NCBI RefSeq assembly: GCF_902706095.1
Contig: NZ_CACSJP010000010.1
Location: forward strand, 62,001-126,000
DNA: 64,000 nt
Reading direction: 5' to 3'
From: Rhizobium sp. 18065
Lineage (GTDB): Bacteria > Pseudomonadota > Alphaproteobacteria > Rhizobiales > Rhizobiaceae
Below are positions 1 to 64,000 of the stretch, piece by piece. A program made the position numbers and the translations under genes. Within the stretch, counting starts at the first letter, position 1, and the number at the start of each line of letters is the position of its first letter. The notes below the pieces were generated by a model that saw only the letters and a program-made list of their open reading frames with translations, ran no database searches and had not been told where the DNA came from.

Positions 1-1907
1 AGTTCCCGAATGTCGACATTCTTGCGGGCGAGAACGAAATGACCACCGCCAAGATCCGCCGGTGCCATGACATCCTCTTCGTCGCTATCGCAGAATGCTT
101 TTGCCCAATTGCCGCGCGACACGGAACTGGTCTGGCCAGCCGTGGCGAAGTTCAGCGGGCGGTCCAGATCAGGGAAGGCGACGGCATCCAGCAATGCTTT
201 CGTATAGGGGTGGACAGGTGCGGTCATGATCACTTCCCTAGGTGCGATTTCGACGATGCGGCCGGCCCACATGACGGCCACCCGGTCGGCCATATAGTCG
301 ACAACGGCCAGATTGTGGGAAATGAACAGGTATGTCAGTCCGAGGTCCTTCTGCAAGTCTTTCAGCAGGTTGAGGATCTGCGCCTGGACGGAGACATCGA
401 GAGCGGAAACCGGTTCGTCGCAAATGACGAGACTTGGAGCCAGCGCCAGCGCACGCGCAATGCCTATTCTTTGTCGCTGGCCGCCGGAGAAGCTGTGCGG
501 GTAGCGGTTCAGAGAGGCTTCGTCGAGCCCGATTGCCTTGATCAGGGCCTTGACCGCCATCTTGCGCTTCGCGACGTCGCCATGTCCGTGAATGTCGAGC
601 GGTTCGCTGAGAATGTCACCGATGGTCATGCGCGGCGACAGCGAGGACAGCGGGTCCTGAAAGACCATCTGGATCTTGGTGCGCAGCGCCCGCAGTTCCG
701 AGCCCTTGGCGTTCAACACATCGATCGGACCGTCGCCATCGTCGAAGATGACAGATCCGGAATCAGCCTCTACGGCGCGCATCAGCATCTTGCTGACTGT
801 GGTTTTCCCGCAGCCGCTTTCGCCGACCAGACCCAGACATTCACCGCGCCTTATGTCAAAGCCGACGCCATCGACCGCGGGCTTGGTCTTGGCCTTTTCA
901 CGGGCAAAGCCGGGCAGTTTCCAGTTTTCCTTGCGGGTCTCGAATGTCTTGCTGAGATTGTCGACCCTGAGAATGATGTCGGGGCCGGAGCGGGCCTGGA
1001 ATTTCTTGCCGAGCAGGTTTTCCTGGTTGACCTTGATTTCGCGCAAGGGCTTCAGGCGGTCGCCGCGCGTCATGCCAAAATGCGGAATGGCTGCCATCAG
1101 GCCCTTCAAATAGGGATGTTCCGGTCGGCGGAAGATGGTGTCGACGGGACCGGCTTCCATGATCTCGCCCTGATAGATGACGACAACTTCGTCGGCGATA
1201 TTGGCGACGACGCCGAGATCGTGGGTCACCAGCAGGATGGCCATGTCCATTTCGGCCTGGAGATCGCGCAGCAGTTTCAGGATCTGAGCCTGGATCGTCA
1301 CATCGAGTGCTGTCGTCGGTTCGTCGGCGATCAACAGGGCCGGCCCGCAGATCAGCGCCATCGCGATCATCGCCCGCTGCCGCATGCCGCCGGACAGTTC
1401 GAATGAATACATGTCGAAGACCTTGCGCGGATCGCTGAAGCCCACCCGCGACAGCATGTGCTCGCAGCGCTCGCGCACCTCCGCGCCCTTGAGGCCGCTA
1501 TGGATGTGAAGCGCCTCGCCGATCTGGTTGCCAATGGTGTGCAATGGCGAGAACGAGGTCATCGGCTCCTGGAAGATCATTCCCATGCGGCCACCGCGGA
1601 TCGAGCGGATCTTGGGGCCATCGTGGGGAAGGGGAAGGATATCGATCTGGCCGCCATCCGACAGTGGATCGTCGAACAGGATCCGGCCGGAAACCGTTGC
1701 CGTCGGCGCCTGAAGCCCCATGACTGTCTGGCTGATGACGGATTTTCCGGATCCGGATTCCCCGACCAGTGCGGTCACCTTGCCCGGCAGAACGCGCAGG
1801 TTCGCATTTCTGACGGCGGTGATGCTTGCGCCCATGATCGAAAACGAGACGTGCAGGTTTTCAATTCGCAACAGGTCCTTTGACGGGCGCATTTCGCTTG
1901 GACTCAT
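1..1907 (-). CDS. twin-ATPase ABC transporter ATP-binding protein, peptide/opine family (3' end cut by window)
   Basis: Energises a periplasmic-binding-protein-dependent importer of the dipeptide/oligopeptide family. About 635 codons are visible with no stop, so the C-terminus lies outside the window. Two nucleotide-binding domains are fused. Domain 1 has Walker A GESGSGKS (residues 49-56), signature LSGGMRQR and Walker B LLIADEP followed by a switch His (VTHD). Domain 2 has [17 protein letters not shown] and LVICDEP. The ATG at 1907 was chosen because the alignable domain begins about 12 residues later. The gene diverges from the glycosyltransferase, so no permease or binding-protein partner lies upstream; partners, if any, lie beyond the left edge. 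Substrate cannot be told. Confidence 0.9.
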
Positions 1908-1924
1908 ATTTGCCTTCTCGCCCC

Positions 1925-1952
1925 TTGGATGCTTCTGCATTCGGCTTATAAT
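1925..1952 (+). promoter_or_regulatory. candidate sigma-70 promoter for the glycosyltransferase gene
   Basis: TTGGAT (1925-1930), a 16-base spacer and a perfect TATAAT (1947-1952) face the glycosyltransferase gene, which starts at 2097. Seen by eye only; the -35 is a partial match and the leader would be about 140 bases. Confidence 0.4.
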
Positions 1953-2096
1953 GTTGCTTGATGAAGAGATTAGCGTGTGCTTCGTTTCTGTCCATGCCTT
2001 TCTTGTGTGCCGCTTTTGTCCCAGCAGGCAATGTGCACAGGATAGGTGCCCAAGGTACCGCGCATCGATCACGGCCGATATCTTGAGGATTGCAAC

Positions 2097-3059
2097 ATGC
2101 CAGCCAAGCAAAGACTGAACGGTGTCCTGGAAAAGGCCGCTACCCTTCGCGATGCGGGGGCGTTCGACGCGGCGCGGGACCTGCTCAATACACTGGCATC
2201 AGACCCGGATCATGCGGCTATGGGACCGAAGACGTCGCTTGGCTTGCCGCGGCGCCTGCATTCGGCGATGCTGAAGCTTGCCAAGGCCGAGGGCGACGCG
2301 ATCAAGCGCATCGGCTATCAATTTCATCTGGTGCCGGACCCCGAGCTTCTGGCGGCTCATGCGCATTTCAGCACGGCAGAGCGTCGCGAGCTCGCCGAGG
2401 CCAACCGGCAGGCAATTCCTCCGGTCATCCACCAGATCTGGATCGGTTCGAACGCGCTTCCTCCGTCGACGGCTGCCTGGGAAACGCACGCGGCCAAACA
2501 TGGCTACGGCTATTGTCTCTGGCGGGAAGAAGACCTCGAGGCGGCCGGGATTGCCGACAATCCGGCCTATCAGGCGATGCTGCGAGACGGCGATTATCCC
2601 GGAGCGGTGGATGTTGCACGCTACGTGCTGCTGGAGCAGGAGGGGGGCATCTATCTGGATTGCGACTGGTATCCGGCGCGGTCCGATATCAGCTTCCACG
2701 ACCTGCTGCCGATGACCGGATTGACCGCGATGCCGGAAGATATCCCGCGCAATACCGGACGAGGCAGCGTGTTGCTGGCAAATTCCTTCATCGCAACGCC
2801 GCCGCATCATCCAGCCCTTATACGATTGAACGCTGTGCTGTCATCGGTTGTCGAAACCATGCCCGGTGCGCCGGCCTGGTGGTCCACCGGGCCGTTGATT
2901 TTCACCCTGATCGGTCGTGGGGGCTCGATTGCCTTGGCGGATTCCAGTTTTGTCGCAGCCAACCTGAAGAGAGGTGCTGCGTTCGAGGACGTCGAGGTCG
3001 CTTGCAAGGCGGCAGAGGCCAGCGATGGCGGCCTGCTTCTGGCGTGGAAATCCTGGTGA
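2097..3059 (+). CDS. glycosyltransferase with DXD sugar-binding motif (OCH1/PF04488-like)
   Basis: Predicted 320-residue GT32-like glycosyltransferase, probably acting on a surface or capsular glycan. The core begins at [10 protein letters not shown] (about residues 109-118), and the metal/nucleotide-sugar DXD motif is in GGIYLDCDW (about 198-206) after a DVARYVLL helix, the usual order in this family. Residues 1-100 are helical and could be a TPR-like or accessory segment. The ATG at 2097 is preferred over the upstream GTG at 2046 because GAGGA (2084-2088) lies 8 bases before it. No signal peptide or membrane segment is visible, so it is probably cytoplasmic. Acceptor and donor are unknown and no polysaccharide genes flank it. 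Confidence 0.8.
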
Positions 3060-3088
3060 TGGTTGCGCGCAAATAGCTTCGAGCAAAT

Positions 3089-3649
3089 CTATTTGCTTAG
3101 CATACCGTGTATCATTTCGTGCATAGTTCGTGGCTTGGCCCAAATCAGCCAAACAGCAAGTGAGGTAACGAGACCGGCGGGAATATTCCAATGTTCTCGA
3201 ATTCCAATATTGCATCCATAGAGCAATAAGGTAATCCCAATAATATCTGCAAAAACCAATGAAAAATTCCAAAATCTATTGTTGTTTTTAACTTCCCATA
3301 CGCCAAGTAAATTACCGATCATAATAATGCACAGGTATGCGGTTAAAATCACCTTGGTATTTTCCATGTTTTCTTTTATAGATAACGCAATTAACGCTAC
3401 AAAGAACAAATGAATCCCTTCAAATATTACTCCTAGCGGATTTGTAGTGTAATATTTATCTGATTTTATCAATAAATGATCTACAACTATATACGAAGAT
3501 AGAAATAAAATAGTTATTATTGATGGGAATATTATTGATGGTTCATTTGATTTTATTGAGTATAGTATTTCGCATGATGTCCATATCACGCTTCCAGCCA
3601 CTGCTGGCGTGAGTATCTCAGCATATAATGTCATGATAAGCTTTATCAT
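3089..3649 (-). CDS. AT-rich predicted polytopic membrane protein of unknown function
   Basis: 186 residues with about six hydrophobic stretches (roughly residues 10-30, 38-60, 70-90, 100-122, 128-150 and 158-175 by eye) and a basic, His-containing tail. I do not recognise the family. Codon use is strikingly AT-rich (Ile, Asn and Lys codons ending in A or T), unlike every neighbour, which suggests recent acquisition. The ATG at 3649 with GGTGA upstream was chosen; a reading-frame extension to a TTG at 3706 is rejected because that TTGACA forms the -35 of a near-consensus promoter. An inverted repeat (AGCAAAT/ATTTGCT, 3082-3097) overlaps the stop codon. Confidence 0.65.
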   Translation of the reverse strand: MIKLIMTLYAEILTPAVAGSVIWTSCEILYSIKSNEPSIIFPSIITILFLSSYIVVDHLLIKSDKYYTTNPLGVIFEGIHLFFVALIALSIKENMENTKVILTAYLCIIMIGNLLGVWEVKNNNRFWNFSLVFADIIGITLLLYGCNIGIREHWNIPAGLVTSLAVWLIWAKPRTMHEMIHGMLSK

Positions 3650-3676
3650 TTTATTCACCAATTGCTGTTTTGTTTT

Positions 3677-3706
3677 AATATAATTAATATTAATGTCGAT
3701 TGTCAA
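3677..3706 (-). promoter_or_regulatory. near-consensus promoter of the AT-rich membrane-protein gene
   Basis: On the minus strand TTGACA (3706-3701) is followed after 18 bases by TATATT (3682-3677). The predicted transcript would start about 20 bases before the ATG at 3649. This is one of the best sigma-70 matches in the window, as is common in AT-rich acquired DNA. Confidence 0.55.
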
Positions 3707-3804
3707 TATAAAATAAATTTGTTGTTTGGAGTTTAAATTTTCTCTGTGTGTTTTGTAATTGGGCGGTACTGATTTCTATCGATATTGTGTTTAATATTTG
3801 CTTT

Positions 3805-3846
3805 TTTGGTATTTGGTATTTGGTATTTGGTATTTGGTATTTGGTA
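3805..3846. repeat. six perfect tandem copies of a 7-bp unit (TTTGGTA)
   Basis: Six uninterrupted copies of TTTGGTA run from 3805 to 3846, at the edge of the AT-rich island and 93 bases upstream of the chosen recQ start (45 bases upstream of the earliest possible recQ start). Because 7 is not a multiple of 3, copy-number change would shift any reading frame. Here the array lies outside coding DNA, so the effect would be on promoter or leader spacing. Confidence 0.95.
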
Positions 3847-3938
3847 TGTTGATTCGGACTCACTCTCTCTGAAGCTTTGACGCTCGAAACGTGATGCAAT
3901 CTGTGGCAGGGTCGCTGCCCAGCCGAGAAAGCGATTCC

Positions 3939-5798
3939 ATGCCGCACAATGAAAGCCATACCGTTGCCCTGTTCGAAAACGAGGGAATGGACAGCCCTGT
4001 TTCCGTTCTGAAACGGGTCTATGGCTACCCTGCCTTTCGGGGCAAGCAGGCTGCGGTGATCGACCGGGTGGTATCCGGTGGCGATGCCGTCGTGCTGTTT
4101 CCAACTGGTGCCGGCAAGTCGTTGTGTTTCCAGATTCCTGCCCTCTGCCGGGGCGGTGTCGGCGTCGTCGTCTCGCCGCTGATTGCGCTGATGCGCGATC
4201 AGGTCGAGGCCCTGAAGCAGTTGGGCGTGCGCGCCGCAGCACTGAATTCGTCACTGTCGCGCGAAGAGTTCATCGAGGTGCGCCGAGCGATCGCCCGAGG
4301 CGAACTCGATCTTCTCTATGTCACGCCAGAGCGTATCGTGACGCCCGCCTTCAAGGAAACGATCGGCAACGCGAAGATTTCGCTGTTTGCCATCGACGAA
4401 GCGCATTGCGTGTCGCAGTGGGGCCATGATTTCCGGCCGGAATATCGGGAGCTCGGACGGCTGGTAGAGGAGTATCCCGGCGTGCCGCGCATGGCGCTGA
4501 CGGCAACCGCCGATCCGCATACCCGCGAAGACATCATCGACAAGCTTCAGCTTCATTCGGCGGAAGTTTTCACTACCTCGTTCGACCGGCCGAACATTGC
4601 CTATGAAATCGTTGAGCGCGATCAGCCACGCCAGCAGCTATTGCGGTTTCTCTCGCGTCACAAGGGCTCGAGCGGGATCGTCTATTGCCTGTCGCGCGCC
4701 AAGGTCGAGGACACGGCTGAATGGCTGAACACGCAAGGGATCAACGCGCTCGGCTATCACGCGGGCATGGAGCGGGCTGTGCGCGACGCCAACCAGGATG
4801 CCTTCCTGAAGGAGGAAGATCTTTGCCTGGTGGCGACTGTCGCCTTCGGTATGGGCATCGACAAGCCGAATGTGCGCTATGTCGCGCATCTCGACCTGCC
4901 GGGTTCGGTCGAGGCCTATTACCAGGAAACCGGTCGTGCTGGCCGCGACGGACTGCCTTCGGATGTGTGGATGGCCTATGGCATGGCCGACGTGATCCAG
5001 CGTGGGCGGATGATCGACGAGGGGTCGTCGGGCAATGATATCAAGCGGGTCGAGCGGGCGAAGCTTAATGCGCTGCTCGCCATTTGCGAGACGGCGGGGT
5101 GCCGGCGCCAGGCGATCCTCAAGCATTTCGGCGAGGCGCATGGCGGCCAGTGCGGCAATTGCGATACCTGCCTGAAACCAGTCGAGACCTGGGATGGGAC
5201 TGAGGCTGCGATCAAGGCGCTGGCGGCGGTCTACCGGACCGGCGAGCGCTTCGGTACAGGCCATCTGATCGACGTTCTGCTCGGCAACGAGAACGACAAG
5301 ACCAGCCGCTTCGGCCACATCGACATGCCGGTTTTCGGGGCGGGCAAGGAGCTTGCGTCGAAGACCTGGCAATCGGTGTATCGGCAACTTCTGGCCGCCG
5401 GCCTCGTCAGCGTCGATCATTCAGCCTTTGGCGCCCTCAAACTCGAACCGGAGGCGCGGTCGGTCTTCAAGCGCGAGCGCGAGGTGCATTTCCGCAAGGA
5501 CCGCCCGACGACCGGCAAGGCCTCGCGGTCGTCTTCGGTCAGTTCGGCCAATGCCAAGGCAGGGCTGGAAGGTGCGGATATGGAGCTCTTCCAGGCGCTC
5601 AGGGCAAGACGCATGGAGATCGCCAAGGATCTCGGCGTTCCGCCCTATGTCGTGTTTCCCGATACGACACTGGTTGCCTTTGCCACCGAGAGACCATCCG
5701 ATGAGGAGGAGATGCTCGATATCTCCGGCGTCGGACAATCAAAGCTGGAGCGCTACGGCGAGGCGTTCCTCGAGGTGATCCTCGCCCATTCCCGGTAA
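3939..5798 (+). CDS. recQ: ATP-dependent DNA helicase RecQ
   Basis: 3'-5' superfamily-2 helicase for recombination and replication-fork repair. With the ATG at 3939 the protein has 619 residues, the normal RecQ length. Walker A PTGAGKS is at about 55-61 and the DEAH box at about 153-156, followed by [13 protein letters not shown] (aromatic-rich loop). The helicase C motif ETGRAGRDG is present. The four zinc cysteines follow the E. coli pattern (one C, then CGNCDTC), then a winged-helix RQC region and an HRDC domain near residues 530-605. Earlier in-frame starts (GTG 3891, ATG 3894) and a later ATG (3987) are possible. A 7-bp tandem repeat lies directly upstream. Confidence 0.95.
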
Positions 5799-5841
5799 CT
5801 CCGCCGATAAACGGCGAAAGCCTGATCGGTTTGCCTTGGTG

Positions 5842-6243
5842 TCAACCTGCCGGCTGGTATTCGGCATCCGTGACATGCTCCAGCCAGTCCACCGATTTTC
5901 CATCCAGCGCTTCATGAATGGCGATATGCGTCATCGCGACATGGGGTGAAGCGCCATGCCAGTGTCTTTCTCCGGGAGCAAACCAGACGATGTCGCCGGG
6001 GCGGATTTCTTCGACCGGGTCGCCCTGCCGCTGGACAAGGCCGATGCCCGAGACCACGATCAACGTCTGGCCGAGCGGATGGGTATGCCATGCCGTGCGT
6101 GCGCCCGGTTCGAAAGTGACCGTGGCTGTGCCGACGCGTGCGGGTTCATCGGTCTGGAAGCGTGCGTCGATGCGCACTGTCCCGGTGAAATATTCGGCCG
6201 GGCCTTTCGTCGAGGCGATAGAGCCTGCCTTGGTAATTTTCAT
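5842..6243 (-). CDS. small cupin-fold protein (mandelonitrile-lyase-like cupin family)
   Basis: 133-residue single-domain cupin. Metal-binding motif 1 is visible as WHTHPLGQT, giving His53, His55 and Gln59, and motif 2 contains GERHWHG with His94 and His96. The tail ([10 protein letters not shown]...) is typical of the cupin group that includes (R)-hydroxynitrile lyases and carboxymuconolactone-decarboxylase-associated cupins. The ATG at 6243 is preceded by AGGAGA at good spacing. It is monocistronic, convergent with recQ and divergent from the esterase gene. The true substrate is unknown; hydroxynitrile-lyase activity is only a family possibility. Confidence 0.8.
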
Positions 6244-6415
6244 GTCGCTATCTCCTGTCGTCGCCATCCGGCACATGTATTACGGCACTATAGAGCCAGC
6301 GGCGGCAATGCGCAGCATCAATTGCCGAATGTAGCGGATGCGAGTTGCTTCGGCGACAAAAGCGCCTAGCATCATACGGATATTTCAAGACCGTTTGCCA
6401 GGATAGGCCGCATTC

Positions 6416-7348
6416 ATGGATCTTCATCAAAAGCCATTTCATCAGCCACGCCCAAGCGAGGCGGCGATCCTGGAGTTCCTGGAAGTCTGCGACGGGTTCT
6501 ATCCGCCGGATGCGGTCGAGGCTTCGATCGCCCAGCAGCGCGGCTGGTATGATGCTCTGTGTGCCCGTTTCGACCGTCCTCTGCCGCAGGGCATGGTGAC
6601 GGAAGACGGCCGGATCGGGGCGGTCGCGATCCGGCGATACACGCCGTCCGAAATACACACGCCAACGCTGCTCTATTATATTCACGGCGGTGGCTTTGTT
6701 GTCGGCTCGCTTGAGAGCCATCATGCGATCTGCGCCGAGATTGCCGAACATGTCGGGGCCGAACTGGTGTCCGTGGATTATCGCCTTGCACCGGAGCATG
6801 TCTGGCCGGCGCAGACGGATGACTGTTTTGCAGTGCTGACGCATCTGTTGGCCGATGGGCAGCAAGTCGTTCTGATCGGTGACAGCGCCGGCGGCAATCT
6901 TGCCGCAGGGTTGGCGATCCGGGCGCGAGACGCAGGACTGTCCGGCATTGTCGGTCAGGCGCTGGTCTATCCGGCGCTTGGCGGCGATCTGGTTTCGGGA
7001 TCCTACGCGGAAATGGCCGAGGCACCGGGACTGACAACGGCGGATGTGGCCTACTACCGCGCCGTGCTTCAGGCGCCGGCGGATGATGAGGTTGCTTATC
7101 CACTTCTGTCGCATTCGCTGGCCAACCTGCCGCCAGCCTATATCACGGTGGCGCATTTTGATCCGCTGCGGGACGACGGCTGGCACTATGCCGAGAGATT
7201 GAGACAGGCCGGCGTGGAGGCGATAGTCCGCGATGAGCCGCAGATGGTGCATGCCTGGCTACGCGCCCGGCACATGAGCGAGGGCGCGCGCCGTGGCTTT
7301 GATGTTCTTTGCGACGCGATTGTCCGCATGGCTGGTATTGCCGGATGA
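6416..7348 (+). CDS. alpha/beta-hydrolase, hormone-sensitive-lipase (family IV) esterase
   Basis: 310-residue cytoplasmic esterase/lipase of the HSL group. The oxyanion-hole motif HGGG is at 90-93. The nucleophile is Ser157 in GDSAGG, with probable acid Asp249 (HFDPLRDDG) and His279 (MVHAWL), so the triad is complete. It overlaps the next gene by 4 bases (ATGA), indicating translational coupling with the ACT protein. Its position beside a CocE-type hydrolase and a family-5 solute-binding protein suggests handling of an imported ester, but that is inference. Confidence 0.85.
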   Translation: MDLHQKPFHQPRPSEAAILEFLEVCDGFYPPDAVEASIAQQRGWYDALCARFDRPLPQGMVTEDGRIGAVAIRRYTPSEIHTPTLLYYIHGGGFVVGSLESHHAICAEIAEHVGAELVSVDYRLAPEHVWPAQTDDCFAVLTHLLADGQQVVLIGDSAGGNLAAGLAIRARDAGLSGIVGQALVYPALGGDLVSGSYAEMAEAPGLTTADVAYYRAVLQAPADDEVAYPLLSHSLANLPPAYITVAHFDPLRDDGWHYAERLRQAGVEAIVRDEPQMVHAWLRARHMSEGARRGFDVLCDAIVRMAGIAG

Positions 7349-7755
7349 GCCGCGGGATCAGCGATCTTGCCGTCCTTCTGGCAAGCCTGGAGCCGATGCT
7401 GGTCGAGGGCCAATTCGTCTATGCGACGGTGCCGGCGGACATGCTCGCCGATGCTCTTGCGCTGCAGCCGATCGGCCTGTTCTTCGAGGCGGAAGGACTG
7501 ACGCTGATCTTGCCGAGGGAGGCAGCCGAAACGGCCGGTCTTGCTGCCAGTGCGCCTCTTCGCTGCATCACCATCACTGTGCATTCGTCGCTGGAGGCGG
7601 TCGGGATGACGGCGGCGATGGCAACGGCGCTGACGAAGGAAGGCATCAGCGCCAATGTGGTCGCGGCCTATTACCACGACCATATCTTCGTTCCGACGGC
7701 GGATGCGGATCGCGCCATCGACGCGATCCGGGCGCTGTCGGCATCGGCTACATGA
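7345..7755 (+). CDS. small ACT-domain protein
   Basis: 136 residues resembling stand-alone ACT-domain proteins, which usually sense amino acids. The C-terminal half has the typical alternation: TVHSSLEAVGMTAAMATALTK, then GISANVVAAYYHDHIFVP, then an alanine-rich last helix. The start ATG at 7345 overlaps the stop of the esterase gene. The 3' end overlaps the convergent CocE-type hydrolase gene by 8 bases (7748-7755). Ligand unknown. Confidence 0.7.
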   Translation: MSRGISDLAVLLASLEPMLVEGQFVYATVPADMLADALALQPIGLFFEAEGLTLILPREAAETAGLAASAPLRCITITVHSSLEAVGMTAAMATALTKEGISANVVAAYYHDHIFVPTADADRAIDAIRALSASAT

Positions 7756-9751
7756 GGTCGCGGGCGATTGCCTTTTGCGGAAAGGTCTTTTCAAACACCT
7801 GGGTCTCTCCCTCATAAGCGACGACCGACGCACTGATCAGCCATTCGGTCTCGGTACAGGCGATGCGAGAGGTCGATACCGTGCGCACCGACCAGCCGGG
7901 TCTCTGCATGTCGCAGGTCCAGACGGAGGTGCCGGTCATCGACAGTGGATCACCGGGCGAGATCGACCAGGTCTCGTCGCGCAGCTGCCGTGTCGACAGG
8001 CCGGTGCCGGGATGTTCAAACAGGCCGGTATCCTCATAGATGATATAGTCTGTGCGGTTGGCTGACATGTCGCGGACGACCTTGCGGTCGGTCTTGCCCG
8101 GCGCGTGCTCGATATAGGTTGGCAGTGGATCGGGATTATCCGGTTGCTTCATTTCGAACGTGTCATGTGCGCCAAGCTTCGGCATTGCAAGGCCGAGCGA
8201 GGCGATGTCGAGGGTTAGGCCGGCATCGGTCGGAGATGGAAGGATCATCGGCCAGTAGGAGGTCGACAGCGACAGGCGGATGCGATGGCCGGGCTTGAAA
8301 CGGTAGCCGCAGGCGTCGAGTAGCATGCGGATCTGCGTTGGTTTTCCGGGTTGCATCGGCTGCGGATCGCCATTGCCGTTGCGGTGGGTGAGGTTGAGCA
8401 CTCCGAAGGAGACGCGCGTCGCCGAGCCATCCGGATGGATATCGACAATACGGGCGATCAGGTTGGCGACGGGTGCGTCGCTGCTCAGCGTTATGGTAAG
8501 TTCCGGCCGACCGAGGAAATCATGCGCGGCCGACAGCGGTGCGGTCTGGAAGGTCAGCGAGCCGGCGTCGTCGACACGCTGGTCGCCGGCAAGCTCGGCG
8601 TCGGGCTTCAGGGTGAACCATTCACCGGCGGCCGTGCCGGTATCGAGCGGCGATTTCAGATAGACGTCATGGGCCGGCGCATGCGGGATCGGCAGACCTT
8701 CGGCGAGCGTGCCGAAAGCCTTGACATAAAAGCTCTGCATCTCCGGTTGCTGCCAGGTCTCCTTGGAGACCCAGAAGCCGGGATCGACATTGCGGCGCGG
8801 CGCGGGCTTCGGTCCTTCGAGAATGTAGGCGCGTGCCTGCGGCAGCTTTTCGATGCCGTTTTCCTCGCCACGCAGCCAGTGGTTCCAGAAGGCGATCGCC
8901 TCGCCATGAAAATCGGCGCGGGGCTTGGGCCAGGCAAAATGTGGATATTTATGCACCCAGGGACCGATCAGCGCCTTTGACCGGTCGCTCATGCCCTCGA
9001 CCGCGAGCAGCGGCGTGTTGCGATAGCCATCGGCCCAGCCCGCGATCACCAGCGACGGCACTTCGACGGCGGAGAAATCCTCACCGATCGAACCGTGTTT
9101 CCAGAAGGCGTCGCGACGCTGATGGGCGAGCCATTCCTCCATGAAGAAAGGCTCGTTTTCCAGTCGCTCCATCCACATTTCGCGCCAGCGGTCGCCGACG
9201 ATTTCGGGGTCCGGTGAACGTGACTGATAGGCGAGCATGGTCGCGGCCCAGGAGAGCTGGGCCGAGAGATGCGTGCCGTTCTTGTAGTGGATGTCATCGT
9301 TGTAGCGGTCGGTGGTGGATGCGATGGAGATCACGGCTTTCAGCGCCGGCGGGCGAAGAGCTGCGACCTGCAGGCAGTTGAAGCCGCCCCAGGAGATGCC
9401 CATCATGCCGACGGAGCCGTTGGACCACGGTTGTTCTGCGATCCAGCCGATCAGTTCGCAGGCATTGGCAAGTTCCAGTTCGGTATATTCGCCGTCGATC
9501 ACGCCATCGGATTCACCCGAGCCGCGGATGTCGACGCGGACACCGGCAATGCCGGCGGCGGCAAAGACCGGATAGGTGGATTCGTCGCGCGGGCTGGTGC
9601 CGTCGCGCTTGCGATAGGGCAGGAATTCGAAGACGGCGGGAACGGGGTCGGCATTCGCACCACCCGGCATCCAGATGCGGGCGGCGAGCCGGGTTCCGTC
9701 GGCAAGGACGATCCATTCGTTCTCGATGACGGTAAAGCTGCGTATGGACAT
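7748..9751 (-). CDS. CocE/NonD (X-Pro dipeptidyl-peptidase S15) family hydrolase
   Basis: 667-residue serine hydrolase of the cocaine-esterase/S15 class. The nucleophile is Ser120 in GISWGG, a probable acid sits in AGWADGY and a probable His in GPWVHKYPHF. The C-terminal half is the beta-rich jelly-roll domain of this class (RPELTITLSSDAPVANL...). There is no signal peptide, so it is probably cytoplasmic. It starts 24 bases downstream of the solute-binding-protein stop on the same strand and is likely co-transcribed with it. Family substrates include esters, acylated amino acids and X-Pro peptides; the real one is unknown. Confidence 0.85.
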   Translation of the reverse strand: MSIRSFTVIENEWIVLADGTRLAARIWMPGGANADPVPAVFEFLPYRKRDGTSPRDESTYPVFAAAGIAGVRVDIRGSGESDGVIDGEYTELELANACELIGWIAEQPWSNGSVGMMGISWGGFNCLQVAALRPPALKAVISIASTTDRYNDDIHYKNGTHLSAQLSWAATMLAYQSRSPDPEIVGDRWREMWMERLENEPFFMEEWLAHQRRDAFWKHGSIGEDFSAVEVPSLVIAGWADGYRNTPLLAVEGMSDRSKALIGPWVHKYPHFAWPKPRADFHGEAIAFWNHWLRGEENGIEKLPQARAYILEGPKPAPRRNVDPGFWVSKETWQQPEMQSFYVKAFGTLAEGLPIPHAPAHDVYLKSPLDTGTAAGEWFTLKPDAELAGDQRVDDAGSLTFQTAPLSAAHDFLGRPELTITLSSDAPVANLIARIVDIHPDGSATRVSFGVLNLTHRNGNGDPQPMQPGKPTQIRMLLDACGYRFKPGHRIRLSLSTSYWPMILPSPTDAGLTLDIASLGLAMPKLGAHDTFEMKQPDNPDPLPTYIEHAPGKTDRKVVRDMSANRTDYIIYEDTGLFEHPGTGLSTRQLRDETWSISPGDPLSMTGTSVWTCDMQRPGWSVRTVSTSRIACTETEWLISASVVAYEGETQVFEKTFPQKAIARDLM

Positions 9752-9775
9752 GTTTTTAACCCCGTTCCCTAAGTC

Positions 9776-11362
9776 TTAAGCGTCGAACCAGACACGGCTG
9801 CCGATATAGCCGTTCGACATGTCGTTGCCGATATCCTCGACGAAGCCCTTCAGCGATGTCGATGCGGCCATGATGTAGTCGTTGAACACCGGCAGGATGA
9901 GGCCGCCTTCGTCACGCACCATCACGGCCATGGTGTGATACATTTCACGGCGCTTGGTGTCGTCCAGTTCCGAACGTGCCTGCAGCAGCATCTTGTCGAA
10001 ATCCTCGCGCTTGAAATGCGTGTCGTTCCATTCGGCTGTCGACAGGTAGGATGTCGAATAGCGCGAGTCCTGCGTCGGGCGGCCGCCCCAGTATGAGGCG
10101 CAGAACGGCTGGACGTTCCAGACATTTGTCCAGTAGCCGTCTTCCGGCTCGCGCTGGACCTGGATGTCGATCCCGGCCTTCTTGGCGCTTTCCTGATAGA
10201 GCACGGCTGCATCGACGGCGCCGGCAAATGCGGCATCCGATGTCCTGAGCAGGATCGGGCGATCATGGCCGGACTTCTTGAAGTGGAAGGCGGCCTTGTC
10301 GGGGTCGTAAGCGCGCTGTTCGATGCCTTCCGGCGCCAGCGCATAGGCGCTGTTGACCGGATAGTCGTTGCCGATTGTGCCGTAGCCGCCGAGTACGCGG
10401 TCGAGGATTTCCTGGCGGTCGATCGAATATTTCAGCGCTAGCCGCAGGTCGTTGTTGTCGAACGGTGCGGTGTCGCAATGCATCAGGAAGGAATAGAAAC
10501 CCTTGCCGGCATTGCGGATGATCTCGACCTTCGGCGCGCGCTTGAGCAGCGGCACGGTCTTCGGGTCGATATTGTTGATGAAATGTACCTGGCCGGACGA
10601 CAGGGCTGCGATACGGGCGGTCGCATCGTTCATGACGATGATTTCAACGCTGTCGACATAACCGCGATCCGAGCGCCAGTCTTCAGCGTTCTTCTCGAAT
10701 GTGGCGCGCACACCGGCATCGAAGCTCTTCAGCTTGTAGGGACCGGTGCCGATCGCAGCCGTCGGATTGTCGACGCCACCACCCGGCTGAATGATCAGGT
10801 GATAGTCGGTCAGCATCAGCGGCAGGTCGGCATTGCCTTCCGTCAGGGTCAGCACCAGATCGCCACCCTTGTCCTCGATGGTCTTGATCGAGGACATCAG
10901 ACCGAGTGCGCCGGATTTCGAATTGGCGTCGGAATGGCGTTTCAGCGTCGCGATGACGTCGGCAACCGTCATCTTGCTGCCGTCATGGAAGGCGATGTCG
11001 TTGCGGATCTTGAAGGTCCAGACCGAGGCATCGGCCGAGGGTTCCCAGGAGGATGCGATCGAGGGCAGGGCTGCGCCGGTCTTCGGATCGGATTCGACCA
11101 GCGTGTCGCCCCAGAGATGGCCGACGACGAAGAGAACGGAAGCGCTGTATGTGGCGGGATCGAGCGTGTCGGTGGCAGCACCACCCTTGAGGCCCATCTT
11201 CAGATGACCGCCACGCTTGGGTTCCTGCGCCCTGGCGCCGGTCGGCAAAAGCAGATTGCCGCCAAGGCCTGCCGCGAGACCGAGTGCGGTCGTACCACCG
11301 AGGAAACCGCGGCGGTTGATGCCTGCGTCGAGCAGGCCGGAATTCCTGGTAAAGTCACGCAT
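9776..11362 (-). CDS. family-5 extracellular solute-binding protein, Tat-exported (orphan copy)
   Basis: 528-residue periplasmic binding protein of the dipeptide/oligopeptide class. A twin-arginine signal (NRRGFLGG then a hydrophobic run ending near ARAQ) is at about residues 16-48. It is a close paralogue of the binding protein at 15843-17420: the stretch from EPKRGGHLK through the family-5 core to the last residues (NDMSNGY..SRVWFDA) aligns with few gaps. No permease or ATPase follows it; the next gene is the CocE-type hydrolase. It diverges from an XRE-type regulator across an intergenic region with three phased repeats. It may feed the complete transporter at 12289-15843. Confidence 0.88.
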   Translation of the reverse strand: MRDFTRNSGLLDAGINRRGFLGGTTALGLAAGLGGNLLLPTGARAQEPKRGGHLKMGLKGGAATDTLDPATYSASVLFVVGHLWGDTLVESDPKTGAALPSIASSWEPSADASVWTFKIRNDIAFHDGSKMTVADVIATLKRHSDANSKSGALGLMSSIKTIEDKGGDLVLTLTEGNADLPLMLTDYHLIIQPGGGVDNPTAAIGTGPYKLKSFDAGVRATFEKNAEDWRSDRGYVDSVEIIVMNDATARIAALSSGQVHFINNIDPKTVPLLKRAPKVEIIRNAGKGFYSFLMHCDTAPFDNNDLRLALKYSIDRQEILDRVLGGYGTIGNDYPVNSAYALAPEGIEQRAYDPDKAAFHFKKSGHDRPILLRTSDAAFAGAVDAAVLYQESAKKAGIDIQVQREPEDGYWTNVWNVQPFCASYWGGRPTQDSRYSTSYLSTAEWNDTHFKREDFDKMLLQARSELDDTKRREMYHTMAVMVRDEGGLILPVFNDYIMAASTSLKGFVEDIGNDMSNGYIGSRVWFDA

Positions 11363-11435
11363 TTTGGTTGCCCCTTTTTGTGGTTTGTTGACCGGGAGCC
11401 TAGCTGTACGCACGGGCGTTACAATTTCGCGACTT

Positions 11436-11461
11436 GACGCTTTATGACGCTAGTTTACGCT
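11436..11461. promoter_or_regulatory. three 10-bp-phased direct repeats, candidate XRE-regulator operator
   Basis: GACGCT (11436-11441), GACGCT (11446-11451) and TACGCT (11456-11461) recur at exactly one helical turn, in the intergenic region between the divergent binding-protein gene and the XRE-type gene. The consensus is T-k-ACGCT. Phased half-sites on one face of the helix fit binding by an oligomeric helix-turn-helix protein. Confidence 0.5.
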
Positions 11462-11489
11462 ACCATCACCGAGGCAAAGGAACTGATGC

Positions 11490-12284
11490 ATGGCCGGCCG
11501 TGACGTATTTATCGAAAATCTCCGGCTGGCCTGCGCGACACGGCGGTCGATCTCGGAAATCTGCCGCGACATCGGGCTGAACAGGCAGCAGTTCAACCGT
11601 TACATTTCCGGTGAAGCCCGGCCGTCGGCACATAATCTGGCGCGTATTGCCGGCTTTTTCGGACTGACCGCGCAGGATTTTGATCTTTCGGCGGATGCCT
11701 TTCGCGCCCGCATGCAGCGGCCGGACCGGCGGCTTGCCGATGGCGGCCATCTGCTCGACGGATTGCCGGGAGATATCTCTGCGCTGCGCCGGCACCTCGG
11801 CTATTTCCAGACCTATCATCTGTCTCTGTCCTGGCCCGGGCTGGTGGTCTGTTCCTGTGCGCGGCTGCAGGAAGAAAACGGATCAGTGCATGTCAAATCG
11901 ATCGAGCGCATTCGCGATGTCGACAACGAAATCCGGCAATATTCGAAATATGTCGGCCTGGCCGCTTTCTGGCGAAACCGCATCTTCATCACGGAACGCA
12001 GCATCACCCGCCAGCCGATGATGTCGCAGACGATCCTGATGCCGTTCGACGTGCACCAGCGCGTCTATCTGCGTGGCACGACGATGGGGGTTTCATGGCG
12101 CAAGGAAAACCTGCCCTATGCTTCGCGGGTGATCTGGCGGCATATCGGCCAGGATCCGGACAAGCGGCAAATGCTGTCGCGATGCGGCGTGCTGTCATTC
12201 GGCGCACGGCAGCTTCCGGCCACCGTGCGCGACTTTCTCCAGACGCCGTCAGCCGAGGTGCTGACGGTGCCCGGTGGCTATTGA
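11490..12284 (+). CDS. XRE-type helix-turn-helix transcriptional regulator with C-terminal sensor-like domain
   Basis: 264 residues. An N-terminal XRE helix-turn-helix is visible at about 17-60 (SISEICRDIGLNRQQFNRYISGEARPS...LARIAGFFGL). The remaining 200 residues are an uncharacterised domain probably for ligand sensing or oligomerisation. It is transcribed away from the orphan solute-binding protein and convergent with the transporter ATPase gene, only 4 bases away. It is therefore the likely local regulator of the binding-protein/CocE unit. Confidence 0.8.
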   Translation: MAGRDVFIENLRLACATRRSISEICRDIGLNRQQFNRYISGEARPSAHNLARIAGFFGLTAQDFDLSADAFRARMQRPDRRLADGGHLLDGLPGDISALRRHLGYFQTYHLSLSWPGLVVCSCARLQEENGSVHVKSIERIRDVDNEIRQYSKYVGLAAFWRNRIFITERSITRQPMMSQTILMPFDVHQRVYLRGTTMGVSWRKENLPYASRVIWRHIGQDPDKRQMLSRCGVLSFGARQLPATVRDFLQTPSAEVLTVPGGY

Positions 12285-12288
12285 GACT

Positions 12289-13920
12289 TCAGTTGTCGGC
12301 GCTGGCCATCTTGCGGGTGGCGAGTACCTTTTCCAGCCAGCCGATTTCCATCTCCGGAACCGATTTCAGCAGCAGATCGGTATAGTCGTCGAAAGGCGGC
12401 GCGAGCACCTTCGATTTCGGGCCGAAGCGGACCAGATTGCCGCGATGCATGACAGCGACGGAATCGGCGATGGCACGGACGATGCCGATGTCATGGGTGA
12501 TGAAGACATAGGAGAGCTGCTCCTCTTCCTGCAGCCGCAGCAGCAGCTTGAGGATGCCTTCGGCAACCAGCGGATCGAGGGCTGATGTCGGCTCGTCGCA
12601 GAGGATGAGGTCAGGTTTGGCGGCAAGGGCTCTGGCGATCGCCACGCGCTGCTTCTGGCCACCAGACAGTTCGGCCGGATAACGATCGACGAAACCCGAA
12701 CCCATTTCGATCTGGTCGAGCAGTTCCTTCACCCTTGCAGTCTTCGCGGCACCGCGCAGGCCATAGTAGAAGGTCAGCGGCCGACCGATGATGTCGCGCA
12801 CGGTCTGGCGCGGGTTCATCGCCGTATCCGCCATCTGATAGATCAGCTGGATGCGGCGCAGATCCTCGCGGGAGCGTTTCTTCAATGCCGGGGGCATCTG
12901 CTTGCCATCGAAGGTGACGCAGCCTTCGGTGTGCGGCAGGAGGCCGGTGATCACGCGGGCAAGGGTCGATTTGCCCGAACCGGATTCGCCGACGATGGCC
13001 AGCGTCTGGCCTTTCGGCAGATGCAGCGAGACATCATGCAGCACCTTGAAGCCGTTGGAATACTGGGCGCTGACATGTTCGACCTTGAGCAGAGTGTCCG
13101 TCTGGTCGGGCGCCTCGTCGCGCGCCGTCTGGCGGACATTGACCAGCGCGCGCGTGTAGTCCTCGCGCGGGGCCTCGATGATCTGCTGAACCGGGCCATA
13201 TTCCACCGTCTTGCCATGGCGCAGGACCATGATGTCATCGGAGATTTGCGCGACCACCGCAAGATCGTGGGTGATGTAGAGGGCGGCGGTGTTGGTTTCC
13301 TCGATCGCGTGCTTGATGGCGGCCAGCACGTCGATCTGGGTGGTAACGTCGAGTGCCGTCGTCGGTTCGTCGAAGACGATCAGTTCCGGGTTGGAGCAAA
13401 GCGCCATGGCGGTCATGGCGCGCTGCAACTGGCCGCCCGAGACCTGATGCGGGAAGCGGTCGCCGAAGGTTTCGGGATTGGGCAGACCGAGTACCTGAAA
13501 CAGGTAGAGGGCACGCTTTTGGGCTTCCTCGCGGCTCATCAGGCCGTGCATGACGGTGGCCTCGATGACCTGATTGCCGAGCTTGTGTGCCGGGTTGAAG
13601 GCGGCAGCCGCAGACTGCGCGACATAACAGACGCGGGCGCCGCGGATCCGACGGATGCCGTTCTTGCCGAGCGGCAGGATGTCGGTTCCGTCGAGCAGGA
13701 CCTGGCCGCCGGTGATTTCCGCACCGCCGCGGCCATAGGCGAGTGCCGAGAGGCCGATGGTCGACTTGCCGGCGCCGGATTCGCCGATCAGGCCGAGCAC
13801 CTTGCCCTTGGCGAGGTCGAAGGAGACATTGTCGACCAGCGTGACCCGCTTGGGAGGCGCGCCTGGCGGATAGCTGGTGGCCTCGATCTTCAGGTTCTTG
13901 ACGGACAGAAGATTATGCAT
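12289..13920 (-). CDS. twin-ATPase ABC transporter ATP-binding protein, peptide family
   Basis: 543 residues with two fused ABC domains, equivalent to DppD plus DppF. Domain 1 has [16 protein letters not shown] and [10 protein letters not shown]. Domain 2 has [17 protein letters not shown] and [10 protein letters not shown], then VFITHD. It overlaps the preceding permease stop by 8 bases (13913-13920). Last gene of the long minus-strand operon that starts with the BKACE gene at 23947, so it powers import through the two permeases at 13913-15843. Confidence 0.93.
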
Positions 13921-14740
13921 CGCCGCGTCCTCCTTTCAGGCTGGACGTGCGCTTGAGCAGCCAGTCGACGACCAGATTGACACAGACCGCCAGGGCAGCG
14001 ATCGCCCCGCCGGGAACGAGGGCGGCCGATATGCCGAAGATGATGCCGTCCTTGTTGTCCTTGACCATGCCGCCCCAGTCTGCGGCCGGCGGCTGGATGC
14101 CGAGGCCGAGGAACGAGAGGGTGGAGAGGAAGAGGATCGAGAAGGCAAAGCGCAGGCCGAATTCTGCGAGAAGCGGCGATAGCGTGTTGGGCAGGATCTC
14201 GCGGAAGATGATCCAGATCTTGCCCTCGCCGCGTAGCTTGGCGGCTTCGACGAACTCCATCACCGCCACATCGAGGGCCACGGCACGACCGAGGCGGTAG
14301 ACGCGGGTCGAGTCGATCACCGCCATGACGGTGATCAGGATGAAGATGTTCTGCGGCAGAACGGCGAGGATAACGAGTGCCAGGATCAGGGCGGGCACCG
14401 ACATCATCAGGTCGTTGAGACGCGACAGCAGTTGATCGACCACGCCGCCGGTGACGGCTGCGGTAAAACTCAGGATCATGCCGAGCGAGAAACACAGGAT
14501 GCTGGCCGCCAGCGCGACGCTGATCGTGGTGCGGGCGCCGAAGATCAGGCGCGACAGGAGATCGCGACCGAGATTGTCTGTGCCAAGCAGGAAGTCGCCT
14601 CCCATCGGCAGCCAGATGTCGCCGACGATTTCGCGTTCGCCGTAGGGCGCGATGAAATCGGCGAAGATCGCCGCGAGGATGGCGATGGCGATGCCAAGGA
14701 TACCGACCCAGGCACTGAGGGGGATGGAGCGTAATCTCAT
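13913..14740 (-). CDS. ABC transporter permease, DppC-like
   Basis: 275 residues with about six membrane segments. The EAA-loop region (AKLRGEGKIWIIFREILPN) and the LGTDNLGRDLLSRLIFGAR motif are diagnostic of the second permease of peptide/nickel-type importers. Its ATG overlaps the stop of the upstream permease by 4 bases and its end overlaps the ATPase start, indicating strict operon organisation. Confidence 0.92.
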   Translation of the reverse strand: MRLRSIPLSAWVGILGIAIAILAAIFADFIAPYGEREIVGDIWLPMGGDFLLGTDNLGRDLLSRLIFGARTTISVALAASILCFSLGMILSFTAAVTGGVVDQLLSRLNDLMMSVPALILALVILAVLPQNIFILITVMAVIDSTRVYRLGRAVALDVAVMEFVEAAKLRGEGKIWIIFREILPNTLSPLLAEFGLRFAFSILFLSTLSFLGLGIQPPAADWGGMVKDNKDGIIFGISAALVPGGAIAALAVCVNLVVDWLLKRTSSLKGGRGDA

Positions 14741-15843
14741 CGTGGATGCCTCAGCCGTGGGTTGGCCAGTATGGCGAGGATATCGGCTGCCATGTTGAGC
14801 AGGATGTAGAAGGCGGCGAAGATCAGGCCGCAGGCCTGGACCACCGGCATGTCGCGGACGGTCACGGCGTCGACCATATACTGGCCCATGCCGGGATAGA
14901 CGAAGACCACCTCGACCACGACGACGCCGACAACCAGGTAGGCGAGGTTGAGTGCTACGACGGTGATGACGGGGGCGATGGCGTTGGGAGCCGCGTGGCG
15001 GGCGATGATGCGCAGGCTCGACAGGCCCTTGAGCTCTGCGGTCTCGACATAGGCCGAGGACATGACGCTGAGTATGGCGGCTCGGGTCATGCGCATCATG
15101 TGGGCAAGCACGACGAGTACCAGGGTCGTGACGGGCAGGGCGATGGCCTTTAGTCGCTCCAGGAACCCCATGCTGTCATAGACGGTCGAGGGGAATGTCG
15201 CGATGCCGAGATTGACGGCGAAAAACAGGATCAGCAGATAGCCGATGAAGAATTCCGGCAGCGAGATCGCCGCCAACGAGACGATATTGATGATGCGGTC
15301 GGGCAGGCGGTTGCGGTACTGCACGGCAAGCATGCCCAGCCCGATGGCGAGAGGCACGGAGACGATCGCGGCAAAGAAGGCGAGGAAAAGGGAGTTTCCG
15401 AGCCGCTTGCCGATCTGTTCGCTGACCGAATTGCGGCTGGCCCAGGACGTGCCGAAATCACCCTGAACGGCGCCGCCGAGCCAGGTGAGGTAGCGTTCGG
15501 TCAGCGGCTTGTCGAGGCCGAGATCCTTGCGGATGTTGTCGACCGCCTGTGGTGTTGCCGACTGGCCGAGATAGGTCGTGGCGAAATCGCCGGGAAGCGC
15601 CTCGACGCCGCCGAAGATCAATATGGAGACGGCAAACAGCAACGCCACGCTGAGGGCGAGGCGTTGAAATATCAGCGATGCGAGGGGGCTGCGCAGGAGC
15701 CGAATGCCACCGGCGGTGGCGCCTTTTGCTCCGCTCCCCGTCAGGAGTGCCGGTCCACCCGCAATGATTGCGACCCGGGGCTCTTCAGCCCCGGGCGCAT
15801 CATTCGGCGTGGCCGGACCTTTGGAAGGTCCAGTGCCCGTCAT
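14737..15843 (-). CDS. ABC transporter permease, DppB-like, with an unusual N-terminal extension
   Basis: 368 residues, longer than the usual 305-340 of DppB-type permeases. The conserved part starts at about residue 50 (RSPLASLIFQRLALSVALLFAVSILIF) and includes LPGDFA..YLG and an EAA-like loop (KGLSSLRIIARHAAPNA). The first 48 residues are Gly/Ala/Pro-rich, not membrane-like, and their DNA contains a strong hairpin (15763-15804). No later ATG, GTG or TTG start was found before the conserved part. The start ATG at 15843 overlaps the last base of the upstream binding-protein stop, so the extension is probably translated. Confidence 0.85.
   Translation of the reverse strand: MTGTGPSKGPATPNDAPGAEEPRVAIIAGGPALLTGSGAKGATAGGIRLLRSPLASLIFQRLALSVALLFAVSILIFGGVEALPGDFATTYLGQSATPQAVDNIRKDLGLDKPLTERYLTWLGGAVQGDFGTSWASRNSVSEQIGKRLGNSLFLAFFAAIVSVPLAIGLGMLAVQYRNRLPDRIINIVSLAAISLPEFFIGYLLILFFAVNLGIATFPSTVYDSMGFLERLKAIALPVTTLVLVVLAHMMRMTRAAILSVMSSAYVETAELKGLSSLRIIARHAAPNAIAPVITVVALNLAYLVVGVVVVEVVFVYPGMGQYMVDAVTVRDMPVVQACGLIFAAFYILLNMAADILAILANPRLRHPR
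15763..15804. repeat. strong hairpin inside the start of the DppB-like permease gene
   Basis: Perfect 9-bp arms 15774-15782 and 15787-15795 flank a 4-base loop. They are extended outward by GCG/CGC and AATGAT/ATCATT arms with two single-base bulges, about 18 paired bases in all. It lies where binding-protein operons often carry an intercistronic mRNA-stabilising hairpin, but here it falls within the permease reading frame. Confidence 0.8.
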
Positions 15844-17420
15844 CAGGCGTCGAGCCAGACGCGGGTGGCAACATAGCCATTCGACATGTCGTTGCCGATG
15901 TCGTGCACGTAGCCCTTCACCTGCTTGGAGGCGGCGTTCACGAAGTCATTGAACATCGGCAGGATCAGGCCGCCTTCGTCGCGGACCATCATCGCCATGT
16001 CGCGGTACATTTCCTTGCGCTTGGCCTCGTCGAGTTCGGAGCGGGCTTCGAGCAGGATCTTGTCGAAGTCGGGACGCAGGAAGCGAGTGTCGTTCCAGTC
16101 GGCGGTCGAGAGATAGGCGGTGGAATACATCTGGTCCTGTGTCGGACGGCCGCCCCAGTAGGAGGTCGAGAAGGGCTGGACGTTCCAGACGTTGGACCAG
16201 TAACCGTCGCCCGGCTCGCGCTTGACCTCGATCTCGATGCCGGCCTTCTTGGCGCTTTCCTGGTAGAGTACGGCGGCATCGACAGCGCCCGGGAAGGCGA
16301 CGTCAGACGTGCGCAGCAGGACCGGTCCGCTGTGGCCGGATTTCTTGTAGTGGAAGGCGGCCTTGTCCGGATCATAGGCGCGCTGTTCGATGCCCTCGGG
16401 GAAGAGCGCATAGGTCTCGTTGATCGGGAAGTCGTTGCCGACCTTGCCATAGCCGCCGAGGATCTTCTCGACCATGGTTTCGCGGTCCATCGAGTATTTC
16501 AATGCCATGCGCAGGTCGTTGTTGTCGAACGGCGCGGTATTGGCATGCATGATGAACACGTAGTGGCCGCGGCCCGACGTCGAAAGGATTTCAACGGTCG
16601 GCGCGCGCTTGAGCAGCGATACGGTCTTCGGATCGACGCGGTTGATGTAATGCACCTGGCCGGACGAAAGGGCTGCGATACGGGCCGTGGCGTCGTTGAT
16701 GCCGATGATCTCGATCGTGTCGACGAAGCCGCGGTCGGTGCGCCAGTCTTCCTTGTTGCGCTCGAACGTGGCACGCACGCCGGGCTCGAAGCTGGTCATC
16801 TTGTAGGGACCGGTGCCGTTTGCCGAGCTTGGATCGTCATAGCCGCCATTCGGCTGGATGACGAGGTGATAGTCGGTCAGCAGCAATGGCAGGTCGGCAT
16901 TGCCTTCTGTCAGGGTCAGCACGAGATTGCCGCCGTCCGCCTTGATTTCCTTGATCGATTTCATCACGCCAAGGGCGCCGGACTCCGACTTTTCGTCGGT
17001 GTGGCGCTGCAGGGTCTTCACGACGTCTTCGATCGTCAGATCCTTGCCGTCGTGGAACTTGACGCCCTTGCGGATCTTGAAGGTCCAGGTCGATGCGTCG
17101 GCAGAAGGCTCCCAGCTTTCGGCGAGCGCCGGGACCGGCTGGCCGGTCAGCGGCTCGGATTCGACCAGCATGTCGCCCCAGCAGCGGCCGATGCAGAACA
17201 TCACCTGCGACAGGAACTTGGCCGGGTCGTTGCTGTCGGTGGCCGAACCGCCCTCAAGGCCTAGCTTCAGGTGGCCGCCGCGCTTCGGCTCCTGCGCCTG
17301 GGCGCTGTCGGCAAACAATTGGCTTGCAACGGTCAGAGAGACGCCGGCGGCAAGCGCGCGACCCATGAATTCGCGGCGGCTAAGGCCGCCCTTGGCGAGG
17401 TGGTTCAAATAGTCAGTCAT
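15843..17420 (-). CDS. family-5 extracellular solute-binding protein, Tat-exported
   Basis: 525 residues, periplasmic receptor of the importer encoded by the next three genes. A twin-arginine signal (SRREFMG, then a hydrophobic stretch ending near AQAQ) occupies about residues 13-43. The family-5 core is typical (ESWEPSADASTWTFKIRKG, GTGPYK, ALKYSMDRE). Close paralogue of the orphan copy at 9776-11362. It lies about 120 bases downstream of caiD in the same direction, which suggests that the ligand is a carnitine-pathway compound or a conjugate; this is inference, since family-5 proteins usually bind peptides, opines or nickel. Confidence 0.9.
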   Translation of the reverse strand: MTDYLNHLAKGGLSRREFMGRALAAGVSLTVASQLFADSAQAQEPKRGGHLKLGLEGGSATDSNDPAKFLSQVMFCIGRCWGDMLVESEPLTGQPVPALAESWEPSADASTWTFKIRKGVKFHDGKDLTIEDVVKTLQRHTDEKSESGALGVMKSIKEIKADGGNLVLTLTEGNADLPLLLTDYHLVIQPNGGYDDPSSANGTGPYKMTSFEPGVRATFERNKEDWRTDRGFVDTIEIIGINDATARIAALSSGQVHYINRVDPKTVSLLKRAPTVEILSTSGRGHYVFIMHANTAPFDNNDLRMALKYSMDRETMVEKILGGYGKVGNDFPINETYALFPEGIEQRAYDPDKAAFHYKKSGHSGPVLLRTSDVAFPGAVDAAVLYQESAKKAGIEIEVKREPGDGYWSNVWNVQPFSTSYWGGRPTQDQMYSTAYLSTADWNDTRFLRPDFDKILLEARSELDEAKRKEMYRDMAMMVRDEGGLILPMFNDFVNAASKQVKGYVHDIGNDMSNGYVATRVWLDA

Positions 17421-17542
17421 TCCCCTGTTCCTTCGTTATTGTAAGTTGACAGAACTCTTCGATCTTCAGCAGAGTCGGTTTCCTCTTCCGGCCATGCTTG
17501 GTCTTTTCATGCGGGAAAATGGCACGGTTGCAGCCGCACTTT

Positions 17543-18325
17543 TCACTTTCCCTTCCAGATCGGGTCTCGCTTTTCGGCGAAGGCCCTTGCACCTTCCTTC
17601 TGATCCTCGCTCGCGTAAAGCGCGTCGACCGTTGCCAGCTGTCTTTTGGTGACTTTGTTCATCACAGTCTGGAACGGTTCGCCCTCTGCCTCGCGGACGA
17701 TTTCCTTGATGGCGGCATAGACCAGCGGCGGGCCGCTTTCGAGCAGGCGCGCCAGTTGCCAGGCGCGGTCCATGAGTTGGTCTGCGGCGACGATTTCATT
17801 GACAAAGCCCCAGCGGTGGGCTTCCGCGCAATCGAGCCAGCGGCCGGTCAGCAGCATGTCCATGGCTATATGATAGGGAATGCGCTTTGGCAGTTTGATC
17901 GAGGCTGCGTCGGCCACCGTGCCGGAGCGGATCTCCGGCAAGGCAAACGTTGCATGATCGGCGGCAATGATCAGGTCGGCCGATAGCGCGATTTCCAGTC
18001 CGCCGCCGCAGCAGATACCGTTGACGGCGCAGATGACCGGCTTGTTCAGGTGACGCAGTTCCTGCAACCCGCCGAAGCCGCCAATGCCGTAATCGCCGTC
18101 GACTGCATCGCCGTCCGCTGCCGCTTTCAGGTCCCAGCCGGCGCAGAAGAATTTCTCGCCGGTTCCGGTGAGGATCGCGACGCGCAGATCCGGGTCGTCG
18201 CGGAAATTTCGGAAAATCAGGCCCATCTCGCGGCTGGTCGCAAGGTCAATGGCATTGGCCTTTGGACGGTCGATGACGACCTCGAAGATGCCACCGTCGC
18301 GCCGGGTGCGGATCGGACTGTTCAA
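17543..18325 (-). CDS. caiD: crotonobetainyl-CoA hydratase (carnitinyl-CoA dehydratase)
   Basis: 260 residues, crotonase superfamily, interconverting crotonobetainyl-CoA and L-carnitinyl-CoA. Similarity to E. coli CaiD is evident from the first strand (VIDRPKANAIDLATS) through RVAILTG.GEKFF.AGWDLKAAA to the C-terminal FAEKRDPIWKGK. Both catalytic glutamates fall at Glu111 (GGGLE) and Glu131 (ALPE), the positions used by E. coli CaiD. Seven bases separate it from the upstream acyl-CoA synthetase gene. In this oxidative context it would feed carnitine to the dehydrogenase encoded upstream. Confidence 0.88.
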   Translation of the reverse strand: MNSPIRTRRDGGIFEVVIDRPKANAIDLATSREMGLIFRNFRDDPDLRVAILTGTGEKFFCAGWDLKAAADGDAVDGDYGIGGFGGLQELRHLNKPVICAVNGICCGGGLEIALSADLIIAADHATFALPEIRSGTVADAASIKLPKRIPYHIAMDMLLTGRWLDCAEAHRWGFVNEIVAADQLMDRAWQLARLLESGPPLVYAAIKEIVREAEGEPFQTVMNKVTKRQLATVDALYASEDQKEGARAFAEKRDPIWKGK

Positions 18326-18331
18326 CCTATG

Positions 18332-20389
18332 CTACCTCCTTCGCCGAACGAGGGCATCTGCCGCAACGGCACCATGCCCATTCTTGAGGATCATCAATGG
18401 ATTAAGGTCGAGTTCTTCCAAGCTTGCGGCGTTCTTTACGACATAATCTGCTATTGCTGCGACGGTTTTCACGGTGGCGCCGAGATCGCCGGCGGTTGTG
18501 TTGCGATAGCCGTCGATGAGTTTTTTGATCTTCAGGGACGATAACGCTTCCAGAATGGCCTCTTCTGTCGTCGGAAGCGTGACAATCGCTGAATCCTGAA
18601 GCAATTCAACCAAAATTCCGCCTGCGCCAAGGGTGAGGACCATTCCGGCCAGGGGGTCGCGGATGGCGCCGACGATCAGCTCGGCGACTGGCCGTTCAAC
18701 CATTGTCTCGATGAGAAAACGGGAGGTGATCGAGGCCATGCTGTTGGCGGCCTGGTCAACCTGCTTATGATCGCAAAGGTTGAGAATGACGGCGCCCGCT
18801 TCGCTCTTGTGATCGATGCCGAGACCTTTGATCGCGACCGGAAAACCGAGCTGGGTGGCGTGGATTGCTGCCTGTCGCGGGCTGTCGGCCACAAGACCTT
18901 GGGGGACATTTACGCCGAATTTGGCAAGCTCCGTCTTGGCTTCGAATTCGCTCAAGGTTGCCAGGTCACCGGCAATCGGCCGGACATCGAGCATCGGGGC
19001 TGCTGCCGGCTTTTGCCATGCCGCCCCGATGCCGCTTGCGACCGCGGCTGCCGCTATGGTCTCGTCGACCCCGCAAAATGCAACGATGTCGTTCGCCATC
19101 AATCGAAGCGCAATGTGTTCCGGCATGTTTTCCGGAAGGGTGGCGATGATGCCGGCTCTTGCGCCTGTTTCGGATGCCGCGGCTGTCACCGCGTCGATCG
19201 TCGTGATCCAGTCTGTGTCATCGCAACGGTCGGCGCGCGGCAGGTCGAGCACCAGCAGGTTCAGGGCGTAGTTGCCGCGAAACATCGCTGAAAAAGCCCG
19301 GCGCTGGCGGTCGAAATCGCCCCAGACAAATGTGTGGTAGTCGAGTGGATTGGAGAGCGTGACCATATCGCCGAGGCTCTGGCGCAGCTCCGGCAATTGC
19401 CCGACCTCGAGCGGCGAGAATTCTACTGCTTTGTTGCAGGCGGCGTCGGCGACAAGCGAAGCCTCACCGCCGGAACAGCTCATCGACGATATTCTGTTGC
19501 TGGAAAGCGGACCTGCGACATGCAGGAGTTTCAGCGTCTCGATCAGTTCAGGTAATGTCGACACGCGACCGATGCCGAGACGGGCAAAGACGGCCGTCGC
19601 GACAGCGTCGCCGCCCGCCAAGGAAGCCGTATGAGAAACGGTCGCCATTCGGGCCTGTTCGGATTTTCCGACCTTCAGCACCACGACGGGCTTTTTCAAT
19701 ACACGGGCGCGATCAGCCAGAGCCTGCAATGAGGCGAGACTGTCGAAACCTTCGACATGCAGGCCGACGGCGGTAACGCGCGGATCCTCGAGTGTCGCCA
19801 TGGCCAGGTCGCAGATGCCGGTCTGTGCCTGGTTGCCGGCAGTCATCAGATAGGCGATCGGAAGGCCGCGACGCTGCATCGACAGATTGATGGCGATGTT
19901 GGAGGACTGCGTCAGGATCGCCACGCCCTTTTCGACGCGGATGATGCCGTGCTGGTCGGGCCAGAGCAGGGCGCCGTCCAGGCCGTTGATCAGGCCATAA
20001 CAGTTCGGTCCGACGATCGGCATCGCGCCGGCCGCTTCGACCAGCGCCGCCTGCAGTGCGATGCCGTCGGCAAATTCACCAGCGGCTTCGCTGAAGCCCG
20101 AGGCATAACAGACCGCACCGCCGGCCCCGACTGCCGCAAGCTTGCGGATGATCTCGACGGTGAGCATCCTGTTGACGCCGACAAAGGCAGCGTCCGGTGT
20201 GGCCGGCAGGTCGTCGACCGAGCGATAGCAGCGCCTGCCGAGAACGATGTCGAGACTGGGATGCACTGGCCAGATTTCACCCGGAAATCCCATGCGGTCG
20301 CATTGCTCGATGACACGCCTTGCCTCGCGACCGCCGAAAACGGCGATGGATTGCGGGCGGATCAGGCGGTCGAGCGAGCGTTTGGCCAT
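18332..20389 (-). CDS. NDP-forming acyl-CoA synthetase (fused alpha/beta)
   Basis: 685 residues with a CoA-binding domain (about 1-130), succinyl-CoA-ligase-like domains with the phospho-His motif VSHTASLAGG (about 250-258), and a C-terminal ATP-grasp domain (about 460-685, beginning SEFEAKTELAKFGV). Members form acyl-CoA thioesters with ATP and release ADP. In E. coli the carnitine pathway uses the unrelated AMP-forming CaiC; here this enzyme occupies that slot, so it is inferred to activate gamma-butyrobetaine, crotonobetaine or carnitine. It sits 3 bases downstream of the acyl-CoA dehydrogenase gene. Confidence 0.85.
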   Translation of the reverse strand: MAKRSLDRLIRPQSIAVFGGREARRVIEQCDRMGFPGEIWPVHPSLDIVLGRRCYRSVDDLPATPDAAFVGVNRMLTVEIIRKLAAVGAGGAVCYASGFSEAAGEFADGIALQAALVEAAGAMPIVGPNCYGLINGLDGALLWPDQHGIIRVEKGVAILTQSSNIAINLSMQRRGLPIAYLMTAGNQAQTGICDLAMATLEDPRVTAVGLHVEGFDSLASLQALADRARVLKKPVVVLKVGKSEQARMATVSHTASLAGGDAVATAVFARLGIGRVSTLPELIETLKLLHVAGPLSSNRISSMSCSGGEASLVADAACNKAVEFSPLEVGQLPELRQSLGDMVTLSNPLDYHTFVWGDFDRQRRAFSAMFRGNYALNLLVLDLPRADRCDDTDWITTIDAVTAAASETGARAGIIATLPENMPEHIALRLMANDIVAFCGVDETIAAAAVASGIGAAWQKPAAAPMLDVRPIAGDLATLSEFEAKTELAKFGVNVPQGLVADSPRQAAIHATQLGFPVAIKGLGIDHKSEAGAVILNLCDHKQVDQAANSMASITSRFLIETMVERPVAELIVGAIRDPLAGMVLTLGAGGILVELLQDSAIVTLPTTEEAILEALSSLKIKKLIDGYRNTTAGDLGATVKTVAAIADYVVKNAASLEELDLNPLMILKNGHGAVAADALVRRRR

Positions 20390-20392
20390 GCA

Positions 20393-21553
20393 TTACGCTC
20401 CGAACGGTCTGAGGAGATCGCGACTGATGATGTGGCGCTGGATTTCCGATGTCCCGTCCCAGATGCGCTCGACGCGGGCGTCGCGCCAGAAGCGGCCGAT
20501 CGGCAGGTCGTCCATGAGCCCCATGCCGCCAAATATCTGGATGGCTTCGTCGGTGACCCTTGCCAGCATTTCCGAGGCATAGAGCTTGGCCGATGCGACT
20601 TCACGATTGGCGTCGAGGCCTTCGCCGACCCGCCATGCGGCCGACAGGGTGAGAAGGTCTGCCGCGTCGATCTCGGTGATCATGTCGGCGAGCTTGAACG
20701 AGACGCCCTGATTGGCGCCGATCGGTTTGCCGAACTGCTTGCGCTCGGCAGCGTAGGGCAGGGCCAAATCGAAGACGCGGCGCGCACGGCCGACGCAGGT
20801 CGCTGCCACCGTCAGCCGCGTACCCGACAGCCATTCGTTGGCAATGTCGAAGCCGTGGTCGACTTCCCCCAGGACCTGGGTCGCGGGAAGGCGGCAGTCG
20901 GTAAAGGTCAGGATACTGTTGTGGTAGCCGCGATGGGAGAGCGAACTGTAGCCCTTGCGGATCTCGAAACCCGGTGTGCCGCGATCGACGAGGAAGGCGG
21001 TGATCTTTTTCTTCGGACCTTTCGCTGTTTGCTCCTCGCCGGTTGCGGCAAAGAGGATGACGAAATCGGCGAGATCGGCATGGGAGATGAAATGTTTGGT
21101 GCCGTTGACAATGAAATCACTGCCGTCACGGCGGGCCGAACATTTCATGCCCCGTACGTCCGAGCCGGCATCAGGCTCGGTCATGGCGAGGGCATCAACT
21201 TTTTCGCCGCGAATGGCGGGGAGCAAATATCGCTCCCGCTGCTCGCCCTCGCAGGCCATCAGGATGCCGGAAGGGCGGCCGAAAAAGACGGTCAGGCCCA
21301 TGGAGCCCCGGCCGAGTTCACGCTCGACCAGCGTGAAGGTCAGCGGATCGAGGCCCGCGCCGCCGAGTTCCTCGGGGAAGTTGCAGCCATAAAAACCGAG
21401 TTCGAGGCATTTGCGTTTGATATCGGCTCCGAGGTCAGGCGGGACCTCGCCCGTGCGTTCGACGAGGTCCTCGTGCGGGTAGATTTCGCTTTCGACGAAA
21501 TCACGCACGGTCTGGACGACCATTTCCTGTTCCTGGGTCAGACCGAAGTTCAT
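20393..21553 (-). CDS. acyl-CoA dehydrogenase (probable gamma-butyrobetainyl-CoA type)
   Basis: 386-residue FAD flavoenzyme with the standard fold. Signatures are ALAMTEPDAGSDVRG and the C-terminal GGMGLMDDLPIGRFWRDARV. By context it would oxidise gamma-butyrobetainyl-CoA to crotonobetainyl-CoA for CaiD. The start ATG at 21553 overlaps the upstream stop by 4 bases; a longer frame to 21787 is an artefact. The position of the usual catalytic Glu (EGTS in medium-chain enzymes) carries Asp366 in IWDGTSE, which could affect substrate range or rate. Confidence 0.85.
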   Translation of the reverse strand: MNFGLTQEQEMVVQTVRDFVESEIYPHEDLVERTGEVPPDLGADIKRKCLELGFYGCNFPEELGGAGLDPLTFTLVERELGRGSMGLTVFFGRPSGILMACEGEQRERYLLPAIRGEKVDALAMTEPDAGSDVRGMKCSARRDGSDFIVNGTKHFISHADLADFVILFAATGEEQTAKGPKKKITAFLVDRGTPGFEIRKGYSSLSHRGYHNSILTFTDCRLPATQVLGEVDHGFDIANEWLSGTRLTVAATCVGRARRVFDLALPYAAERKQFGKPIGANQGVSFKLADMITEIDAADLLTLSAAWRVGEGLDANREVASAKLYASEMLARVTDEAIQIFGGMGLMDDLPIGRFWRDARVERIWDGTSEIQRHIISRDLLRPFGA

Positions 21554-23037
21554 TTTCTCTGCCCCACATGACGGCCGGTCCCATCGGGAGCAGGAAGGTT
21601 GGCATGGGCTGCCGCGATCGGCTGCAGTCGGTCCAGAATTTCGGCCGGTGCCGGTACGGTCTTGCCCGCTGCCGAATTCACATGCAGCAGCATCTGCTCG
21701 GCCGTGGCAATGGTGTCTCCGCTCGCCGTGTCGTGGATGGTGTGGAAGACATGCAGCCGCTTGTCGTCGGTGGACAGGATCTGGCACGTCGCATGGATCG
21801 CCTGTCCCAGTTTCGCTTCGCCGATATGGCGGATATGGGTCTCGACCGTGTAGTAGCTGTGACCGGCTTCGACATAGGCAAGATCGGCGCCGATCAGCCG
21901 CAACAGGGCGTCGGTCGTGTCGCCGAAGACCTGCAGGTAGCGATGCTCGGTCATGTGGCCGTTGTAGTCGACCCAGGCCGGGCTCACCTTGGTATCGACG
22001 AGGCGGAGCGGTTTTGCAAAATCCGGTTCGGTCTTGGCGCCGCCTTTCGCCCAGAGGCTCTGTTCGAAATCCTTGAGCAGCTTGCCGGCGCCCCAGCCTT
22101 CGCCGCCATTGCCACCTTTGAGTGATTGCAGGATGCCGACCAGGTTTTCGTCGCGGATGCGCTCCAATTCGCGGATCGACTGGCCGTTCGCCTGCTCGTC
22201 CGACTGCTGGCCGATTTTTTCAACCAGGGCATCGTCGAGATCGACGACGTCGGTAAACTTGGTCCATGGCCATTGCAGGCAGGGGCCGAACTGGGCGAGG
22301 AAATGGCGCATGCCGGCTTCGCCACCGGCGATGCGATAGGTCTGGAACAGGCCCATCTGCGCCCAGCGCAGGCCAAACGAATAGCGGATGACATCGTCCA
22401 GCACCTCGACGGTGCAGATGTCGTCCTTGATCAGCCACAGCGCTTCGCGCCACAGCGCTTCCAGCAGCCGGTCGCCGACGAAAGCCTCGATTTCGCGGGC
22501 GATGTGCACGCCCTTCATGCCGATGGGCGCAAGCCGGTCCATGGCGGCTTTGATTGTGTCTTTCGATGTCTTCTCGCCGCCGACGATCTCGACCAGCGGC
22601 AGGAGATAGACGGGATTGTACGGGTGGGCGACGAACAGCCGCTCTGGATGTTTCATGTCGCGCTGCAGGTCGGTCGGCAGCAGGCCGGAGGTGGACGAAC
22701 CGATCAGGGCATCGGGCTTTGCGGCGGCATCGATCCTGGTCAGGACGCCGCGCTTCAGGTCGAGGCGTTCGGGCACGCTTTCCTGGATCCAGTCGGCTCC
22801 GATGACGGCCTCTTCCAGCGTTTCGCAGAAGGTGAGCGTGCCACGCGCCGGCATCGGTGCGCCGGTGAGCATGGCATAGGCGCGTTCGGCATTGGCCAGC
22901 ACTTCGGCAACGATGCGCTTTGCTTCCGGATGCGGGTCGAAGACGGCGACATCGATGCCGGCGAGCAGAAACCGGGCGATCCATCCGCCGCCGATGACGC
23001 CGCCACCGATACAGGCTGCCTTGTTGATCTTGCTCAT
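21550..23037 (-). CDS. L-carnitine 3-dehydrogenase fused to a betainyl-CoA thioesterase
   Basis: 495 residues in two modules. Residues 1 to about 330 form a 3-hydroxyacyl-CoA-dehydrogenase-like NAD enzyme (GGGVIGGGW at 11-19, VPERLDLK, SSTSGLLPT, VAHPYNPVYLLPLVEIV), the L-carnitine dehydrogenase family producing 3-dehydrocarnitine. Residues about 350-480 form a hot-dog 4HBT thioesterase (VSPAWVDYNGHMTEHRYLQVF). The same two activities are separate genes (cdhA, cdhB) in Pseudomonas. Glycine betainyl-CoA made by the BKACE next door would be hydrolysed by the second module. Seven bases separate it from the BKACE gene. Confidence 0.9.
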   Translation of the reverse strand: MSKINKAACIGGGVIGGGWIARFLLAGIDVAVFDPHPEAKRIVAEVLANAERAYAMLTGAPMPARGTLTFCETLEEAVIGADWIQESVPERLDLKRGVLTRIDAAAKPDALIGSSTSGLLPTDLQRDMKHPERLFVAHPYNPVYLLPLVEIVGGEKTSKDTIKAAMDRLAPIGMKGVHIAREIEAFVGDRLLEALWREALWLIKDDICTVEVLDDVIRYSFGLRWAQMGLFQTYRIAGGEAGMRHFLAQFGPCLQWPWTKFTDVVDLDDALVEKIGQQSDEQANGQSIRELERIRDENLVGILQSLKGGNGGEGWGAGKLLKDFEQSLWAKGGAKTEPDFAKPLRLVDTKVSPAWVDYNGHMTEHRYLQVFGDTTDALLRLIGADLAYVEAGHSYYTVETHIRHIGEAKLGQAIHATCQILSTDDKRLHVFHTIHDTASGDTIATAEQMLLHVNSAAGKTVPAPAEILDRLQPIAAAHANLPAPDGTGRHVGQRK

Positions 23038-23044
23038 TTCGACC

Positions 23045-23947
23045 TCAGCGTTTTGTCAGTTTCAGTTTTTCGCGGACTTCGGCCGGCCCGATGATGCGGG
23101 CGCCCACGCCTTCGATGACAGTCACGGCTTTTTCGACGAGCTGCGCATTGGTCGCGAGCATGCCCTTGCCGGCATAGAGATTGTCTTCGAGGCCGACGCG
23201 GACATTGCCGCCGGCGAGCACGGCGGCTGCTGGGTAGGCAAGCGCATTGCGGCCGATCGAAAATGCCGAGAAGGTCCAGCTGGCCGGCACGTTGTTGACC
23301 ATGGCCATGAAGGTGTTGAGGTCGTCGGGCGCCCCCCACGGGATGCCCATGCACAGCTGGATCAGCACCGGATCCTCGATCAGGCCTTCCTCGACAAGCT
23401 GCTTGGCAAACCACAGATGGCCGGTGTCGAAGGCTTCGATTTCCGGGCGCACGCCGAGCGCCGTCATCTGGCGCGCCATCTCGCGCAGCATCGACGGCGT
23501 GTTGGTCATGACGTAATCGCCGAGCGAAAAGTTCATCGTGCCGCAATCGAGGGTGCAGATCTCCGGCAGGCATTCGGCGACGTGGCTGACGCGCTCGGTG
23601 GCGCCGGCCATATCGGTAGCCTTTTCATTCAGCGGGAAGGGCGCCTCGACATTGCCGAAGACCAGATCGCCGCCCATGCCGGCAGTCAGGTTGAGCACGA
23701 CATCGACATCGGCGGAGCGGATGCGGTCGGTCACTTCCCTGTAGAGAACGTTGCGGCGGCTGGCGGCGCCGGTTTCCGGATCGCGCACGTGGCAATGCAC
23801 GACTGCCGCGCCGGCCTTTGCGGCATCAATGGCGCTATCGGCGATCTGCTTGGGGGTGATCGGCACATGGCTCGATCTCGAGACCGTGTCGCCAGCGCCG
23901 GTCACGGCACAGGTGATGAATACATCGCGGTTCATCGCAAGAGGCAT
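23045..23947 (-). CDS. cdhC: 3-dehydrocarnitine:acetyl-CoA cleavage enzyme (BKACE, DUF849)
   Basis: 300-residue TIM-barrel beta-keto-acid cleavage enzyme. It would condense 3-dehydrocarnitine with acetyl-CoA to give betainyl-CoA and acetoacetate. Zinc-ligand signature VVHCHVRDP gives His51 and His53; other family motifs are LNLTAGMGGD, LDCGTMNFS and GIPWGAPDD. First gene of the long carnitine/transporter operon and divergent from the CdhR-like regulator. The ATG at 23947 has GAGGGAG upstream; part of that ribosome-binding site can pair in a small hairpin (23957-23972). Confidence 0.88.
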   Translation of the reverse strand: MPLAMNRDVFITCAVTGAGDTVSRSSHVPITPKQIADSAIDAAKAGAAVVHCHVRDPETGAASRRNVLYREVTDRIRSADVDVVLNLTAGMGGDLVFGNVEAPFPLNEKATDMAGATERVSHVAECLPEICTLDCGTMNFSLGDYVMTNTPSMLREMARQMTALGVRPEIEAFDTGHLWFAKQLVEEGLIEDPVLIQLCMGIPWGAPDDLNTFMAMVNNVPASWTFSAFSIGRNALAYPAAAVLAGGNVRVGLEDNLYAGKGMLATNAQLVEKAVTVIEGVGARIIGPAEVREKLKLTKR

Positions 23948-23956
23948 TGTTGTTCT

Positions 23957-23972
23957 CCCTCGTTATTGAGGG
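23957..23972 (-). promoter_or_regulatory. small hairpin that can sequester the cdhC ribosome-binding site
   Basis: On the minus strand CCCTC and GAGGG (23972-23968 and 23961-23957) can form a 5-bp stem with a 6-base loop. The 3' arm is the Shine-Dalgarno segment of the BKACE gene. Outer TTGTTG/CAACAA sequences add partial symmetry, so the same DNA could instead be an operator for the divergent regulator. Confidence 0.35.
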
Positions 23973-24051
23973 CATTACGCAACAAGAATTCAACGGATGC
24001 TTTGCACAATCGGAAGCTTTTGATACTTTATCGGAAGCGCTGGAGGCCGTT

Positions 24052-25041
24052 TTGCTTGTCCCTTCCCTTGACCGTCTGGATATCGATCTTCTGGTTCTGC
24101 CGGACACGAACCTGATCCTGATCGCATCGGTGATCGAACCGTTGCGGGGTGCCAACCGTATCTCAGGAAGCGAGCTCTATCGCTGGCGGGTGTTCACGCC
24201 CGACGGCCAGGCCGCGATGACGACCAGCCATGTGCCGATGCCGGCTGATGGTATGTTCCAACAAAGTGCCGAGACCGCGCCGCTCTTCGTACTGGCGAGT
24301 TATAACTGGCGCGATGCAGCTACGCCGGCCCTGAAGCGGACATTGTCGCAGAGCGCACGTTATCGCTCGATCATCGCGGGGATCGAATCCGGAACGTGGC
24401 TGATGGCCGAGGCAAGCCTGCTCGACAATGTTTCAGCGACCGCGCATTGGGAGGATTTCGAGGAATTTGCGCTGGCTTATCCGCAGGTGCGCGCCGTCAA
24501 GGATCGTTTCGTCATCGACGGCAAGCGGATCACGACAGGCGGTTCGCTGCCGACCATGGACCTGATGCTGGAGATCATCCGCCGGCGCCAGGGCTATACA
24601 CTGGCGCTCGAGGTCAGCCGACTGTTCAGCTACGAGCAGGGTGGCTTCCAGGGGGAGGGACAGCACACGCCATCGACCGTGGGATTGCGGATGCGGGATC
24701 CGCGGGTGGCGCATGCGGTGCGGTTGATGGAAGAGCATGTCGAGCAGCCGCTGACCCTTGTCCGGCTGGCGCGACGAGTCGGTATCAGCGCCCGGCATCT
24801 GCAGGCACTGTTCCAGGATGATGTCGGGGCAGCGCCGCATCTGCACTATCTGGCGCTCCGGTTGAATGCGGCGCGCAGGAAGGTGATCGAGACGAAGGCA
24901 TCGTTTGCCGAGATCGCGGCCGAGACCGGCTTCAATTCGGCGTCAGCCTTTTCGCGCAGCTACAGGGCGAGTTTTTCGGAAAGTCCTTCTGATACGCGGC
25001 GCCGGTTGCGCCGACGTTCATCGGAGGCCGAACACGTCTGA
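24052..25041 (+). CDS. cdhR: GlxA/CdhR-type AraC-family regulator of carnitine catabolism
   Basis: About 329 residues. The N-terminal DJ-1/PfpI-like sensing domain starts at LDIDLLVLPDTNLILIASVIEP, and the C-terminal AraC DNA-binding domain (about 235-325) has two helix-turn-helix units (LARRVGISARHLQALF and FAEIAAETGFNSASAFSRSY). This is the architecture of Pseudomonas CdhR, which activates carnitine genes. No ATG is available near the domain start; TTG at 24052 is preferred because GGAGG (24042-24046) precedes it, although the frame is open back to 23947. Divergent from the operon it presumably activates. Confidence 0.82.
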   Translation: MLVPSLDRLDIDLLVLPDTNLILIASVIEPLRGANRISGSELYRWRVFTPDGQAAMTTSHVPMPADGMFQQSAETAPLFVLASYNWRDAATPALKRTLSQSARYRSIIAGIESGTWLMAEASLLDNVSATAHWEDFEEFALAYPQVRAVKDRFVIDGKRITTGGSLPTMDLMLEIIRRRQGYTLALEVSRLFSYEQGGFQGEGQHTPSTVGLRMRDPRVAHAVRLMEEHVEQPLTLVRLARRVGISARHLQALFQDDVGAAPHLHYLALRLNAARRKVIETKASFAEIAAETGFNSASAFSRSYRASFSESPSDTRRRLRRRSSEAEHV

Positions 25042-25263
25042 TCGGTGTCCCGATCAAAGGCTTGGAGATGCCGGCCGATATGTCGCGGTTGTCAGCTGCG
25101 TTTGCGCACTCATTTCCCGGGAACTCCCAAGGCGAGTTATGCATTCTGCCTATGGGACGAAAGTTAGAATACCAATTTGGTAGTGATTATTGACACGCGA
25201 CCCAAATGTGACGAAACTGTGACCGTGAGTTCATGATGAACGCGACAGTTGGAGGGATCGGCA

Positions 25264-25455
25264 ATGCCCCACAGTGTGGAAATGCTTTCCTTTGATCTTT
25301 TCGGTCTTGCACGGAGGCTGGTACCGCAAAGCGACAGAGCGCCGCGGGTTCCGGAGAGAAAAAGACCTTTTGTTGCGGCTCATGATGATGACACCGATGA
25401 CGCCGATTGCCGGCGTCATGAGATATTCTTCTGGGGCATGTTCCCCATTCTCTAG
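25264..25455 (+). CDS. hypothetical small ORF, 63 residues
   Basis: Starts at ATG 25264 with a strong GGAGGG (25251-25256) seven bases upstream. The product has an acidic centre (HDDDTDDADC), a basic middle (RVPERKRP) and an aromatic C-terminus. No family is recognised. It lies 13 bases before another small ORF that ends ahead of an intrinsic terminator, so the two could be one short transcript. Listed on the ribosome-binding site and context alone. Confidence 0.35.
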   Translation: MPHSVEMLSFDLFGLARRLVPQSDRAPRVPERKRPFVAAHDDDTDDADCRRHEIFFWGMFPIL

Positions 25456-25468
25456 ACCGGAGTTGATG

Positions 25469-25603
25469 ATGGCGTTTGCAACTTGCCAAAATGAACATCA
25501 GAAGACCGCGCGCCGCGGCGCACGAGTCTGGTCCGATAAATGCGCCCTGGTGGTTGCGTTTCTCTCGATCGGCTTTATCGCGGGCCTGCTCTTCGTCTTG
25601 TAA
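25469..25603 (+). CDS. hypothetical small membrane protein, 44 residues
   Basis: ATG at 25469 with GGAG (25459-25462) upstream; an adjacent in-frame ATG at 25466 is possible. A basic N-terminal half (HQKTARRGARVW) precedes one hydrophobic segment (CALVVAFLSIGFIAGLLFVL) that reaches the C-terminus, a layout typical of small single-pass bacterial membrane proteins. Twenty-seven bases after its stop is a good intrinsic terminator, which supports it being a real transcript. Confidence 0.5.
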   Translation: MAFATCQNEHQKTARRGARVWSDKCALVVAFLSIGFIAGLLFVL

Positions 25604-25630
25604 AAGACAACCAAGACTGCTTAGTTGTTC

Positions 25631-25655
25631 AAAGGTCTCCTTCGGAGGCCTTTTT
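25631..25655 (+). terminator. intrinsic terminator
   Basis: A 7-bp stem (25634-25640 with 25644-25650, one G-U pair, loop TTC) is followed by TTTTT at 25651-25655; the preceding AAA can extend the stem. It ends the small-ORF transcript. Confidence 0.8.
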
Positions 25656-25834
25656 CACGATCGGGTCTGATGCTGAACTTTCCGCCGGGTGCGGCTTCCG
25701 AGCGCGCGGGCAAAGGAGACGCGGACTATGACGCTGGCCAAAAGTCACTACGGGCCAAGTCACCACGCGTCTTGCAGGTTTGCAGCATTCAACCCTGGAC
25801 GATACAGATCAACAGATTTTGACTGGAGCTGGAC

Positions 25835-26494
25835 ATGACACTGCGTATCAACCAGGCTGCGCCTGACTTTACGGCCGACACGACCCAGGGAGCGATCAGC
25901 TTCCATGACTGGATCGGTGATAGCTGGGCGGTTCTATTTTCGCATCCGAAGAATTTCACCCCGGTCTGCACGACCGAGCTGGGAGCGATGGCCGGACTCG
26001 ACGGCGAATTCCGCAAGCGCAATGTCAAGGTCATCGGTATCTCGGTCGATCCGGTCGACAGCCATGTGAAATGGAAGCAGGACATCAAGACGGCGACCGG
26101 TTTCGACGTCGACTACCCGCTGATCGGTGACAATGACCTCAAGGTTGCCAAGCTTTACGACATGCTGCCCGACGATGCCGGTGACAGCTCGGAAGGCCGC
26201 ACGCCTGCCGACAATGCGACGGTTCGTTCTGTCTATGTCATCGGCCCGGACAAGAAGATCAAGCTGATCCTGACCTATCCGATGACCACCGGCCGCAACT
26301 TCGACGAAATCCTGCGCACGATCGATTCGATCCAGCTCACGGCCAAACACCAGGTGGCCACGCCGGCCAACTGGAAGCAGGGTGACGACGTGATCATCAC
26401 GGCTGCCGTTTCCAACGAAGATGCCATCACCCGCTTCGGCTCATTCGATACGGTCCTGCCCTACCTGCGCAAGACCAAGCAGCCGCAGGCTTAA
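25835..26494 (+). CDS. 1-Cys peroxiredoxin (Prx6 family)
   Basis: 219-residue peroxidase reducing hydrogen peroxide or organic hydroperoxides in the cytoplasm. The peroxidatic Cys45 lies in NFTPVCTTE, and the C-terminal extension (VATPANWKQGDDVIITAAVS...) is diagnostic of the Prx6/1-Cys group. No resolving Cys is visible, so an external reductant is needed. ATG 25835 has GGAG upstream. It stands alone, with a terminator after it. Confidence 0.93.
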   Translation: MTLRINQAAPDFTADTTQGAISFHDWIGDSWAVLFSHPKNFTPVCTTELGAMAGLDGEFRKRNVKVIGISVDPVDSHVKWKQDIKTATGFDVDYPLIGDNDLKVAKLYDMLPDDAGDSSEGRTPADNATVRSVYVIGPDKKIKLILTYPMTTGRNFDEILRTIDSIQLTAKHQVATPANWKQGDDVIITAAVSNEDAITRFGSFDTVLPYLRKTKQPQA

Positions 26495-26527
26495 AGTCTT
26501 GGCTATGTAAGGCGAAGACAATGTGTG

Positions 26528-26553
26528 AAATCGCCCGGCATTCGGGCGATTTT
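26528..26553 (+). terminator. intrinsic terminator after the peroxiredoxin gene
   Basis: Ten-base inverted arms (26528-26537 and 26543-26552, AAATCGCCCG type) with a 5-base loop; the 3' arm ends in TTTT. Placed 33 bases after the peroxiredoxin stop. Confidence 0.85.
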
Positions 26554-26560
26554 GCGTTTC

Positions 26561-26581
26561 AGCGATCCTCGCAGGATCGCT
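26561..26581. repeat. perfect 9-bp inverted repeat upstream of the M24 gene
   Basis: AGCGATCCT (26561-26569) and AGGATCGCT (26573-26581) flank CGC, immediately after the terminator and 28 bases before the GTG start of the M24-family gene. It could be an operator or a 5' mRNA hairpin. Confidence 0.6.
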
Positions 26582-26609
26582 ACAGACCGACGGACGACAG
26601 GATGGAAAT

Positions 26610-27833
26610 GTGAGCGATCTAGACCGCGTGCGCGCCCAGAGAATACTTGGTGCCGAACACTTCGATGCACTGGTGCTGTTCCAGCCTGAAACGTTTCGCT
26701 ATGCAATCGGTGCTCCGGCCGGGGTTGCAACCATGTGGGGGCGGGCGGGATCGGCGATTGCCATTGTGCCTGCGGATGCCGGCTCGCCGCTTGCAGTTGT
26801 CGTCAGCGATCATGCCGCCGGGGCGGTCCGGAAAGCCTTGCCGGACGCCGATATTCGGACGCATCGCATCTGGATCGACAGCGTTGGACTTCAGGACGAA
26901 AACGATGTCGCGGGTGTCAATGCCGCCTATCGGAAAGCCTGGAATACCGGACCTCGGCCTGAGACATTCGATCAGGATGCCTGTTTCCGTCTGCTCGACG
27001 ACCTGTTGCGCGAGCGGGGTCTTGCCAGGGGCCGGATCGGTGTCGATCTGGAATTCATGCCGGCGGCCGATTTCCTCAAGCTCAAGGCATTGCTGCCGGA
27101 TGTGACATGGCTCGACGGCTCGCCCGCATTGCGTCGGCTGCGGTCGATCAAGACGCCAGCCGAGATCATCCGGCTGCAGCGGGCGAGCCGGGCAGCCGAA
27201 GCGGGGTTGATCCGCATGCGCGAGGAGATTGCACCCGATGTGTCGCTGTCGACCCTGTCGACGGCGTGGCTTCAGGGCGCCCGGTCTGAGGCCAATGGCA
27301 ATGGATATGCGTTGAGCGGGCATTGGGATTATATCTCGGTCGGGCCAGATCTCGGTGATGCTGGCGCGATCGTTGTTCCGGGAGCACTGGTCAAGGCGGA
27401 TGTCGGCACGCTGGTCGACGGCTATTCGTCGGATGGTGCCCGGACGTTCTGTCTTGGATCGCCGGTGCCCCTTGCGCTCGATATCTACAAGGCGCTCGAA
27501 AATGCCTTTTCCGTCGGGCTCGAGCAGGTACGACCCGGCAACAGTTTCGGTGCGGTTCACGCGGCGATGCTCGGCTCGATGCGCAACGATGGTTTCAGCG
27601 AATATTACCGCGGCCATTTTGGTCATTCGGTCGGCGGTGGTGTCGGGATCGAGGAGTGGCCATTTTTCTCGCACAACAGTGCTGAGTTCATCGAGCCGAA
27701 CATGGTCGTGGCGCTGGAGGCACCATTCTACGCCCAGGGCCTTGGCGCGCTGATGATCGAGGACCAGTTTCTGGTGACGGAGTCAGGTGTTGCATGCATG
27801 AACAGCCTCACACGGTCTCTGGTCAGTGTCTGA
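26610..27833 (+). CDS. M24-family metallopeptidase (Xaa-Pro aminopeptidase/creatinase-like)
   Basis: 407 residues with a creatinase N-terminal domain (about 1-170) and a pita-bread M24 domain. All five metal ligands of the peptidase class are recognisable: Asp264 and Asp275 (VKADVGTLVDGYSSDGARTF), His339 (FGHSVGGG), Glu370 (VALEAPF) and Glu384 (MIEDQF), so it is a real metalloenzyme rather than a creatinase-type apo-hydrolase. The start is GTG 26610, since an ATG two bases earlier hits an immediate stop. It converges on the nitrogen-scavenging operon and ends base-to-base with its last gene, the cupin. It may process a dipeptide or N-acyl compound; no direct evidence. Confidence 0.85.
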   Translation: MSDLDRVRAQRILGAEHFDALVLFQPETFRYAIGAPAGVATMWGRAGSAIAIVPADAGSPLAVVVSDHAAGAVRKALPDADIRTHRIWIDSVGLQDENDVAGVNAAYRKAWNTGPRPETFDQDACFRLLDDLLRERGLARGRIGVDLEFMPAADFLKLKALLPDVTWLDGSPALRRLRSIKTPAEIIRLQRASRAAEAGLIRMREEIAPDVSLSTLSTAWLQGARSEANGNGYALSGHWDYISVGPDLGDAGAIVVPGALVKADVGTLVDGYSSDGARTFCLGSPVPLALDIYKALENAFSVGLEQVRPGNSFGAVHAAMLGSMRNDGFSEYYRGHFGHSVGGGVGIEEWPFFSHNSAEFIEPNMVVALEAPFYAQGLGALMIEDQFLVTESGVACMNSLTRSLVSV

Positions 27834-28181
27834 TCAGGTCTCGCCGAGGATGTTGACCGGCCGGTCCCACTGGATCAGCACAACACAGCCGGTATCGCTC
27901 CAGACCGAATGTTCGCTGCCCTTGGCGTTGACGACAAAGCAGCCGGGACCATAGTCACCCGCCTCGTCCGACTGGGTTCCCTGCAGGACGAGGATGGTTT
28001 CCAGTCCCTCGTGCCGGTGGCGTGGAACGCCGGCGCCCGCTTCGTATTTCAGCAGCGCCACGCCTGGCTGATCGTCGACGAACGGATTGATCCAATGAAT
28101 GGTGACGCCGTCGCGGAACGGGTCGAAATCGAGGTTTTTCCAGCCGCCATTGATCAGGCCTTCCCGGGTGGTTTCAGGCAT
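27834..28181 (-). CDS. small cupin protein of the nitrogen-scavenging operon
   Basis: 115-residue cupin related to ChrR-type cupin domains. The metal motif is visible as [16 protein letters not shown] (two His and one Glu), and a C-terminal [10 protein letters not shown] supplies another His. It overlaps the end of the isochorismatase-fold hydrolase gene by 8 bases (28174-28181), so it belongs to the operon. Role unknown; a sensor, small-molecule isomerase or hydrolase accessory are all possible. Confidence 0.75.
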
Positions 28182-28842
28182 GCATCAGTCCCTTCAGGAG
28201 ATCATCGAGATGGGCCGTCCAGCCGACGATGCCGCCCTGCGCGCGGATCATGTCGAGGGCGGCCTGTTTGAAATGCGGGAAATAACTGGCCGTCGCCTCT
28301 TCGACGATCAGGCATTCATAGCCGCGATCATTGGCTTCGCGCATGGTGGTCTGGACGCAGACCTCTGTGGTCACCCCCGCAAAGACGAGTTGCGTGATGC
28401 CGCGTTCCTGCAGGTCTTTACCGAGCGACGTGGCATAGAAGGCACCTTTGCCAGGCTTCTCGATCACCAGTTCGCCTTCGATAGGCTCAAGTTCCGGAAG
28501 GATCGCAGTGCCGGGTTCGCCGGCGATCAGGATCCGGCCCATTGGCCCCTGGTCTCCAATCCGCAAGCTCGGATTGCCACGATTGCGCTTTGCGGGTGGA
28601 AGGTCCGACAGATCCGGTCGATGGCATTCCTGAGTGTGGATCACCGGAAGGCCGGCATGGCGAAAGCCGTCGATCAGGCGCTTGACGTCCGGCACGATGA
28701 CCGAGACATGGCTGACGTCGTTTCCGAGGGTTTCGCCGAAGCCGCCGGGCTCGGCGAAATCGCGCTGCATGTCGATGACGATCAGGGCGACACTGTCGCG
28801 CCTGAGCGGGAAGGAGAAGGGCAGGGCTTTGACATCTGTCAT
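28174..28842 (-). CDS. isochorismatase-family cysteine hydrolase, candidate triuret/biuret-type amidohydrolase
   Basis: 222 residues. The catalytic triad of the family is intact: Asp24 (IVIDMQRDF), Lys129 ([12 protein letters not shown]) and Cys162 ([22 protein letters not shown]). It is a diverged paralogue of the biuret hydrolase three kilobases upstream in the same operon. The family includes biuret hydrolase, triuret hydrolase, ureidoacrylate and N-carbamoylsarcosine amidohydrolases. Placement in a cyanurate/biuret operon makes a ureide such as triuret a reasonable guess, not a demonstrated substrate. It abuts the ATPase gene (28842 shared) and overlaps the cupin gene. Confidence 0.78.
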
Positions 28843-30398
28843 CAGTGATGCCCCGCCATGTGAGCGCCGATGACGGAAATGTCAGCTTCGCGCGCCGGGG
28901 TTTCATAAACCAGTTTGCCGTCGGACATGACGATAATGCGGTCGGACATCTCCATCAGTTCGTCAAGATCTTCGGAGATCAGCAGTACGGCCGTACCGCC
29001 ATTGCGGGCTTTCATAATACGCGAGCGGATTTCGGCGACTGCCGAGAAATCGAGACCGAAACAGGGATTGGAGACGACCAGCAGATCGACGTCGCCGGTC
29101 AGCTCGCGGGCGAGCACGGCGCGCTGGACATTGCCGCCGGACAGCGAAGCTATGGGCGAGGCAGGCGAGGCCGTCTTGACCTTGAAATCGCCGATCAGCC
29201 TGCCGGCGAGGCGGCGCATGGCGCGGCCGTCAAGCCAGCGGGTTTCGCGGCCGTCGGTTTTCAGGTCGAATGTGCGAAAGGACAGGTTTTCGGAAACGCT
29301 CATTTTCGGTGCGCAGGCATTCTGCAATGGCTCTTCCGGTATAAAGCGAACATTGTTGGCGCGGGTTTCTGCCCGTGTCGCTCCATATGGCTTGCCCTTG
29401 ACCGCTACATCGCCCGTATCGGTCGGACGCTGGCCGGCAAGGATTTCGGACAGTTCCTTCTGGCCGTTGCCGGATATGCCGGCGATGCCGACGATTTCGC
29501 CGGAATGCACGACCAGCTTGTCGATCTCGATGGTTTTCAGACCACTGCGGTCTGGTGCCTTGACGCTGGTGAGGGCAAGAATCTGTGTTGCACTCCCGTT
29601 GACGGGCAGGCGCGTGTCGAGTTCGGCGAGCTTGACGTCGCCGATCATCATCGCAGCCATGTCCCGGGTGGAAAGCTCGGAGGTCTTGCCACCACCGGTC
29701 AGCTTGCCCTTGCGCAGAACCGAGACGGCATCGGCAAATTTCGTCACTTCATGGAACTTGTGGCTGATCATCAGCACGGTCAGTTCGCCGCTTGCTGTCA
29801 GGCCGCGGACAAGACCGAGCATGTCGTCGGCTTCGGCAGGCGTCAGGACCGAGGTCGGCTCGTCGAGCACGAGAAAGCGGCGACCGAGATAAAGTTGCTT
29901 GATAATTTCGAGCTTCTGCTTTTCGCCGGCCGCAAGTTCGGCGACCGGGCGGTGCAGCGGAATCTCGAAGGGCATGGTCTGCATGAAGGCGGCGAGGGCC
30001 TTCTTTTCCTGCGCCCAGTTGATCACGGCCGGGACTTTAGCGCGGCTGATCACAAGGTTTTCCGCACCGGTCAGCGAGGGTACCAGGGTGAAGTGCTGGT
30101 AGACCATGCCGAGGCCGAAGGCGGCAGCATCGCGCGGCGAGGCGACGGACACTTCCCGGTCGTCGACCATCAACTGGCCGGATGTCTGGCGGTAGAAGCC
30201 CATGATGCATTTGACCAGCGTCGACTTGCCGGCGCCATTTTCGCCGAGCAGCGCATGGAAGGAACCAGGTTCGACCTTGATCGAAACATGGTCGAGCGCG
30301 GTGAATGCGCCGAAGCGCATGGTCATGTCGACGGTTTCGATGCCGACGGCGGGAATGTCTTTCGTACGAAGGATCTCACCGATAATGCTCACGGTCAC
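28842..30398 (-). CDS. BMP-type ABC transporter ATP-binding protein (twin ATPase)
   Basis: 518 residues, two ABC domains as in sugar/nucleoside (BMP-linked) importers. Domain 1 has GENGAGKST and VLDEPTSVL, with [11 protein letters not shown] as the signature. Domain 2 is degenerate in the usual way (GISGNGQKE in place of Walker [26 protein letters not shown]). It overlaps the cyanuric-acid-hydrolase-family gene by 4 bases upstream. It drives the two permeases at 33201-35275 although the hydrolase genes lie between them, which fixes the whole set as one operon. Confidence 0.9.
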
Positions 30399-31450
30399 TG
30401 CTCCTTTTCAACGATGATGGCGACAGGTCCGCCACCGGGCGGGCCCTGATGTTCGGCACCACCCGAGACGTAAAGATCGGTCATGCCGAAGATGCCGGCG
30501 AGAACGCCGCCGACAAAGGCGCGGGCATGGCGGGTGGCGGAGATGTCGGAATCGTCCAGCATCGTGTGGCGGCGTCCGCGAACGGATCCGCTCGGATCCG
30601 GCTCTGCCTTGGCCAGCACCGCCTTCAGCAGAGCCCCTTGCGGCAGGCGCTCGCGCGCGGCACGCACGGATGTGGTGTCAATCGCATCCTGCATCACAGT
30701 ATGATCAATGGCGAGCGGACCTGACCATGCGTTGCTCATGCCTAGCACAATGATCTCGTGATCGGACAGTTCAACGCCGGCGGAGGTTGAGGCGCAGCCG
30801 GAATAGAGGTGAAAGCTGTTGCCGATATCGGCGTCGGTGAACGCATCTTCGGCGATTTCCCCCAGAGCGACGGCTACGCCGAGCGCGGATGCGCCTCGGG
30901 AAAAGCCCATCGACTTCAAGGTGTCGCGGGTCACCGTCGTTTCACCGGATGCCTGTGCATCCGCCACCCTTTTTGCAGTCAGCAGCGGGCATTTGATCTG
31001 GACGAAGTGTACGTCCCCGGGGCTCGTTATGCCGGCATCCTTCATCGCCTGGCGGACGCCTTCAGCGACCATCGTCACCTGGCCCTTGCGGCCGAGCTGG
31101 GCAGGGGCAAGGTCGGGCGTTCTCGATACACCGATTGCCAGCGCGCCTGCGCCCGGTGCATCCGATCTTTCGCGGGCAAACACCGTCCAGTGTGGAGAAA
31201 GAGCGCCTTCGGTGCCGCCGGACATGATGATCGACACGCCTTCGACGCCATGTCTGGCAAACAGCTTTTCGAAGGACTGTGTGGCATAGCCGCGGCTGAA
31301 ATCATTGACGCAACCATTGCCTTCGGTCTTGCCGAGAATGGCGACAACGTCTGCCGGCGCAAGGCCGTTGGAAAACAACGCTTCGACGCCCGAGACATCG
31401 TCTGGGCCGTCGGCTGAAACGCGGTAGACCTGCGCATGCCAGGAGGCCAT
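30395..31450 (-). CDS. cyanuric acid hydrolase/barbiturase family ring-opening amidohydrolase
   Basis: 351 residues, AtzD/barbiturase family, hydrolysing a cyclic imide ring. Diagnostic features are GKTEGNGCVNDFSRGYA (41-56), MSGGTEGALSPH (76-87), IKCPLLT (152-158), GFSRGASALGVAVALGE (182-198), SAGVELSDHEIIVLGMS and the C-terminal GGAEHQGPPGGGPVA (330-344). The three-repeat Ser/Lys architecture appears complete. Start ATG 31450 overlaps the biuret hydrolase stop; an upstream frame to 31585 is an artefact. The biuret hydrolase neighbour favours cyanuric acid (ring opening gives carboxybiuret, then biuret) over barbiturate. Confidence 0.87.
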   Translation of the reverse strand: MASWHAQVYRVSADGPDDVSGVEALFSNGLAPADVVAILGKTEGNGCVNDFSRGYATQSFEKLFARHGVEGVSIIMSGGTEGALSPHWTVFARERSDAPGAGALAIGVSRTPDLAPAQLGRKGQVTMVAEGVRQAMKDAGITSPGDVHFVQIKCPLLTAKRVADAQASGETTVTRDTLKSMGFSRGASALGVAVALGEIAEDAFTDADIGNSFHLYSGCASTSAGVELSDHEIIVLGMSNAWSGPLAIDHTVMQDAIDTTSVRAARERLPQGALLKAVLAKAEPDPSGSVRGRRHTMLDDSDISATRHARAFVGGVLAGIFGMTDLYVSGGAEHQGPPGGGPVAIIVEKEQ

Positions 31451-32151
31451 CAGGGTAGGGCCTCGACCAGCTTTGCGGAATTGGACACCGAGCCGAATAC
31501 GCCGCCCTGCATCTTGACCATCTTGATCGCCGCCAGATGGTTGCCGTAGTCGGTGGCGCCGCAGCAGTCTTCCAGCAGCAGGCATTCGAAGCCGCGGTCA
31601 TTGGCCTCGCGCATGGTGGTCGAGACACAGACATCGGTGGTGATGCCGGTCAGGATGATGTTTTCGATGCGCTTCTGGTTGAGGATCAATTCGAGGTCGG
31701 TGGCGCAGAACGAGCCCTTGCCCGGCTTGTCGATGATCGTCTCGCCTTCGAGCGGATAGAGTTCCTCGATGATGTCCCAACCGGGTTCGCCGCGCACGAG
31801 AATGCGGCCGCAGGGGCCGGCGTCGCCGATGCCTGCGCCAATGCGCTGCGAGCGCCAGCGCTTGTTGGCCGGAAGGTCGGCGAGGTCAGGGCGATGGCCT
31901 TCGCGGGTGTGGATGATGTGATAACCCTTGGCGCGCATGGCGGTCAGAACCGTCTTGATCGGCTCGATCGGTGCCTGTACCAGCGACAGGTCGTAGCCCA
32001 TGTGGTCGACATAACCGCCCTTGCCGCAGAAATCGGTCTGCATGTCGATGATGATCAGCGCCGTGTTGTCCGGCCGCAGCTTGCCGTTATAGGGCCAGTC
32101 GTATGGATCGCCCTTGATGTAGCTGGTCATTGTTTCGATCATCGCGTCCAT
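31450..32151 (-). CDS. biuH: biuret amidohydrolase
   Basis: 233-residue isochorismatase-fold cysteine hydrolase converting biuret to allophanate and ammonia. It closely resembles the characterised R. leguminosarum enzyme as I remember it, and the triad falls at exactly the reported numbers: Asp36 ([10 protein letters not shown]), Lys142 ([10 protein letters not shown]) and Cys175 ([18 protein letters not shown]). ATG 32151 was chosen because it gives this numbering; an in-frame extension to 32193 exists. No allophanate hydrolase is in the window, so the next step must be encoded elsewhere. Confidence 0.92.
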
Positions 32152-32161
32152 CACGTGTCTC

Positions 32162-33178
32162 CTATTCGCCGGCCAGTTTGAAATTTTCGCCATAGCGGCG
32201 GTTGGGCTTGTCGAAGCCGGAGGACGTGCCGTCGGTCACCTTGATCTGGTCTTCCCAGGGCAGGCGGTATTTTCCGGCGATCAGATCGTGCATGTAGGTG
32301 TAGGGCGCGTCCTGCGCGCCGCCGGCGACCGCGACATAGCCGCGGTGGCCGAACTGGTAGATGTTGTTTTCGACGCCCCAGCCAAGGCGGGCCTCGCGCA
32401 CCAGATCGGGGCGGACTTCCGCGGTGATGATCTCGTTGACCCGGCCGCTGGTGCCATGGGCGATGATCGTGCCGTCGAAATTGCAGATCATGCCTTCGCC
32501 CATGCTGTCGAATGTGCCATCCGAGCCGCACATGCAGACATTGGCGGTGACCATCAGGTTGCAGAAGGCGTTCGACTGATTGGTGAATTTCCAGCTGTCG
32601 CGGATCGGTGCGGTGTAGCCTGCCGTGCGGATCATGATTTCGGCGCCCTTGTAGGCGCATTCGCGGGCCATTTCCGGGAACATGCCGTCGTGGCAGATGA
32701 TCAGGGCCAGCTTTGCCCCTTTCGGGCCCTCGATGACGGGAATCCCAATATCGCCGGGCTCCCACGGTTCGACAGGAACCCAGGGATGCATCTTGCGATA
32801 GTAGAGTTTCAGTTCGCCCTGGTCGTCGATGATGATGCCGGAATTGTAAGGCATGCCGCCGGGGTTGAGCTCCATGATCGAGAAACAGCCCCAGATCCTG
32901 TTGGTCTTGCACGCGGCCTTGAAGGCTGCGACTTCCGGGCCGTCGAGCGTGCACATGATCTCCGGATTGATATCCATCGACAGGCCGTGCAGGGCATATT
33001 CCGGGAACACGACAAGATCCATGCCTGGCTGGTTGCGCCTTGCCTTGCCGACGAGATCGACGATGACCTGCGTTTGACGTGCGAGGTCGGCCGTCGTCAC
33101 TGTGCTGGGCAACTGTAGTTGAACGAGGCCGATGCCGACGCCGTGTTCGGATTTGTTCAGTCCACCCAATCCGTTCAT
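32162..33178 (-). CDS. amiF: formamidase (nitrilase superfamily, AmiF)
   Basis: 338 residues, hydrolysing formamide to formate and ammonia. Aligns by eye along its length with Helicobacter AmiF, including the family start [22 protein letters not shown] and the tail ENNIY..GHRGYVA.PGG..DA..TY..DL..GKY.LPWED. The nitrilase catalytic triad is Glu60 (VFPEYALHG), Lys129 (YYRKMHPW) and Cys162 ([10 protein letters not shown]). It is encoded 10 bases upstream of biuH and between the permeases and the ring-opening hydrolase, which implies that formamide or a related amide is an imported substrate or an intermediate of this operon. Confidence 0.9.
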
Positions 33179-33200
33179 GGAAATCTTCCTTGTGGTCGAG

Positions 33201-34127
33201 TTACTTGGTCAGCGACAGGGCCCCTGGCGCGCCCGCGAGCGAGCGGGTGGGCGAGGATGTCGCGATCATGATGATGAGGGTCAGCACGTAAGGCGCCGCA
33301 TAGAAAAGGTAGTAGCCTTCCGTGACGCCGACCGATTGCAGGGCCGGACCGAGCGCGCCGGCACCGCCGAAAAGCAGCGACGCGAGCAGGCAGCCGATTG
33401 GGTTCCAGCGAGCAAAGATCACCAGTGCCACGGCCATCAGGCCCTGGCCGGAGGAGATGCCTTCGTTCCAGGAGCCGGGATAGAAGAGCGAAAGATAGGC
33501 GCCGCCGACCGCCGCGAGTGCACCGCCGGCGGCCGTTGCCAGAAGACGGATGGTGTCGGGGTTGAGGCCCATGGCGCGGGCAGCGTCGGAACTGTCGCCG
33601 ACAACGCGCAGGATCAGGCCAAGCCGTGTGTTGCGCAGAGCCCAGGACAAGGCGAACGCAAGGGCTATGCCGAGGATGAACAGGACATTGATGTTGAGGG
33701 CAGCCTGGACCTGAGGATAGCTTGACCAGCCGCCGAAGGGAATAGAGGGCAGCTTCGGTGCCGAGGGCTGGATGAAGGGCTTGCCGAGGAAGAAAGCAAG
33801 GCCGAGGCCGAACTGCATCATGGCAATGCCGATGGCGATGTCGTTGACCTTGGGGAATTTGCAGATGAAACCATGCAACAGACCGAAAAGCGAGCCAGCC
33901 AGCATGGCGGCCAGAACGCCGAGCCAGGGAGAGCCTGTCATGACCGCTGTGCCATAGGCGGCCATCGCGCCGAAGACGAGCGTGCCTTCCAAACCGAGAT
34001 TGATGCGGCCGGAGCGCTCGGTGATCATTTCGCCGAGGCTGACGAAGATGAATGGCGTCGAGACGCGGATGGCGCCGGCAATGATGGCAAGGGGAATGCC
34101 CCAGAGGCCAATATCGGTTCCGTCCAT
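33201..34127 (-). CDS. BMP-type ABC transporter permease 2
   Basis: 308 residues, multiple membrane segments, related to the nucleoside/sugar-type permeases used with BMP lipoprotein-like receptors. Typical motifs are TPFIFVSLGEMITERSGRINLGLEG and VGDSSDAARAMGLNPDTIRLLA. Its ATG shares a base with the stop of permease 1 (34127), a translational-coupling arrangement. Confidence 0.88.
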   Translation of the reverse strand: MDGTDIGLWGIPLAIIAGAIRVSTPFIFVSLGEMITERSGRINLGLEGTLVFGAMAAYGTAVMTGSPWLGVLAAMLAGSLFGLLHGFICKFPKVNDIAIGIAMMQFGLGLAFFLGKPFIQPSAPKLPSIPFGGWSSYPQVQAALNINVLFILGIALAFALSWALRNTRLGLILRVVGDSSDAARAMGLNPDTIRLLATAAGGALAAVGGAYLSLFYPGSWNEGISSGQGLMAVALVIFARWNPIGCLLASLLFGGAGALGPALQSVGVTEGYYLFYAAPYVLTLIIMIATSSPTRSLAGAPGALSLTK

Positions 34128-35275
34128 CAGGCTGCTCCCTTGCTGGTTTCAGGCTGTTTCCACAGATCGGGATTGAAGATCTTGAAGCGGCCGTAGAGGG
34201 TTTCGGAAAAGAGGACGGCGATGAACAGCGTACCCTGGAGCACGAGCACGGTCGCATCGGGAAGCGCCATGCGGCGTTGGATCAGGCCGCCGGAGGCGTC
34301 GATGCCGCCGAGCAGGATGGCGACCGGAATGATGGCGAGCGGATTGTGGCGGGCGAGGAAAGCGACGAGGATGCCGGTATAGCCGTAGCCGGCAGCCAGC
34401 GAGGCATTGGCGCTGCCCTGAACGGCGGCGACCTCGAGCATGCCGGCGAGGCCGGCAAAGGCGCCGGCGAGAAATGTGAAGCCGACGATCAGGCGGCCGA
34501 CGGGCAGGCCCTGGATCTGGGCGGCGCGCATGTTGCCGCCGGCAATGCGGGCGGCAAAGCCGTTCGTCGTCCATTCGATGACAACGTAGGAAATGATGCA
34601 GGCGACGACGCCGACGGCGAAGCCCCAATGCACATCCATGCCGGGGATCTGGCCGAGCATGTATTCCGCAGAAAGCGGCGTGGTCGAAGGCTTGTTGAGG
34701 CTGGCGGGGTCGCGCAACGGTCCCTCGATCAACTGGTTCATCAGGGCGATGGCGATATAGGCCAGAAGAAGCGAGGCGATGGTTTCGTTGACTCCGCGAT
34801 AGTGGCGCAGGAAGCCGGACAGGCCGATCCAAATGCCGCCGATGATCATGGCGGCAATGCCCATGGTGATCCACAGCATCAGGGGTGGCACGAGGCCGAC
34901 GATCGGCAGGGCAATCGCTGCGGCAGCGACCCCGCCGAGAACGACGGCGCCTTCGGCCCCAATCACGGTCAGGCCGAGGCGGGCGGGCAAGGCGACGCAG
35001 AGCGCGGTCAGCAGCAGCGGCGCTGCACGGCTCAGGGCATTCTGGATCGAGAACCAGCTGCCGAAGCCGCCGGCATACATCAGCTGAAAGAGCTGAAGCG
35101 GCGACTTGCCGATGACGGCAATGAAGACCGAGAAGATCGCAAGTCCGACGGCCACCGCAAACAGTGCGATGGCGAGGGGTTCTGCGCGTCTCGCCGCCCA
35201 TTCGATGGCAGGCCGGAAATCTCCGGCCCGCACCGGGGGTGGAACGAGGCTCTGACTGTTTATTTCCAAGGTCAT
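34127..35275 (-). CDS. BMP-type ABC transporter permease 1
   Basis: 382 residues with eight or more hydrophobic stretches. LTALCVALPARLGLTVIGAEGAVVLGGVAAA and a region around NMRAAQIQGLPVGRLIVGFTFLAGAFAGLAGMLEVAA are characteristic of this permease class. It forms the heterodimeric membrane channel with permease 2 and starts 19 bases after the receptor gene. Confidence 0.88.
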   Translation of the reverse strand: MTLEINSQSLVPPPVRAGDFRPAIEWAARRAEPLAIALFAVAVGLAIFSVFIAVIGKSPLQLFQLMYAGGFGSWFSIQNALSRAAPLLLTALCVALPARLGLTVIGAEGAVVLGGVAAAAIALPIVGLVPPLMLWITMGIAAMIIGGIWIGLSGFLRHYRGVNETIASLLLAYIAIALMNQLIEGPLRDPASLNKPSTTPLSAEYMLGQIPGMDVHWGFAVGVVACIISYVVIEWTTNGFAARIAGGNMRAAQIQGLPVGRLIVGFTFLAGAFAGLAGMLEVAAVQGSANASLAAGYGYTGILVAFLARHNPLAIIPVAILLGGIDASGGLIQRRMALPDATVLVLQGTLFIAVLFSETLYGRFKIFNPDLWKQPETSKGAA

Positions 35276-35294
35276 GCCGCCGCTCCCGCGCGCT

Positions 35295-36419
35295 TCAGGA
35301 TGTCGAGCCGATAACGCCCTCGACCAGATAGCTCATGCTTTCCAGTTCGATCGCATCTTCCGCAAGGTCGGCGGTGACGACGACTGTGCCCTTGTTGTCC
35401 TTCAGGCCGCTTCTGAAGACGGAGAAGCCGCCCTTCATCATTTCCGCCTGCGTTGCCTCGAACTTGGTCCGCGCTTCGGCCGAAACGGCAGGGCCGAGTG
35501 GGCTCATCTTGACGAAGCCGTCTTTCAGGCCACCGCGAACGAAGTTTCCGAGCTTTTCGCCGGCCTGGGCCTTCTTGACGAAATCGGTGTAGACGTTGCC
35601 CCAGGCCCATTCGGCACCGGTCAGGTATTTCTCCGGCGCCAGCGGGCTCTGGTTGGCATGGTAGCCGCAGACGAAGGCGCCGCGACCGGCGGCAGTCTCG
35701 ACCACGACCTTCGGGCTGTCGACATGGCAGGTGATGACGTCGGCACCCTGGTCGATCAAGGCGTTGGTAGCTTCGGCTTCCTTGACTGCCAGCGACCATT
35801 CTCCGGTAAAGATCACCTGGCAGGTGATGGACGGATCGACCGAGCGGGCGCCGAGCAGGAAGGAGTTGATGTTCTGCACCACCTGCGGGATCGGCTTGGC
35901 GGCGACGAAGCCGATCTTCTTGCTTTTCGAAGCGTAGCCAGCAGTGATGCCGTTGAGATACTGGCCCTGGCCGATGTAGCCGAAATAGGAGCCGGTGTTC
36001 ATCGGGTTCTTGCCCTCCTGCCACAGGCCGCCGCAATGGCGGAACTGGACGTCGGGATATTTCTCGGCCATGGCCAGCATATGGGGGTCGAAGTAGCCGA
36101 AGGAAGTCGGGAAGACGAGGGTCGCGCCATCAAGGTTGATCATCGATTCCATCGTCTTCTGGACATCGACGGTTTCCGGCACGTTTTCTTCCTCGACGAC
36201 GGTGACGCCGGCCATGCTTTTCAGTACTGCCGCACCTTCGGCATGGGCCTGGTTGTAGCCATAGTCATCTTTCGGTCCGACATAGATGAAGCCGACGGTG
36301 AGAGCGGCCTGCGCCATGGCGGGTGAGAAGAAGGCGTTGGGAGCAAGGGCAGCTCCAGCGACGCCAGCGGCGGAGGTTTTCAGGAATGTTCTGCGGGTAA
36401 CGGACATAAGCTTGGTCAT
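35295..36419 (-). CDS. BMP-family ABC transporter substrate-binding protein, Tat-exported
   Basis: 374 residues, periplasmic receptor of the PnrA/BMP class. A twin-arginine signal (TRRTFLKTSAAGVAGAAL) ends near residue 37. Mature features are VGFIYVGPKDDYGYNQAH, EENVPE, GYIGQGQYLNGITAGYASKSKKIGFVAAKPIP and GADVITCHVDSP. BMP receptors usually bind nucleosides or related heterocycles, compatible with cyanurate, barbiturate or a purine-like ureide. First gene of the nine-gene operon ending with the cupin at 27834, behind the GTATGCA sites. Confidence 0.9.
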   Translation of the reverse strand: MTKLMSVTRRTFLKTSAAGVAGAALAPNAFFSPAMAQAALTVGFIYVGPKDDYGYNQAHAEGAAVLKSMAGVTVVEEENVPETVDVQKTMESMINLDGATLVFPTSFGYFDPHMLAMAEKYPDVQFRHCGGLWQEGKNPMNTGSYFGYIGQGQYLNGITAGYASKSKKIGFVAAKPIPQVVQNINSFLLGARSVDPSITCQVIFTGEWSLAVKEAEATNALIDQGADVITCHVDSPKVVVETAAGRGAFVCGYHANQSPLAPEKYLTGAEWAWGNVYTDFVKKAQAGEKLGNFVRGGLKDGFVKMSPLGPAVSAEARTKFEATQAEMMKGGFSVFRSGLKDNKGTVVVTADLAEDAIELESMSYLVEGVIGSTS

Positions 36420-36470
36420 CGAAGTTCCCCTTTATCTGGCTTTTGCCATTCTTGAATTCTGCAATAAAGT

Positions 36471-36672
36471 GTATGCAATCGGCGTGCCAGAGGCGTAAGC
36501 TCTTGATAAAACGAGGGTCAACGTTCGGCCTATAGCCACAAGATCAAACTGTATGCAGTTTACGCGGTGGCGTGGTTAGGAAATAGGCAACCATTTCGGC
36601 GAATGGTGCGGGAGTGTCCTCGCCGCGTCGTGCCGGTTTGACTTGAGCGTGGTGCTTTGGCATGTGTATGCA
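36471..36672. promoter_or_regulatory. three GTATGCA motifs, candidate GntR operator sites
   Basis: GTATGCA occurs at 36471-36477, 36551-36557 and 36666-36672, all in the 273-base divergent region between the BMP receptor gene and the GntR regulator gene. The middle copy sits in ACTGTATGCAGT (36548-36559), whose outer ACTG/CAGT arms are palindromic, like many FadR-subfamily operators. The last copy lies about 20 bases before the regulator start, which fits autoregulation. Confidence 0.55.
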
Positions 36673-36692
36673 GTAACAAAGTGGGATCGCCC

Positions 36693-37373
36693 GTGGACAA
36701 GCCTGAGAAAAAAGCCGTCATCCGTGCCGGTACGACCGTCGAACAGATGGTGCGGGCGATCGCGGACCTGATCATTACCGGCAGCCTTGAGCCCGGCGAG
36801 AAGATGGACGAAGGGTCGCTTGCGGCACGCTTCGAGGTGTCGCGCACGCCCGTGCGCGAAGCCTTGCGGGAACTCTGCGCCATGGGTCTTGTCGACCGAC
36901 AGCCAAACAAGCGGGCCGTGGTCACCAATGTCAGTGGCAGCTCACTCAACTCGATGTTCGAGGCGATGGCCGAGCTTGAGGGCATATGCGCAAGGCTGTC
37001 CGCCGAGCGCATGACCGTTGCCGAGCGCAAGCATCTGGAAGACATGCACCAGGCCTCCAGCCGGATCGTCCGCGCCTCGGCCGACGAGGACTATGCCGCC
37101 TACAATATCGAGTTTCACACCCAGCTTTATCGCGGCGCGCATAATGACCATATCCTGGAACTGGTGACCCAGACACGGGCGCGGCTTTCGCCGTTTCGTC
37201 GCGCGCAGTTCCGTCTTGAAGGGCGCCTTGCCAAGTCCTGGCGCGAGCATGACGAGATCGTCACCGCGATCCTGCGTGGCGATACGCTTGCCGCCGGCAA
37301 ATCGGCCTATGATCACGTCTCTATCGTCAGCGAGGCCAGCGCAACCTTTGCCCGGCCGGGCGTTCTTGCCTAG
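36693..37373 (+). CDS. GntR-family (FadR/FCD) transcriptional regulator
   Basis: 226 residues from the GTG at 36693. The N-terminal winged helix-turn-helix (TVEQMVRAIADLIITGSLEPGEKMDE..LAARFEVSRTPVREALRELCAMGLV) is classical GntR. The C-terminal FCD domain has the expected metal/ligand residues in EFHTQLYRGAHNDHILEL and SWREHDEIV. GTG 36681 and TTG 36657 are alternative starts. Divergent from the nitrogen-scavenging operon and therefore its likely regulator. Its stop codon lies in a CTAG palindrome (37370-37373) that also supplies the cysG stop. Confidence 0.87.
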   Translation: MDKPEKKAVIRAGTTVEQMVRAIADLIITGSLEPGEKMDEGSLAARFEVSRTPVREALRELCAMGLVDRQPNKRAVVTNVSGSSLNSMFEAMAELEGICARLSAERMTVAERKHLEDMHQASSRIVRASADEDYAAYNIEFHTQLYRGAHNDHILELVTQTRARLSPFRRAQFRLEGRLAKSWREHDEIVTAILRGDTLAAGKSAYDHVSIVSEASATFARPGVLA

Positions 37374-38872
37374 GCGCTCTGCGCCACCCGCGTCCCACGA
37401 CGCTCCGAGAGCGGGACCGGCATTTCTACCGCTGCCTTTGCCCGTGCGGCAAAGGCATTGCCGATGCCGATGAGGATCGGTTCATCGACGCCGATGATTG
37501 CAACGGCCTCGGCGAGTCCACCGAGCGTGCCCGACCAGCGGCGCTCGTTCGGGCGGGTGACGGAGGTCACGATCACGGCAGGGGTCGACAGGGGCATGCC
37601 ATTCGACGCCAGCGCCTTGCGGATCTTTTCCGCCGTCCGGCCGCCCATGTAGAAAATGGTGGTCACGGTTGGGTCGGCAAGGGTTGCCCAATTCGTGTTG
37701 GCCGGCAGGTCGCCATGGCGCGAATGGCCGGTGACGAAACGGACCGATTGCGCATGGTCGCGGTGGGTGAGCGAGATGCCGAGTGCTGATGCCATGGCGC
37801 TGGCAGCGGTAATGCCCGGCACGACATCGACCGGAATGCCTTCGGCCTCCAGGCGGGCGATCTCCTCGCCGGCGCGGCCGAAGATCATCGGGTCTCCGGA
37901 TTTCAGCCGGACCACGCGTTTGCCGGCCTTGGCGAAGTTCACCATCATGGCGTTGATGTCGTCCTGCTTGCAGCTTTCGCGACCGCCGCGCTTGCCGACC
38001 AGCATGCGCTTGGCCTCGCGCCGGGCCAGTTCCAGGACCTCTGATGAGACAAGATCGTCGAAGAGGATGACGTCAGCCGATTGCAATGCGCGTACCGCCT
38101 TCAGCGTCAGCAGTTCGGCATCGCCGGGGCCTGCGCCGACCAGGGTCACGCGACCGGTGGCGGACGCTTCCGACAGGCTTTCGGCCTCTGTCAGAAGCGC
38201 CCGCTCGACGCCCTCCTCCGGCGATTGGTTGCTGGCAAATGTCCGGTCGACAAAGCGTTCCCAGAAGGTGCGACGCTGCGGTCCGGGTGAGAGATGTTCG
38301 TTGACCCGGTCGCGGATGTCGCGCGCAAGTTCAGCCCAGCCCTTCAGGGCCTGCGGCAGAAGCGTTTCGATGCGGCGGCGGATGGCCTGCGCCAGAATGG
38401 GGGCCGCGCCATCGGTTGAAATCGATACGATCACCGGCGAGCGATTGACGATCGATCCGAACTGGAACTGGCAGAAGGCAGGCTTGTCGATGACATTGAC
38501 CGGAACGCCGGCCACGCGGGCGGCCGTGTGGAAGGCTTCGGCCTCTTCGTCGGTTTCACAATCGGCGAGGGCAAGGGCCGCGTGTTCGAAGATATCGGTA
38601 TGCCAATGGCGGTGATGAAGGACATAGCGGCCATCGTCATTGGCTGTCGCGAGCAGTTCGAGAAAGACATCGGAAAGCTCGTCCTCTGGGCAATAGACAT
38701 GAACCCGTGCTCCGCAGGCGGCGAGAAGCTCGGCCTTCCACGCGGCGCCATCGGTGCCGCCGGCAACAATCACCGTTTTGCCTTCCAGCGACCAGAAGAC
38801 TGGAAGCTTTGCAAGAGGTGCGACCCGCTCGGGTCGCCGGCGCTCATTCCGCTGCGAGGATGTGGCAAGCAT
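37370..38872 (-). CDS. cysG: siroheme synthase (uroporphyrinogen-III methyltransferase plus dehydrogenase/ferrochelatase)
   Basis: 500-residue multifunctional enzyme making siroheme, the prosthetic group of nitrite reductase. The N-terminal Met8/SirC-like half (about 20-235) has an NAD site in VIVAGGTDGAAWKAELL and STDGAAPILAQAIRRRIE. The C-terminal SUMT half (about 255-480) has VGAGPGDAELLTLKAVRALQ, KRAGRES-like GKRGGRESCKQDDIN and LKSGDPMIFGRAGEE. The start ATG 38872 lies inside the end of nasA (29-base overlap), so it is the last gene of the nitrate operon. Confidence 0.92.
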   Translation of the reverse strand: MLATSSQRNERRRPERVAPLAKLPVFWSLEGKTVIVAGGTDGAAWKAELLAACGARVHVYCPEDELSDVFLELLATANDDGRYVLHHRHWHTDIFEHAALALADCETDEEAEAFHTAARVAGVPVNVIDKPAFCQFQFGSIVNRSPVIVSISTDGAAPILAQAIRRRIETLLPQALKGWAELARDIRDRVNEHLSPGPQRRTFWERFVDRTFASNQSPEEGVERALLTEAESLSEASATGRVTLVGAGPGDAELLTLKAVRALQSADVILFDDLVSSEVLELARREAKRMLVGKRGGRESCKQDDINAMMVNFAKAGKRVVRLKSGDPMIFGRAGEEIARLEAEGIPVDVVPGITAASAMASALGISLTHRDHAQSVRFVTGHSRHGDLPANTNWATLADPTVTTIFYMGGRTAEKIRKALASNGMPLSTPAVIVTSVTRPNERRWSGTLGGLAEAVAIIGVDEPILIGIGNAFAARAKAAVEMPVPLSERRGTRVAQSA

Positions 38873-41501
38873 CGATGATCCTCCTGATTTCGGAGCGGCA
38901 TGAGCCGCAATTGGTTCCGGCAGACAATGTTGTGCCCACCGCCTCGACGGTTGAGCAGCCCTGGCGAACGGCGCCGGTAATCTGGTTGACGCCAACCGAG
39001 AAGCACGAGCAGACTATGGCGCCGGGATCGGGGCGATCTGCGCTTGGCCGACCGGCGATCAGCGCGTAACGCTTGGCGGTTTCGGCCTGCTGCTCACGCA
39101 GTTGGCCGACCAGCCAGTTGCGCGATACCGCCACGGGGCTGGCGGCGACGAACAGGGCGCCGAGGAAGTGCTGGCCGGCAAAGAAGGCGAGGCGGGTATC
39201 GCAGCTGCGGGCATCGGCATAACCGGTTACCTCGACATCGGCCGGAATGGCGAATGCATGTCGTGCCCAGGCTTCCCAGTCGATATTGTCCTGTTCGAAG
39301 CCAAGCTCGGTGCGCCAGCCGCCATCGGCCTTGGCAATGACCCAGTAGGCGGCGTCCAGGTTTGCCGGTTTCGCTACGCTGACCGCAAAACCATAGGCCT
39401 TTGCGGCATAGCGCTTCATCGCGACCGGGACATGCTTCAAGGCGGGTTGGCCGGACACCGGATCGGTGATCGATGGGACCAGCGCATCGATACGACCAAG
39501 CGAAGAGTTTTCCCCCGTCCAGTGCATCGGAACGAAGACGGAGCCGCGGCTCTGGCGTTCGGTCAGCAGCGCACGGACGATGACGCGGGCACCGTTTTCT
39601 GCGGAAAACTCGACGAGATCAGCATCGGCGATCCGGTATTGCGCGGCGTCCGTCGGATGGATTTCGGCAAAGGGCTCGGCAATGTGAGCCGAAAGCCGGG
39701 CGCTTTTTCCGGTGCGCGTCATTGTGTGCCAATGGTCGCGCACGCGGCCGGTGTTGAGGATCAGCGGGAAATCGAGGCTGGTGCGCGCCGGCGGGTTTGC
39801 CGGCGTTGCAATGAAGCGGGCGCGGCGGTCCGCATGATAGAAATGGCCATCAGCAAAGAAGCGGGTTTCGCCGGATGGCTTGCCTAATTGCTGTGGCCAC
39901 TGGAAGGGGCGTAAGCTGTCATAGTCGTCTTCGTCGATAGCGGCGTAGGCACCAATGTCGAAGTCACGTTCGTCATCATTCTCGAAGGCCGACAAGGCTG
40001 CATGTTCGGCAAAGATTTCGCCCGGCGAGGTGTAGTCGAATGCCTTGTCGAAGCCCATGCGCCTACCGACTTCGGCAAGCTGCCACCAGTCTGGTCGTGC
40101 TTCGCCGGGTGCAGTGACAAAAGGGCGCTGACGCGAGATGCGGCGCTCGGAATTGGTCACCGTACCGGATTTTTCTCCCCATCCGGTGGCCGGTAAAAGA
40201 ACGTCCGCGAGACGGGCCGTGTCGGTGTCCTTCAGGATATCCGAGACGACGACGAAGGGGCAGGCCTCGATGGCCGCCTTGACGCGATCGGCATCCGGCA
40301 TGGAGACAACCGGATTGGTGGACATGATCCACAGTGCCTTGATGCGACCATCGGCGACGGCTTCGAACATATCGACAGCTTTGAGGCCTGCCTTGTCGGA
40401 GATCACCGGCGATTGCCAGAAGCGCTGGACCTTTTCGCGATGGTCCGGATTTTCAATCGCCATATGCGCAGCGAGCATATTGGCGAGACCGCCGACCTCG
40501 CGGCCGCCCATGGCATTCGGCTGGCCGGTGAGCGAGAAGGGTCCCATGCCGGGACGGCCGATGCGGCCTGTTGCCAGATGACAGTTGATGATCGCATTGA
40601 CCTTGTCGGAGCCGACGGAGGACTGGTTGACGCCCTGGCTGTAGCAGGTGACGGTTTTTTCCGTTGTCAGGAAGAGATGGAAGAACTGTCGGATCTGCAT
40701 GGCCGGCAGGCCGGTTGCCTCGATCAGGTCGGCCATCGACATGTCCGCTTCGGCAAAAGCCTCAGCGAAGCCATGGGTATGGGCTGCGATATAGCTCTGG
40801 TCGATTGCGTTGTGCTGGACGAGGTGGGCGAGCAACCCGTTGAACAGGGCGACGTCTCCATCCGGGCGAACCGAAAGGTGTAGATCGGCGATATCCGAGG
40901 TCGCTGTGCGGCGCGGGTCGATGACGACGACTTTCAGCCCGGGGCGAACCGCCTTTGCTGCCGCTAGCCGTTGATAGAGGACCGGATGGCACCAGCCCAT
41001 GTTGGAGCCGACCAGCACAACGAGATCGGCCAGTTCCAGGTCTTCATAGATGCCAGGCACCGTGTCTGCGCCGAATGCGCGGCGATGGCCGGCAACCGAG
41101 GAGGCCATGCAGAGGCGGGAATTGGTGTCGATGTTGGCGGAGCCGATAAAGCCCTTCATCAGCTTGTTGGCGACATAATAGTCCTCGGTCAGCAACTGTC
41201 CGGACACGTAGAAGGCGACCGAGTCCGGGCCATGCTCTGTGGCGGTCTGTTGGAACGTCTGGGCCACCATTTCGAGAGCCGTGTTCCAGCTGGTTCTGTG
41301 ACCTTTGATTTCGGGATAGAGTGCACGGCCGTCGAGATCGAGCGTCTCGGCAAGGGCCGAGCCCTTGGAGCAGAGGCGGCCGAAATTGGCCGGATGGTCC
41401 GGGTCGCCCCTGACGCTGACCTTGCCGGCGCCATCGACGCTGGCGATGACGCCACAGCCGACGCCGCAATAGGGACAGGTGGTCTTGACTTCAGTGGACA
41501 T
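38844..41501 (-). CDS. nasA: assimilatory nitrate reductase, molybdopterin catalytic subunit
   Basis: 885 residues reducing nitrate to nitrite in the cytoplasm. An N-terminal [4Fe-4S] site is formed by Cys9, Cys12, Cys16 and Cys44 (TCPYCGVGCGV...LCSKG). The molybdopterin oxidoreductase and dinucleotide-binding domains follow (NTGRVRDHWHTMTRTGKSARL). A C-terminal BFD-like [2Fe-2S] domain (CSCFSVGVNQI...TNCGSCRSEIRRI) is the usual feature of bacterial assimilatory NasA. It has no Tat signal. Start ATG 41501; a frame open to 41762 overlaps nirD and is not used. Confidence 0.95.
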   Translation of the reverse strand: MSTEVKTTCPYCGVGCGVIASVDGAGKVSVRGDPDHPANFGRLCSKGSALAETLDLDGRALYPEIKGHRTSWNTALEMVAQTFQQTATEHGPDSVAFYVSGQLLTEDYYVANKLMKGFIGSANIDTNSRLCMASSVAGHRRAFGADTVPGIYEDLELADLVVLVGSNMGWCHPVLYQRLAAAKAVRPGLKVVVIDPRRTATSDIADLHLSVRPDGDVALFNGLLAHLVQHNAIDQSYIAAHTHGFAEAFAEADMSMADLIEATGLPAMQIRQFFHLFLTTEKTVTCYSQGVNQSSVGSDKVNAIINCHLATGRIGRPGMGPFSLTGQPNAMGGREVGGLANMLAAHMAIENPDHREKVQRFWQSPVISDKAGLKAVDMFEAVADGRIKALWIMSTNPVVSMPDADRVKAAIEACPFVVVSDILKDTDTARLADVLLPATGWGEKSGTVTNSERRISRQRPFVTAPGEARPDWWQLAEVGRRMGFDKAFDYTSPGEIFAEHAALSAFENDDERDFDIGAYAAIDEDDYDSLRPFQWPQQLGKPSGETRFFADGHFYHADRRARFIATPANPPARTSLDFPLILNTGRVRDHWHTMTRTGKSARLSAHIAEPFAEIHPTDAAQYRIADADLVEFSAENGARVIVRALLTERQSRGSVFVPMHWTGENSSLGRIDALVPSITDPVSGQPALKHVPVAMKRYAAKAYGFAVSVAKPANLDAAYWVIAKADGGWRTELGFEQDNIDWEAWARHAFAIPADVEVTGYADARSCDTRLAFFAGQHFLGALFVAASPVAVSRNWLVGQLREQQAETAKRYALIAGRPSADRPDPGAIVCSCFSVGVNQITGAVRQGCSTVEAVGTTLSAGTNCGSCRSEIRRIIDACHILAAE

Positions 41502-41525
41502 GCGTTGTCTCCGCTCGTGGTTGCC

Positions 41526-41545
41526 GGCACCCCATTTGGGGTGCC
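41526..41545. repeat. perfect 8-bp intercistronic hairpin between nirD and nasA
   Basis: GGCACCCC (41526-41533) and GGGGTGCC (41538-41545) enclose a 4-base loop and are not followed by a T-tract. It lies in the 59-base gap between nirD and nasA, so it is more likely an RNA processing or stability element than a terminator. Confidence 0.7.
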
Positions 41546-41560
41546 CGCGCGGTAGGACGA

Positions 41561-41896
41561 TTACTCGGCGGCGATCAGCGCCCGTTCGAGCGACATCGAC
41601 AGTTGGCCGTCGATGTTGCGCAACGGAATGGTGCGCACCGCACCTTCGTCGGCGCCCTGCGCCCGGCCGCTTTCCAGCGAGATCACCCAGTTGTGCAAGG
41701 GGCAGGTGACCGCCTTGCCGTGGACGATGCCCTGGCTGAGCGGGCCGCCCTTGTGCGGGCAATGGTCCTCGATGGCGAAGACCTCGTTTTCAGCGGTGCG
41801 GAAGACGGCGACTTTGCCTTGCGGGGTCTTCACGCAGCGTGCGCCGCGCAGCGGGATATCGTCGATATGGCCGATGTCGATCCAGTTCTGATCCAT
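41561..41896 (-). CDS. nirD: nitrite reductase small subunit (Rieske-type)
   Basis: 111 residues. The Rieske [2Fe-2S] ligands are visible: Cys46 and His48 (CPHKGGPL), Cys65 and His68 (CPLHNW). It partners NirB in NAD(P)H-dependent nitrite reduction to ammonia and starts 4 bases after the nirB stop. Confidence 0.95.
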   Translation of the reverse strand: MDQNWIDIGHIDDIPLRGARCVKTPQGKVAVFRTAENEVFAIEDHCPHKGGPLSQGIVHGKAVTCPLHNWVISLESGRAQGADEGAVRTIPLRNIDGQLSMSLERALIAAE

Positions 41897-41900
41897 GATC

Positions 41901-44348
41901 TCACTCCGCTGCCTGGCTGTAGCCGATGGTCGCCATCGGCTTGAACTCGTGCTTGTCCTTGCCGGAGACGCGCTCCGACCAGGGGTCCACCTGAGCGAAG
42001 GACTGGGAAAAGACGAAGCGCTCGTAGTAGGCCTTGCGCTTTTCCGCGTCGGTCATGATCTGCTTACGGATCTCGTCCAGCCCGATGCGCTTTGCCCATT
42101 TGTAGATGCGCTCGAGATAGCGGGCCTGCTCGCGGTACATCTGGGTCAGCGCCACGATATATTCGAGAGCTTCGTCCTCTGTCTTTACCAGGCCGAGCAC
42201 TTCGGTGCCCTTGATGTCCAGGCCGGCGGCGCCGGCGAAATGGATCTCGAAGCCGCTGTCGACGCAGATCACGCCGATATCCTTGCAGGTGGCTTCGGCG
42301 CAGTTGCGCGGACAGCCCGAGACGGCAAGCTTGAGCTTGGCCGGCGTCCAGGACCCCCACATGAATTTCTCGATGCGGATGCCGAGACCGGTCGAATCCT
42401 GCGTGCCGAAGCGGCACCAGTCGGAGCCGACGCAGGTCTTCACGGTACGAAGACCCTTGGCATAGGCCTGGCCGGAGACGAAGCCGGCCTTGCCGAGATC
42501 GGACCAGACGGCGGGCAGGTCTTCTTTCTCGATGCCGAGAAGGTCGATGCGCTGGCCGCCGGTGACCTTGACCAGCGGGATCTCGAACTTGTCGACGACA
42601 TCGGCGATGGCGCGCAGTTCGGCTGCATTGGTGACGCCGCCCCACATGCGCGGCACGACCGAATAGGTGCCGTCCTTCTGGATGTTGGCATGCACGCGTT
42701 CATTGATGTAACGCGACTGGTAGTCGTCGGCATATTCATCCGGCCAGTCGCAGACGAGGTAGTAGTTGAGCGCCGGGCGGCACTTGGCGCAGCCGCAGGA
42801 GGTCTTCCATTCCAGTTCCTGCATGACAGCCGGAATGGTCTTCAGGCCTTTGGCCTTGATCAGGCGGCGGACGTCGTCATGGCCGAGTTCGGTGCAGGTG
42901 CACATCGGCGTGACGGCGGCCGGATTGTAGCTGTCGCCCAGCGTCAGCGTCATCAACTGTTCGACAAGGCCGGTGCAGGAGCCGCAGGAGGCGGATGCCT
43001 TGGTGTGGGCGCGCACGTCATCGAGCGAGGTCAGGCCCTTGGACGAGATCGTCGATGTGATCTTGCCCTTGCAGACGCCGTTGCAGCCGCAGATTTCTGC
43101 ATCATCCGGCAAGGCTGCAACGGCCGCCATAGGGTCCAGCGGGGTACCCCCCTGGTAGGACTGGCCGAATATCAGGGTTTCACGCATCTGCGAGATATCG
43201 GTGCCGCGCTTCATCAGGTCGAAGAACCAGGAACCATCCGCAGTTTCGCCGTAGAGTACGGCGCCGAGGATCTTGTTGTCCTTCAGCACCAGGCGCTTGT
43301 AGACGCCGGCCGAGGCATCGCGCAGCACGATTTCTTCGCGGTCCGGGGCTTCGGCGAAGTCGCCGGCGGAGAACAGGTTGATGCCGGTGACCTTGAGTTT
43401 CGTGTTGACGACGGAGCCGTAATATTCGCTGGTCCCGCCGGTGAGGCGATCGGCCAGAACGCGGGCGGCCTCATAGAGCGGAGCGACGAGGCCGTAGCAG
43501 GTGCCGCGATGCTCGGCGCATTCGCCGAGCGAAAAGACGTTCGGGTCGGAGGTCATCATGCCGTCATCGACGACAATGCCGCGGTTGACGGCAATGCCGG
43601 CTTCCTTGGCGAGGCCGGAGGCCGGGCGGATGCCGACGGCCATGATCACCATGTCGCCCGTGATCACACGACCGTCTTCCAGCTCGATGCCCTCGACCTT
43701 GTCGGTTCCGAGGATCTGCTTGGTATTGGCCTTGGTGATGATGTCGATACCGCATTCGGTCAGTGCCTTTTCAAGCAAGTAGGCGGCGGCCGGGTCGAGC
43801 TGGCGCTCCATGATGGTCGGCATCAGGTGGATGACGGTGACATCCATGCCCTGGCGCTTGAGGCCGTAAGCCGCCTCGAGGCCGAGCAGGCCTGCACCGA
43901 TGACGATGGCGCGGCCTTTGCCTTTGGAGATCTCGAGCATCTTGTCGACGTCGTCGAGATCGCGATACGGCAGAACGCCCGCCAACTGATGGCCGGGAAC
44001 GGGAATGATGAAGGGCAGCGAACCGGTGGCGATGACGAGCTTGTCATAGGAAGCGGTGATGCCGTTGGCCGAGGTCACTGTCTTGGCATGGCGATCGACC
44101 TCTGTGACCTTGGCGCCCTTGTGCAGGGTCACGCCATTGGCGGCATACCAGTCGTCATTGTGGATGACGATGTCTTCGTAGGCCTTTTCGCCGGAGAGGA
44201 CCGGCGAGAGCATGATGCGGTCGTAGTTGACGCGTGGCTCGGCGTTGAAGATCGTCACGTCGTAAAGGCCGGGCGCCCTTTCGAACAGTTCTTCGAGCAT
44301 GCGACCGGGCGCCATGCCATTGCCGATGATAACGAGTTTTTGCGTCAT
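41901..44348 (-). CDS. nirB: assimilatory nitrite reductase large subunit
   Basis: 815 residues reducing nitrite to ammonia with NAD(P)H. The N-terminal FAD/NAD domain (VIIGNGMAPGRMLEELF, ATGSLPFIIPVPG, VIGAGLLGLEAAYGLKRQG) is followed by two BFD-like [2Fe-2S] modules (CGCNGVCKGKI...CGSCTGLV and CTCTELGHDDVRRL...CGCAKCRPALNYYL). The siroheme/[4Fe-4S] reductase domain carries TCVGSDWCRFG and SGCPRNCAEATCKD. Length and domain order are normal. Five bases separate it from the nrtC stop side of the operon. Confidence 0.96.
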   Translation of the reverse strand: MTQKLVIIGNGMAPGRMLEELFERAPGLYDVTIFNAEPRVNYDRIMLSPVLSGEKAYEDIVIHNDDWYAANGVTLHKGAKVTEVDRHAKTVTSANGITASYDKLVIATGSLPFIIPVPGHQLAGVLPYRDLDDVDKMLEISKGKGRAIVIGAGLLGLEAAYGLKRQGMDVTVIHLMPTIMERQLDPAAAYLLEKALTECGIDIITKANTKQILGTDKVEGIELEDGRVITGDMVIMAVGIRPASGLAKEAGIAVNRGIVVDDGMMTSDPNVFSLGECAEHRGTCYGLVAPLYEAARVLADRLTGGTSEYYGSVVNTKLKVTGINLFSAGDFAEAPDREEIVLRDASAGVYKRLVLKDNKILGAVLYGETADGSWFFDLMKRGTDISQMRETLIFGQSYQGGTPLDPMAAVAALPDDAEICGCNGVCKGKITSTISSKGLTSLDDVRAHTKASASCGSCTGLVEQLMTLTLGDSYNPAAVTPMCTCTELGHDDVRRLIKAKGLKTIPAVMQELEWKTSCGCAKCRPALNYYLVCDWPDEYADDYQSRYINERVHANIQKDGTYSVVPRMWGGVTNAAELRAIADVVDKFEIPLVKVTGGQRIDLLGIEKEDLPAVWSDLGKAGFVSGQAYAKGLRTVKTCVGSDWCRFGTQDSTGLGIRIEKFMWGSWTPAKLKLAVSGCPRNCAEATCKDIGVICVDSGFEIHFAGAAGLDIKGTEVLGLVKTEDEALEYIVALTQMYREQARYLERIYKWAKRIGLDEIRKQIMTDAEKRKAYYERFVFSQSFAQVDPWSERVSGKDKHEFKPMATIGYSQAAE

Positions 44349-44353
44349 GTCGG

Positions 44354-45151
44354 TTACTCCGCAGCTTCGACGAAGCGGTGACGTTCGTAGAGGAACTTCA
44401 ACACGGCTTCGCGGGATTTGAGGTAGGTTCGGTCGGCAGCCAGCGCGATGCGGTCGCGTGGACGCGGGATCGGGACGTCCAGCACTTCGCCGATGCGGGC
44501 GGCCGGGCCATTGGTCATCATGACGATGCGGTCGGACAAGAGCACGGCCTCGTCGACGTCATGGGTGATCATGATCATCGTGTTGCCGAGGCGGGAATGG
44601 ATCTCCATCACCGCATCCTGCAGATGGGCGCGGGTGAGGGCGTCAAGCGCGCCGAAGGGCTCGTCGAGCAGGAGGATCTTGGGTTCCATGGCCAGCGCCC
44701 GGGCAATGCCGACACGCTGCTTCATGCCGCCGGAGATTTCCGCCGGGCGCTTGTCCTTGGCATGGCCCATCTGGACGAGATCCAGATTGCGCATCACCCA
44801 TTCGTGCTTTTCCGCTCTCGTCTTGCGGCCGGCAAAGACCTTGGACACGGCGAGATTGACGTTTTCGTAGACGGTCAGCCATGGCAGGAGCGAGTGGTTC
44901 TGGAAAACCACGGCCCGTTCCGGGCCTGGTGCATTGACCTCGACGTTTTCGAGGAGGACAGCACCTGAGGACACGCGGGTGAGGCCGGCGATCAGGTTGA
45001 GCAGGGTGGACTTGCCGCAACCGGAATGGCCGATGATCGAGACGAACTCGCCCTTGTCGATGGTCAGGCTTACGTCCTTGAGGACTTCCGTCTTCGTGCC
45101 GCCGCGTTCGAAGTTCTTGTCGATATGGTCGATCTTGAGATAGGCGTTCAT
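44354..45151 (-). CDS. nrtC: nitrate ABC transporter ATP-binding protein
   Basis: 265 residues with one ABC domain: GHSGCGKSTLLN, the NrtCD/SsuB-type EISGGMKQRVGIARAL and LLLDEPFGALDALTR, then ITHDVDEAV. It lacks the C-terminal NrtA-like domain of cyanobacterial NrtC, so NrtD-like is an equally good name; a single ATPase probably homodimerises. Between nrtB and nirB in the operon. Confidence 0.92.
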   Translation of the reverse strand: MNAYLKIDHIDKNFERGGTKTEVLKDVSLTIDKGEFVSIIGHSGCGKSTLLNLIAGLTRVSSGAVLLENVEVNAPGPERAVVFQNHSLLPWLTVYENVNLAVSKVFAGRKTRAEKHEWVMRNLDLVQMGHAKDKRPAEISGGMKQRVGIARALAMEPKILLLDEPFGALDALTRAHLQDAVMEIHSRLGNTMIMITHDVDEAVLLSDRIVMMTNGPAARIGEVLDVPIPRPRDRIALAADRTYLKSREAVLKFLYERHRFVEAAE

Positions 45152-45164
45152 GGGTATCGTCTCC

Positions 45165-46076
45165 TCAGTTCTTCGCGGTGCCGCGGGTGATGACGTTGCC
45201 GAGAAGCGCTACGAGCTTGTCGAGGATGAAGCCGGTCACGCCGATATAGGCGAGCGCCACGATGATGTCGGAGAGACGCGAGGAGTTCCATGCATCCCAG
45301 ATGAAGAAGCCAATGCCGACGCCGCCGGTCAGCATTTCCGCGGCAACGATCGCCAGCCAGGACAGGCCGATGCCGATGCGGAGACCGGTGAAGATGTAAG
45401 GTGCTGCGGCCGGCACCATGATGCGGACGAAGAATTCCAGCGGGTTGAGGCGCAGCACACGGGCGATGTTGCGATAGTCGTCCGGAATGTTGCGCACACC
45501 GACGGCGGTGTTGATGATCACAGGCCAGATCGAGGTGATGAAGATCACGAAGATGGCCGAGGGATTGGAATTCTGGAAGGCCGCGAGCGAGAGTGGTAGC
45601 CAGGCAAGCGGCGGCACCGTGCGCAGGATCTGGAAGATCGGATCAAGACCGCGCATGGCCCAGACCGACTGGCCGACGACGGCACCGAGGAAGACGCCAA
45701 CGATGGCGGCAAGGCCAAAGCCGATTGCCACGCGCTGCAGCGAGATCAGCACGCGCCAGGCAAGTCCGATATCCTGCGAGCCATAGTCAAAGAACGGATA
45801 GGCAATCAGGTCATAGCTATCGATCCAGACCTGCGATGGCGGCGGCAGGGTGGCGCCCGGATGCGAGCAGGCAATCTGCCAGATGGCCAGAAGCACGATC
45901 AGCACCACGAGCGGCGGCAATACGTTGCGACAGACGGCAGTGAGGGCGCGCTGAATATTGAGCTTGCGGGCCGGGCGCTGCGCCATCATGAAGACTGTCG
46001 CGCTTTTGTCCGATGTCGCCTGTGCCGGCGTTCTCGTTGTCGCCGTCTGGTCTGCCTTGCGGGCTGTTGCGGTCAT
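45165..46076 (-). CDS. nrtB: nitrate ABC transporter permease
   Basis: 303 residues with about six membrane segments after a charged N-terminal tail of some 40 residues. RVAIGFGLAAIVGVFLGAVVG, LRTVPPLAWLPLSL and the loop VRNIPDDYRNIARVLRLNPLEFFVRIMVPAAAPYIFTG match NrtB/SsuC-type permeases. A strong hairpin separates it from nrtA upstream. Confidence 0.92.
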   Translation of the reverse strand: MTATARKADQTATTRTPAQATSDKSATVFMMAQRPARKLNIQRALTAVCRNVLPPLVVLIVLLAIWQIACSHPGATLPPPSQVWIDSYDLIAYPFFDYGSQDIGLAWRVLISLQRVAIGFGLAAIVGVFLGAVVGQSVWAMRGLDPIFQILRTVPPLAWLPLSLAAFQNSNPSAIFVIFITSIWPVIINTAVGVRNIPDDYRNIARVLRLNPLEFFVRIMVPAAAPYIFTGLRIGIGLSWLAIVAAEMLTGGVGIGFFIWDAWNSSRLSDIIVALAYIGVTGFILDKLVALLGNVITRGTAKN

Positions 46077-46116
46077 GGTGTGATCCTCTTTCGAGTGGTG
46101 TTCGTTGTGGTCAAGC

Positions 46117-46150
46117 TCGGCCCCTCATCCGTTGCCGGGTGACGGGCCGA
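46117..46150. repeat. 14-bp hairpin between nrtA and nrtB
   Basis: Arms 46117-46131 and 46136-46150 pair over 14 positions with one C-C mismatch and one G-U, loop TTGC. There is no T-tract. The position, directly after the binding-protein gene, fits a 3'-end stabiliser or partial terminator giving more receptor than permease. Confidence 0.8.
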
Positions 46151-46154
46151 TGCG

Positions 46155-47453
46155 TTACGCCCCGGCCTTGATCGACAGGCTGTCGAGATAGGCTTGTGGG
46201 TTTTCCGGATCGAAGACCTTGCCGTCGAAGAAGGTTTCGACACCGCGCGAGGTCGAAGCCGGGATGTCTGCGGCGGCTACTCCCAGATCCTTGGCGGCTT
46301 CGCGCCAGATGTCCTCGCGGTTGACCTTGTCGACCAGCGCCTTGATGTCGGTGTCTTGTGCGAACTTGCCCCAGCGGACGTTCTCGGTGAGGAACCAGGC
46401 GTCGTGGCTCTTGAACGGGTAGGATGCATGGTCCTTCCAGAACTTCATCTCGAGCCCGGTGTTCTCAAGGAGGCGGCCGTTTCCGTAGTTGATTGTGCCC
46501 TTGAGGCGGCCGGCGACATCCTTCGGCGGCACGTTGAACCATTGGCGCTTGCCGAGGATCGCCGACATCTCTTCCTTGTTGTCCATGCTGTCGGCCCACA
46601 TCTGGGCTTCCATCACAGCCATCATTAGTGCCTTGGCGGCATTCGGGTTCTTTTCGATCCAATCGGTGCGCAGGCCGAGCGCCTTTTCCGGATGACCCTT
46701 CCACAGCTCGCCGGTGGTACAGGCAGTAAAGCCGATGCCCTGATTGACCAGCTGTTCGTTCCACGGCTCGCCGACACAGAAGGCGTCCATATTGCCGACC
46801 TTCATATTGGCCACCATTTGCGGAGGCGGTACGACGATGGTGGAGACGTCCTTGTCCGGATCGATGCCCCCCGCGGCCAGCCAATAACGGATCCAGAGAT
46901 CATGCGTGCCCCCCGGGAAGGTCATCGCGACCTTGATCTCGTTGCCAGCTGCCTTCTTGGCGGCGAAGGCTTCCTTCAGCTTGGAAGCGTCGAGCTGTAC
47001 GCCGGTTGCGGCATATTCCTGTGCGACCGAGATGCCCTGACTGTCGAGGTTGAGGCGGGCGATGATCGACATCGGCACAGGAACGTTGTTCTGGGTCACC
47101 TTGCCGGTGGAGATGAGGTAGGGCATCGGGGTCAGGATATGCGCGCCGTCAATGCCGTTTGCCTGGCCGCCAAGCACCAGATTGTCGCGCGTCGCGCCCC
47201 AGGAGGCCTGTTTGAGCACTTCGACATCGGCCATGCCGTGTTTTCCGAAGAAGCCCTTTTCCTGGGCGATGATCAACGGTGCGGCATCGGTGAGCGCGAT
47301 ATAGCCTAGTTTCAGTCCCGTGACTTCCGGGCCGCTGCTGGCGGCAAAGGCGCCGGATGGGAATGCGGAGCGCACCGCGCTGACCAAAGCGGCCGCAGCG
47401 GTGGTCTTGAGGATATTACGACGGCTGATGCCCATTCCTGTAGTCTTCGTCAT
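46155..47453 (-). CDS. nrtA: nitrate ABC transporter substrate-binding protein
   Basis: 432 residues. A twin-arginine signal (ISRRNILKTTAAAALVSA) leads to a cleavage region near AFAAS. The mature part matches NrtA/CmpA receptors (KLGYIALTDAAPLIIAQEKGFFGKHG, TFPGGTHDLWIRYWLAAGGIDPDKD, VGEPWNEQL, LENTGLEMKFWKDHASYPFKSHDAWFLTENVRWG). ATG 47453 was chosen; a frame open to 47495 is less likely because it runs into the terminator T-tract of the leader. First gene of the nitrate operon, behind the leader RNA at 47491-47621. Confidence 0.95.
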   Translation of the reverse strand: MTKTTGMGISRRNILKTTAAAALVSAVRSAFPSGAFAASSGPEVTGLKLGYIALTDAAPLIIAQEKGFFGKHGMADVEVLKQASWGATRDNLVLGGQANGIDGAHILTPMPYLISTGKVTQNNVPVPMSIIARLNLDSQGISVAQEYAATGVQLDASKLKEAFAAKKAAGNEIKVAMTFPGGTHDLWIRYWLAAGGIDPDKDVSTIVVPPPQMVANMKVGNMDAFCVGEPWNEQLVNQGIGFTACTTGELWKGHPEKALGLRTDWIEKNPNAAKALMMAVMEAQMWADSMDNKEEMSAILGKRQWFNVPPKDVAGRLKGTINYGNGRLLENTGLEMKFWKDHASYPFKSHDAWFLTENVRWGKFAQDTDIKALVDKVNREDIWREAAKDLGVAAADIPASTSRGVETFFDGKVFDPENPQAYLDSLSIKAGA

Positions 47454-47490
47454 TGTGCGTGTCCCTCTGGTGGTGACGGAGATCCGGAAA

Positions 47491-47561
47491 AACAAAAAAA
47501 GCCGCCCGGTTTTTGCGTCCGCGGGAAAGGAGGATTCCCGGAATGCAAGACCAAGCGACTT
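47491..47561 (-). terminator. regulated intrinsic terminator in the nrtA leader
   Basis: On the minus strand the 5' arm (47559-47551) and 3' arm (47509-47501) can pair over nine positions, three of them G-U, enclosing a second hairpin (CGGGAA/TTCCCG arms, 47540-47522). The 3' arm is followed by seven T residues (47500-47494), one G and five T. The 5' arm is shared with the upstream P2 hairpin, so the two structures exclude each other. Confidence 0.7.
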
Positions 47562-47618
47562 CGATGTCTCTGGTGAGCGCAGTTTGCGCTCTTGTATGTC
47601 CGGTCGCCGTTGACCGGA
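47551..47618 (-). ncRNA. two-hexaloop ANTAR-target leader RNA (P1 and P2) upstream of nrtA
   Basis: P1 (47618-47599) is a 7-bp stem with hexaloop AACGGC. P2 (47573-47551) is a stem of eight pairs with one mismatch and one bulge and hexaloop ATCGAA. Both loops have A at position 1 and G at position 4, the signature recognised by ANTAR antiterminators. P2 uses the 5' arm of the terminator. An extra 6-bp stem (47591-47575, 5-base loop) lies between them. NasT, encoded 2 kb upstream, is the expected binder when nitrate releases it from NasS. Confidence 0.75.
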
Positions 47619-47632
47619 TTGTATTTATGGAA

Positions 47633-47647
47633 GCAAAAGGCGTGCCA
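47633..47647 (-). promoter_or_regulatory. sigma-54 (-24/-12) promoter of the nitrate operon
   Basis: On the minus strand TGGCACG, four bases, then TTGC match the RpoN consensus with the invariant GG (47646-47645) and GC (47634-47633) ten bases apart. The start point would be near 47621, three bases before P1 of the leader RNA. Sigma-54 dependence implies activation by NtrC. Confidence 0.75.
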
Positions 47648-47747
47648 GTTTTGTGCTGGTCTGCCTTAGCTATTGATTCGTATTGCGAAAAAACGTTTTC
47701 GTTCCGGTAGGGAACAATGCGATCATGGATGTGTGAATGCGCAAAAC

Positions 47748-47772
47748 TTGTGCGAATGCTCGCATTGCACAA
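47748..47772. promoter_or_regulatory. inverted repeat with NtrC-like half-sites
   Basis: TTGTGCGAATGC (47748-47759) and GCATTGCACAA (47762-47772) are inverted copies apart from one extra base. TGCAC/GTGCA-type half-sites also occur at 47766-47770 and 47797-47801. The repeat lies about 125-150 bases upstream of the predicted sigma-54 start, a usual enhancer distance. Confidence 0.5.
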
Positions 47773-47804
47773 AATTCAACGCCGCTGTATTGGGCAGTGC
47801 AATA

Positions 47805-49088
47805 TTAAAAATCATGCGGGGCGGCGGATTGCGTCGGCTGGCTTGCGACCGGAAAAGCCTCGACATAGGTCCTGATATCCGCAGGGTCGAAAATCATCGA
47901 GTCCATGAAACGATCGCCTTCGAGCGCGCCTTCGATGCGGATATCGGCATCGGCAGGTGCTGAGGCATTGCCGAGTGCTTCGCGGTAGATCTCCGGCCGG
48001 AAAGCGCCGGCGGCTTGCTGTGCCCCATCCTCGCTGAATCCGACCTGTCCCCAGCGGATCATCTGGCTGTAGATCCACAGCGCCTGGCTCGGGCGGGGAT
48101 AGTTTGCATTCTGGCGGTGGAAGACGAAATAATCCGGCAGCAGCCGACGATTGCCTTTGGCATCGAGGCTGAATTCGCCAGCCAGGACGCGGCGAATGAT
48201 GCTGACTTCGGTCGCGATGTAGCGCGCGTCTGCCAGCATTTCCGCAAGGTGATCGTGGTTTTCGGGCGCATCACACCACTGGGCTGCGGCATCGAGGGCA
48301 ACGATCAGGCGCGAGACGGTGTCGCTGTTGCTTGCGGCCCAATCGGGGCGCATGCCGACCACCTTTTCAGGCGCCGACGGCCATATGTCTTGTTTTGCCG
48401 CCACGATCCGGCCGACGCCGCGCTCGGAGGCAACCATGTTCCACGGCGCGCCGACACAGAAACCGTCAATGGCGCCGGCGGCCAGTGCATCGGACGTCAG
48501 TGACGGCGGCACGACAACGAGTTTCACATCCCGGTCGGGGTCTATGCCGCCAGCGGCCAGCCAGTAGCGGAACTCGTAGTTGTGCGACGAAAACGGGTAG
48601 GTCATACCCAAGGTTGGCGGTTGTTCGCCACGGGCACGCATGTCGGCGAGTACGGAAGCCAGCGCCTTCGCATTGTCGAGCGCGGATGCATCCTCGCCGA
48701 TGCCGGTCAGGGACTGCATGCGCTCGAAAAGTCTTAGCGACAGTGTGATCGCATTGCCGCCGCGACCGAGGGAGAAGGGGGTGATGGTCGGCGAGGGATT
48801 GGAGCCGAGGCCGAGCATCGAGGCGACGGGCATGGGCGAAAGCATATGGGCAATGTCGAACTGGCGAAAGGCGAGACGATCACGGACATTGGCCCAGGAA
48901 ACGTCACGGACAAGATCGAGGGTCAGCCCTTCGCGCTCGGCGAAACCACATTCGGCAGCGGCGACCAGCACCGAGGCGTCCATCAGCGGGATGAAGCCGG
49001 CGCGCAGAACGCGTTGCTGCCTGCCGGGGCCGAGGCCCGGCGCGGCCAGTCCACCGCTATCGTTTCGCCTGCTCGTCATGTCATGCAC
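47805..49088 (-). CDS. nasS: cytoplasmic nitrate sensor NasS (NrtA-like, no signal peptide)
   Basis: 427 residues with an NrtA-like fold (RAGFIPLMDASVLVAAAECGFAEREGL, FCVGAPWN, GEFSLDAKG..., NANYPRPSQALWIYSQMIRWGQVG) but no export signal, the hallmark of NasS. NasS holds the ANTAR protein NasT inactive until it binds nitrate or nitrite. GTG 49088 is preceded by GGAGG at seven bases; ATG 49079 is an in-frame alternative. It is 33 bases downstream of nasT. Confidence 0.9.
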   Translation of the reverse strand: MHDMTSRRNDSGGLAAPGLGPGRQQRVLRAGFIPLMDASVLVAAAECGFAEREGLTLDLVRDVSWANVRDRLAFRQFDIAHMLSPMPVASMLGLGSNPSPTITPFSLGRGGNAITLSLRLFERMQSLTGIGEDASALDNAKALASVLADMRARGEQPPTLGMTYPFSSHNYEFRYWLAAGGIDPDRDVKLVVVPPSLTSDALAAGAIDGFCVGAPWNMVASERGVGRIVAAKQDIWPSAPEKVVGMRPDWAASNSDTVSRLIVALDAAAQWCDAPENHDHLAEMLADARYIATEVSIIRRVLAGEFSLDAKGNRRLLPDYFVFHRQNANYPRPSQALWIYSQMIRWGQVGFSEDGAQQAAGAFRPEIYREALGNASAPADADIRIEGALEGDRFMDSMIFDPADIRTYVEAFPVASQPTQSAAPHDF

Positions 49089-49121
49089 TCCGATTCCTCC
49101 GGCGTCCTCTTGGGCGATCCG

Positions 49122-49709
49122 TCACAGCAGCAGTCCTGCTGCGGTAACCACGCTCTGGGCAATGTCGGCGAGTTTCTTCTTTTCGTTCATCGCGGTCTGC
49201 CGCAGCAGGGCGAAGGCTTCTTCTTCGCTCAAACCGCGCATTTTCATCAATATGCCCTTGGCGCGTTCGATGATCTTCCGCTCTTCCAGCGCACTGCGCG
49301 CCTGGGCCAGTTCGCGCTGCAGGCGGCTGAAGGCGTTGAAGCGGCTGACGGCCATGTCGAGGATGGGTTTGACGCGCTCCTTTTTCAGGCCGTCGACGAT
49401 ATAGGCGGAAACGCCGGCATCGACGGCGGCCTCGATCGAGGCGGTGTCGGACCGGTCGACGAACATCGCAATCGGACGCGCAACTGTGCGGGTCAGTTGG
49501 AACAGATGCTCCATCATGTCGCGGTTGGGGTTCTCGATATCGATGATGATGACGTCGGGCGCCAGTGTCTCGACAATGCGGGCAATGCCGTTGACCTCAT
49601 GGACGACCGTGACATGTGTGTGGCCCGCTTCGCGCAATCCTTCATCGATGATCGCCGCCCGCACGGCGTTCTCATCGATCACAAGAATGGTGAGGTCGGT
49701 ATTGCTCAT
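49122..49709 (-). CDS. nasT: ANTAR-domain response regulator NasT (transcription antiterminator)
   Basis: 195 residues. The receiver domain (about 5-120) has Asp12 and the phospho-acceptor-equivalent Asp57 (DVIIIDIENP). The ANTAR RNA-binding domain (about 135-190) reads ALEERKIIERAKGILMKMRGLSEEEAFALLRQTA. It is the expected ligand of the hexaloop leader upstream of nrtA. Start ATG 49709. Confidence 0.93.
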   Translation of the reverse strand: MSNTDLTILVIDENAVRAAIIDEGLREAGHTHVTVVHEVNGIARIVETLAPDVIIIDIENPNRDMMEHLFQLTRTVARPIAMFVDRSDTASIEAAVDAGVSAYIVDGLKKERVKPILDMAVSRFNAFSRLQRELAQARSALEERKIIERAKGILMKMRGLSEEEAFALLRQTAMNEKKKLADIAQSVVTAAGLLL

Positions 49710-49789
49710 GGACGCATTGATGGCGCAGTGCAGCATGTTTGACAAGCTGCGCTGCACAAAAGAAATGCAAAAATCCGGATGGGTAAAAT

Positions 49790-51190
49790 TTAGACGGAGG
49801 TGCGTCCGCCGTCGGCTCGCTCTCGCCAGATTGCAGCATAGGTCTTCAGCTTTTCGATCGTGCCGGTAACGGGATGCATGGGCACCTTGAGCTGAAGGCC
49901 GGTCAAAAGGGCGGCGCCAATGGCGGTACCGGTGGTGGCTTCTGAAGCGAAGACCGGACGGCCCGTCAGGCTGTGCAATGCTTCCAGATAGAGGTCGTTT
50001 GACGCAAAGGGTCCCTCGACGATGAGCGGACCGTCGGCACCGATCAGTTCCAGACAGGTGACCGTCATAAGCGCTTCGTAGAGGCTTGCGACGACGCGAC
50101 GCTCGGCTGGATCTGTCGGCTCGAGGATCCATTCTGCCTTGCTGTCCGGATACGGCCCGGTCTTTTCAACGACGCTCGGGAGCAGCATGATGTGCTTGTC
50201 GAGCACCGAATTCAGGGCATTTGCCATTTTGCCCGGCGCCGCTTGCGGCAGATCCCTTGTCAGCATGTCCCATTCGCGTCCACCCATGAAGCGCGCCGTC
50301 GGAACCGGACTTCCATAGGCGTCGACATTGACGAGGTTGTCGCGGTTCGGGTCGAGGTGGTCCGGCTTGGCTCCGACGCCGAAGCTGATGACCCATGTGC
50401 CGGTTGAAATAACAGAGCAGGGCGAGCCGAAACCGAGCAGGTGAGGCAGGAGCGAGGCGTTGGAATCGTGGATGCCGCAATGGACCGGCACAGGTGTTGT
50501 CAGGCCCAGGAGTCCGGCCAACTCCGGCTGGATATTGCCTAATGCGTCGAAGGCTGACCGGACCGGCGCAAGCTGCTGCCGGATGCCGAGGCGATCGACG
50601 AGGCTGGAATAGCTGGCCGTGAAGGGTTGCCAGAGATCGGTGTGGCAGCCGAGCGATGTTCCTTCGTTGGCGGCGATGCCGGTCAGCCGGTAGGCCCAGT
50701 ATTGCGGGTAGGTGAGGATGGTCGCGACGCGGCCAAAAGCGTCGGGAAATGCCGTCTGCTGATAGTGCAACTGGGCCCCGACATTCAGTCCGCCGGCAAG
50801 TTTCGGCGAATAGGTCTCGGCGAAAACCGGTCGAAGGGCGTCGTAGGCGGACTGGATGTCCTGCGGGTAGAGATGTTCGTAGTCGAGCACCTGCAGGGCA
50901 AGGTCGCCATTTTCATCCAGCAAGGCGGCACTGGCGCCGTGTGTGGTGATCGAGAGCGCATCAAAACCCGGCGCCCTGGCGAAGTCCGCCAAGGTCTCAA
51001 GGATGAATTGCCAGAGCGCTTCAATGTCGAAATGCGGATAAGGCGGGCCTGCAAGCACTGTGTTGGCGGTCTTGCGGACAGCAATCTCCTTGCCTGTCTC
51101 CGCATCGACGACAACCAGCTTCGCATTGGTCTTGCCGATATCGATGACGGCGACATGTCTGTATTTCGGCAGGGCGGAAGGCTTCGTCAT
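49790..51190 (-). CDS. rhaK: rhamnulokinase/sugar kinase of the L-rhamnose operon (FGGY family)
   Basis: 466 residues. FGGY-type phosphate-binding loop [15 protein letters not shown] near the N-terminus, probable catalytic Asp in [15 protein letters not shown], and a second phosphate site in [11 protein letters not shown]. It phosphorylates L-rhamnulose. In R. leguminosarum the kinase of this operon is also needed for transporter activity. ATG 51190 overlaps the rhaU stop by 4 bases; an apparent extension to 51274 is an artefact. Last gene of the operon. Confidence 0.9.
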
Positions 51191-51510
51191 GGCAGATGAA
51201 ATACCGTGACCAGATCCTTGGCGATGGGCGAGTTGTCGGGATTGGAGGCCATGATGTCGGCCATGTGTGCCCACCAGCGCTTCATCACCGGATGATCCGG
51301 CAGCGATGCCATTCCATGGTTCTTCGGACGGGTCAGCACGCCGAAAAGTACATTGGTCTCTGGATCGAGATGGATCGAATAGTCGCTGACGCCCGCGTCA
51401 TGCAGGAGATCGACGAGTTCGGGCCAGATCTCGTCATGGCGCTTCCTGTATTCGGCTTCCATGCCAGGGTTCAGCTGCATCTTGAAGGCGTGTTTCTCAA
51501 GTTCGGCCAT
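51187..51510 (-). CDS. rhaU: L-rhamnose mutarotase
   Basis: 107 residues, RhaM/RhaU family, interconverting alpha and beta L-rhamnopyranose. Family features are [22 protein letters not shown] (with His25), [18 protein letters not shown] and [12 protein letters not shown]. It overlaps rhaQ by one base upstream (TGATG) and rhaK by four downstream. Confidence 0.93.
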
Positions 51511-52523
51511 CAGGCTTTCCTCGCATGCTTGATCCGGCGGGCGACGATCGGCAGGGCGATGGTGATGATCAGCAGCAGGCCGATGAAGATCGACATGACG
51601 ATGCCGGGGACGTTGAGCAGGCCGAGGCCGAAGGTGACGAGGCCCATGACGAAGGCGGCGATGACGACGCCGACGACGGTGCCGGCACCGCCGAGAATGG
51701 AGACGCCGCCGAGCACGACCATGGTCACCACTTCCAGTTCCCACCCTTGAGCGATCGAGGGGCGAGTGGAGCCGAGACGCGAAGTGAGGCAGACGGCCGC
51801 GATGCCGCTCATCAGGCCGGTCAGCAGGAAGAGGATGAACTTCACCCGTTCCACCGGGATGCCGGAGAAGCGCGCGGCCAGCGGATTGTTGCCGATGACA
51901 TAGACCTGACGGCCGAAATTGGTCTTGTGCAGCAGAATGCCGAAGGCCAGCGCCATGGCAAGGAAAAGGACGAATTCGAAGGAGAAGACCCAGAAGACGT
52001 AACCCTGGCCGAAATAGGCAAAATCAGCCGGATATTTGCCGAAGGCCTGGTCGCCGAGCACGATGTAGGAAATGCCGCGGAACAGGCTCATCGTGCCGAT
52101 GGTGACGACGATCGATGGCAGGCGGAGTACCGCGACGAGAAAGCCGTTGAAGGCGCCGCAAGCCAGACCCGTGGTGATGCCGATGGCGACGAGCCCCGGC
52201 GTTCCGACGCCCATCTGCACGGCGTAGCCCATTGCGGTTGAGGCCAAAGCGATGATGGCGGCGACCGAGAGGTCGATTTCACCGGCAATGATCAGCAGGG
52301 CCATGGCAAAGGCGATCATTGCCTTCTCGGTGAAGTTGAAAGTTGCGTCCGACAGGTTCCAGGCATCGAGGAAGTAGGGCGAGGCCAGCGAATTGGCGAT
52401 GAAGATCAGCACGGCCACGCCGAAGAGCAGCACTTCCCAACTCGCCAGCATGCGGCGGAGGGGCGTTCCGAGACGATCGGGAATGACGCGTTTTTCGCGC
52501 TGTTCGATATGTGTCGGGCTCAT
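51510..52523 (-). CDS. rhaQ: L-rhamnose ABC transporter permease
   Basis: 337 residues, RbsC/AraH-type permease. Conserved segments are [64 protein letters not shown] and [22 protein letters not shown]. It overlaps rhaP by 4 bases. Confidence 0.92.
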
Positions 52524-53512
52524 GCCGTCACCTCGGTTTTGGCTGCACGGTCGCGCAGGATGATACGACCCTTCTTGCGTTCGGCGCGGGCGTTGAAGAC
52601 GACGGCCAGCACGATGACGATGCCGGAAATGGCCATCTGGGCAAAAGGCGAGATGCCGATGACCGGAAGCGCGTTCTTGATGACGCCGAGAAACAGCGCG
52701 CCGAGAACCGTGCCGATGACAGTGCCGATGCCGCCGGCGATCGATATACCGCCGATGACATTGGCCGCGACGCTATCCAGTTCGAAGCCGCCGGCGATAT
52801 CGACATAGGCGACGGCGTAACGCGAGACCCAGAGATAGCCCGAGAGGCCGGCGAGCGCGCCGGAGAGAACGAAGGCAAGGAAGCGGGCGCGACCGACATC
52901 GATGCCGGCATAGATGGCGGCAACCGGATTGCCGCCGGCCGCATAGGTGGAGCGTCCAAAACTGGTGCGGGTCAGGATGAACGAGACGAGGATGACGATC
53001 GCGATCGCGATCCAGGACAGGATCGGCAGACCGAGAACCACCGTGCGCGGAAACCCGAGGAAGTCCGGCTGCATCTGGTGCGCGTTGACCCAGGCACCAC
53101 CGGACAGGACGAAGGTCATGCCGCGATAGATGGTGAGCGTACCGAGGGTGACAACGATCGGCGGGATCTGCAGGGCCCAGACGAGGAAGCCGTTGATGGC
53201 GCCCAGCATGGCGCCGATGCCGATCGCGACAACAATGAGCAGCGCGAGCGGCAGGCCGGGATAGGTCGAATCGAGCATGGCAACGGCCATGCCGGTAAAG
53301 GCAAGGTTGGCAGCCACCGACAGATCGATCGATTTGGTCAGGATAACCACCATCTGGCCGAGCGCCAGGATGATCAGGATCGAGGTATCGTTGAAGATAT
53401 TGGCAAGGTTGCCGGGGGTGGCGAAATTCTGGGCGCGGGTCGAGAAACCGAGGATCATCCCGATGATAATCAGACCCAGTAGCAGTTCGCGGTTTTTCAG
53501 CAGATTTTGCAT
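52520..53512 (-). CDS. rhaP: L-rhamnose ABC transporter permease
   Basis: 330 residues, second RbsC-type permease (ILALGQMVVILTKSIDLSVAANLAFTG, IPPIVVTLGTLTIYRGMTFV, GNPVAAIYAGIDVGRARFL, VIGGISIAGGIGTVIGTVLGA). ATG 53512 gives the standard length; upstream in-frame starts to 53581 would overlap rhaT. Confidence 0.9.
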   Translation of the reverse strand: MQNLLKNRELLLGLIIIGMILGFSTRAQNFATPGNLANIFNDTSILIILALGQMVVILTKSIDLSVAANLAFTGMAVAMLDSTYPGLPLALLIVVAIGIGAMLGAINGFLVWALQIPPIVVTLGTLTIYRGMTFVLSGGAWVNAHQMQPDFLGFPRTVVLGLPILSWIAIAIVILVSFILTRTSFGRSTYAAGGNPVAAIYAGIDVGRARFLAFVLSGALAGLSGYLWVSRYAVAYVDIAGGFELDSVAANVIGGISIAGGIGTVIGTVLGALFLGVIKNALPVIGISPFAQMAISGIVIVLAVVFNARAERKKGRIILRDRAAKTEVTA

Positions 53513-53522
53513 GATGTGATCC

Positions 53523-55055
53523 TTACGCATTGCCAGTCGCGGCACGCACCAGCGTTTCGGCCGACAGTCCGTCGCGTTCATAGATGCCGGCGGACAGGCC
53601 TTCGCGCATCACCAGGACACGGTCCGACATGCCAAGGATTTCCGGCAGTTCGGACGAGATCATGATGATCGACAGGCCTTCGCCGGCGAGTTCTGAGATG
53701 AAGCCGTGGACGGCAGCCTTGGAGCCGATGTCGATGCCCTTGGTTGGTTCGTCGAGGATGATGACCTTGGGTGCGGTCGCCAGCCACTTGCCGATGACCA
53801 CCTTCTGCTGGTTTCCGCCTGACAGCGTGCCGACCGGGACCGAGAGAGCGGCTGCGCGCAGATCGAGGCGCTCTGCATATTTGCGGGCGAGCTTCAGTTC
53901 ATTCGCGGCCTTCAGGAAGCCGGATACCGAGGTGCGGATCAGGGATGGCAGCGACATATTCTGGTAGATCGGCATGTCGAGCGCCAGGCCATGGCGACCG
54001 CGCTCTTCCGGCACATAGACGATGCCGGCGGCGATCGCGTCGGCTGGTGAGCTGATCGTGATCGGCTTGCCTTCCAGTGTCAGCGATCCCGCTGCCGGAC
54101 GCGTGATGCCGAAGAGGGACTGACAGAGTTCGGAACGACCGGCACCGATCAGGCCATAGACGCCGAGGATCTCGCCCTTCTTCAGGTCAAAGGAGATGTT
54201 GCGGAATTCGGTTTCGTGGCTGTATCCCTGGACGGACAGTACGGAGGCGCCGATGACCGCCGGCGTCTTGGGGAAGACGTCATGCACATCGCGACCGACC
54301 ATCAGGCGGACGATCTCGTCCTGTGGGGTAGACTTCAAAACGCCTGACCCAACCATGCGGCCATCACGGAAGACGGCATAGTTGTCGGCGATCTCGTAGA
54401 CTTCATCGAACTTGTGGCTGATGAACAGGATGGCCTTGCCCTGGCGTTTCAGACCCTCGACGATGCGGAAGAGGTCGTCGATTTCCTTGCGGGAAAGAGC
54501 GGCGGTCGGCTCGTCCATGATGACGATGCGGGCTTCGACGGAAAGAGCGCGGGCGATCGCGACCAGATGGCGCTGGGCGATCGAGAAATCCTTGAGCTTG
54601 GTCGTCGGATCGATGTCGCTTTCGAGCGCCTGCATCAGCGTGCGGGAGCGTTCGTTGATCTGGCGCCAGTCGATCAGGCCTAGCCGTGTTTTCGGCGCAT
54701 GGCCGAGGAAGATGTTTTCACCAACGGTCAATTCGTCAAACAAGACGGTTTCCTGGTGAATGGCGGTCACGCCGGCATCGATCGCATCCTGGGCATTGGC
54801 AAAGGTTGTCGGCTTGCCATCGATCAGGATCTCGCCTTCGTTGGGGCGATAGATACCGGTCAGGATCTTGACCAGCGTCGACTTTCCGGCACCGTTCTCG
54901 CCGATCAGGGCGGTGACCTTGCCGGGATAGAGCGCGATGTTGACGCCGTCGAGCGCCTTCACACCCGGAAATATCTGCGAGATGCCGCGCATCTCGAGAA
55001 TGGGCGTGTCGGCAGGTTCGGCATTCGTGCCGATTTTAGTCGCTTGAACGGTCAT
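53523..55055 (-). CDS. rhaT: L-rhamnose ABC transporter ATP-binding protein (twin ATPase)
   Basis: 510 residues, two ABC domains as in sugar importers: GENGAGKST and IMDEPTAALSRKE in the first, GLIGAGRSEL, LSGGNQQKVVIGKWL and ILDEPTKGIDIGSK in the second. ATG 55055 is preferred over the adjacent ATG 55058 by GGA spacing; the frame stays open to 55364 but that part is antisense to rhaS. It is separated from rhaS by a strong hairpin. Confidence 0.93.
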   Translation of the reverse strand: MTVQATKIGTNAEPADTPILEMRGISQIFPGVKALDGVNIALYPGKVTALIGENGAGKSTLVKILTGIYRPNEGEILIDGKPTTFANAQDAIDAGVTAIHQETVLFDELTVGENIFLGHAPKTRLGLIDWRQINERSRTLMQALESDIDPTTKLKDFSIAQRHLVAIARALSVEARIVIMDEPTAALSRKEIDDLFRIVEGLKRQGKAILFISHKFDEVYEIADNYAVFRDGRMVGSGVLKSTPQDEIVRLMVGRDVHDVFPKTPAVIGASVLSVQGYSHETEFRNISFDLKKGEILGVYGLIGAGRSELCQSLFGITRPAAGSLTLEGKPITISSPADAIAAGIVYVPEERGRHGLALDMPIYQNMSLPSLIRTSVSGFLKAANELKLARKYAERLDLRAAALSVPVGTLSGGNQQKVVIGKWLATAPKVIILDEPTKGIDIGSKAAVHGFISELAGEGLSIIMISSELPEILGMSDRVLVMREGLSAGIYERDGLSAETLVRAATGNA

Positions 55056-55085
55056 CATTCCGTGCACCAGAAAATGGGGGAAGGT

Positions 55086-55107
55086 CCCGGCGGCTTTGGC
55101 CGCCGGG
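55086..55107. repeat. perfect 9-bp hairpin between rhaS and rhaT
   Basis: CCCGGCGGC (55086-55094) and GCCGCCGGG (55099-55107) flank a 4-base loop. No T-tract follows on the minus strand. Third case in this window of a strong hairpin directly after a solute-binding-protein gene. Confidence 0.85.
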
Positions 55108-55125
55108 TTATCTGCGTTCCGAGGA

Positions 55126-56121
55126 TCAGAAAATCTTCGAGAATTCGTCGATGTTCGATGCATCATAGACGAAGGGATCGGCCATGGCGGCTTCGCCGTT
55201 ATCGCCGATCTTGATCTTGCCCATGCGGCCGGCTTCGACTTCCGAGCCCGGAGCGCCGTCTGTTTCACCCTTGACCAGGCGATAGGCGATCTGGGTTGCC
55301 GAGTAACCGAGGTCGATCGGGTTCCAGATAGCGAATTCCTTGGTCGCGCCGGACTTGATGGCACCTGCCATTTCGGATGGCAGGCCGAGGCCGGTCACGT
55401 AGACCTGGCCGATCTTGCCGGCATCCTTGACAGCCTGCGAGGCTGCGAGAACACCGACCGTTGTCGGAGCAACGATGACCTTGACGCTCGGCTGCGAGGT
55501 CAGGAGGCCCTGGGCTTCGCGGTAGCTCTTGTCGGCAAGGTCGTCGCCATAGACGGTGGTGACCAGGTTGAGGCCATTGAAGTCCTTCAACTGCTTCTTC
55601 ATCTCCTCGATCCAGATGTTCTGGTTGGTCGACGTCGTGGTGGCCGACAGGATGGCGAAGTCGCCCTTGCCGCCTTCGAGATGGTTCGCGGCGAGCTGCA
55701 GGCACATCTTGCCGATCAGTTCGTTGGACGACGGGTTCAGATGCATGATGCGGCCTTCGGCGGCAACGCCACTATCCCACGAGATGACCTTGATGCCGCG
55801 CTGGGTCGCCTTCTTGAGAGCCGGAACGACAGCGTCCGGATCGTTGGCGGAGATGGCGATGGCATCGACACCCTGGGCGATCAGCGAGTTGATGACTTCG
55901 ATCTGGCCTTCGGCCGTGGTCGAGGTCGGGCCGGTATAGATGATCTCGACGCCGCCGAGTTCCTTGGCGGCTTCTTCTGCGCCCCTGTTGGCCGCTTCGA
56001 AGAAGCCGTTGCCGAGCGACTTGACGACCAGTGCGATCTTCATGTCGGCGGCCTGTACTGCCGAACCCATTGATGCGATGGCAAATACCACGCCGGCCAG
56101 TAGTGTCTTATTCAGTTTCAT
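55126..56121 (-). CDS. rhaS: L-rhamnose ABC transporter substrate-binding protein
   Basis: 331 residues with a Sec signal (MKLNKTLLAGVVFAIASMGS, cleavage near VQAAD). RbsB-like periplasmic receptor: KSLGNGFFEAANRGAEEAAKELGG, ISANDPDAVVPALKKA, VISWDSGVA, TGLGLPSEMAGAIKSG. ATG 56121 has GGGAGGAA upstream; a frame open to 56325 includes the intergenic and the rhaR end and is discarded. Confidence 0.95.
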   Translation of the reverse strand: MKLNKTLLAGVVFAIASMGSAVQAADMKIALVVKSLGNGFFEAANRGAEEAAKELGGVEIIYTGPTSTTAEGQIEVINSLIAQGVDAIAISANDPDAVVPALKKATQRGIKVISWDSGVAAEGRIMHLNPSSNELIGKMCLQLAANHLEGGKGDFAILSATTTSTNQNIWIEEMKKQLKDFNGLNLVTTVYGDDLADKSYREAQGLLTSQPSVKVIVAPTTVGVLAASQAVKDAGKIGQVYVTGLGLPSEMAGAIKSGATKEFAIWNPIDLGYSATQIAYRLVKGETDGAPGSEVEAGRMGKIKIGDNGEAAMADPFVYDASNIDEFSKIF

Positions 56122-56177
56122 ATTTTCCTCCCAGGTTGATGAACTGCTGAACTCCCCCTCGTCAGCCCCGAATTCAA

Positions 56178-56990
56178 TCAGGCGACTGACGTGGTATCCT
56201 CCTTTTCCGATGAAGCCGCTGGCCTCACCATAATCAGCTTGATGCCGGCGTCGGTGACCATATTGGCCGCTTCGTCGGAAATTCTGTCGTCGGTAATGAT
56301 GGTCGAAACCTTGTCGAGCGAGCACAGGATCATGCTCGAGCGCTTGGCGAACTTGCTGCTGTCGATCATGACAATCAGTTCTTCGGCCTGGCGCACCAGC
56401 TTCTGTTCGCTCTGGATGACCAGGGCATCGGATTCCATCACGCCGAGGGCATTGATGCCTTGTGCGCCGATGAAGATGCGGCGGGCGTAAAAATTGCGGA
56501 TCGCGTCATTGTCGAATGGCGACAGGATCAGGCTCTGGTCGCGGTAGACCGCGCCACCCGGAACCGAGACATTGCATTTGGAATGTTTCACCAGATGTTC
56601 GGCAATAGCGAAGGAATTGGTCATGACCTGCAGGCGGCGGGCAGACATGAAGTGCACCATCTGAAATGTCGTGGTGCCGCCATTGATGATGATCGAATCG
56701 CCTTCCTCGCACAAGTCGACGGCGGCGCGCGCAATTGCGCGTTTCTTGTCGATGTTGATCGATTCGGACACCCGGAAGGGGCGCGCGGCCAGATTTCCCA
56801 GCTGCGGCGGATGCACGGCCTCGGCGCCGCCGCGGACACGACGAAGCTTTCCCTGCACATGCAGAGAGGCGATGTCCCGTCTGATCGTGGCTTCTGATGC
56901 CTCGGTCAATTCAGCGATGTCCTGCACGGTGACAACCGGCTTTTCCTGGATCGCGCTAAGTATGATGCGATGGCGTTCGCGTTCGTGCAT
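56178..56990 (-). CDS. rhaR: DeoR-family regulator of L-rhamnose catabolism
   Basis: 270 residues. DeoR winged helix-turn-helix at about 5-60 (RHRIILSAIQEKPVVTVQDIAEL...ASEATIRRDI..L), then the sugar-phosphate-isomerase-like effector domain with NGGTTTFQMVHFM and DSSKFAKRS. Divergent from rhaD across the inverted repeat at 57033-57105, its likely operator. First gene of the rhaRSTPQUK operon. Confidence 0.92.
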   Translation of the reverse strand: MHERERHRIILSAIQEKPVVTVQDIAELTEASEATIRRDIASLHVQGKLRRVRGGAEAVHPPQLGNLAARPFRVSESINIDKKRAIARAAVDLCEEGDSIIINGGTTTFQMVHFMSARRLQVMTNSFAIAEHLVKHSKCNVSVPGGAVYRDQSLILSPFDNDAIRNFYARRIFIGAQGINALGVMESDALVIQSEQKLVRQAEELIVMIDSSKFAKRSSMILCSLDKVSTIITDDRISDEAANMVTDAGIKLIMVRPAASSEKEDTTSVA

Positions 56991-57009
56991 GGGGCTCCTC
57001 CTGATCCTG

Positions 57010-57038
57010 ATTTATTCGGATTGTTTTTAACCTGTCAA
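57010..57038 (-). promoter_or_regulatory. candidate promoter of the rhaR operon
   Basis: On the minus strand TTGACA (57038-57033), a 17-base spacer and ATAAAT (57015-57010). The -35 box is the outer end of the left copy of the inverted repeat, so a bound regulator would block it. Confidence 0.55.
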
Positions 57039-57105
57039 TCAGAAACGATCAAAAAAGATAATATTGCAGCGCACAATGAAAAGAAATGATCGAAACTGAT
57101 TGACA
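57033..57105. promoter_or_regulatory. 19-bp inverted repeat, candidate RhaR operator pair
   Basis: TGTCAATCAGAAACGATCA (57033-57051) and TGATCGAAACTGATTGACA (57087-57105) are inverted copies identical at 16 of 19 positions; only the central AAA/TTT differs. The copies are separated by 35 bases. Each outer end is a consensus TTGACA facing outward. Confidence 0.75.
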
Positions 57106-57128
57106 ATAGCGGATTCAATGCGCGATAC
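57100..57128 (+). promoter_or_regulatory. candidate promoter of rhaD
   Basis: TTGACA at 57100-57105, the outer end of the right repeat copy, with a weak -10 (CGATAC, 57123-57128) after 17 bases. The -35 is consensus; the -10 is poor. Confidence 0.4.
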
Positions 57129-57192
57129 CCTTCGGCAAGAAGGAGATGGGTCCGTGCATTTCGGCCCATGAACAACTACCTGGGAGGATGTC

Positions 57193-59289
57193 ATGACGGG
57201 CCAAACCCGCCTTCTCGATAATCGTTGGGATGATGCCTACGCTGCCAAGCTCGATGAGCCGGGCAAGCTGCTTTATCGTTCGAACCTGCTCGGCGCGGAC
57301 AAGCGCATCACCAATTACGGCGGTGGCAATACCTCGGCCAAGGTCATGGAAACCGATCCGCTGACCGGCGAAAAAGTTCAGGTTCTCTGGGTCAAGGGCT
57401 CTGGAGGCGACGTCGGCACGATCAAGCTCGACGGTTTCTCGACGTTGTATCAGGACAAGCTCGATGCCCTGAAAGGCATCTACAAGGGCGTTGCCGACGA
57501 AGACCGCATGGTCGGCTTCCTGCCGCATTGCACCTTCAACCTGAACCCGCGTGCTGCCTCGATCGACACGCCGCTGCACGGTTTCGTGCCGTTCACGCAT
57601 GTCGATCACATGCATCCGGATGCGATCATCGCGATTGCCGCGTCGAAGAATTCCAAGGAACTGACGCAGCAGATCTTCGGTGCCGACATTGGCTGGCTGC
57701 CCTGGCGCCGTCCCGGTTTCCAGCTTGGCCTCGATCTGGAAGCCTTCGTCAAGGCGAACCCGACAGCCAAGGGTGTCGTGCTCGAAAGCCATGGCCTGTT
57801 CACCTGGGACAATGATGCCAAGGATTGCTACCTGCTGACGCTCGAGATCATCAACAAGGCGATCGAGTGGTTTGCCAAGCAGACCGAAGGCAAGACGATT
57901 TTCGGCGGTTCTGTTTCCAAGAGCCTGCCGGCTTCAGATCGTCGTGCGATTGCTGCAAGACTGATGCCGGAAATCCGTGGCCGGATCGGCAAGGCAGAGC
58001 GCAAGCTCGGTCATTTCGACGACCAGGACGCCGTGCTCGAATTCGTCAATTCCAAGCAGCTTCAGCCGCTTGGCGCACTCGGCACATCCTGCCCGGACCA
58101 TTTCCTGCGCACCAAGATCCGCCCGCTGATCGTCGATTTCGACCCGGCAAAGCCGGATGTCGACGCGGTTCTCGGCGGTCTCGACAAGGCGCTTGAAGCC
58201 TACCGCGCCGATTACACGCGCTACTATGAGAGCTGCAAGCACGACAACTCGCCGAAGATCCGTGATCCCAATCCGGTCATCTTCCTGGTGCCGGGCGTCG
58301 GCATGTTCTCTTTCGCCAAGGACAAGGCGACCGCCCGTATCGCCGGTGAGTTCTATGTCAACGCGATCAACGTGATGAAGGGCGCCTCCACGGTTTCCGA
58401 ATATCAGGGCCTGCCGGAACAGGAAGCCTTCGATATCGAATACTGGCTGCTCGAAGAAGCCAAGCTTCAGCGCATGCCGAAGCCGAAGAGCCTGGCCGGC
58501 AAGGTCGCCTTCGTCACCGGTGGTGCCGGCGGCATTGGCCGTGCCACCGCCGAGCGTCTGGTTTCCGAAGGTGCGTGCGTGGTTCTGGCCGATATCGACG
58601 CCAAGACACTTGCCGAGACCACGGCCGATTTCTCCAAGCGTCATGGCGGTGACGTCGTGCGCTCGGTGCAGCTTGACGTGACCAAGGAAGACGCCGTCCT
58701 GCAGTCGTTCATCGAGGCTTCGGTCGAATTCGGTGGCGTCGACATACTGGTGTCGAATGCCGGTATCGCGTCTTCGGCGCCGGTCGAAGACACGACGCTG
58801 GCGATGTGGAACAAGAATATCGACATTCTCGCGACCGGCTATTTCCTCGTGTCGCGCGAAGCGTTCCGCCTGTTCCGCCGTCAGGCGCTTGGCGGCAATG
58901 TCGTCTTCGTCGCGTCGAAGAACGGTCTTGCCTCCTCGCCGAATGCATCGGCCTATTGCACGGCCAAGGCTGCCGAAATCCATCTGGCCCGTTGCCTGGC
59001 GCTGGAAGGCGCAGATGCCGGCATTCGCGTCAACACGGTGAACCCGGATGCGGTTCTGCGTGGATCGAAGATCTGGAACGGCGAATGGCGCGAACAGCGT
59101 GCAGCGTCCTCGAAGATCGAAGTGGACGATCTCGAGGAACATTACCGCAAGCGTTCGATGCTGAAGCTGAACGTCTTCCCGGAAGATATTGCCGAGGCGA
59201 TCTACTTCCTCGCGTCCGATCTTTCGGCAAAATCGACCGGCAACATCATCAATGTCGATGCCGGCAACGCCCAGAGCTTTACCCGATAA
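57193..59289 (+). CDS. rhaD: bifunctional rhamnulose-1-phosphate aldolase/L-lactaldehyde dehydrogenase (SDR)
   Basis: 698 residues. The N-terminal class-II aldolase domain (about 1-400) has GGGNTSAK (43-50) and the metal-binding histidines in THVDHMHPDA (His136, His139, His141). The C-terminal short-chain dehydrogenase (about 432-695) has VTGGAGGIGRATAERL, SNAGIA and YCTAKAAEI. The fusion cleaves rhamnulose-1-phosphate and oxidises or reduces the lactaldehyde produced, as in other rhizobia. GGGAGG lies upstream of ATG 57193. Confidence 0.93.
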   Translation: MTGQTRLLDNRWDDAYAAKLDEPGKLLYRSNLLGADKRITNYGGGNTSAKVMETDPLTGEKVQVLWVKGSGGDVGTIKLDGFSTLYQDKLDALKGIYKGVADEDRMVGFLPHCTFNLNPRAASIDTPLHGFVPFTHVDHMHPDAIIAIAASKNSKELTQQIFGADIGWLPWRRPGFQLGLDLEAFVKANPTAKGVVLESHGLFTWDNDAKDCYLLTLEIINKAIEWFAKQTEGKTIFGGSVSKSLPASDRRAIAARLMPEIRGRIGKAERKLGHFDDQDAVLEFVNSKQLQPLGALGTSCPDHFLRTKIRPLIVDFDPAKPDVDAVLGGLDKALEAYRADYTRYYESCKHDNSPKIRDPNPVIFLVPGVGMFSFAKDKATARIAGEFYVNAINVMKGASTVSEYQGLPEQEAFDIEYWLLEEAKLQRMPKPKSLAGKVAFVTGGAGGIGRATAERLVSEGACVVLADIDAKTLAETTADFSKRHGGDVVRSVQLDVTKEDAVLQSFIEASVEFGGVDILVSNAGIASSAPVEDTTLAMWNKNIDILATGYFLVSREAFRLFRRQALGGNVVFVASKNGLASSPNASAYCTAKAAEIHLARCLALEGADAGIRVNTVNPDAVLRGSKIWNGEWREQRAASSKIEVDDLEEHYRKRSMLKLNVFPEDIAEAIYFLASDLSAKSTGNIINVDAGNAQSFTR

Positions 59290-59302
59290 GCTATCCTCCC
59301 GG

Positions 59303-59334
59303 GTCCCGCGGCGGCGCAAATGCCGCGGCGGGAC
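59303..59334 (+). terminator. hairpin after rhaD, possible terminator
   Basis: 13-base arms (59303-59315 and 59322-59334) pair at 12 positions around a 6-base loop, followed only by TTCCCTTAC. The stem is strong but the T-tract is poor, so termination may be partial. Confidence 0.5.
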
Positions 59335-59339
59335 TTCCC

Positions 59340-59498
59340 TTACTTTCTGAGAATAACCCAGATTGCATGGATGATACCCGGCACATAGCCGCAGAGTGTC
59401 AGCAGGATATTCAGCCAGAATTGAAGGCCGATGCCGACCTGCAGGAAAACGCCGACGGGCGGCAGGATAATGGCAAGCAGAATGCGTAGAACGTCCAT
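59340..59498 (-). CDS. Pmp3/YqaE-family small membrane protein
   Basis: 52 residues with two hydrophobic segments (LRILLAIILPPVGVFLQVG and FWLNILLTLCGYVPGIIHAIWVI), matching the UPF0057/Pmp3 family of stress-induced membrane proteins. ATG 59498 has GGAG upstream. It is antisense to the rhaD-rhaI direction and occupies the gap between them. A much longer frame open to 60563 on this strand is the mirror of rhaI. Confidence 0.9.
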   Translation of the reverse strand: MDVLRILLAIILPPVGVFLQVGIGLQFWLNILLTLCGYVPGIIHAIWVILRK

Positions 59499-59573
59499 GA
59501 TGACTCCGGTTCTCTGGATTGGTTCAGTTAAACGCGGATGGAACAAAATCGTTCGCGTGAGGAGGAGGAAATA

Positions 59574-60866
59574 ATGACGGACAGCAAGATTTCGGCCGAT
59601 TTCATCGCCGCCGACAATGACAAGCGCGCAGCCGCGCTCAAATCCGATTATGCTGCGCTCGGCGAAAAGCTCGCCCGCAGCAATGTCGATATCGATGCGG
59701 TGACCGCCAAGGTCGCCGAATTCTTCGTCGCCGTCCCGTCCTGGGGTGTCGGGACCGGTGGCACGCGCTTTGCCCGTTTCCCGGGTCTCGGCGAGCCGCG
59801 CAACATTTTCGACAAGCTCGAGGATTGTTCGGTCATCAATGAACTGACCCGCGCGACGCCGACAGTTTCGCTGCATATTCCGTGGGACAAGACCGATCCG
59901 AAGGAATTGAAGGCCAAGGGCGATCAGCTCGGTCTCGGCTTCGACGCGATGAATTCGAATACGTTCTCCGACGCGCCGGATCAGGCGAATTCCTACAAAT
60001 ACGGCTCGCTCAGCCATGTGGATGCGGCAACCCGCGCACAGGCGGTCGAACACAACATCGAATGCATCGAGATCGGCAATGCTATCGGCTCGAAGGCGCT
60101 GACGGTGTGGGTTGGTGATGGCTCGAACTTCCCCGGCCAGACGAACTTTACCCGCCAGTTCGAGCGTTATCTCGCGGCGATGGCGGATATCTACAAGGCA
60201 CTGCCGGATGACTGGCGGCTGTTTTCCGAACACAAGATGTACGAGCCGGCCTTCTATTCGACCGTCGTGCAGGATTGGGGAACGAGCTATCTGATCGCCC
60301 AGACGCTGGGCCCGAAGGCGCAATGCCTTGTCGACCTCGGGCATCATGCGCCCAATACCAATATCGAGATGATCGTTGCCCGGCTGATCCAGTTCGGCAA
60401 GCTCGGTGGTTTCCACTTTAACGATTCCAAGTATGGCGACGACGATCTGGATGCCGGTTCTGTCGAACCTTACCGACTGTTCCTGGTGTTCAACGAACTG
60501 GTCGACGCAGAATATCGCGGCGTAAAGGGTTTCCATCCGGCGCATATGATCGACCAGTCGCATAACGTGACCGATCCGATCGAAAGCCTGATCTCGAGCG
60601 CCAACGAAATCCGCCGCGCCTATGCGCAGGCGCTGCTGGTCGATCGTGCAGCGCTTGGCGGCTATCAGGACGGCAATGATGCGCTGATGGCGACGGAAAC
60701 CCTGAAGCGCGCCTATCGCACCGATGTCGAGGCGATCCTTGCCGAGGCCCGTCGTCGCACCGGTGGCGCGATCGATCCAATCGCCGCCTATCGCGCCAGC
60801 GGTTACCGCGCCAAGGTGGCGGCCGAACGTCCTGCGGTGAAGGGCGGCTCGGGCGGTATCGTCTGA
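59574..60866 (+). CDS. rhaI: L-rhamnose isomerase (alphaproteobacterial/Pseudomonas stutzeri type)
   Basis: 430 residues converting L-rhamnose to L-rhamnulose. TIM-barrel isomerase with metal-site segments visible around LFSEHKMYEPAFYST, LVDLGHHAPNTNIEMI and GGFHFNDSKYGDDDLDAGS. ATG 59574 follows an excellent GGAGGAGG; upstream GTG/ATG in frame to 59538 are not needed. It has its own ribosome-binding site but no obvious promoter was identified between rhaD and rhaI. Confidence 0.95.
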   Translation: MTDSKISADFIAADNDKRAAALKSDYAALGEKLARSNVDIDAVTAKVAEFFVAVPSWGVGTGGTRFARFPGLGEPRNIFDKLEDCSVINELTRATPTVSLHIPWDKTDPKELKAKGDQLGLGFDAMNSNTFSDAPDQANSYKYGSLSHVDAATRAQAVEHNIECIEIGNAIGSKALTVWVGDGSNFPGQTNFTRQFERYLAAMADIYKALPDDWRLFSEHKMYEPAFYSTVVQDWGTSYLIAQTLGPKAQCLVDLGHHAPNTNIEMIVARLIQFGKLGGFHFNDSKYGDDDLDAGSVEPYRLFLVFNELVDAEYRGVKGFHPAHMIDQSHNVTDPIESLISSANEIRRAYAQALLVDRAALGGYQDGNDALMATETLKRAYRTDVEAILAEARRRTGGAIDPIAAYRASGYRAKVAAERPAVKGGSGGIV

Positions 60867-60894
60867 GCGATCCCATTTATTCCAACAAATGAAA

Positions 60895-60920
60895 ACGCCC
60901 GGACCGCAAGGTCCGGGCGT
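60895..60920. terminator. bidirectional intrinsic terminator between rhaI and the BI-1 gene
   Basis: Perfect 11-bp arms (60895-60905 and 60910-60920) with a GCAA loop. CTCTCTTT follows on the plus strand and AAAA precedes it, giving UUUU for minus-strand transcripts. It lies between convergent genes. Confidence 0.85.
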
Positions 60921-60963
60921 CTCTCTTTGGGTGTTTCTCCCGACGCGATTTTTCGCGTTTCTT

Positions 60964-61683
60964 TTATTCTTCGCGCTGGCCGGTAAGGCTCAGCAGCATC
61001 TGGAACAGGTTGACGAAGTTCAGGTAGAGCGAGAGCGCACCGAAGACGGCAAGCTTCTGCTGGCTTTCCTGGTCGACGTTCTCGGCATACTGTTCCTTGA
61101 TGTTCTGCGTGTCGTAGGCGGTCAGGCCAACGAAGACGACTACGCCGATGACCGAGACTGCGAACTGCAGGGCGCTCGAGCCGAGGAAGATGTTGACGAC
61201 CGAGGCGATGACGATGCCGATCAGGCCCATCATCAGGAACGAGCCCATCTTCGCCAGGTCACGCTTGGTGGTATAGCCATAAAGGCTGGTCGCACCGAAC
61301 ATGGTGGCGGTGATGAAGAAGGTGCGCGCGATCGATGCTCCGGTGAAGACCAGGAAGACCGAGGCGAGCGAGAGACCCATCACGGCGCAGAATGCCCAGA
61401 ATGTCATCTGTGCGGTCGAGGCCGACATGGTCTGGATGCGGAACGAGAAGAAGAAGACGAAGGCGAGCGGTGCCAGCATCACGACCCATTTCAACGGGGA
61501 CGAGAAGATCGGCACATAAAGGGCGGGCGTCGAGCCGACAAAGTAGGCGACCAGGCCGGTGATGGCCAGGCCGAGGCCCATGTAGTTGTATACGCGCAGC
61601 ATGTGCTGGCGTAGGCCCTCGTCGAAAAGGGCTGCGGACTGTGCCTGGCTACCGTAGCCGAAGCGGTTCTGGATAGGATCCAT
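60964..61683 (-). CDS. Bax inhibitor-1/YccA family membrane protein
   Basis: 239 residues with seven hydrophobic segments. Family motifs are YNYMGLGLAITGLVAYF near the start and the conserved GLTAYDTQNIKEQY ahead of the last segments (GALSLYLNFVNLFQMLL). ATG 61683 has AAGGAGG upstream. Bacterial members are inner-membrane proteins linked to ion leak and FtsH interaction. Monocistronic, 23 bases after the anti-sigma gene on the same strand. Confidence 0.92.
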   Translation of the reverse strand: MDPIQNRFGYGSQAQSAALFDEGLRQHMLRVYNYMGLGLAITGLVAYFVGSTPALYVPIFSSPLKWVVMLAPLAFVFFFSFRIQTMSASTAQMTFWAFCAVMGLSLASVFLVFTGASIARTFFITATMFGATSLYGYTTKRDLAKMGSFLMMGLIGIVIASVVNIFLGSSALQFAVSVIGVVVFVGLTAYDTQNIKEQYAENVDQESQQKLAVFGALSLYLNFVNLFQMLLSLTGQREE

Positions 61684-61706
61684 CGTCAAGTACCTCCTTG
61701 GTGAGT

Positions 61707-62480
61707 TCAATAAAGGGTGCGTGCGAGTTTGCGGGCCTGTTCAGCCAGCATTTCGGGATTTTCGGTTTCGGAAATCAGTGCATAGGCGACTTCACCGATC
61801 TGCCAGTATGCGGCCTGCGTTGTTCCATCCTGCTTGATCAGGACTTGCTGCACCGTGAAGGTTCCCGGACGGACGGCGAAGAGCGACAGACGTTTGCCTT
61901 TGCCGGGGGAAACAGCGAGTTCGACGCTCGGGCCAAAAGCCGAGGGGAAGATCTGTGCGTCATTTACCACCCATTGCGCCGGCATTTCCGGTAACACGAT
62001 CGCGGTCGCGGAGCGAATGTCGGCGGCGTCGAAGGTGCTGACTTCGGACTGCGACGGCATTTGTTCACGCAGTTCCGCCGTCTGGTGGGCGCGAATGGCT
62101 TCTTCAACGAAAGCGGGCGGCGGCACCGATGCGACGACCTCGCCGACACCCAGCGGCGCGATCCAGCCGTGGGCGGCCCAGCCGGCGCCGACGAAGAGCG
62201 TTATCATCGCGGCACGGCGAAACAGGTCGAAGGTCCGGCGACGGCTGAACGCTCTTTCAAGCGTTCGTGCCGCGTCGCGGGTCTCGATCTTGCTGACGCT
62301 TAGCAGGCCGGCAAGCGATAGCCGCAGTTCGTCGCGCACGCGCAAGTCCGCCATCACCTGGGCGGCCACTTCCGGCCGCTCCGACAGATAGGCTTCCACC
62401 TCGATGCGGCGTCCGACATCAAGCTGATCGTCGACATAGGCATGCAGGTCTGCTTCGATTATGGGATCATTGCTGGTCAT
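61707..62480 (-). CDS. membrane-anchored anti-sigma factor
   Basis: 257 residues. An N-terminal anti-sigma domain (ADLHAYVDDQLDVGRRIEVEAYLSERPEVAAQV) without the zinc cysteines, one membrane segment at about 92-112 (AAMITLFVGAGWAAHGWIA), and a periplasmic domain of about 140 residues. The start overlaps the sigma gene end by 14 bases. It would hold the partner ECF sigma factor at the membrane until a signal arrives. Confidence 0.85.
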   Translation of the reverse strand: MTSNDPIIEADLHAYVDDQLDVGRRIEVEAYLSERPEVAAQVMADLRVRDELRLSLAGLLSVSKIETRDAARTLERAFSRRRTFDLFRRAAMITLFVGAGWAAHGWIAPLGVGEVVASVPPPAFVEEAIRAHQTAELREQMPSQSEVSTFDAADIRSATAIVLPEMPAQWVVNDAQIFPSAFGPSVELAVSPGKGKRLSLFAVRPGTFTVQQVLIKQDGTTQAAYWQIGEVAYALISETENPEMLAEQARKLARTLY

Positions 62481-63012
62481 CGGGGGTGCCTCCAACGATG
62501 CGTAGGTGGGTCACCTGAGCGGTCCCTTCCTTGTCTTCAATTGCGCGAAGCCGCGCTCTGGCCCGAGAAATGCGCGACATCAGCGTTCCGACGGGAATGC
62601 CGAGCACGTTTGCGGCTTCCTGATAGGAAAGCTCCTCCATGGCGACGAGATGCAGCGCTTCGCGTTGGTCTTCCGGCAGAGCCAGAAACGCGTTTCGAAC
62701 CTGTTTAAGCCGAACCGAATGTTCCTGGTCGGCCGGTATCGACTGCGGCGCCAGATCCAGCGTTGCCGCATCGCGTCTCACACTGGCGCGCTTGTAGCGC
62801 AAGCGGTCGATATGGGTGTTGTGCAGGACAGAAAGCAGCCAGTTGCGGATATTGGCGCCGGTGCGGAAGGTCGATTGCTTTTCAAGCGCGCGCACCAGCG
62901 TGTCGTGCACCAGATCTTCGGCTTCATCCGGATCGCGCGCCAGGGATCGTGCATAGCGTCGCAAGGCTGCGAGCTGTCCAATCACGTTGAAAGGGTGCGT
63001 TCCGGGTTTCAT
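62467..63012 (-). CDS. ECF-type RNA polymerase sigma factor
   Basis: 181 residues with region 2 (LARDPDEAEDLVHDTLVRALEKQSTF, NIRNWLLSVLHNTHIDRLR) and region 4 (LPEDQREALHLVAMEELSYQEAANVLGIPVGTLMSRISRARARLR). It is paired and overlapping with the anti-sigma gene downstream. A GGGAATAA / CGTAT promoter just upstream suggests autoregulation. Confidence 0.93.
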   Translation of the reverse strand: MKPGTHPFNVIGQLAALRRYARSLARDPDEAEDLVHDTLVRALEKQSTFRTGANIRNWLLSVLHNTHIDRLRYKRASVRRDAATLDLAPQSIPADQEHSVRLKQVRNAFLALPEDQREALHLVAMEELSYQEAANVLGIPVGTLMSRISRARARLRAIEDKEGTAQVTHLRIVGGTPDDQQ

Positions 63013-63020
63013 GCCTCAGT

Positions 63021-63048
63021 ATACGAACCCCTGACGATGTTTATTCCC
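63021..63048 (-). promoter_or_regulatory. candidate ECF-type autoregulatory promoter
   Basis: On the minus strand GGGAATAA (63048-63041) and CGTAT (63025-63021) are separated by 15 bases, resembling ECF promoters with an AAT-type -35 and CGT-type -10. The ATG at 63012 is so close that the mRNA would be almost leaderless. Confidence 0.4.
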
Positions 63049-63080
63049 TGGTGATAAAAATATTTCGGAGCGTTCGCTTG

Positions 63081-63716
63081 TCAGCCGATTGCCCAGCCAA
63101 GGCTGCGCAATGCGCCATAGATCAGGCCGCCGGAGGTTGCCAGTGCAACGACGGCAAGCGCGACCCCGAGCATGACGATCAAGCCGTCGCGCTCCATCAG
63201 ACCAAGGGCGATCATCACCAGAGCTGCCACCGGCAGGAAGTTGCCGAAAGGAATGGGCAGGGCGACGGCAATCGCCAGCAGAAAAACCGGAATGCCAAGC
63301 AGCGACTGCGCTGTGCGGCCGGCAAAATGGCGCATGCGGTTGCGGCGCAGTATCGTTTCAACACGGGAGACCAGAGGGCCGGTGTAACGGACCACGAGGC
63401 TAATCACATTTGCCGAAATGCGCCGCCGGCCGAGGAAGCGGGGTAGCCATATGCGCTGGAAACCGGCCATGATCTGCACCGCGATGATGGCAAGGCAGGT
63501 GCCAAAGACCATGCCGAAGGGACCGGGTATCGGGGTCAGCGCGGGCAAAGACAAGATCAGGATGGCGAAGGCAATACTGGTCCGGCCCATGGCTGCCAGC
63601 AATTCGTCAAGGCTGACCGATCCTGCGGTGTCCGCGTGGGTCACCAGCATCGCCAGCCGCAAAGAGGCGACGCCGGGCTTTCGGTCATTGTTCGGTGACA
63701 TGTCTGGGTCGCTCAT
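63081..63716 (-). CDS. ExoD-family exopolysaccharide-synthesis-associated membrane protein
   Basis: 211 residues. ExoD family features are SLDELLAAMGRTSIAFAILILSLPALTPIPGP, GRRRISANVISLVVRYTGPLVSRVETILRRN and LLAIAVALPIPFGNFLPVAALVMIALGLMERDG. About four membrane segments. ATG 63716 was chosen with an AGGA-like sequence upstream; the frame is open to 63920 without support. Sinorhizobium ExoD affects exopolysaccharide and alkali tolerance. Confidence 0.85.
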   Translation of the reverse strand: MSDPDMSPNNDRKPGVASLRLAMLVTHADTAGSVSLDELLAAMGRTSIAFAILILSLPALTPIPGPFGMVFGTCLAIIAVQIMAGFQRIWLPRFLGRRRISANVISLVVRYTGPLVSRVETILRRNRMRHFAGRTAQSLLGIPVFLLAIAVALPIPFGNFLPVAALVMIALGLMERDGLIVMLGVALAVVALATSGGLIYGALRSLGWAIG

Positions 63717-63861
63717 CTCATTTCCTGCTCGTTTCGCGGGGGGACATGTAGGATCGGCTGGCGTCAGCACAAGGCGGGGCAGGTTGGTTGCCGTTGCACC
63801 CTGGGGATGGCTGCCGCTTCGCCTATCGCCGGAACCCATGTCAGGCCAGTTGAACCCTAAG

Positions 63862-63886
63862 GGAACTCTTTGGCGGTCGCTGTGTT
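63862..63886 (+). promoter_or_regulatory. candidate general-stress (EcfG-type) promoter
   Basis: GGAAC (63862-63866), 16 bases, then TGTT (63883-63886) match the alphaproteobacterial GGAAC-N16-CGTT consensus except for one base. It lies 32 bases before the small gene at 63919. Confidence 0.35.
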
Positions 63887-63918
63887 GTTCCTCCATGACA
63901 ACAGAGGAGATATCGAAC

Positions 63919-64000
63919 ATGGGCGACGTTGAAGCAGCAAGACATCACAACAGCCAAGCGCCGACGACAAGCGGTCCGGTTGCCGGCCCGCAGGCGCACC
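63919..64000 (+). CDS. start of an unidentified gene (cut by window end)
   Basis: ATG 63919 with GAGGAGA (63904-63910) upstream; 27 codons are visible. The segment is polar and Ala/Pro/His-rich (MGDVEAARHH...) without recognisable family. An in-frame ATG at 63895 precedes the ribosome-binding site and is less likely. The possible GGAAC promoter upstream hints at a stress-induced protein. Confidence 0.5.
   Translation, partial: MGDVEAARHHNSQAPTTSGPVAGPQAH

Follow-up and report, generated by a model that had tools for sequence, protein, structure and literature searches.

The nrtA operon of Rhizobium sp. 18065 raises the question of whether its leader is an attenuator worked by NasT and, if so, what the additional hairpin between the two hexaloop hairpins of this leader does. 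Both points go back to a preliminary description of the window (the whole stretch of 64,000 nucleotides that was analysed), in which the additional hairpin was an aside; this aside led to the most informative part of the follow-up. All window features discussed below are given on the minus strand.

The nasT gene (49709 to 49122, with the ATG at 49709; searches used the translation from 49721) encodes a receiver and ANTAR protein (Pfam ANTAR, 4.1e-22; Response_reg, 3.5e-9). The protein aligns with EutV and NasR, its matches being 6wsh (EutV, 3.7e-20) and 4akk (nitrate regulatory protein, 3.8e-11). Adjoining nasT is a gene for a nitrate-sensor-like protein (49088 to 47805; Pfam NMT1_2, 7e-71), which we take, from knowledge of the family, to be NasS; its end, at 47805, and the predicted transcription start of the leader are 184 nt apart. 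The first gene after the leader is nrtA (47453 to 46155, start codon at 47453; Pfam NMT1_2, 2.2e-105), followed by nrtB (46076 to 45165) and nrtC (45151 to 44354), which jointly match Pfam BPD_transp_1 and ABC_tran, and by open frames named by eye from the sequence as nirB-like (44348 to 41901) and nasA-like (within 41762 to 38844). Genes for an ANTAR protein and an NMT1_2 sensor are thus neighbors in front of a nitrate operon, and nasS and nasT lie upstream as had been described. The genome encodes two ANTAR domains, that of NasT and one outside the window (G000:C10:22030-22182, 43.2 bits).

A letter-by-letter check of the gap between nasS and nrtA gave, in order of transcription, a promoter, hairpin P1, a middle hairpin M, hairpin P2, a terminator, a run of seven U and nrtA. 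P1 (47618 to 47599), UCCGGUC[AACGGC]GACCGGA, has 7 bp and a hexaloop at 47611 to 47606. P2, the antiterminator (47568 to 47557), GAC[AUCGAA]GUC, has 3 bp and a hexaloop at 47565 to 47560. Both hairpins were read from the sequence, and both loops carry A at position 1 and G at position 4. The 3' half of P2 is shared with the 5' arm of the terminator (47559 to 47551), whose 3' arm (47509 to 47501) is followed by the U7 tract (47500 to 47494); these arms were assigned from sequence, fold and covariation. The two loops and the arms of the terminator with their coordinates had been given correctly in the preliminary description, which lacked two elements, the pairing of P2 loop bases 5 and 6 within the terminator and the promoter. 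As to the additional hairpin, M (47591 to 47575; GAGCGCA[AAC]UGCGCUC, from sequence, fold and covariation) does exist, but not with 6 bp alone as had been stated: it can be drawn with 6 bp and a 5-nt loop or with 7 bp and a 3-nt loop.

The promoter is of the sigma-54 type with -24 and -12 elements, TGGCACGCCTTTTGC (47647 to 47633, read from the sequence, spacing TGGCACG-N4-TTGC). By the -24/-12 rule for sigma-54 promoters, transcription is predicted to start near 47621, so that P1 would be the first structure, at the 5' end of the mRNA. Further upstream, 5' of the promoter, lies an inverted repeat, TTGTGC-N13-GCACAA (47772 to 47748), a possible regulator site; it is also present in one related leader (L039) and is not general among the 101 leaders described next.

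Of 199 sampled genomes of the same family, 58 matched in searches with NrtA (the window's genome being one of them), and these yielded 30 loci; the searches also gave named loci, of which the best 80 of 579 were used. The leader set comprised 111 upstream stretches including that of the window, 103 of them distinct. The promoter, P1, P2 and terminator were kept in 101 of the 103 distinct nrtA leaders (in their named part, the best 80 of 579). The search pattern required that each loop carry A1 and G4 and that GAC/GUC flank the P2 loop; the conservation of these bases is therefore partly by construction and lends no independent support. Three features were not required by the pattern: the P1 loop was AACGGC or AAUGGC in 96 of the 101 leaders, a run of five U was found in all of them, and a sigma-54-like element preceded P1 in 101 of 101, in 87 with the exact TGGCACG-N4-TTGC. 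In every case the sixth pair of P1 had its 5' base at +4 to +6 of the predicted start. NtrC-like sites were found in 3 of the 101 leaders (0.6 in shuffles), and no common NtrC site was found among them. The linker between P1 and P2 measured 29 to 40 nt when P1 was counted up to 8 bp, and 21 to 40 nt when long P1 stems were counted whole. Among the named loci (the best 80 of 579), nasT and nasS lay directly upstream in 67; the 5 kb upstream contained neither gene in the other 13, most of which are, by title, R. leguminosarum or its relatives.

The covariation alignment held 73 non-redundant leaders of the 101, chosen by shared 8-mers and aligned by sequence only with MAFFT. Because MAFFT misaligned some M rows (that of the window was shifted by two columns), structures were assigned by hand for covariation scoring and for the covariance model. 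Pairing held in 96.3% of the P1 cells and 84.8% of the M cells; both sides had changed in 3 of the 6 core pairs of P1 and in 6 of the 7 pairs of M. Covariation, whose absence had been named in the preliminary description as refuting its reading, was found for P1 and the terminator; all three pairs of the P2 stem GAC/GUC were invariant in 73 of 73 leaders and, since they never vary, covariation is uninformative for P2. The covariation score for P1, M and P2 together was 0.216. Shuffled alignments gave 0.129, with none of 500 reaching the observed score, and slid helices did not exceed 0.071. The terminator, 2 of whose 12 named pairs were mostly unpaired, scored 0.095; the corresponding values were 0.045 for shuffles, again with none of 500 reaching the observed score, and no more than 0.041 for slid helices. 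On one FastTree tree of nrtA, counting varying pairs alone, the minimum number of two-sided Watson-Crick switches was 20 in three P1 pairs, 23 in five M pairs and 8 in three terminator pairs. Unconstrained RNAalifold on the same 73-leader alignment returned 4 P1 pairs and 10 terminator pairs, and neither M nor P2.

The sixth base of the P2 loop was C in 71 of the 73 rows, paired with a terminator G. In the window and in L039 it was A and its partner U, and the same change was found in L047, which was left out of the 73; the co-change in the window's clade is one event. As loop base 6 changes together with the terminator, the hexaloop is part of the terminator arm, so a protein bound to this loop and the terminator cannot coexist.

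The 131-nt leader of the window folded at -60.2 kcal/mol. Its 200 dinucleotide shuffles averaged -36.2 (SD, 3.75), and none of them reached so low an energy (z = -6.4). The lowest-energy fold of the leader contained P1, M and the terminator, with P2 as the excluded alternative. In every one of the 101 leaders the minimum-energy fold included the terminator, scored as present when four or more of the five GUCGC bases paired downstream, and forcing P2 cost a median of 8.3 kcal/mol. When the RNA ended before the 3' arm of the terminator, the median probability of P2 at three end points was 0.74, 0.73 and 0.67 among the 101 leaders, and 0.72, 0.99 and 0.99 in the window. According to these fold models, P2 can form first and would then need to be held. 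A descriptor of two A1/G4 hexaloop hairpins with a terminator overlapping P2 matched the window's minus strand, the strand scanned, at this leader only; it matched none of 120 shuffled single strands, each about 11 kb long.

The leader is, with a probability of roughly 0.9, a NasT-dependent, nitrate-responsive attenuator of the nrtA operon, as the preliminary description had proposed; at the level of sequence, this reading draws on the 101 of 103 leaders, the covariation, the domains of NasT and the gene context. Against it count the 13 named loci with neither nasT nor nasS in the 5 kb upstream, the lack of a common NtrC site, the two mostly unpaired terminator pairs and the RNAalifold result. 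As an ANTAR attenuator controlled by NasS-NasT, the system belongs to a known type, and M is its newest part. Nitrate sensing, NasT binding, the order of events and the use of sigma-54 are modelled on homologues. RNA polymerase with sigma-54 would start near 47621, presumably activated by NtrC, and P1 would emerge first. Without nitrate, NasS would hold NasT; the 3' half of P2 and its loop bases 5 and 6 would then pair with the downstream arm, and transcription would stop at the U7 tract. With nitrate, free NasT would engage the hexaloops of P1 and P2 and hold P2 closed until the polymerase has passed the U tract, and nrtABC-nirB-nasA would be made. That the locus instead has a plain intrinsic terminator or some other control, with hexaloops arising by chance, is very improbable. 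A stable terminator would form under that explanation as well, but P1 and M would have no role in it, and yet both are conserved and covary; the empty shuffles of the descriptor and the adjacency of nasT and nasS also speak against it.

In the leader of the window, two hairpins of at least 3 bp carry hexaloops with A1 and G4, P2 and an intrinsic terminator are mutually exclusive, and the genome has a gene for an ANTAR protein. The ANTAR dual-hairpin motif of EutV/eut, NasR/nasF and AmiR/amiE shares the two short A1/G4 hexaloop hairpins, the overlap of the second hairpin with an intrinsic terminator and the cognate ANTAR protein (PMC3369931; this and the other papers are cited for their accessible parts). 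The published definition permits a variable linker (PMC3369931). Linkers in the eut leaders of Enterococcus faecalis measure 5 to 12 nt (PMC3369931), whereas here the chain is 29 to 40 nt and contains a conserved hairpin, with a median of 12 unpaired bases if M is folded. Unlike in the motif as described in the accessible text of that paper, the putative sigma-54 promoter would set P1 at the extreme 5' end of the mRNA in the window leader (PMC3369931). The control of nasA in Paracoccus denitrificans is similar in that nasT-nasS precede a nitrate assimilation operon with leader hairpins HI and HII (PMC3795266, PMC5424462). In that organism nitrate drives the dissociation of NasS and NasT, NasT binds the nasA leader (PMC3795266), and HI is needed (PMC5424462); a third hairpin is not mentioned in the accessible text of these two papers, and the operon genes differ from those of the window. 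In Bradyrhizobium diazoefficiens, a rhizobium of the same order, NasT antitermination is described for nosR and other leaders, and PMC6759348 cites the binding of NasT to the nosR leader. Unlike that of the window, these leaders serve denitrification and other genes rather than nitrate assimilation (PMC6759348). For Sinorhizobium meliloti, the accessible text of a 2019 paper calls the regulation of nitrate assimilation not yet known (PMC6616083). The attenuator reading offers a specific mode of control, open to testing, for the nitrate assimilation operons of relatives in Rhizobium and Agrobacterium.

The role of M has to be considered separately. Its compatibility with both states of the leader indicates that M is not itself the switch. 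M with at least 4 bp was present in 99 of the 101 leaders, and its loops comprised 52 sequences of 3 to 8 nt among these 99, none an A1/G4 hexaloop; to judge from the alignments, the stem is kept by evolution and the loop is not. With M folded, a median of 12 linker bases were unpaired (10th to 90th percentile, 11 to 23). In the constrained fold, the open length had a median of 6.5 in linkers of 34 to 40 nt (n = 22) and of 11 in both bins of linkers of 29 to 33 nt (n = 79). This effective length was rejected as proof of M, as linkers fold after shuffling too, leaving 8.9 bases open on average; the open length was below that of a leader's own shuffles in 1 of 101 leaders, while the energy was below it in 63. 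The perfect stem in the linker averaged 6.2 bp compared with 4.0 in shuffles, but taken singly only 56 of the 101 leaders were below 0.05.

M may act as a spacer clamp that folds the linker of 29 to 40 nt and keeps P1 and P2 close, a role to which we give about an even chance. The covariation of M, its unconserved loop and the median of 12 open bases are in favor of this role. Published work on EutV counts for it as regards long linkers: induction fell drastically with a linker of 14 nt, as it also did with one of 3 nt (PMC3369931), and an extension of the linker by 20 nt abolished antitermination in vitro (PMC8934654). Against the clamp stand the folding of shuffled linkers and the linkers of 3 nt, at which EutV fails, in 7 of 33 motif instances near NasT. 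Since such natural NasT linkers exist, the distance rule of EutV is not transferable unchanged to NasT.

Alternatively, within the same NasT attenuator, M may act on timing or folding, either as a pause hairpin or as an insulator against mispairing between linker and P2. M sits just 5' of P2, and a hairpin as weak as P2, with 3 bp, would gain from time or insulation. The distance between M and P2 varies, however (10th to 90th percentile, 4 to 12 nt), which counts against a pause at a fixed place and leaves insulation untouched; on balance this explanation is rather unlikely. Slightly less likely still is that M serves as a recognition site for NasT or another factor. The near-constant presence of M would fit recognition, as would the AUA core that is common in Rhizobium loops (GGCAUAA in 10 and GGCAUAG in 9 of 99), but the loops vary in length and sequence, none is an A1/G4 hexaloop, the loop of the window is without the AUA core, and two sister genomes manage without M. 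The clamp remains the preferred role of M. The wider proposal, that the nrtA leaders of Rhizobiaceae and some neighboring families form a distinct three-hairpin class of ANTAR antiterminators in which M is required, is tentative and falls a little short of even odds. If it is true, M would close an over-long linker and let NasT move from P1, at the 5' end, to P2, and long folded linkers and very short unfolded ones would be two answers to one distance rule.

Why this matters is apparent from the structure of EutV, in which one dimer grips a single hairpin although function requires the two hairpins together with a short linker (PMC8934654). The leaders with M have a linker far beyond the tolerance of EutV, and the pairing of M was kept through at least 23 two-sided switches. 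With such a natural leader it can be tested directly whether the use of two hexaloops by an ANTAR dimer is governed by the length of the chain or by spatial distance. A hairpin conserved between two ANTAR hairpins was not found in the literature searched, in which most subscription papers and key supplements were beyond reach, so that this is weak evidence of absence.

The two exceptions among the 103 distinct leaders (L028 and L030, from the sister genomes G176 and G104) had a 3-nt linker without M, with P1 GGCGUCC[AAUGAC]GGGCGCC and P2 GGC[AAAGCU]GCC. Their nrtA was 79 to 80% identical, and nasT and nasS were adjacent. A covariance model of P1, M and P2 (R1) matched 28 loci in 27 of 297 genomes of the order. 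Read by eye, 10 of these loci were three-hairpin leaders, six of them in two other families (f11 and f41), and 2 had a fused form; the remaining 16 looked like chance matches. The fused leader (L146 and L130, from G194 and G029) begins at about 1500 on the motif strand, before a narK-like gene as judged by eye, and consists of P1 and M, a lost P2 and then a compact P1'-P2' pair with a terminator. In G194, the one NasT detected at E <= 1e-35 faces a three-hairpin nrtA leader and, as a second leader, the fused one.

Sixty regions (L199 to L258; 58 around NasT and those of G104 and G176) were surveyed with the descriptor at a score of at least 14; they include related and hence non-independent genomes, and some P1 assignments of low score may be in error. 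The survey gave 33 motif instances in 30 regions, with 18 linkers of 3 to 11 nt, 15 of 23 to 68 nt and none of 12 to 22 nt. The other 30 regions had no motif scoring at least 14, the descriptor being incomplete or the target elsewhere. Of the 15 long linkers, all outside the nrtA set, 5 were below 0.05 relative to shuffles (mean z, -1.5). Folding was strong in L225 (z = -5.3), L240 (-4.2) and L223 (-3.0), and no convincing fold was seen in L216, L228 or either linker of L232. The folding of long linkers is therefore firm for nrtA leaders and only suggestive outside the nrtA set. A model of the compact leaders was dropped after the outer P1 pairs failed to align (alignment A3, 17 of 18 compact leaders).

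Other copies of the leader were sought in the same genome. The best other match had an E value of 0.21 with RF03032 and of 1.16 with R1, and the compact pattern gave 0 matches compared with 1 in the reversed control. A looser pattern gave 10 matches compared with 2 in the reversed control, and all parts were recognized by eye in that of the window alone.

The best Rfam match of the leader was the narK RNA RF03032 (32.1 bits, E = 0.0012), below the gathering cut-off of 43.2. RF03032 has its parts in the same order as the window, a sigma-54-like block, P1 with AACGGC and a P2-like A1/G4 hexaloop block, but unlike the window it has a short linker without a middle hairpin. Set against window positions 47646 to 47555, the consensus has a 5' block (GGCACA-N4-UUGCU) that reads as a sigma-54 promoter and hence as a DNA element instead of a part of the RNA. 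The 3' block, CGAC[AAAGAC]GUCG, reads as an unannotated P2 hexaloop. From its sequence, the narK family looks like a promoter joined to a compact ANTAR/NasT motif. More than two A1/G4 hexaloop hairpins were seen in some surveyed regions, with a third inside the linker in L219, L225, L240 and L248 and 5' of P1 in L244.
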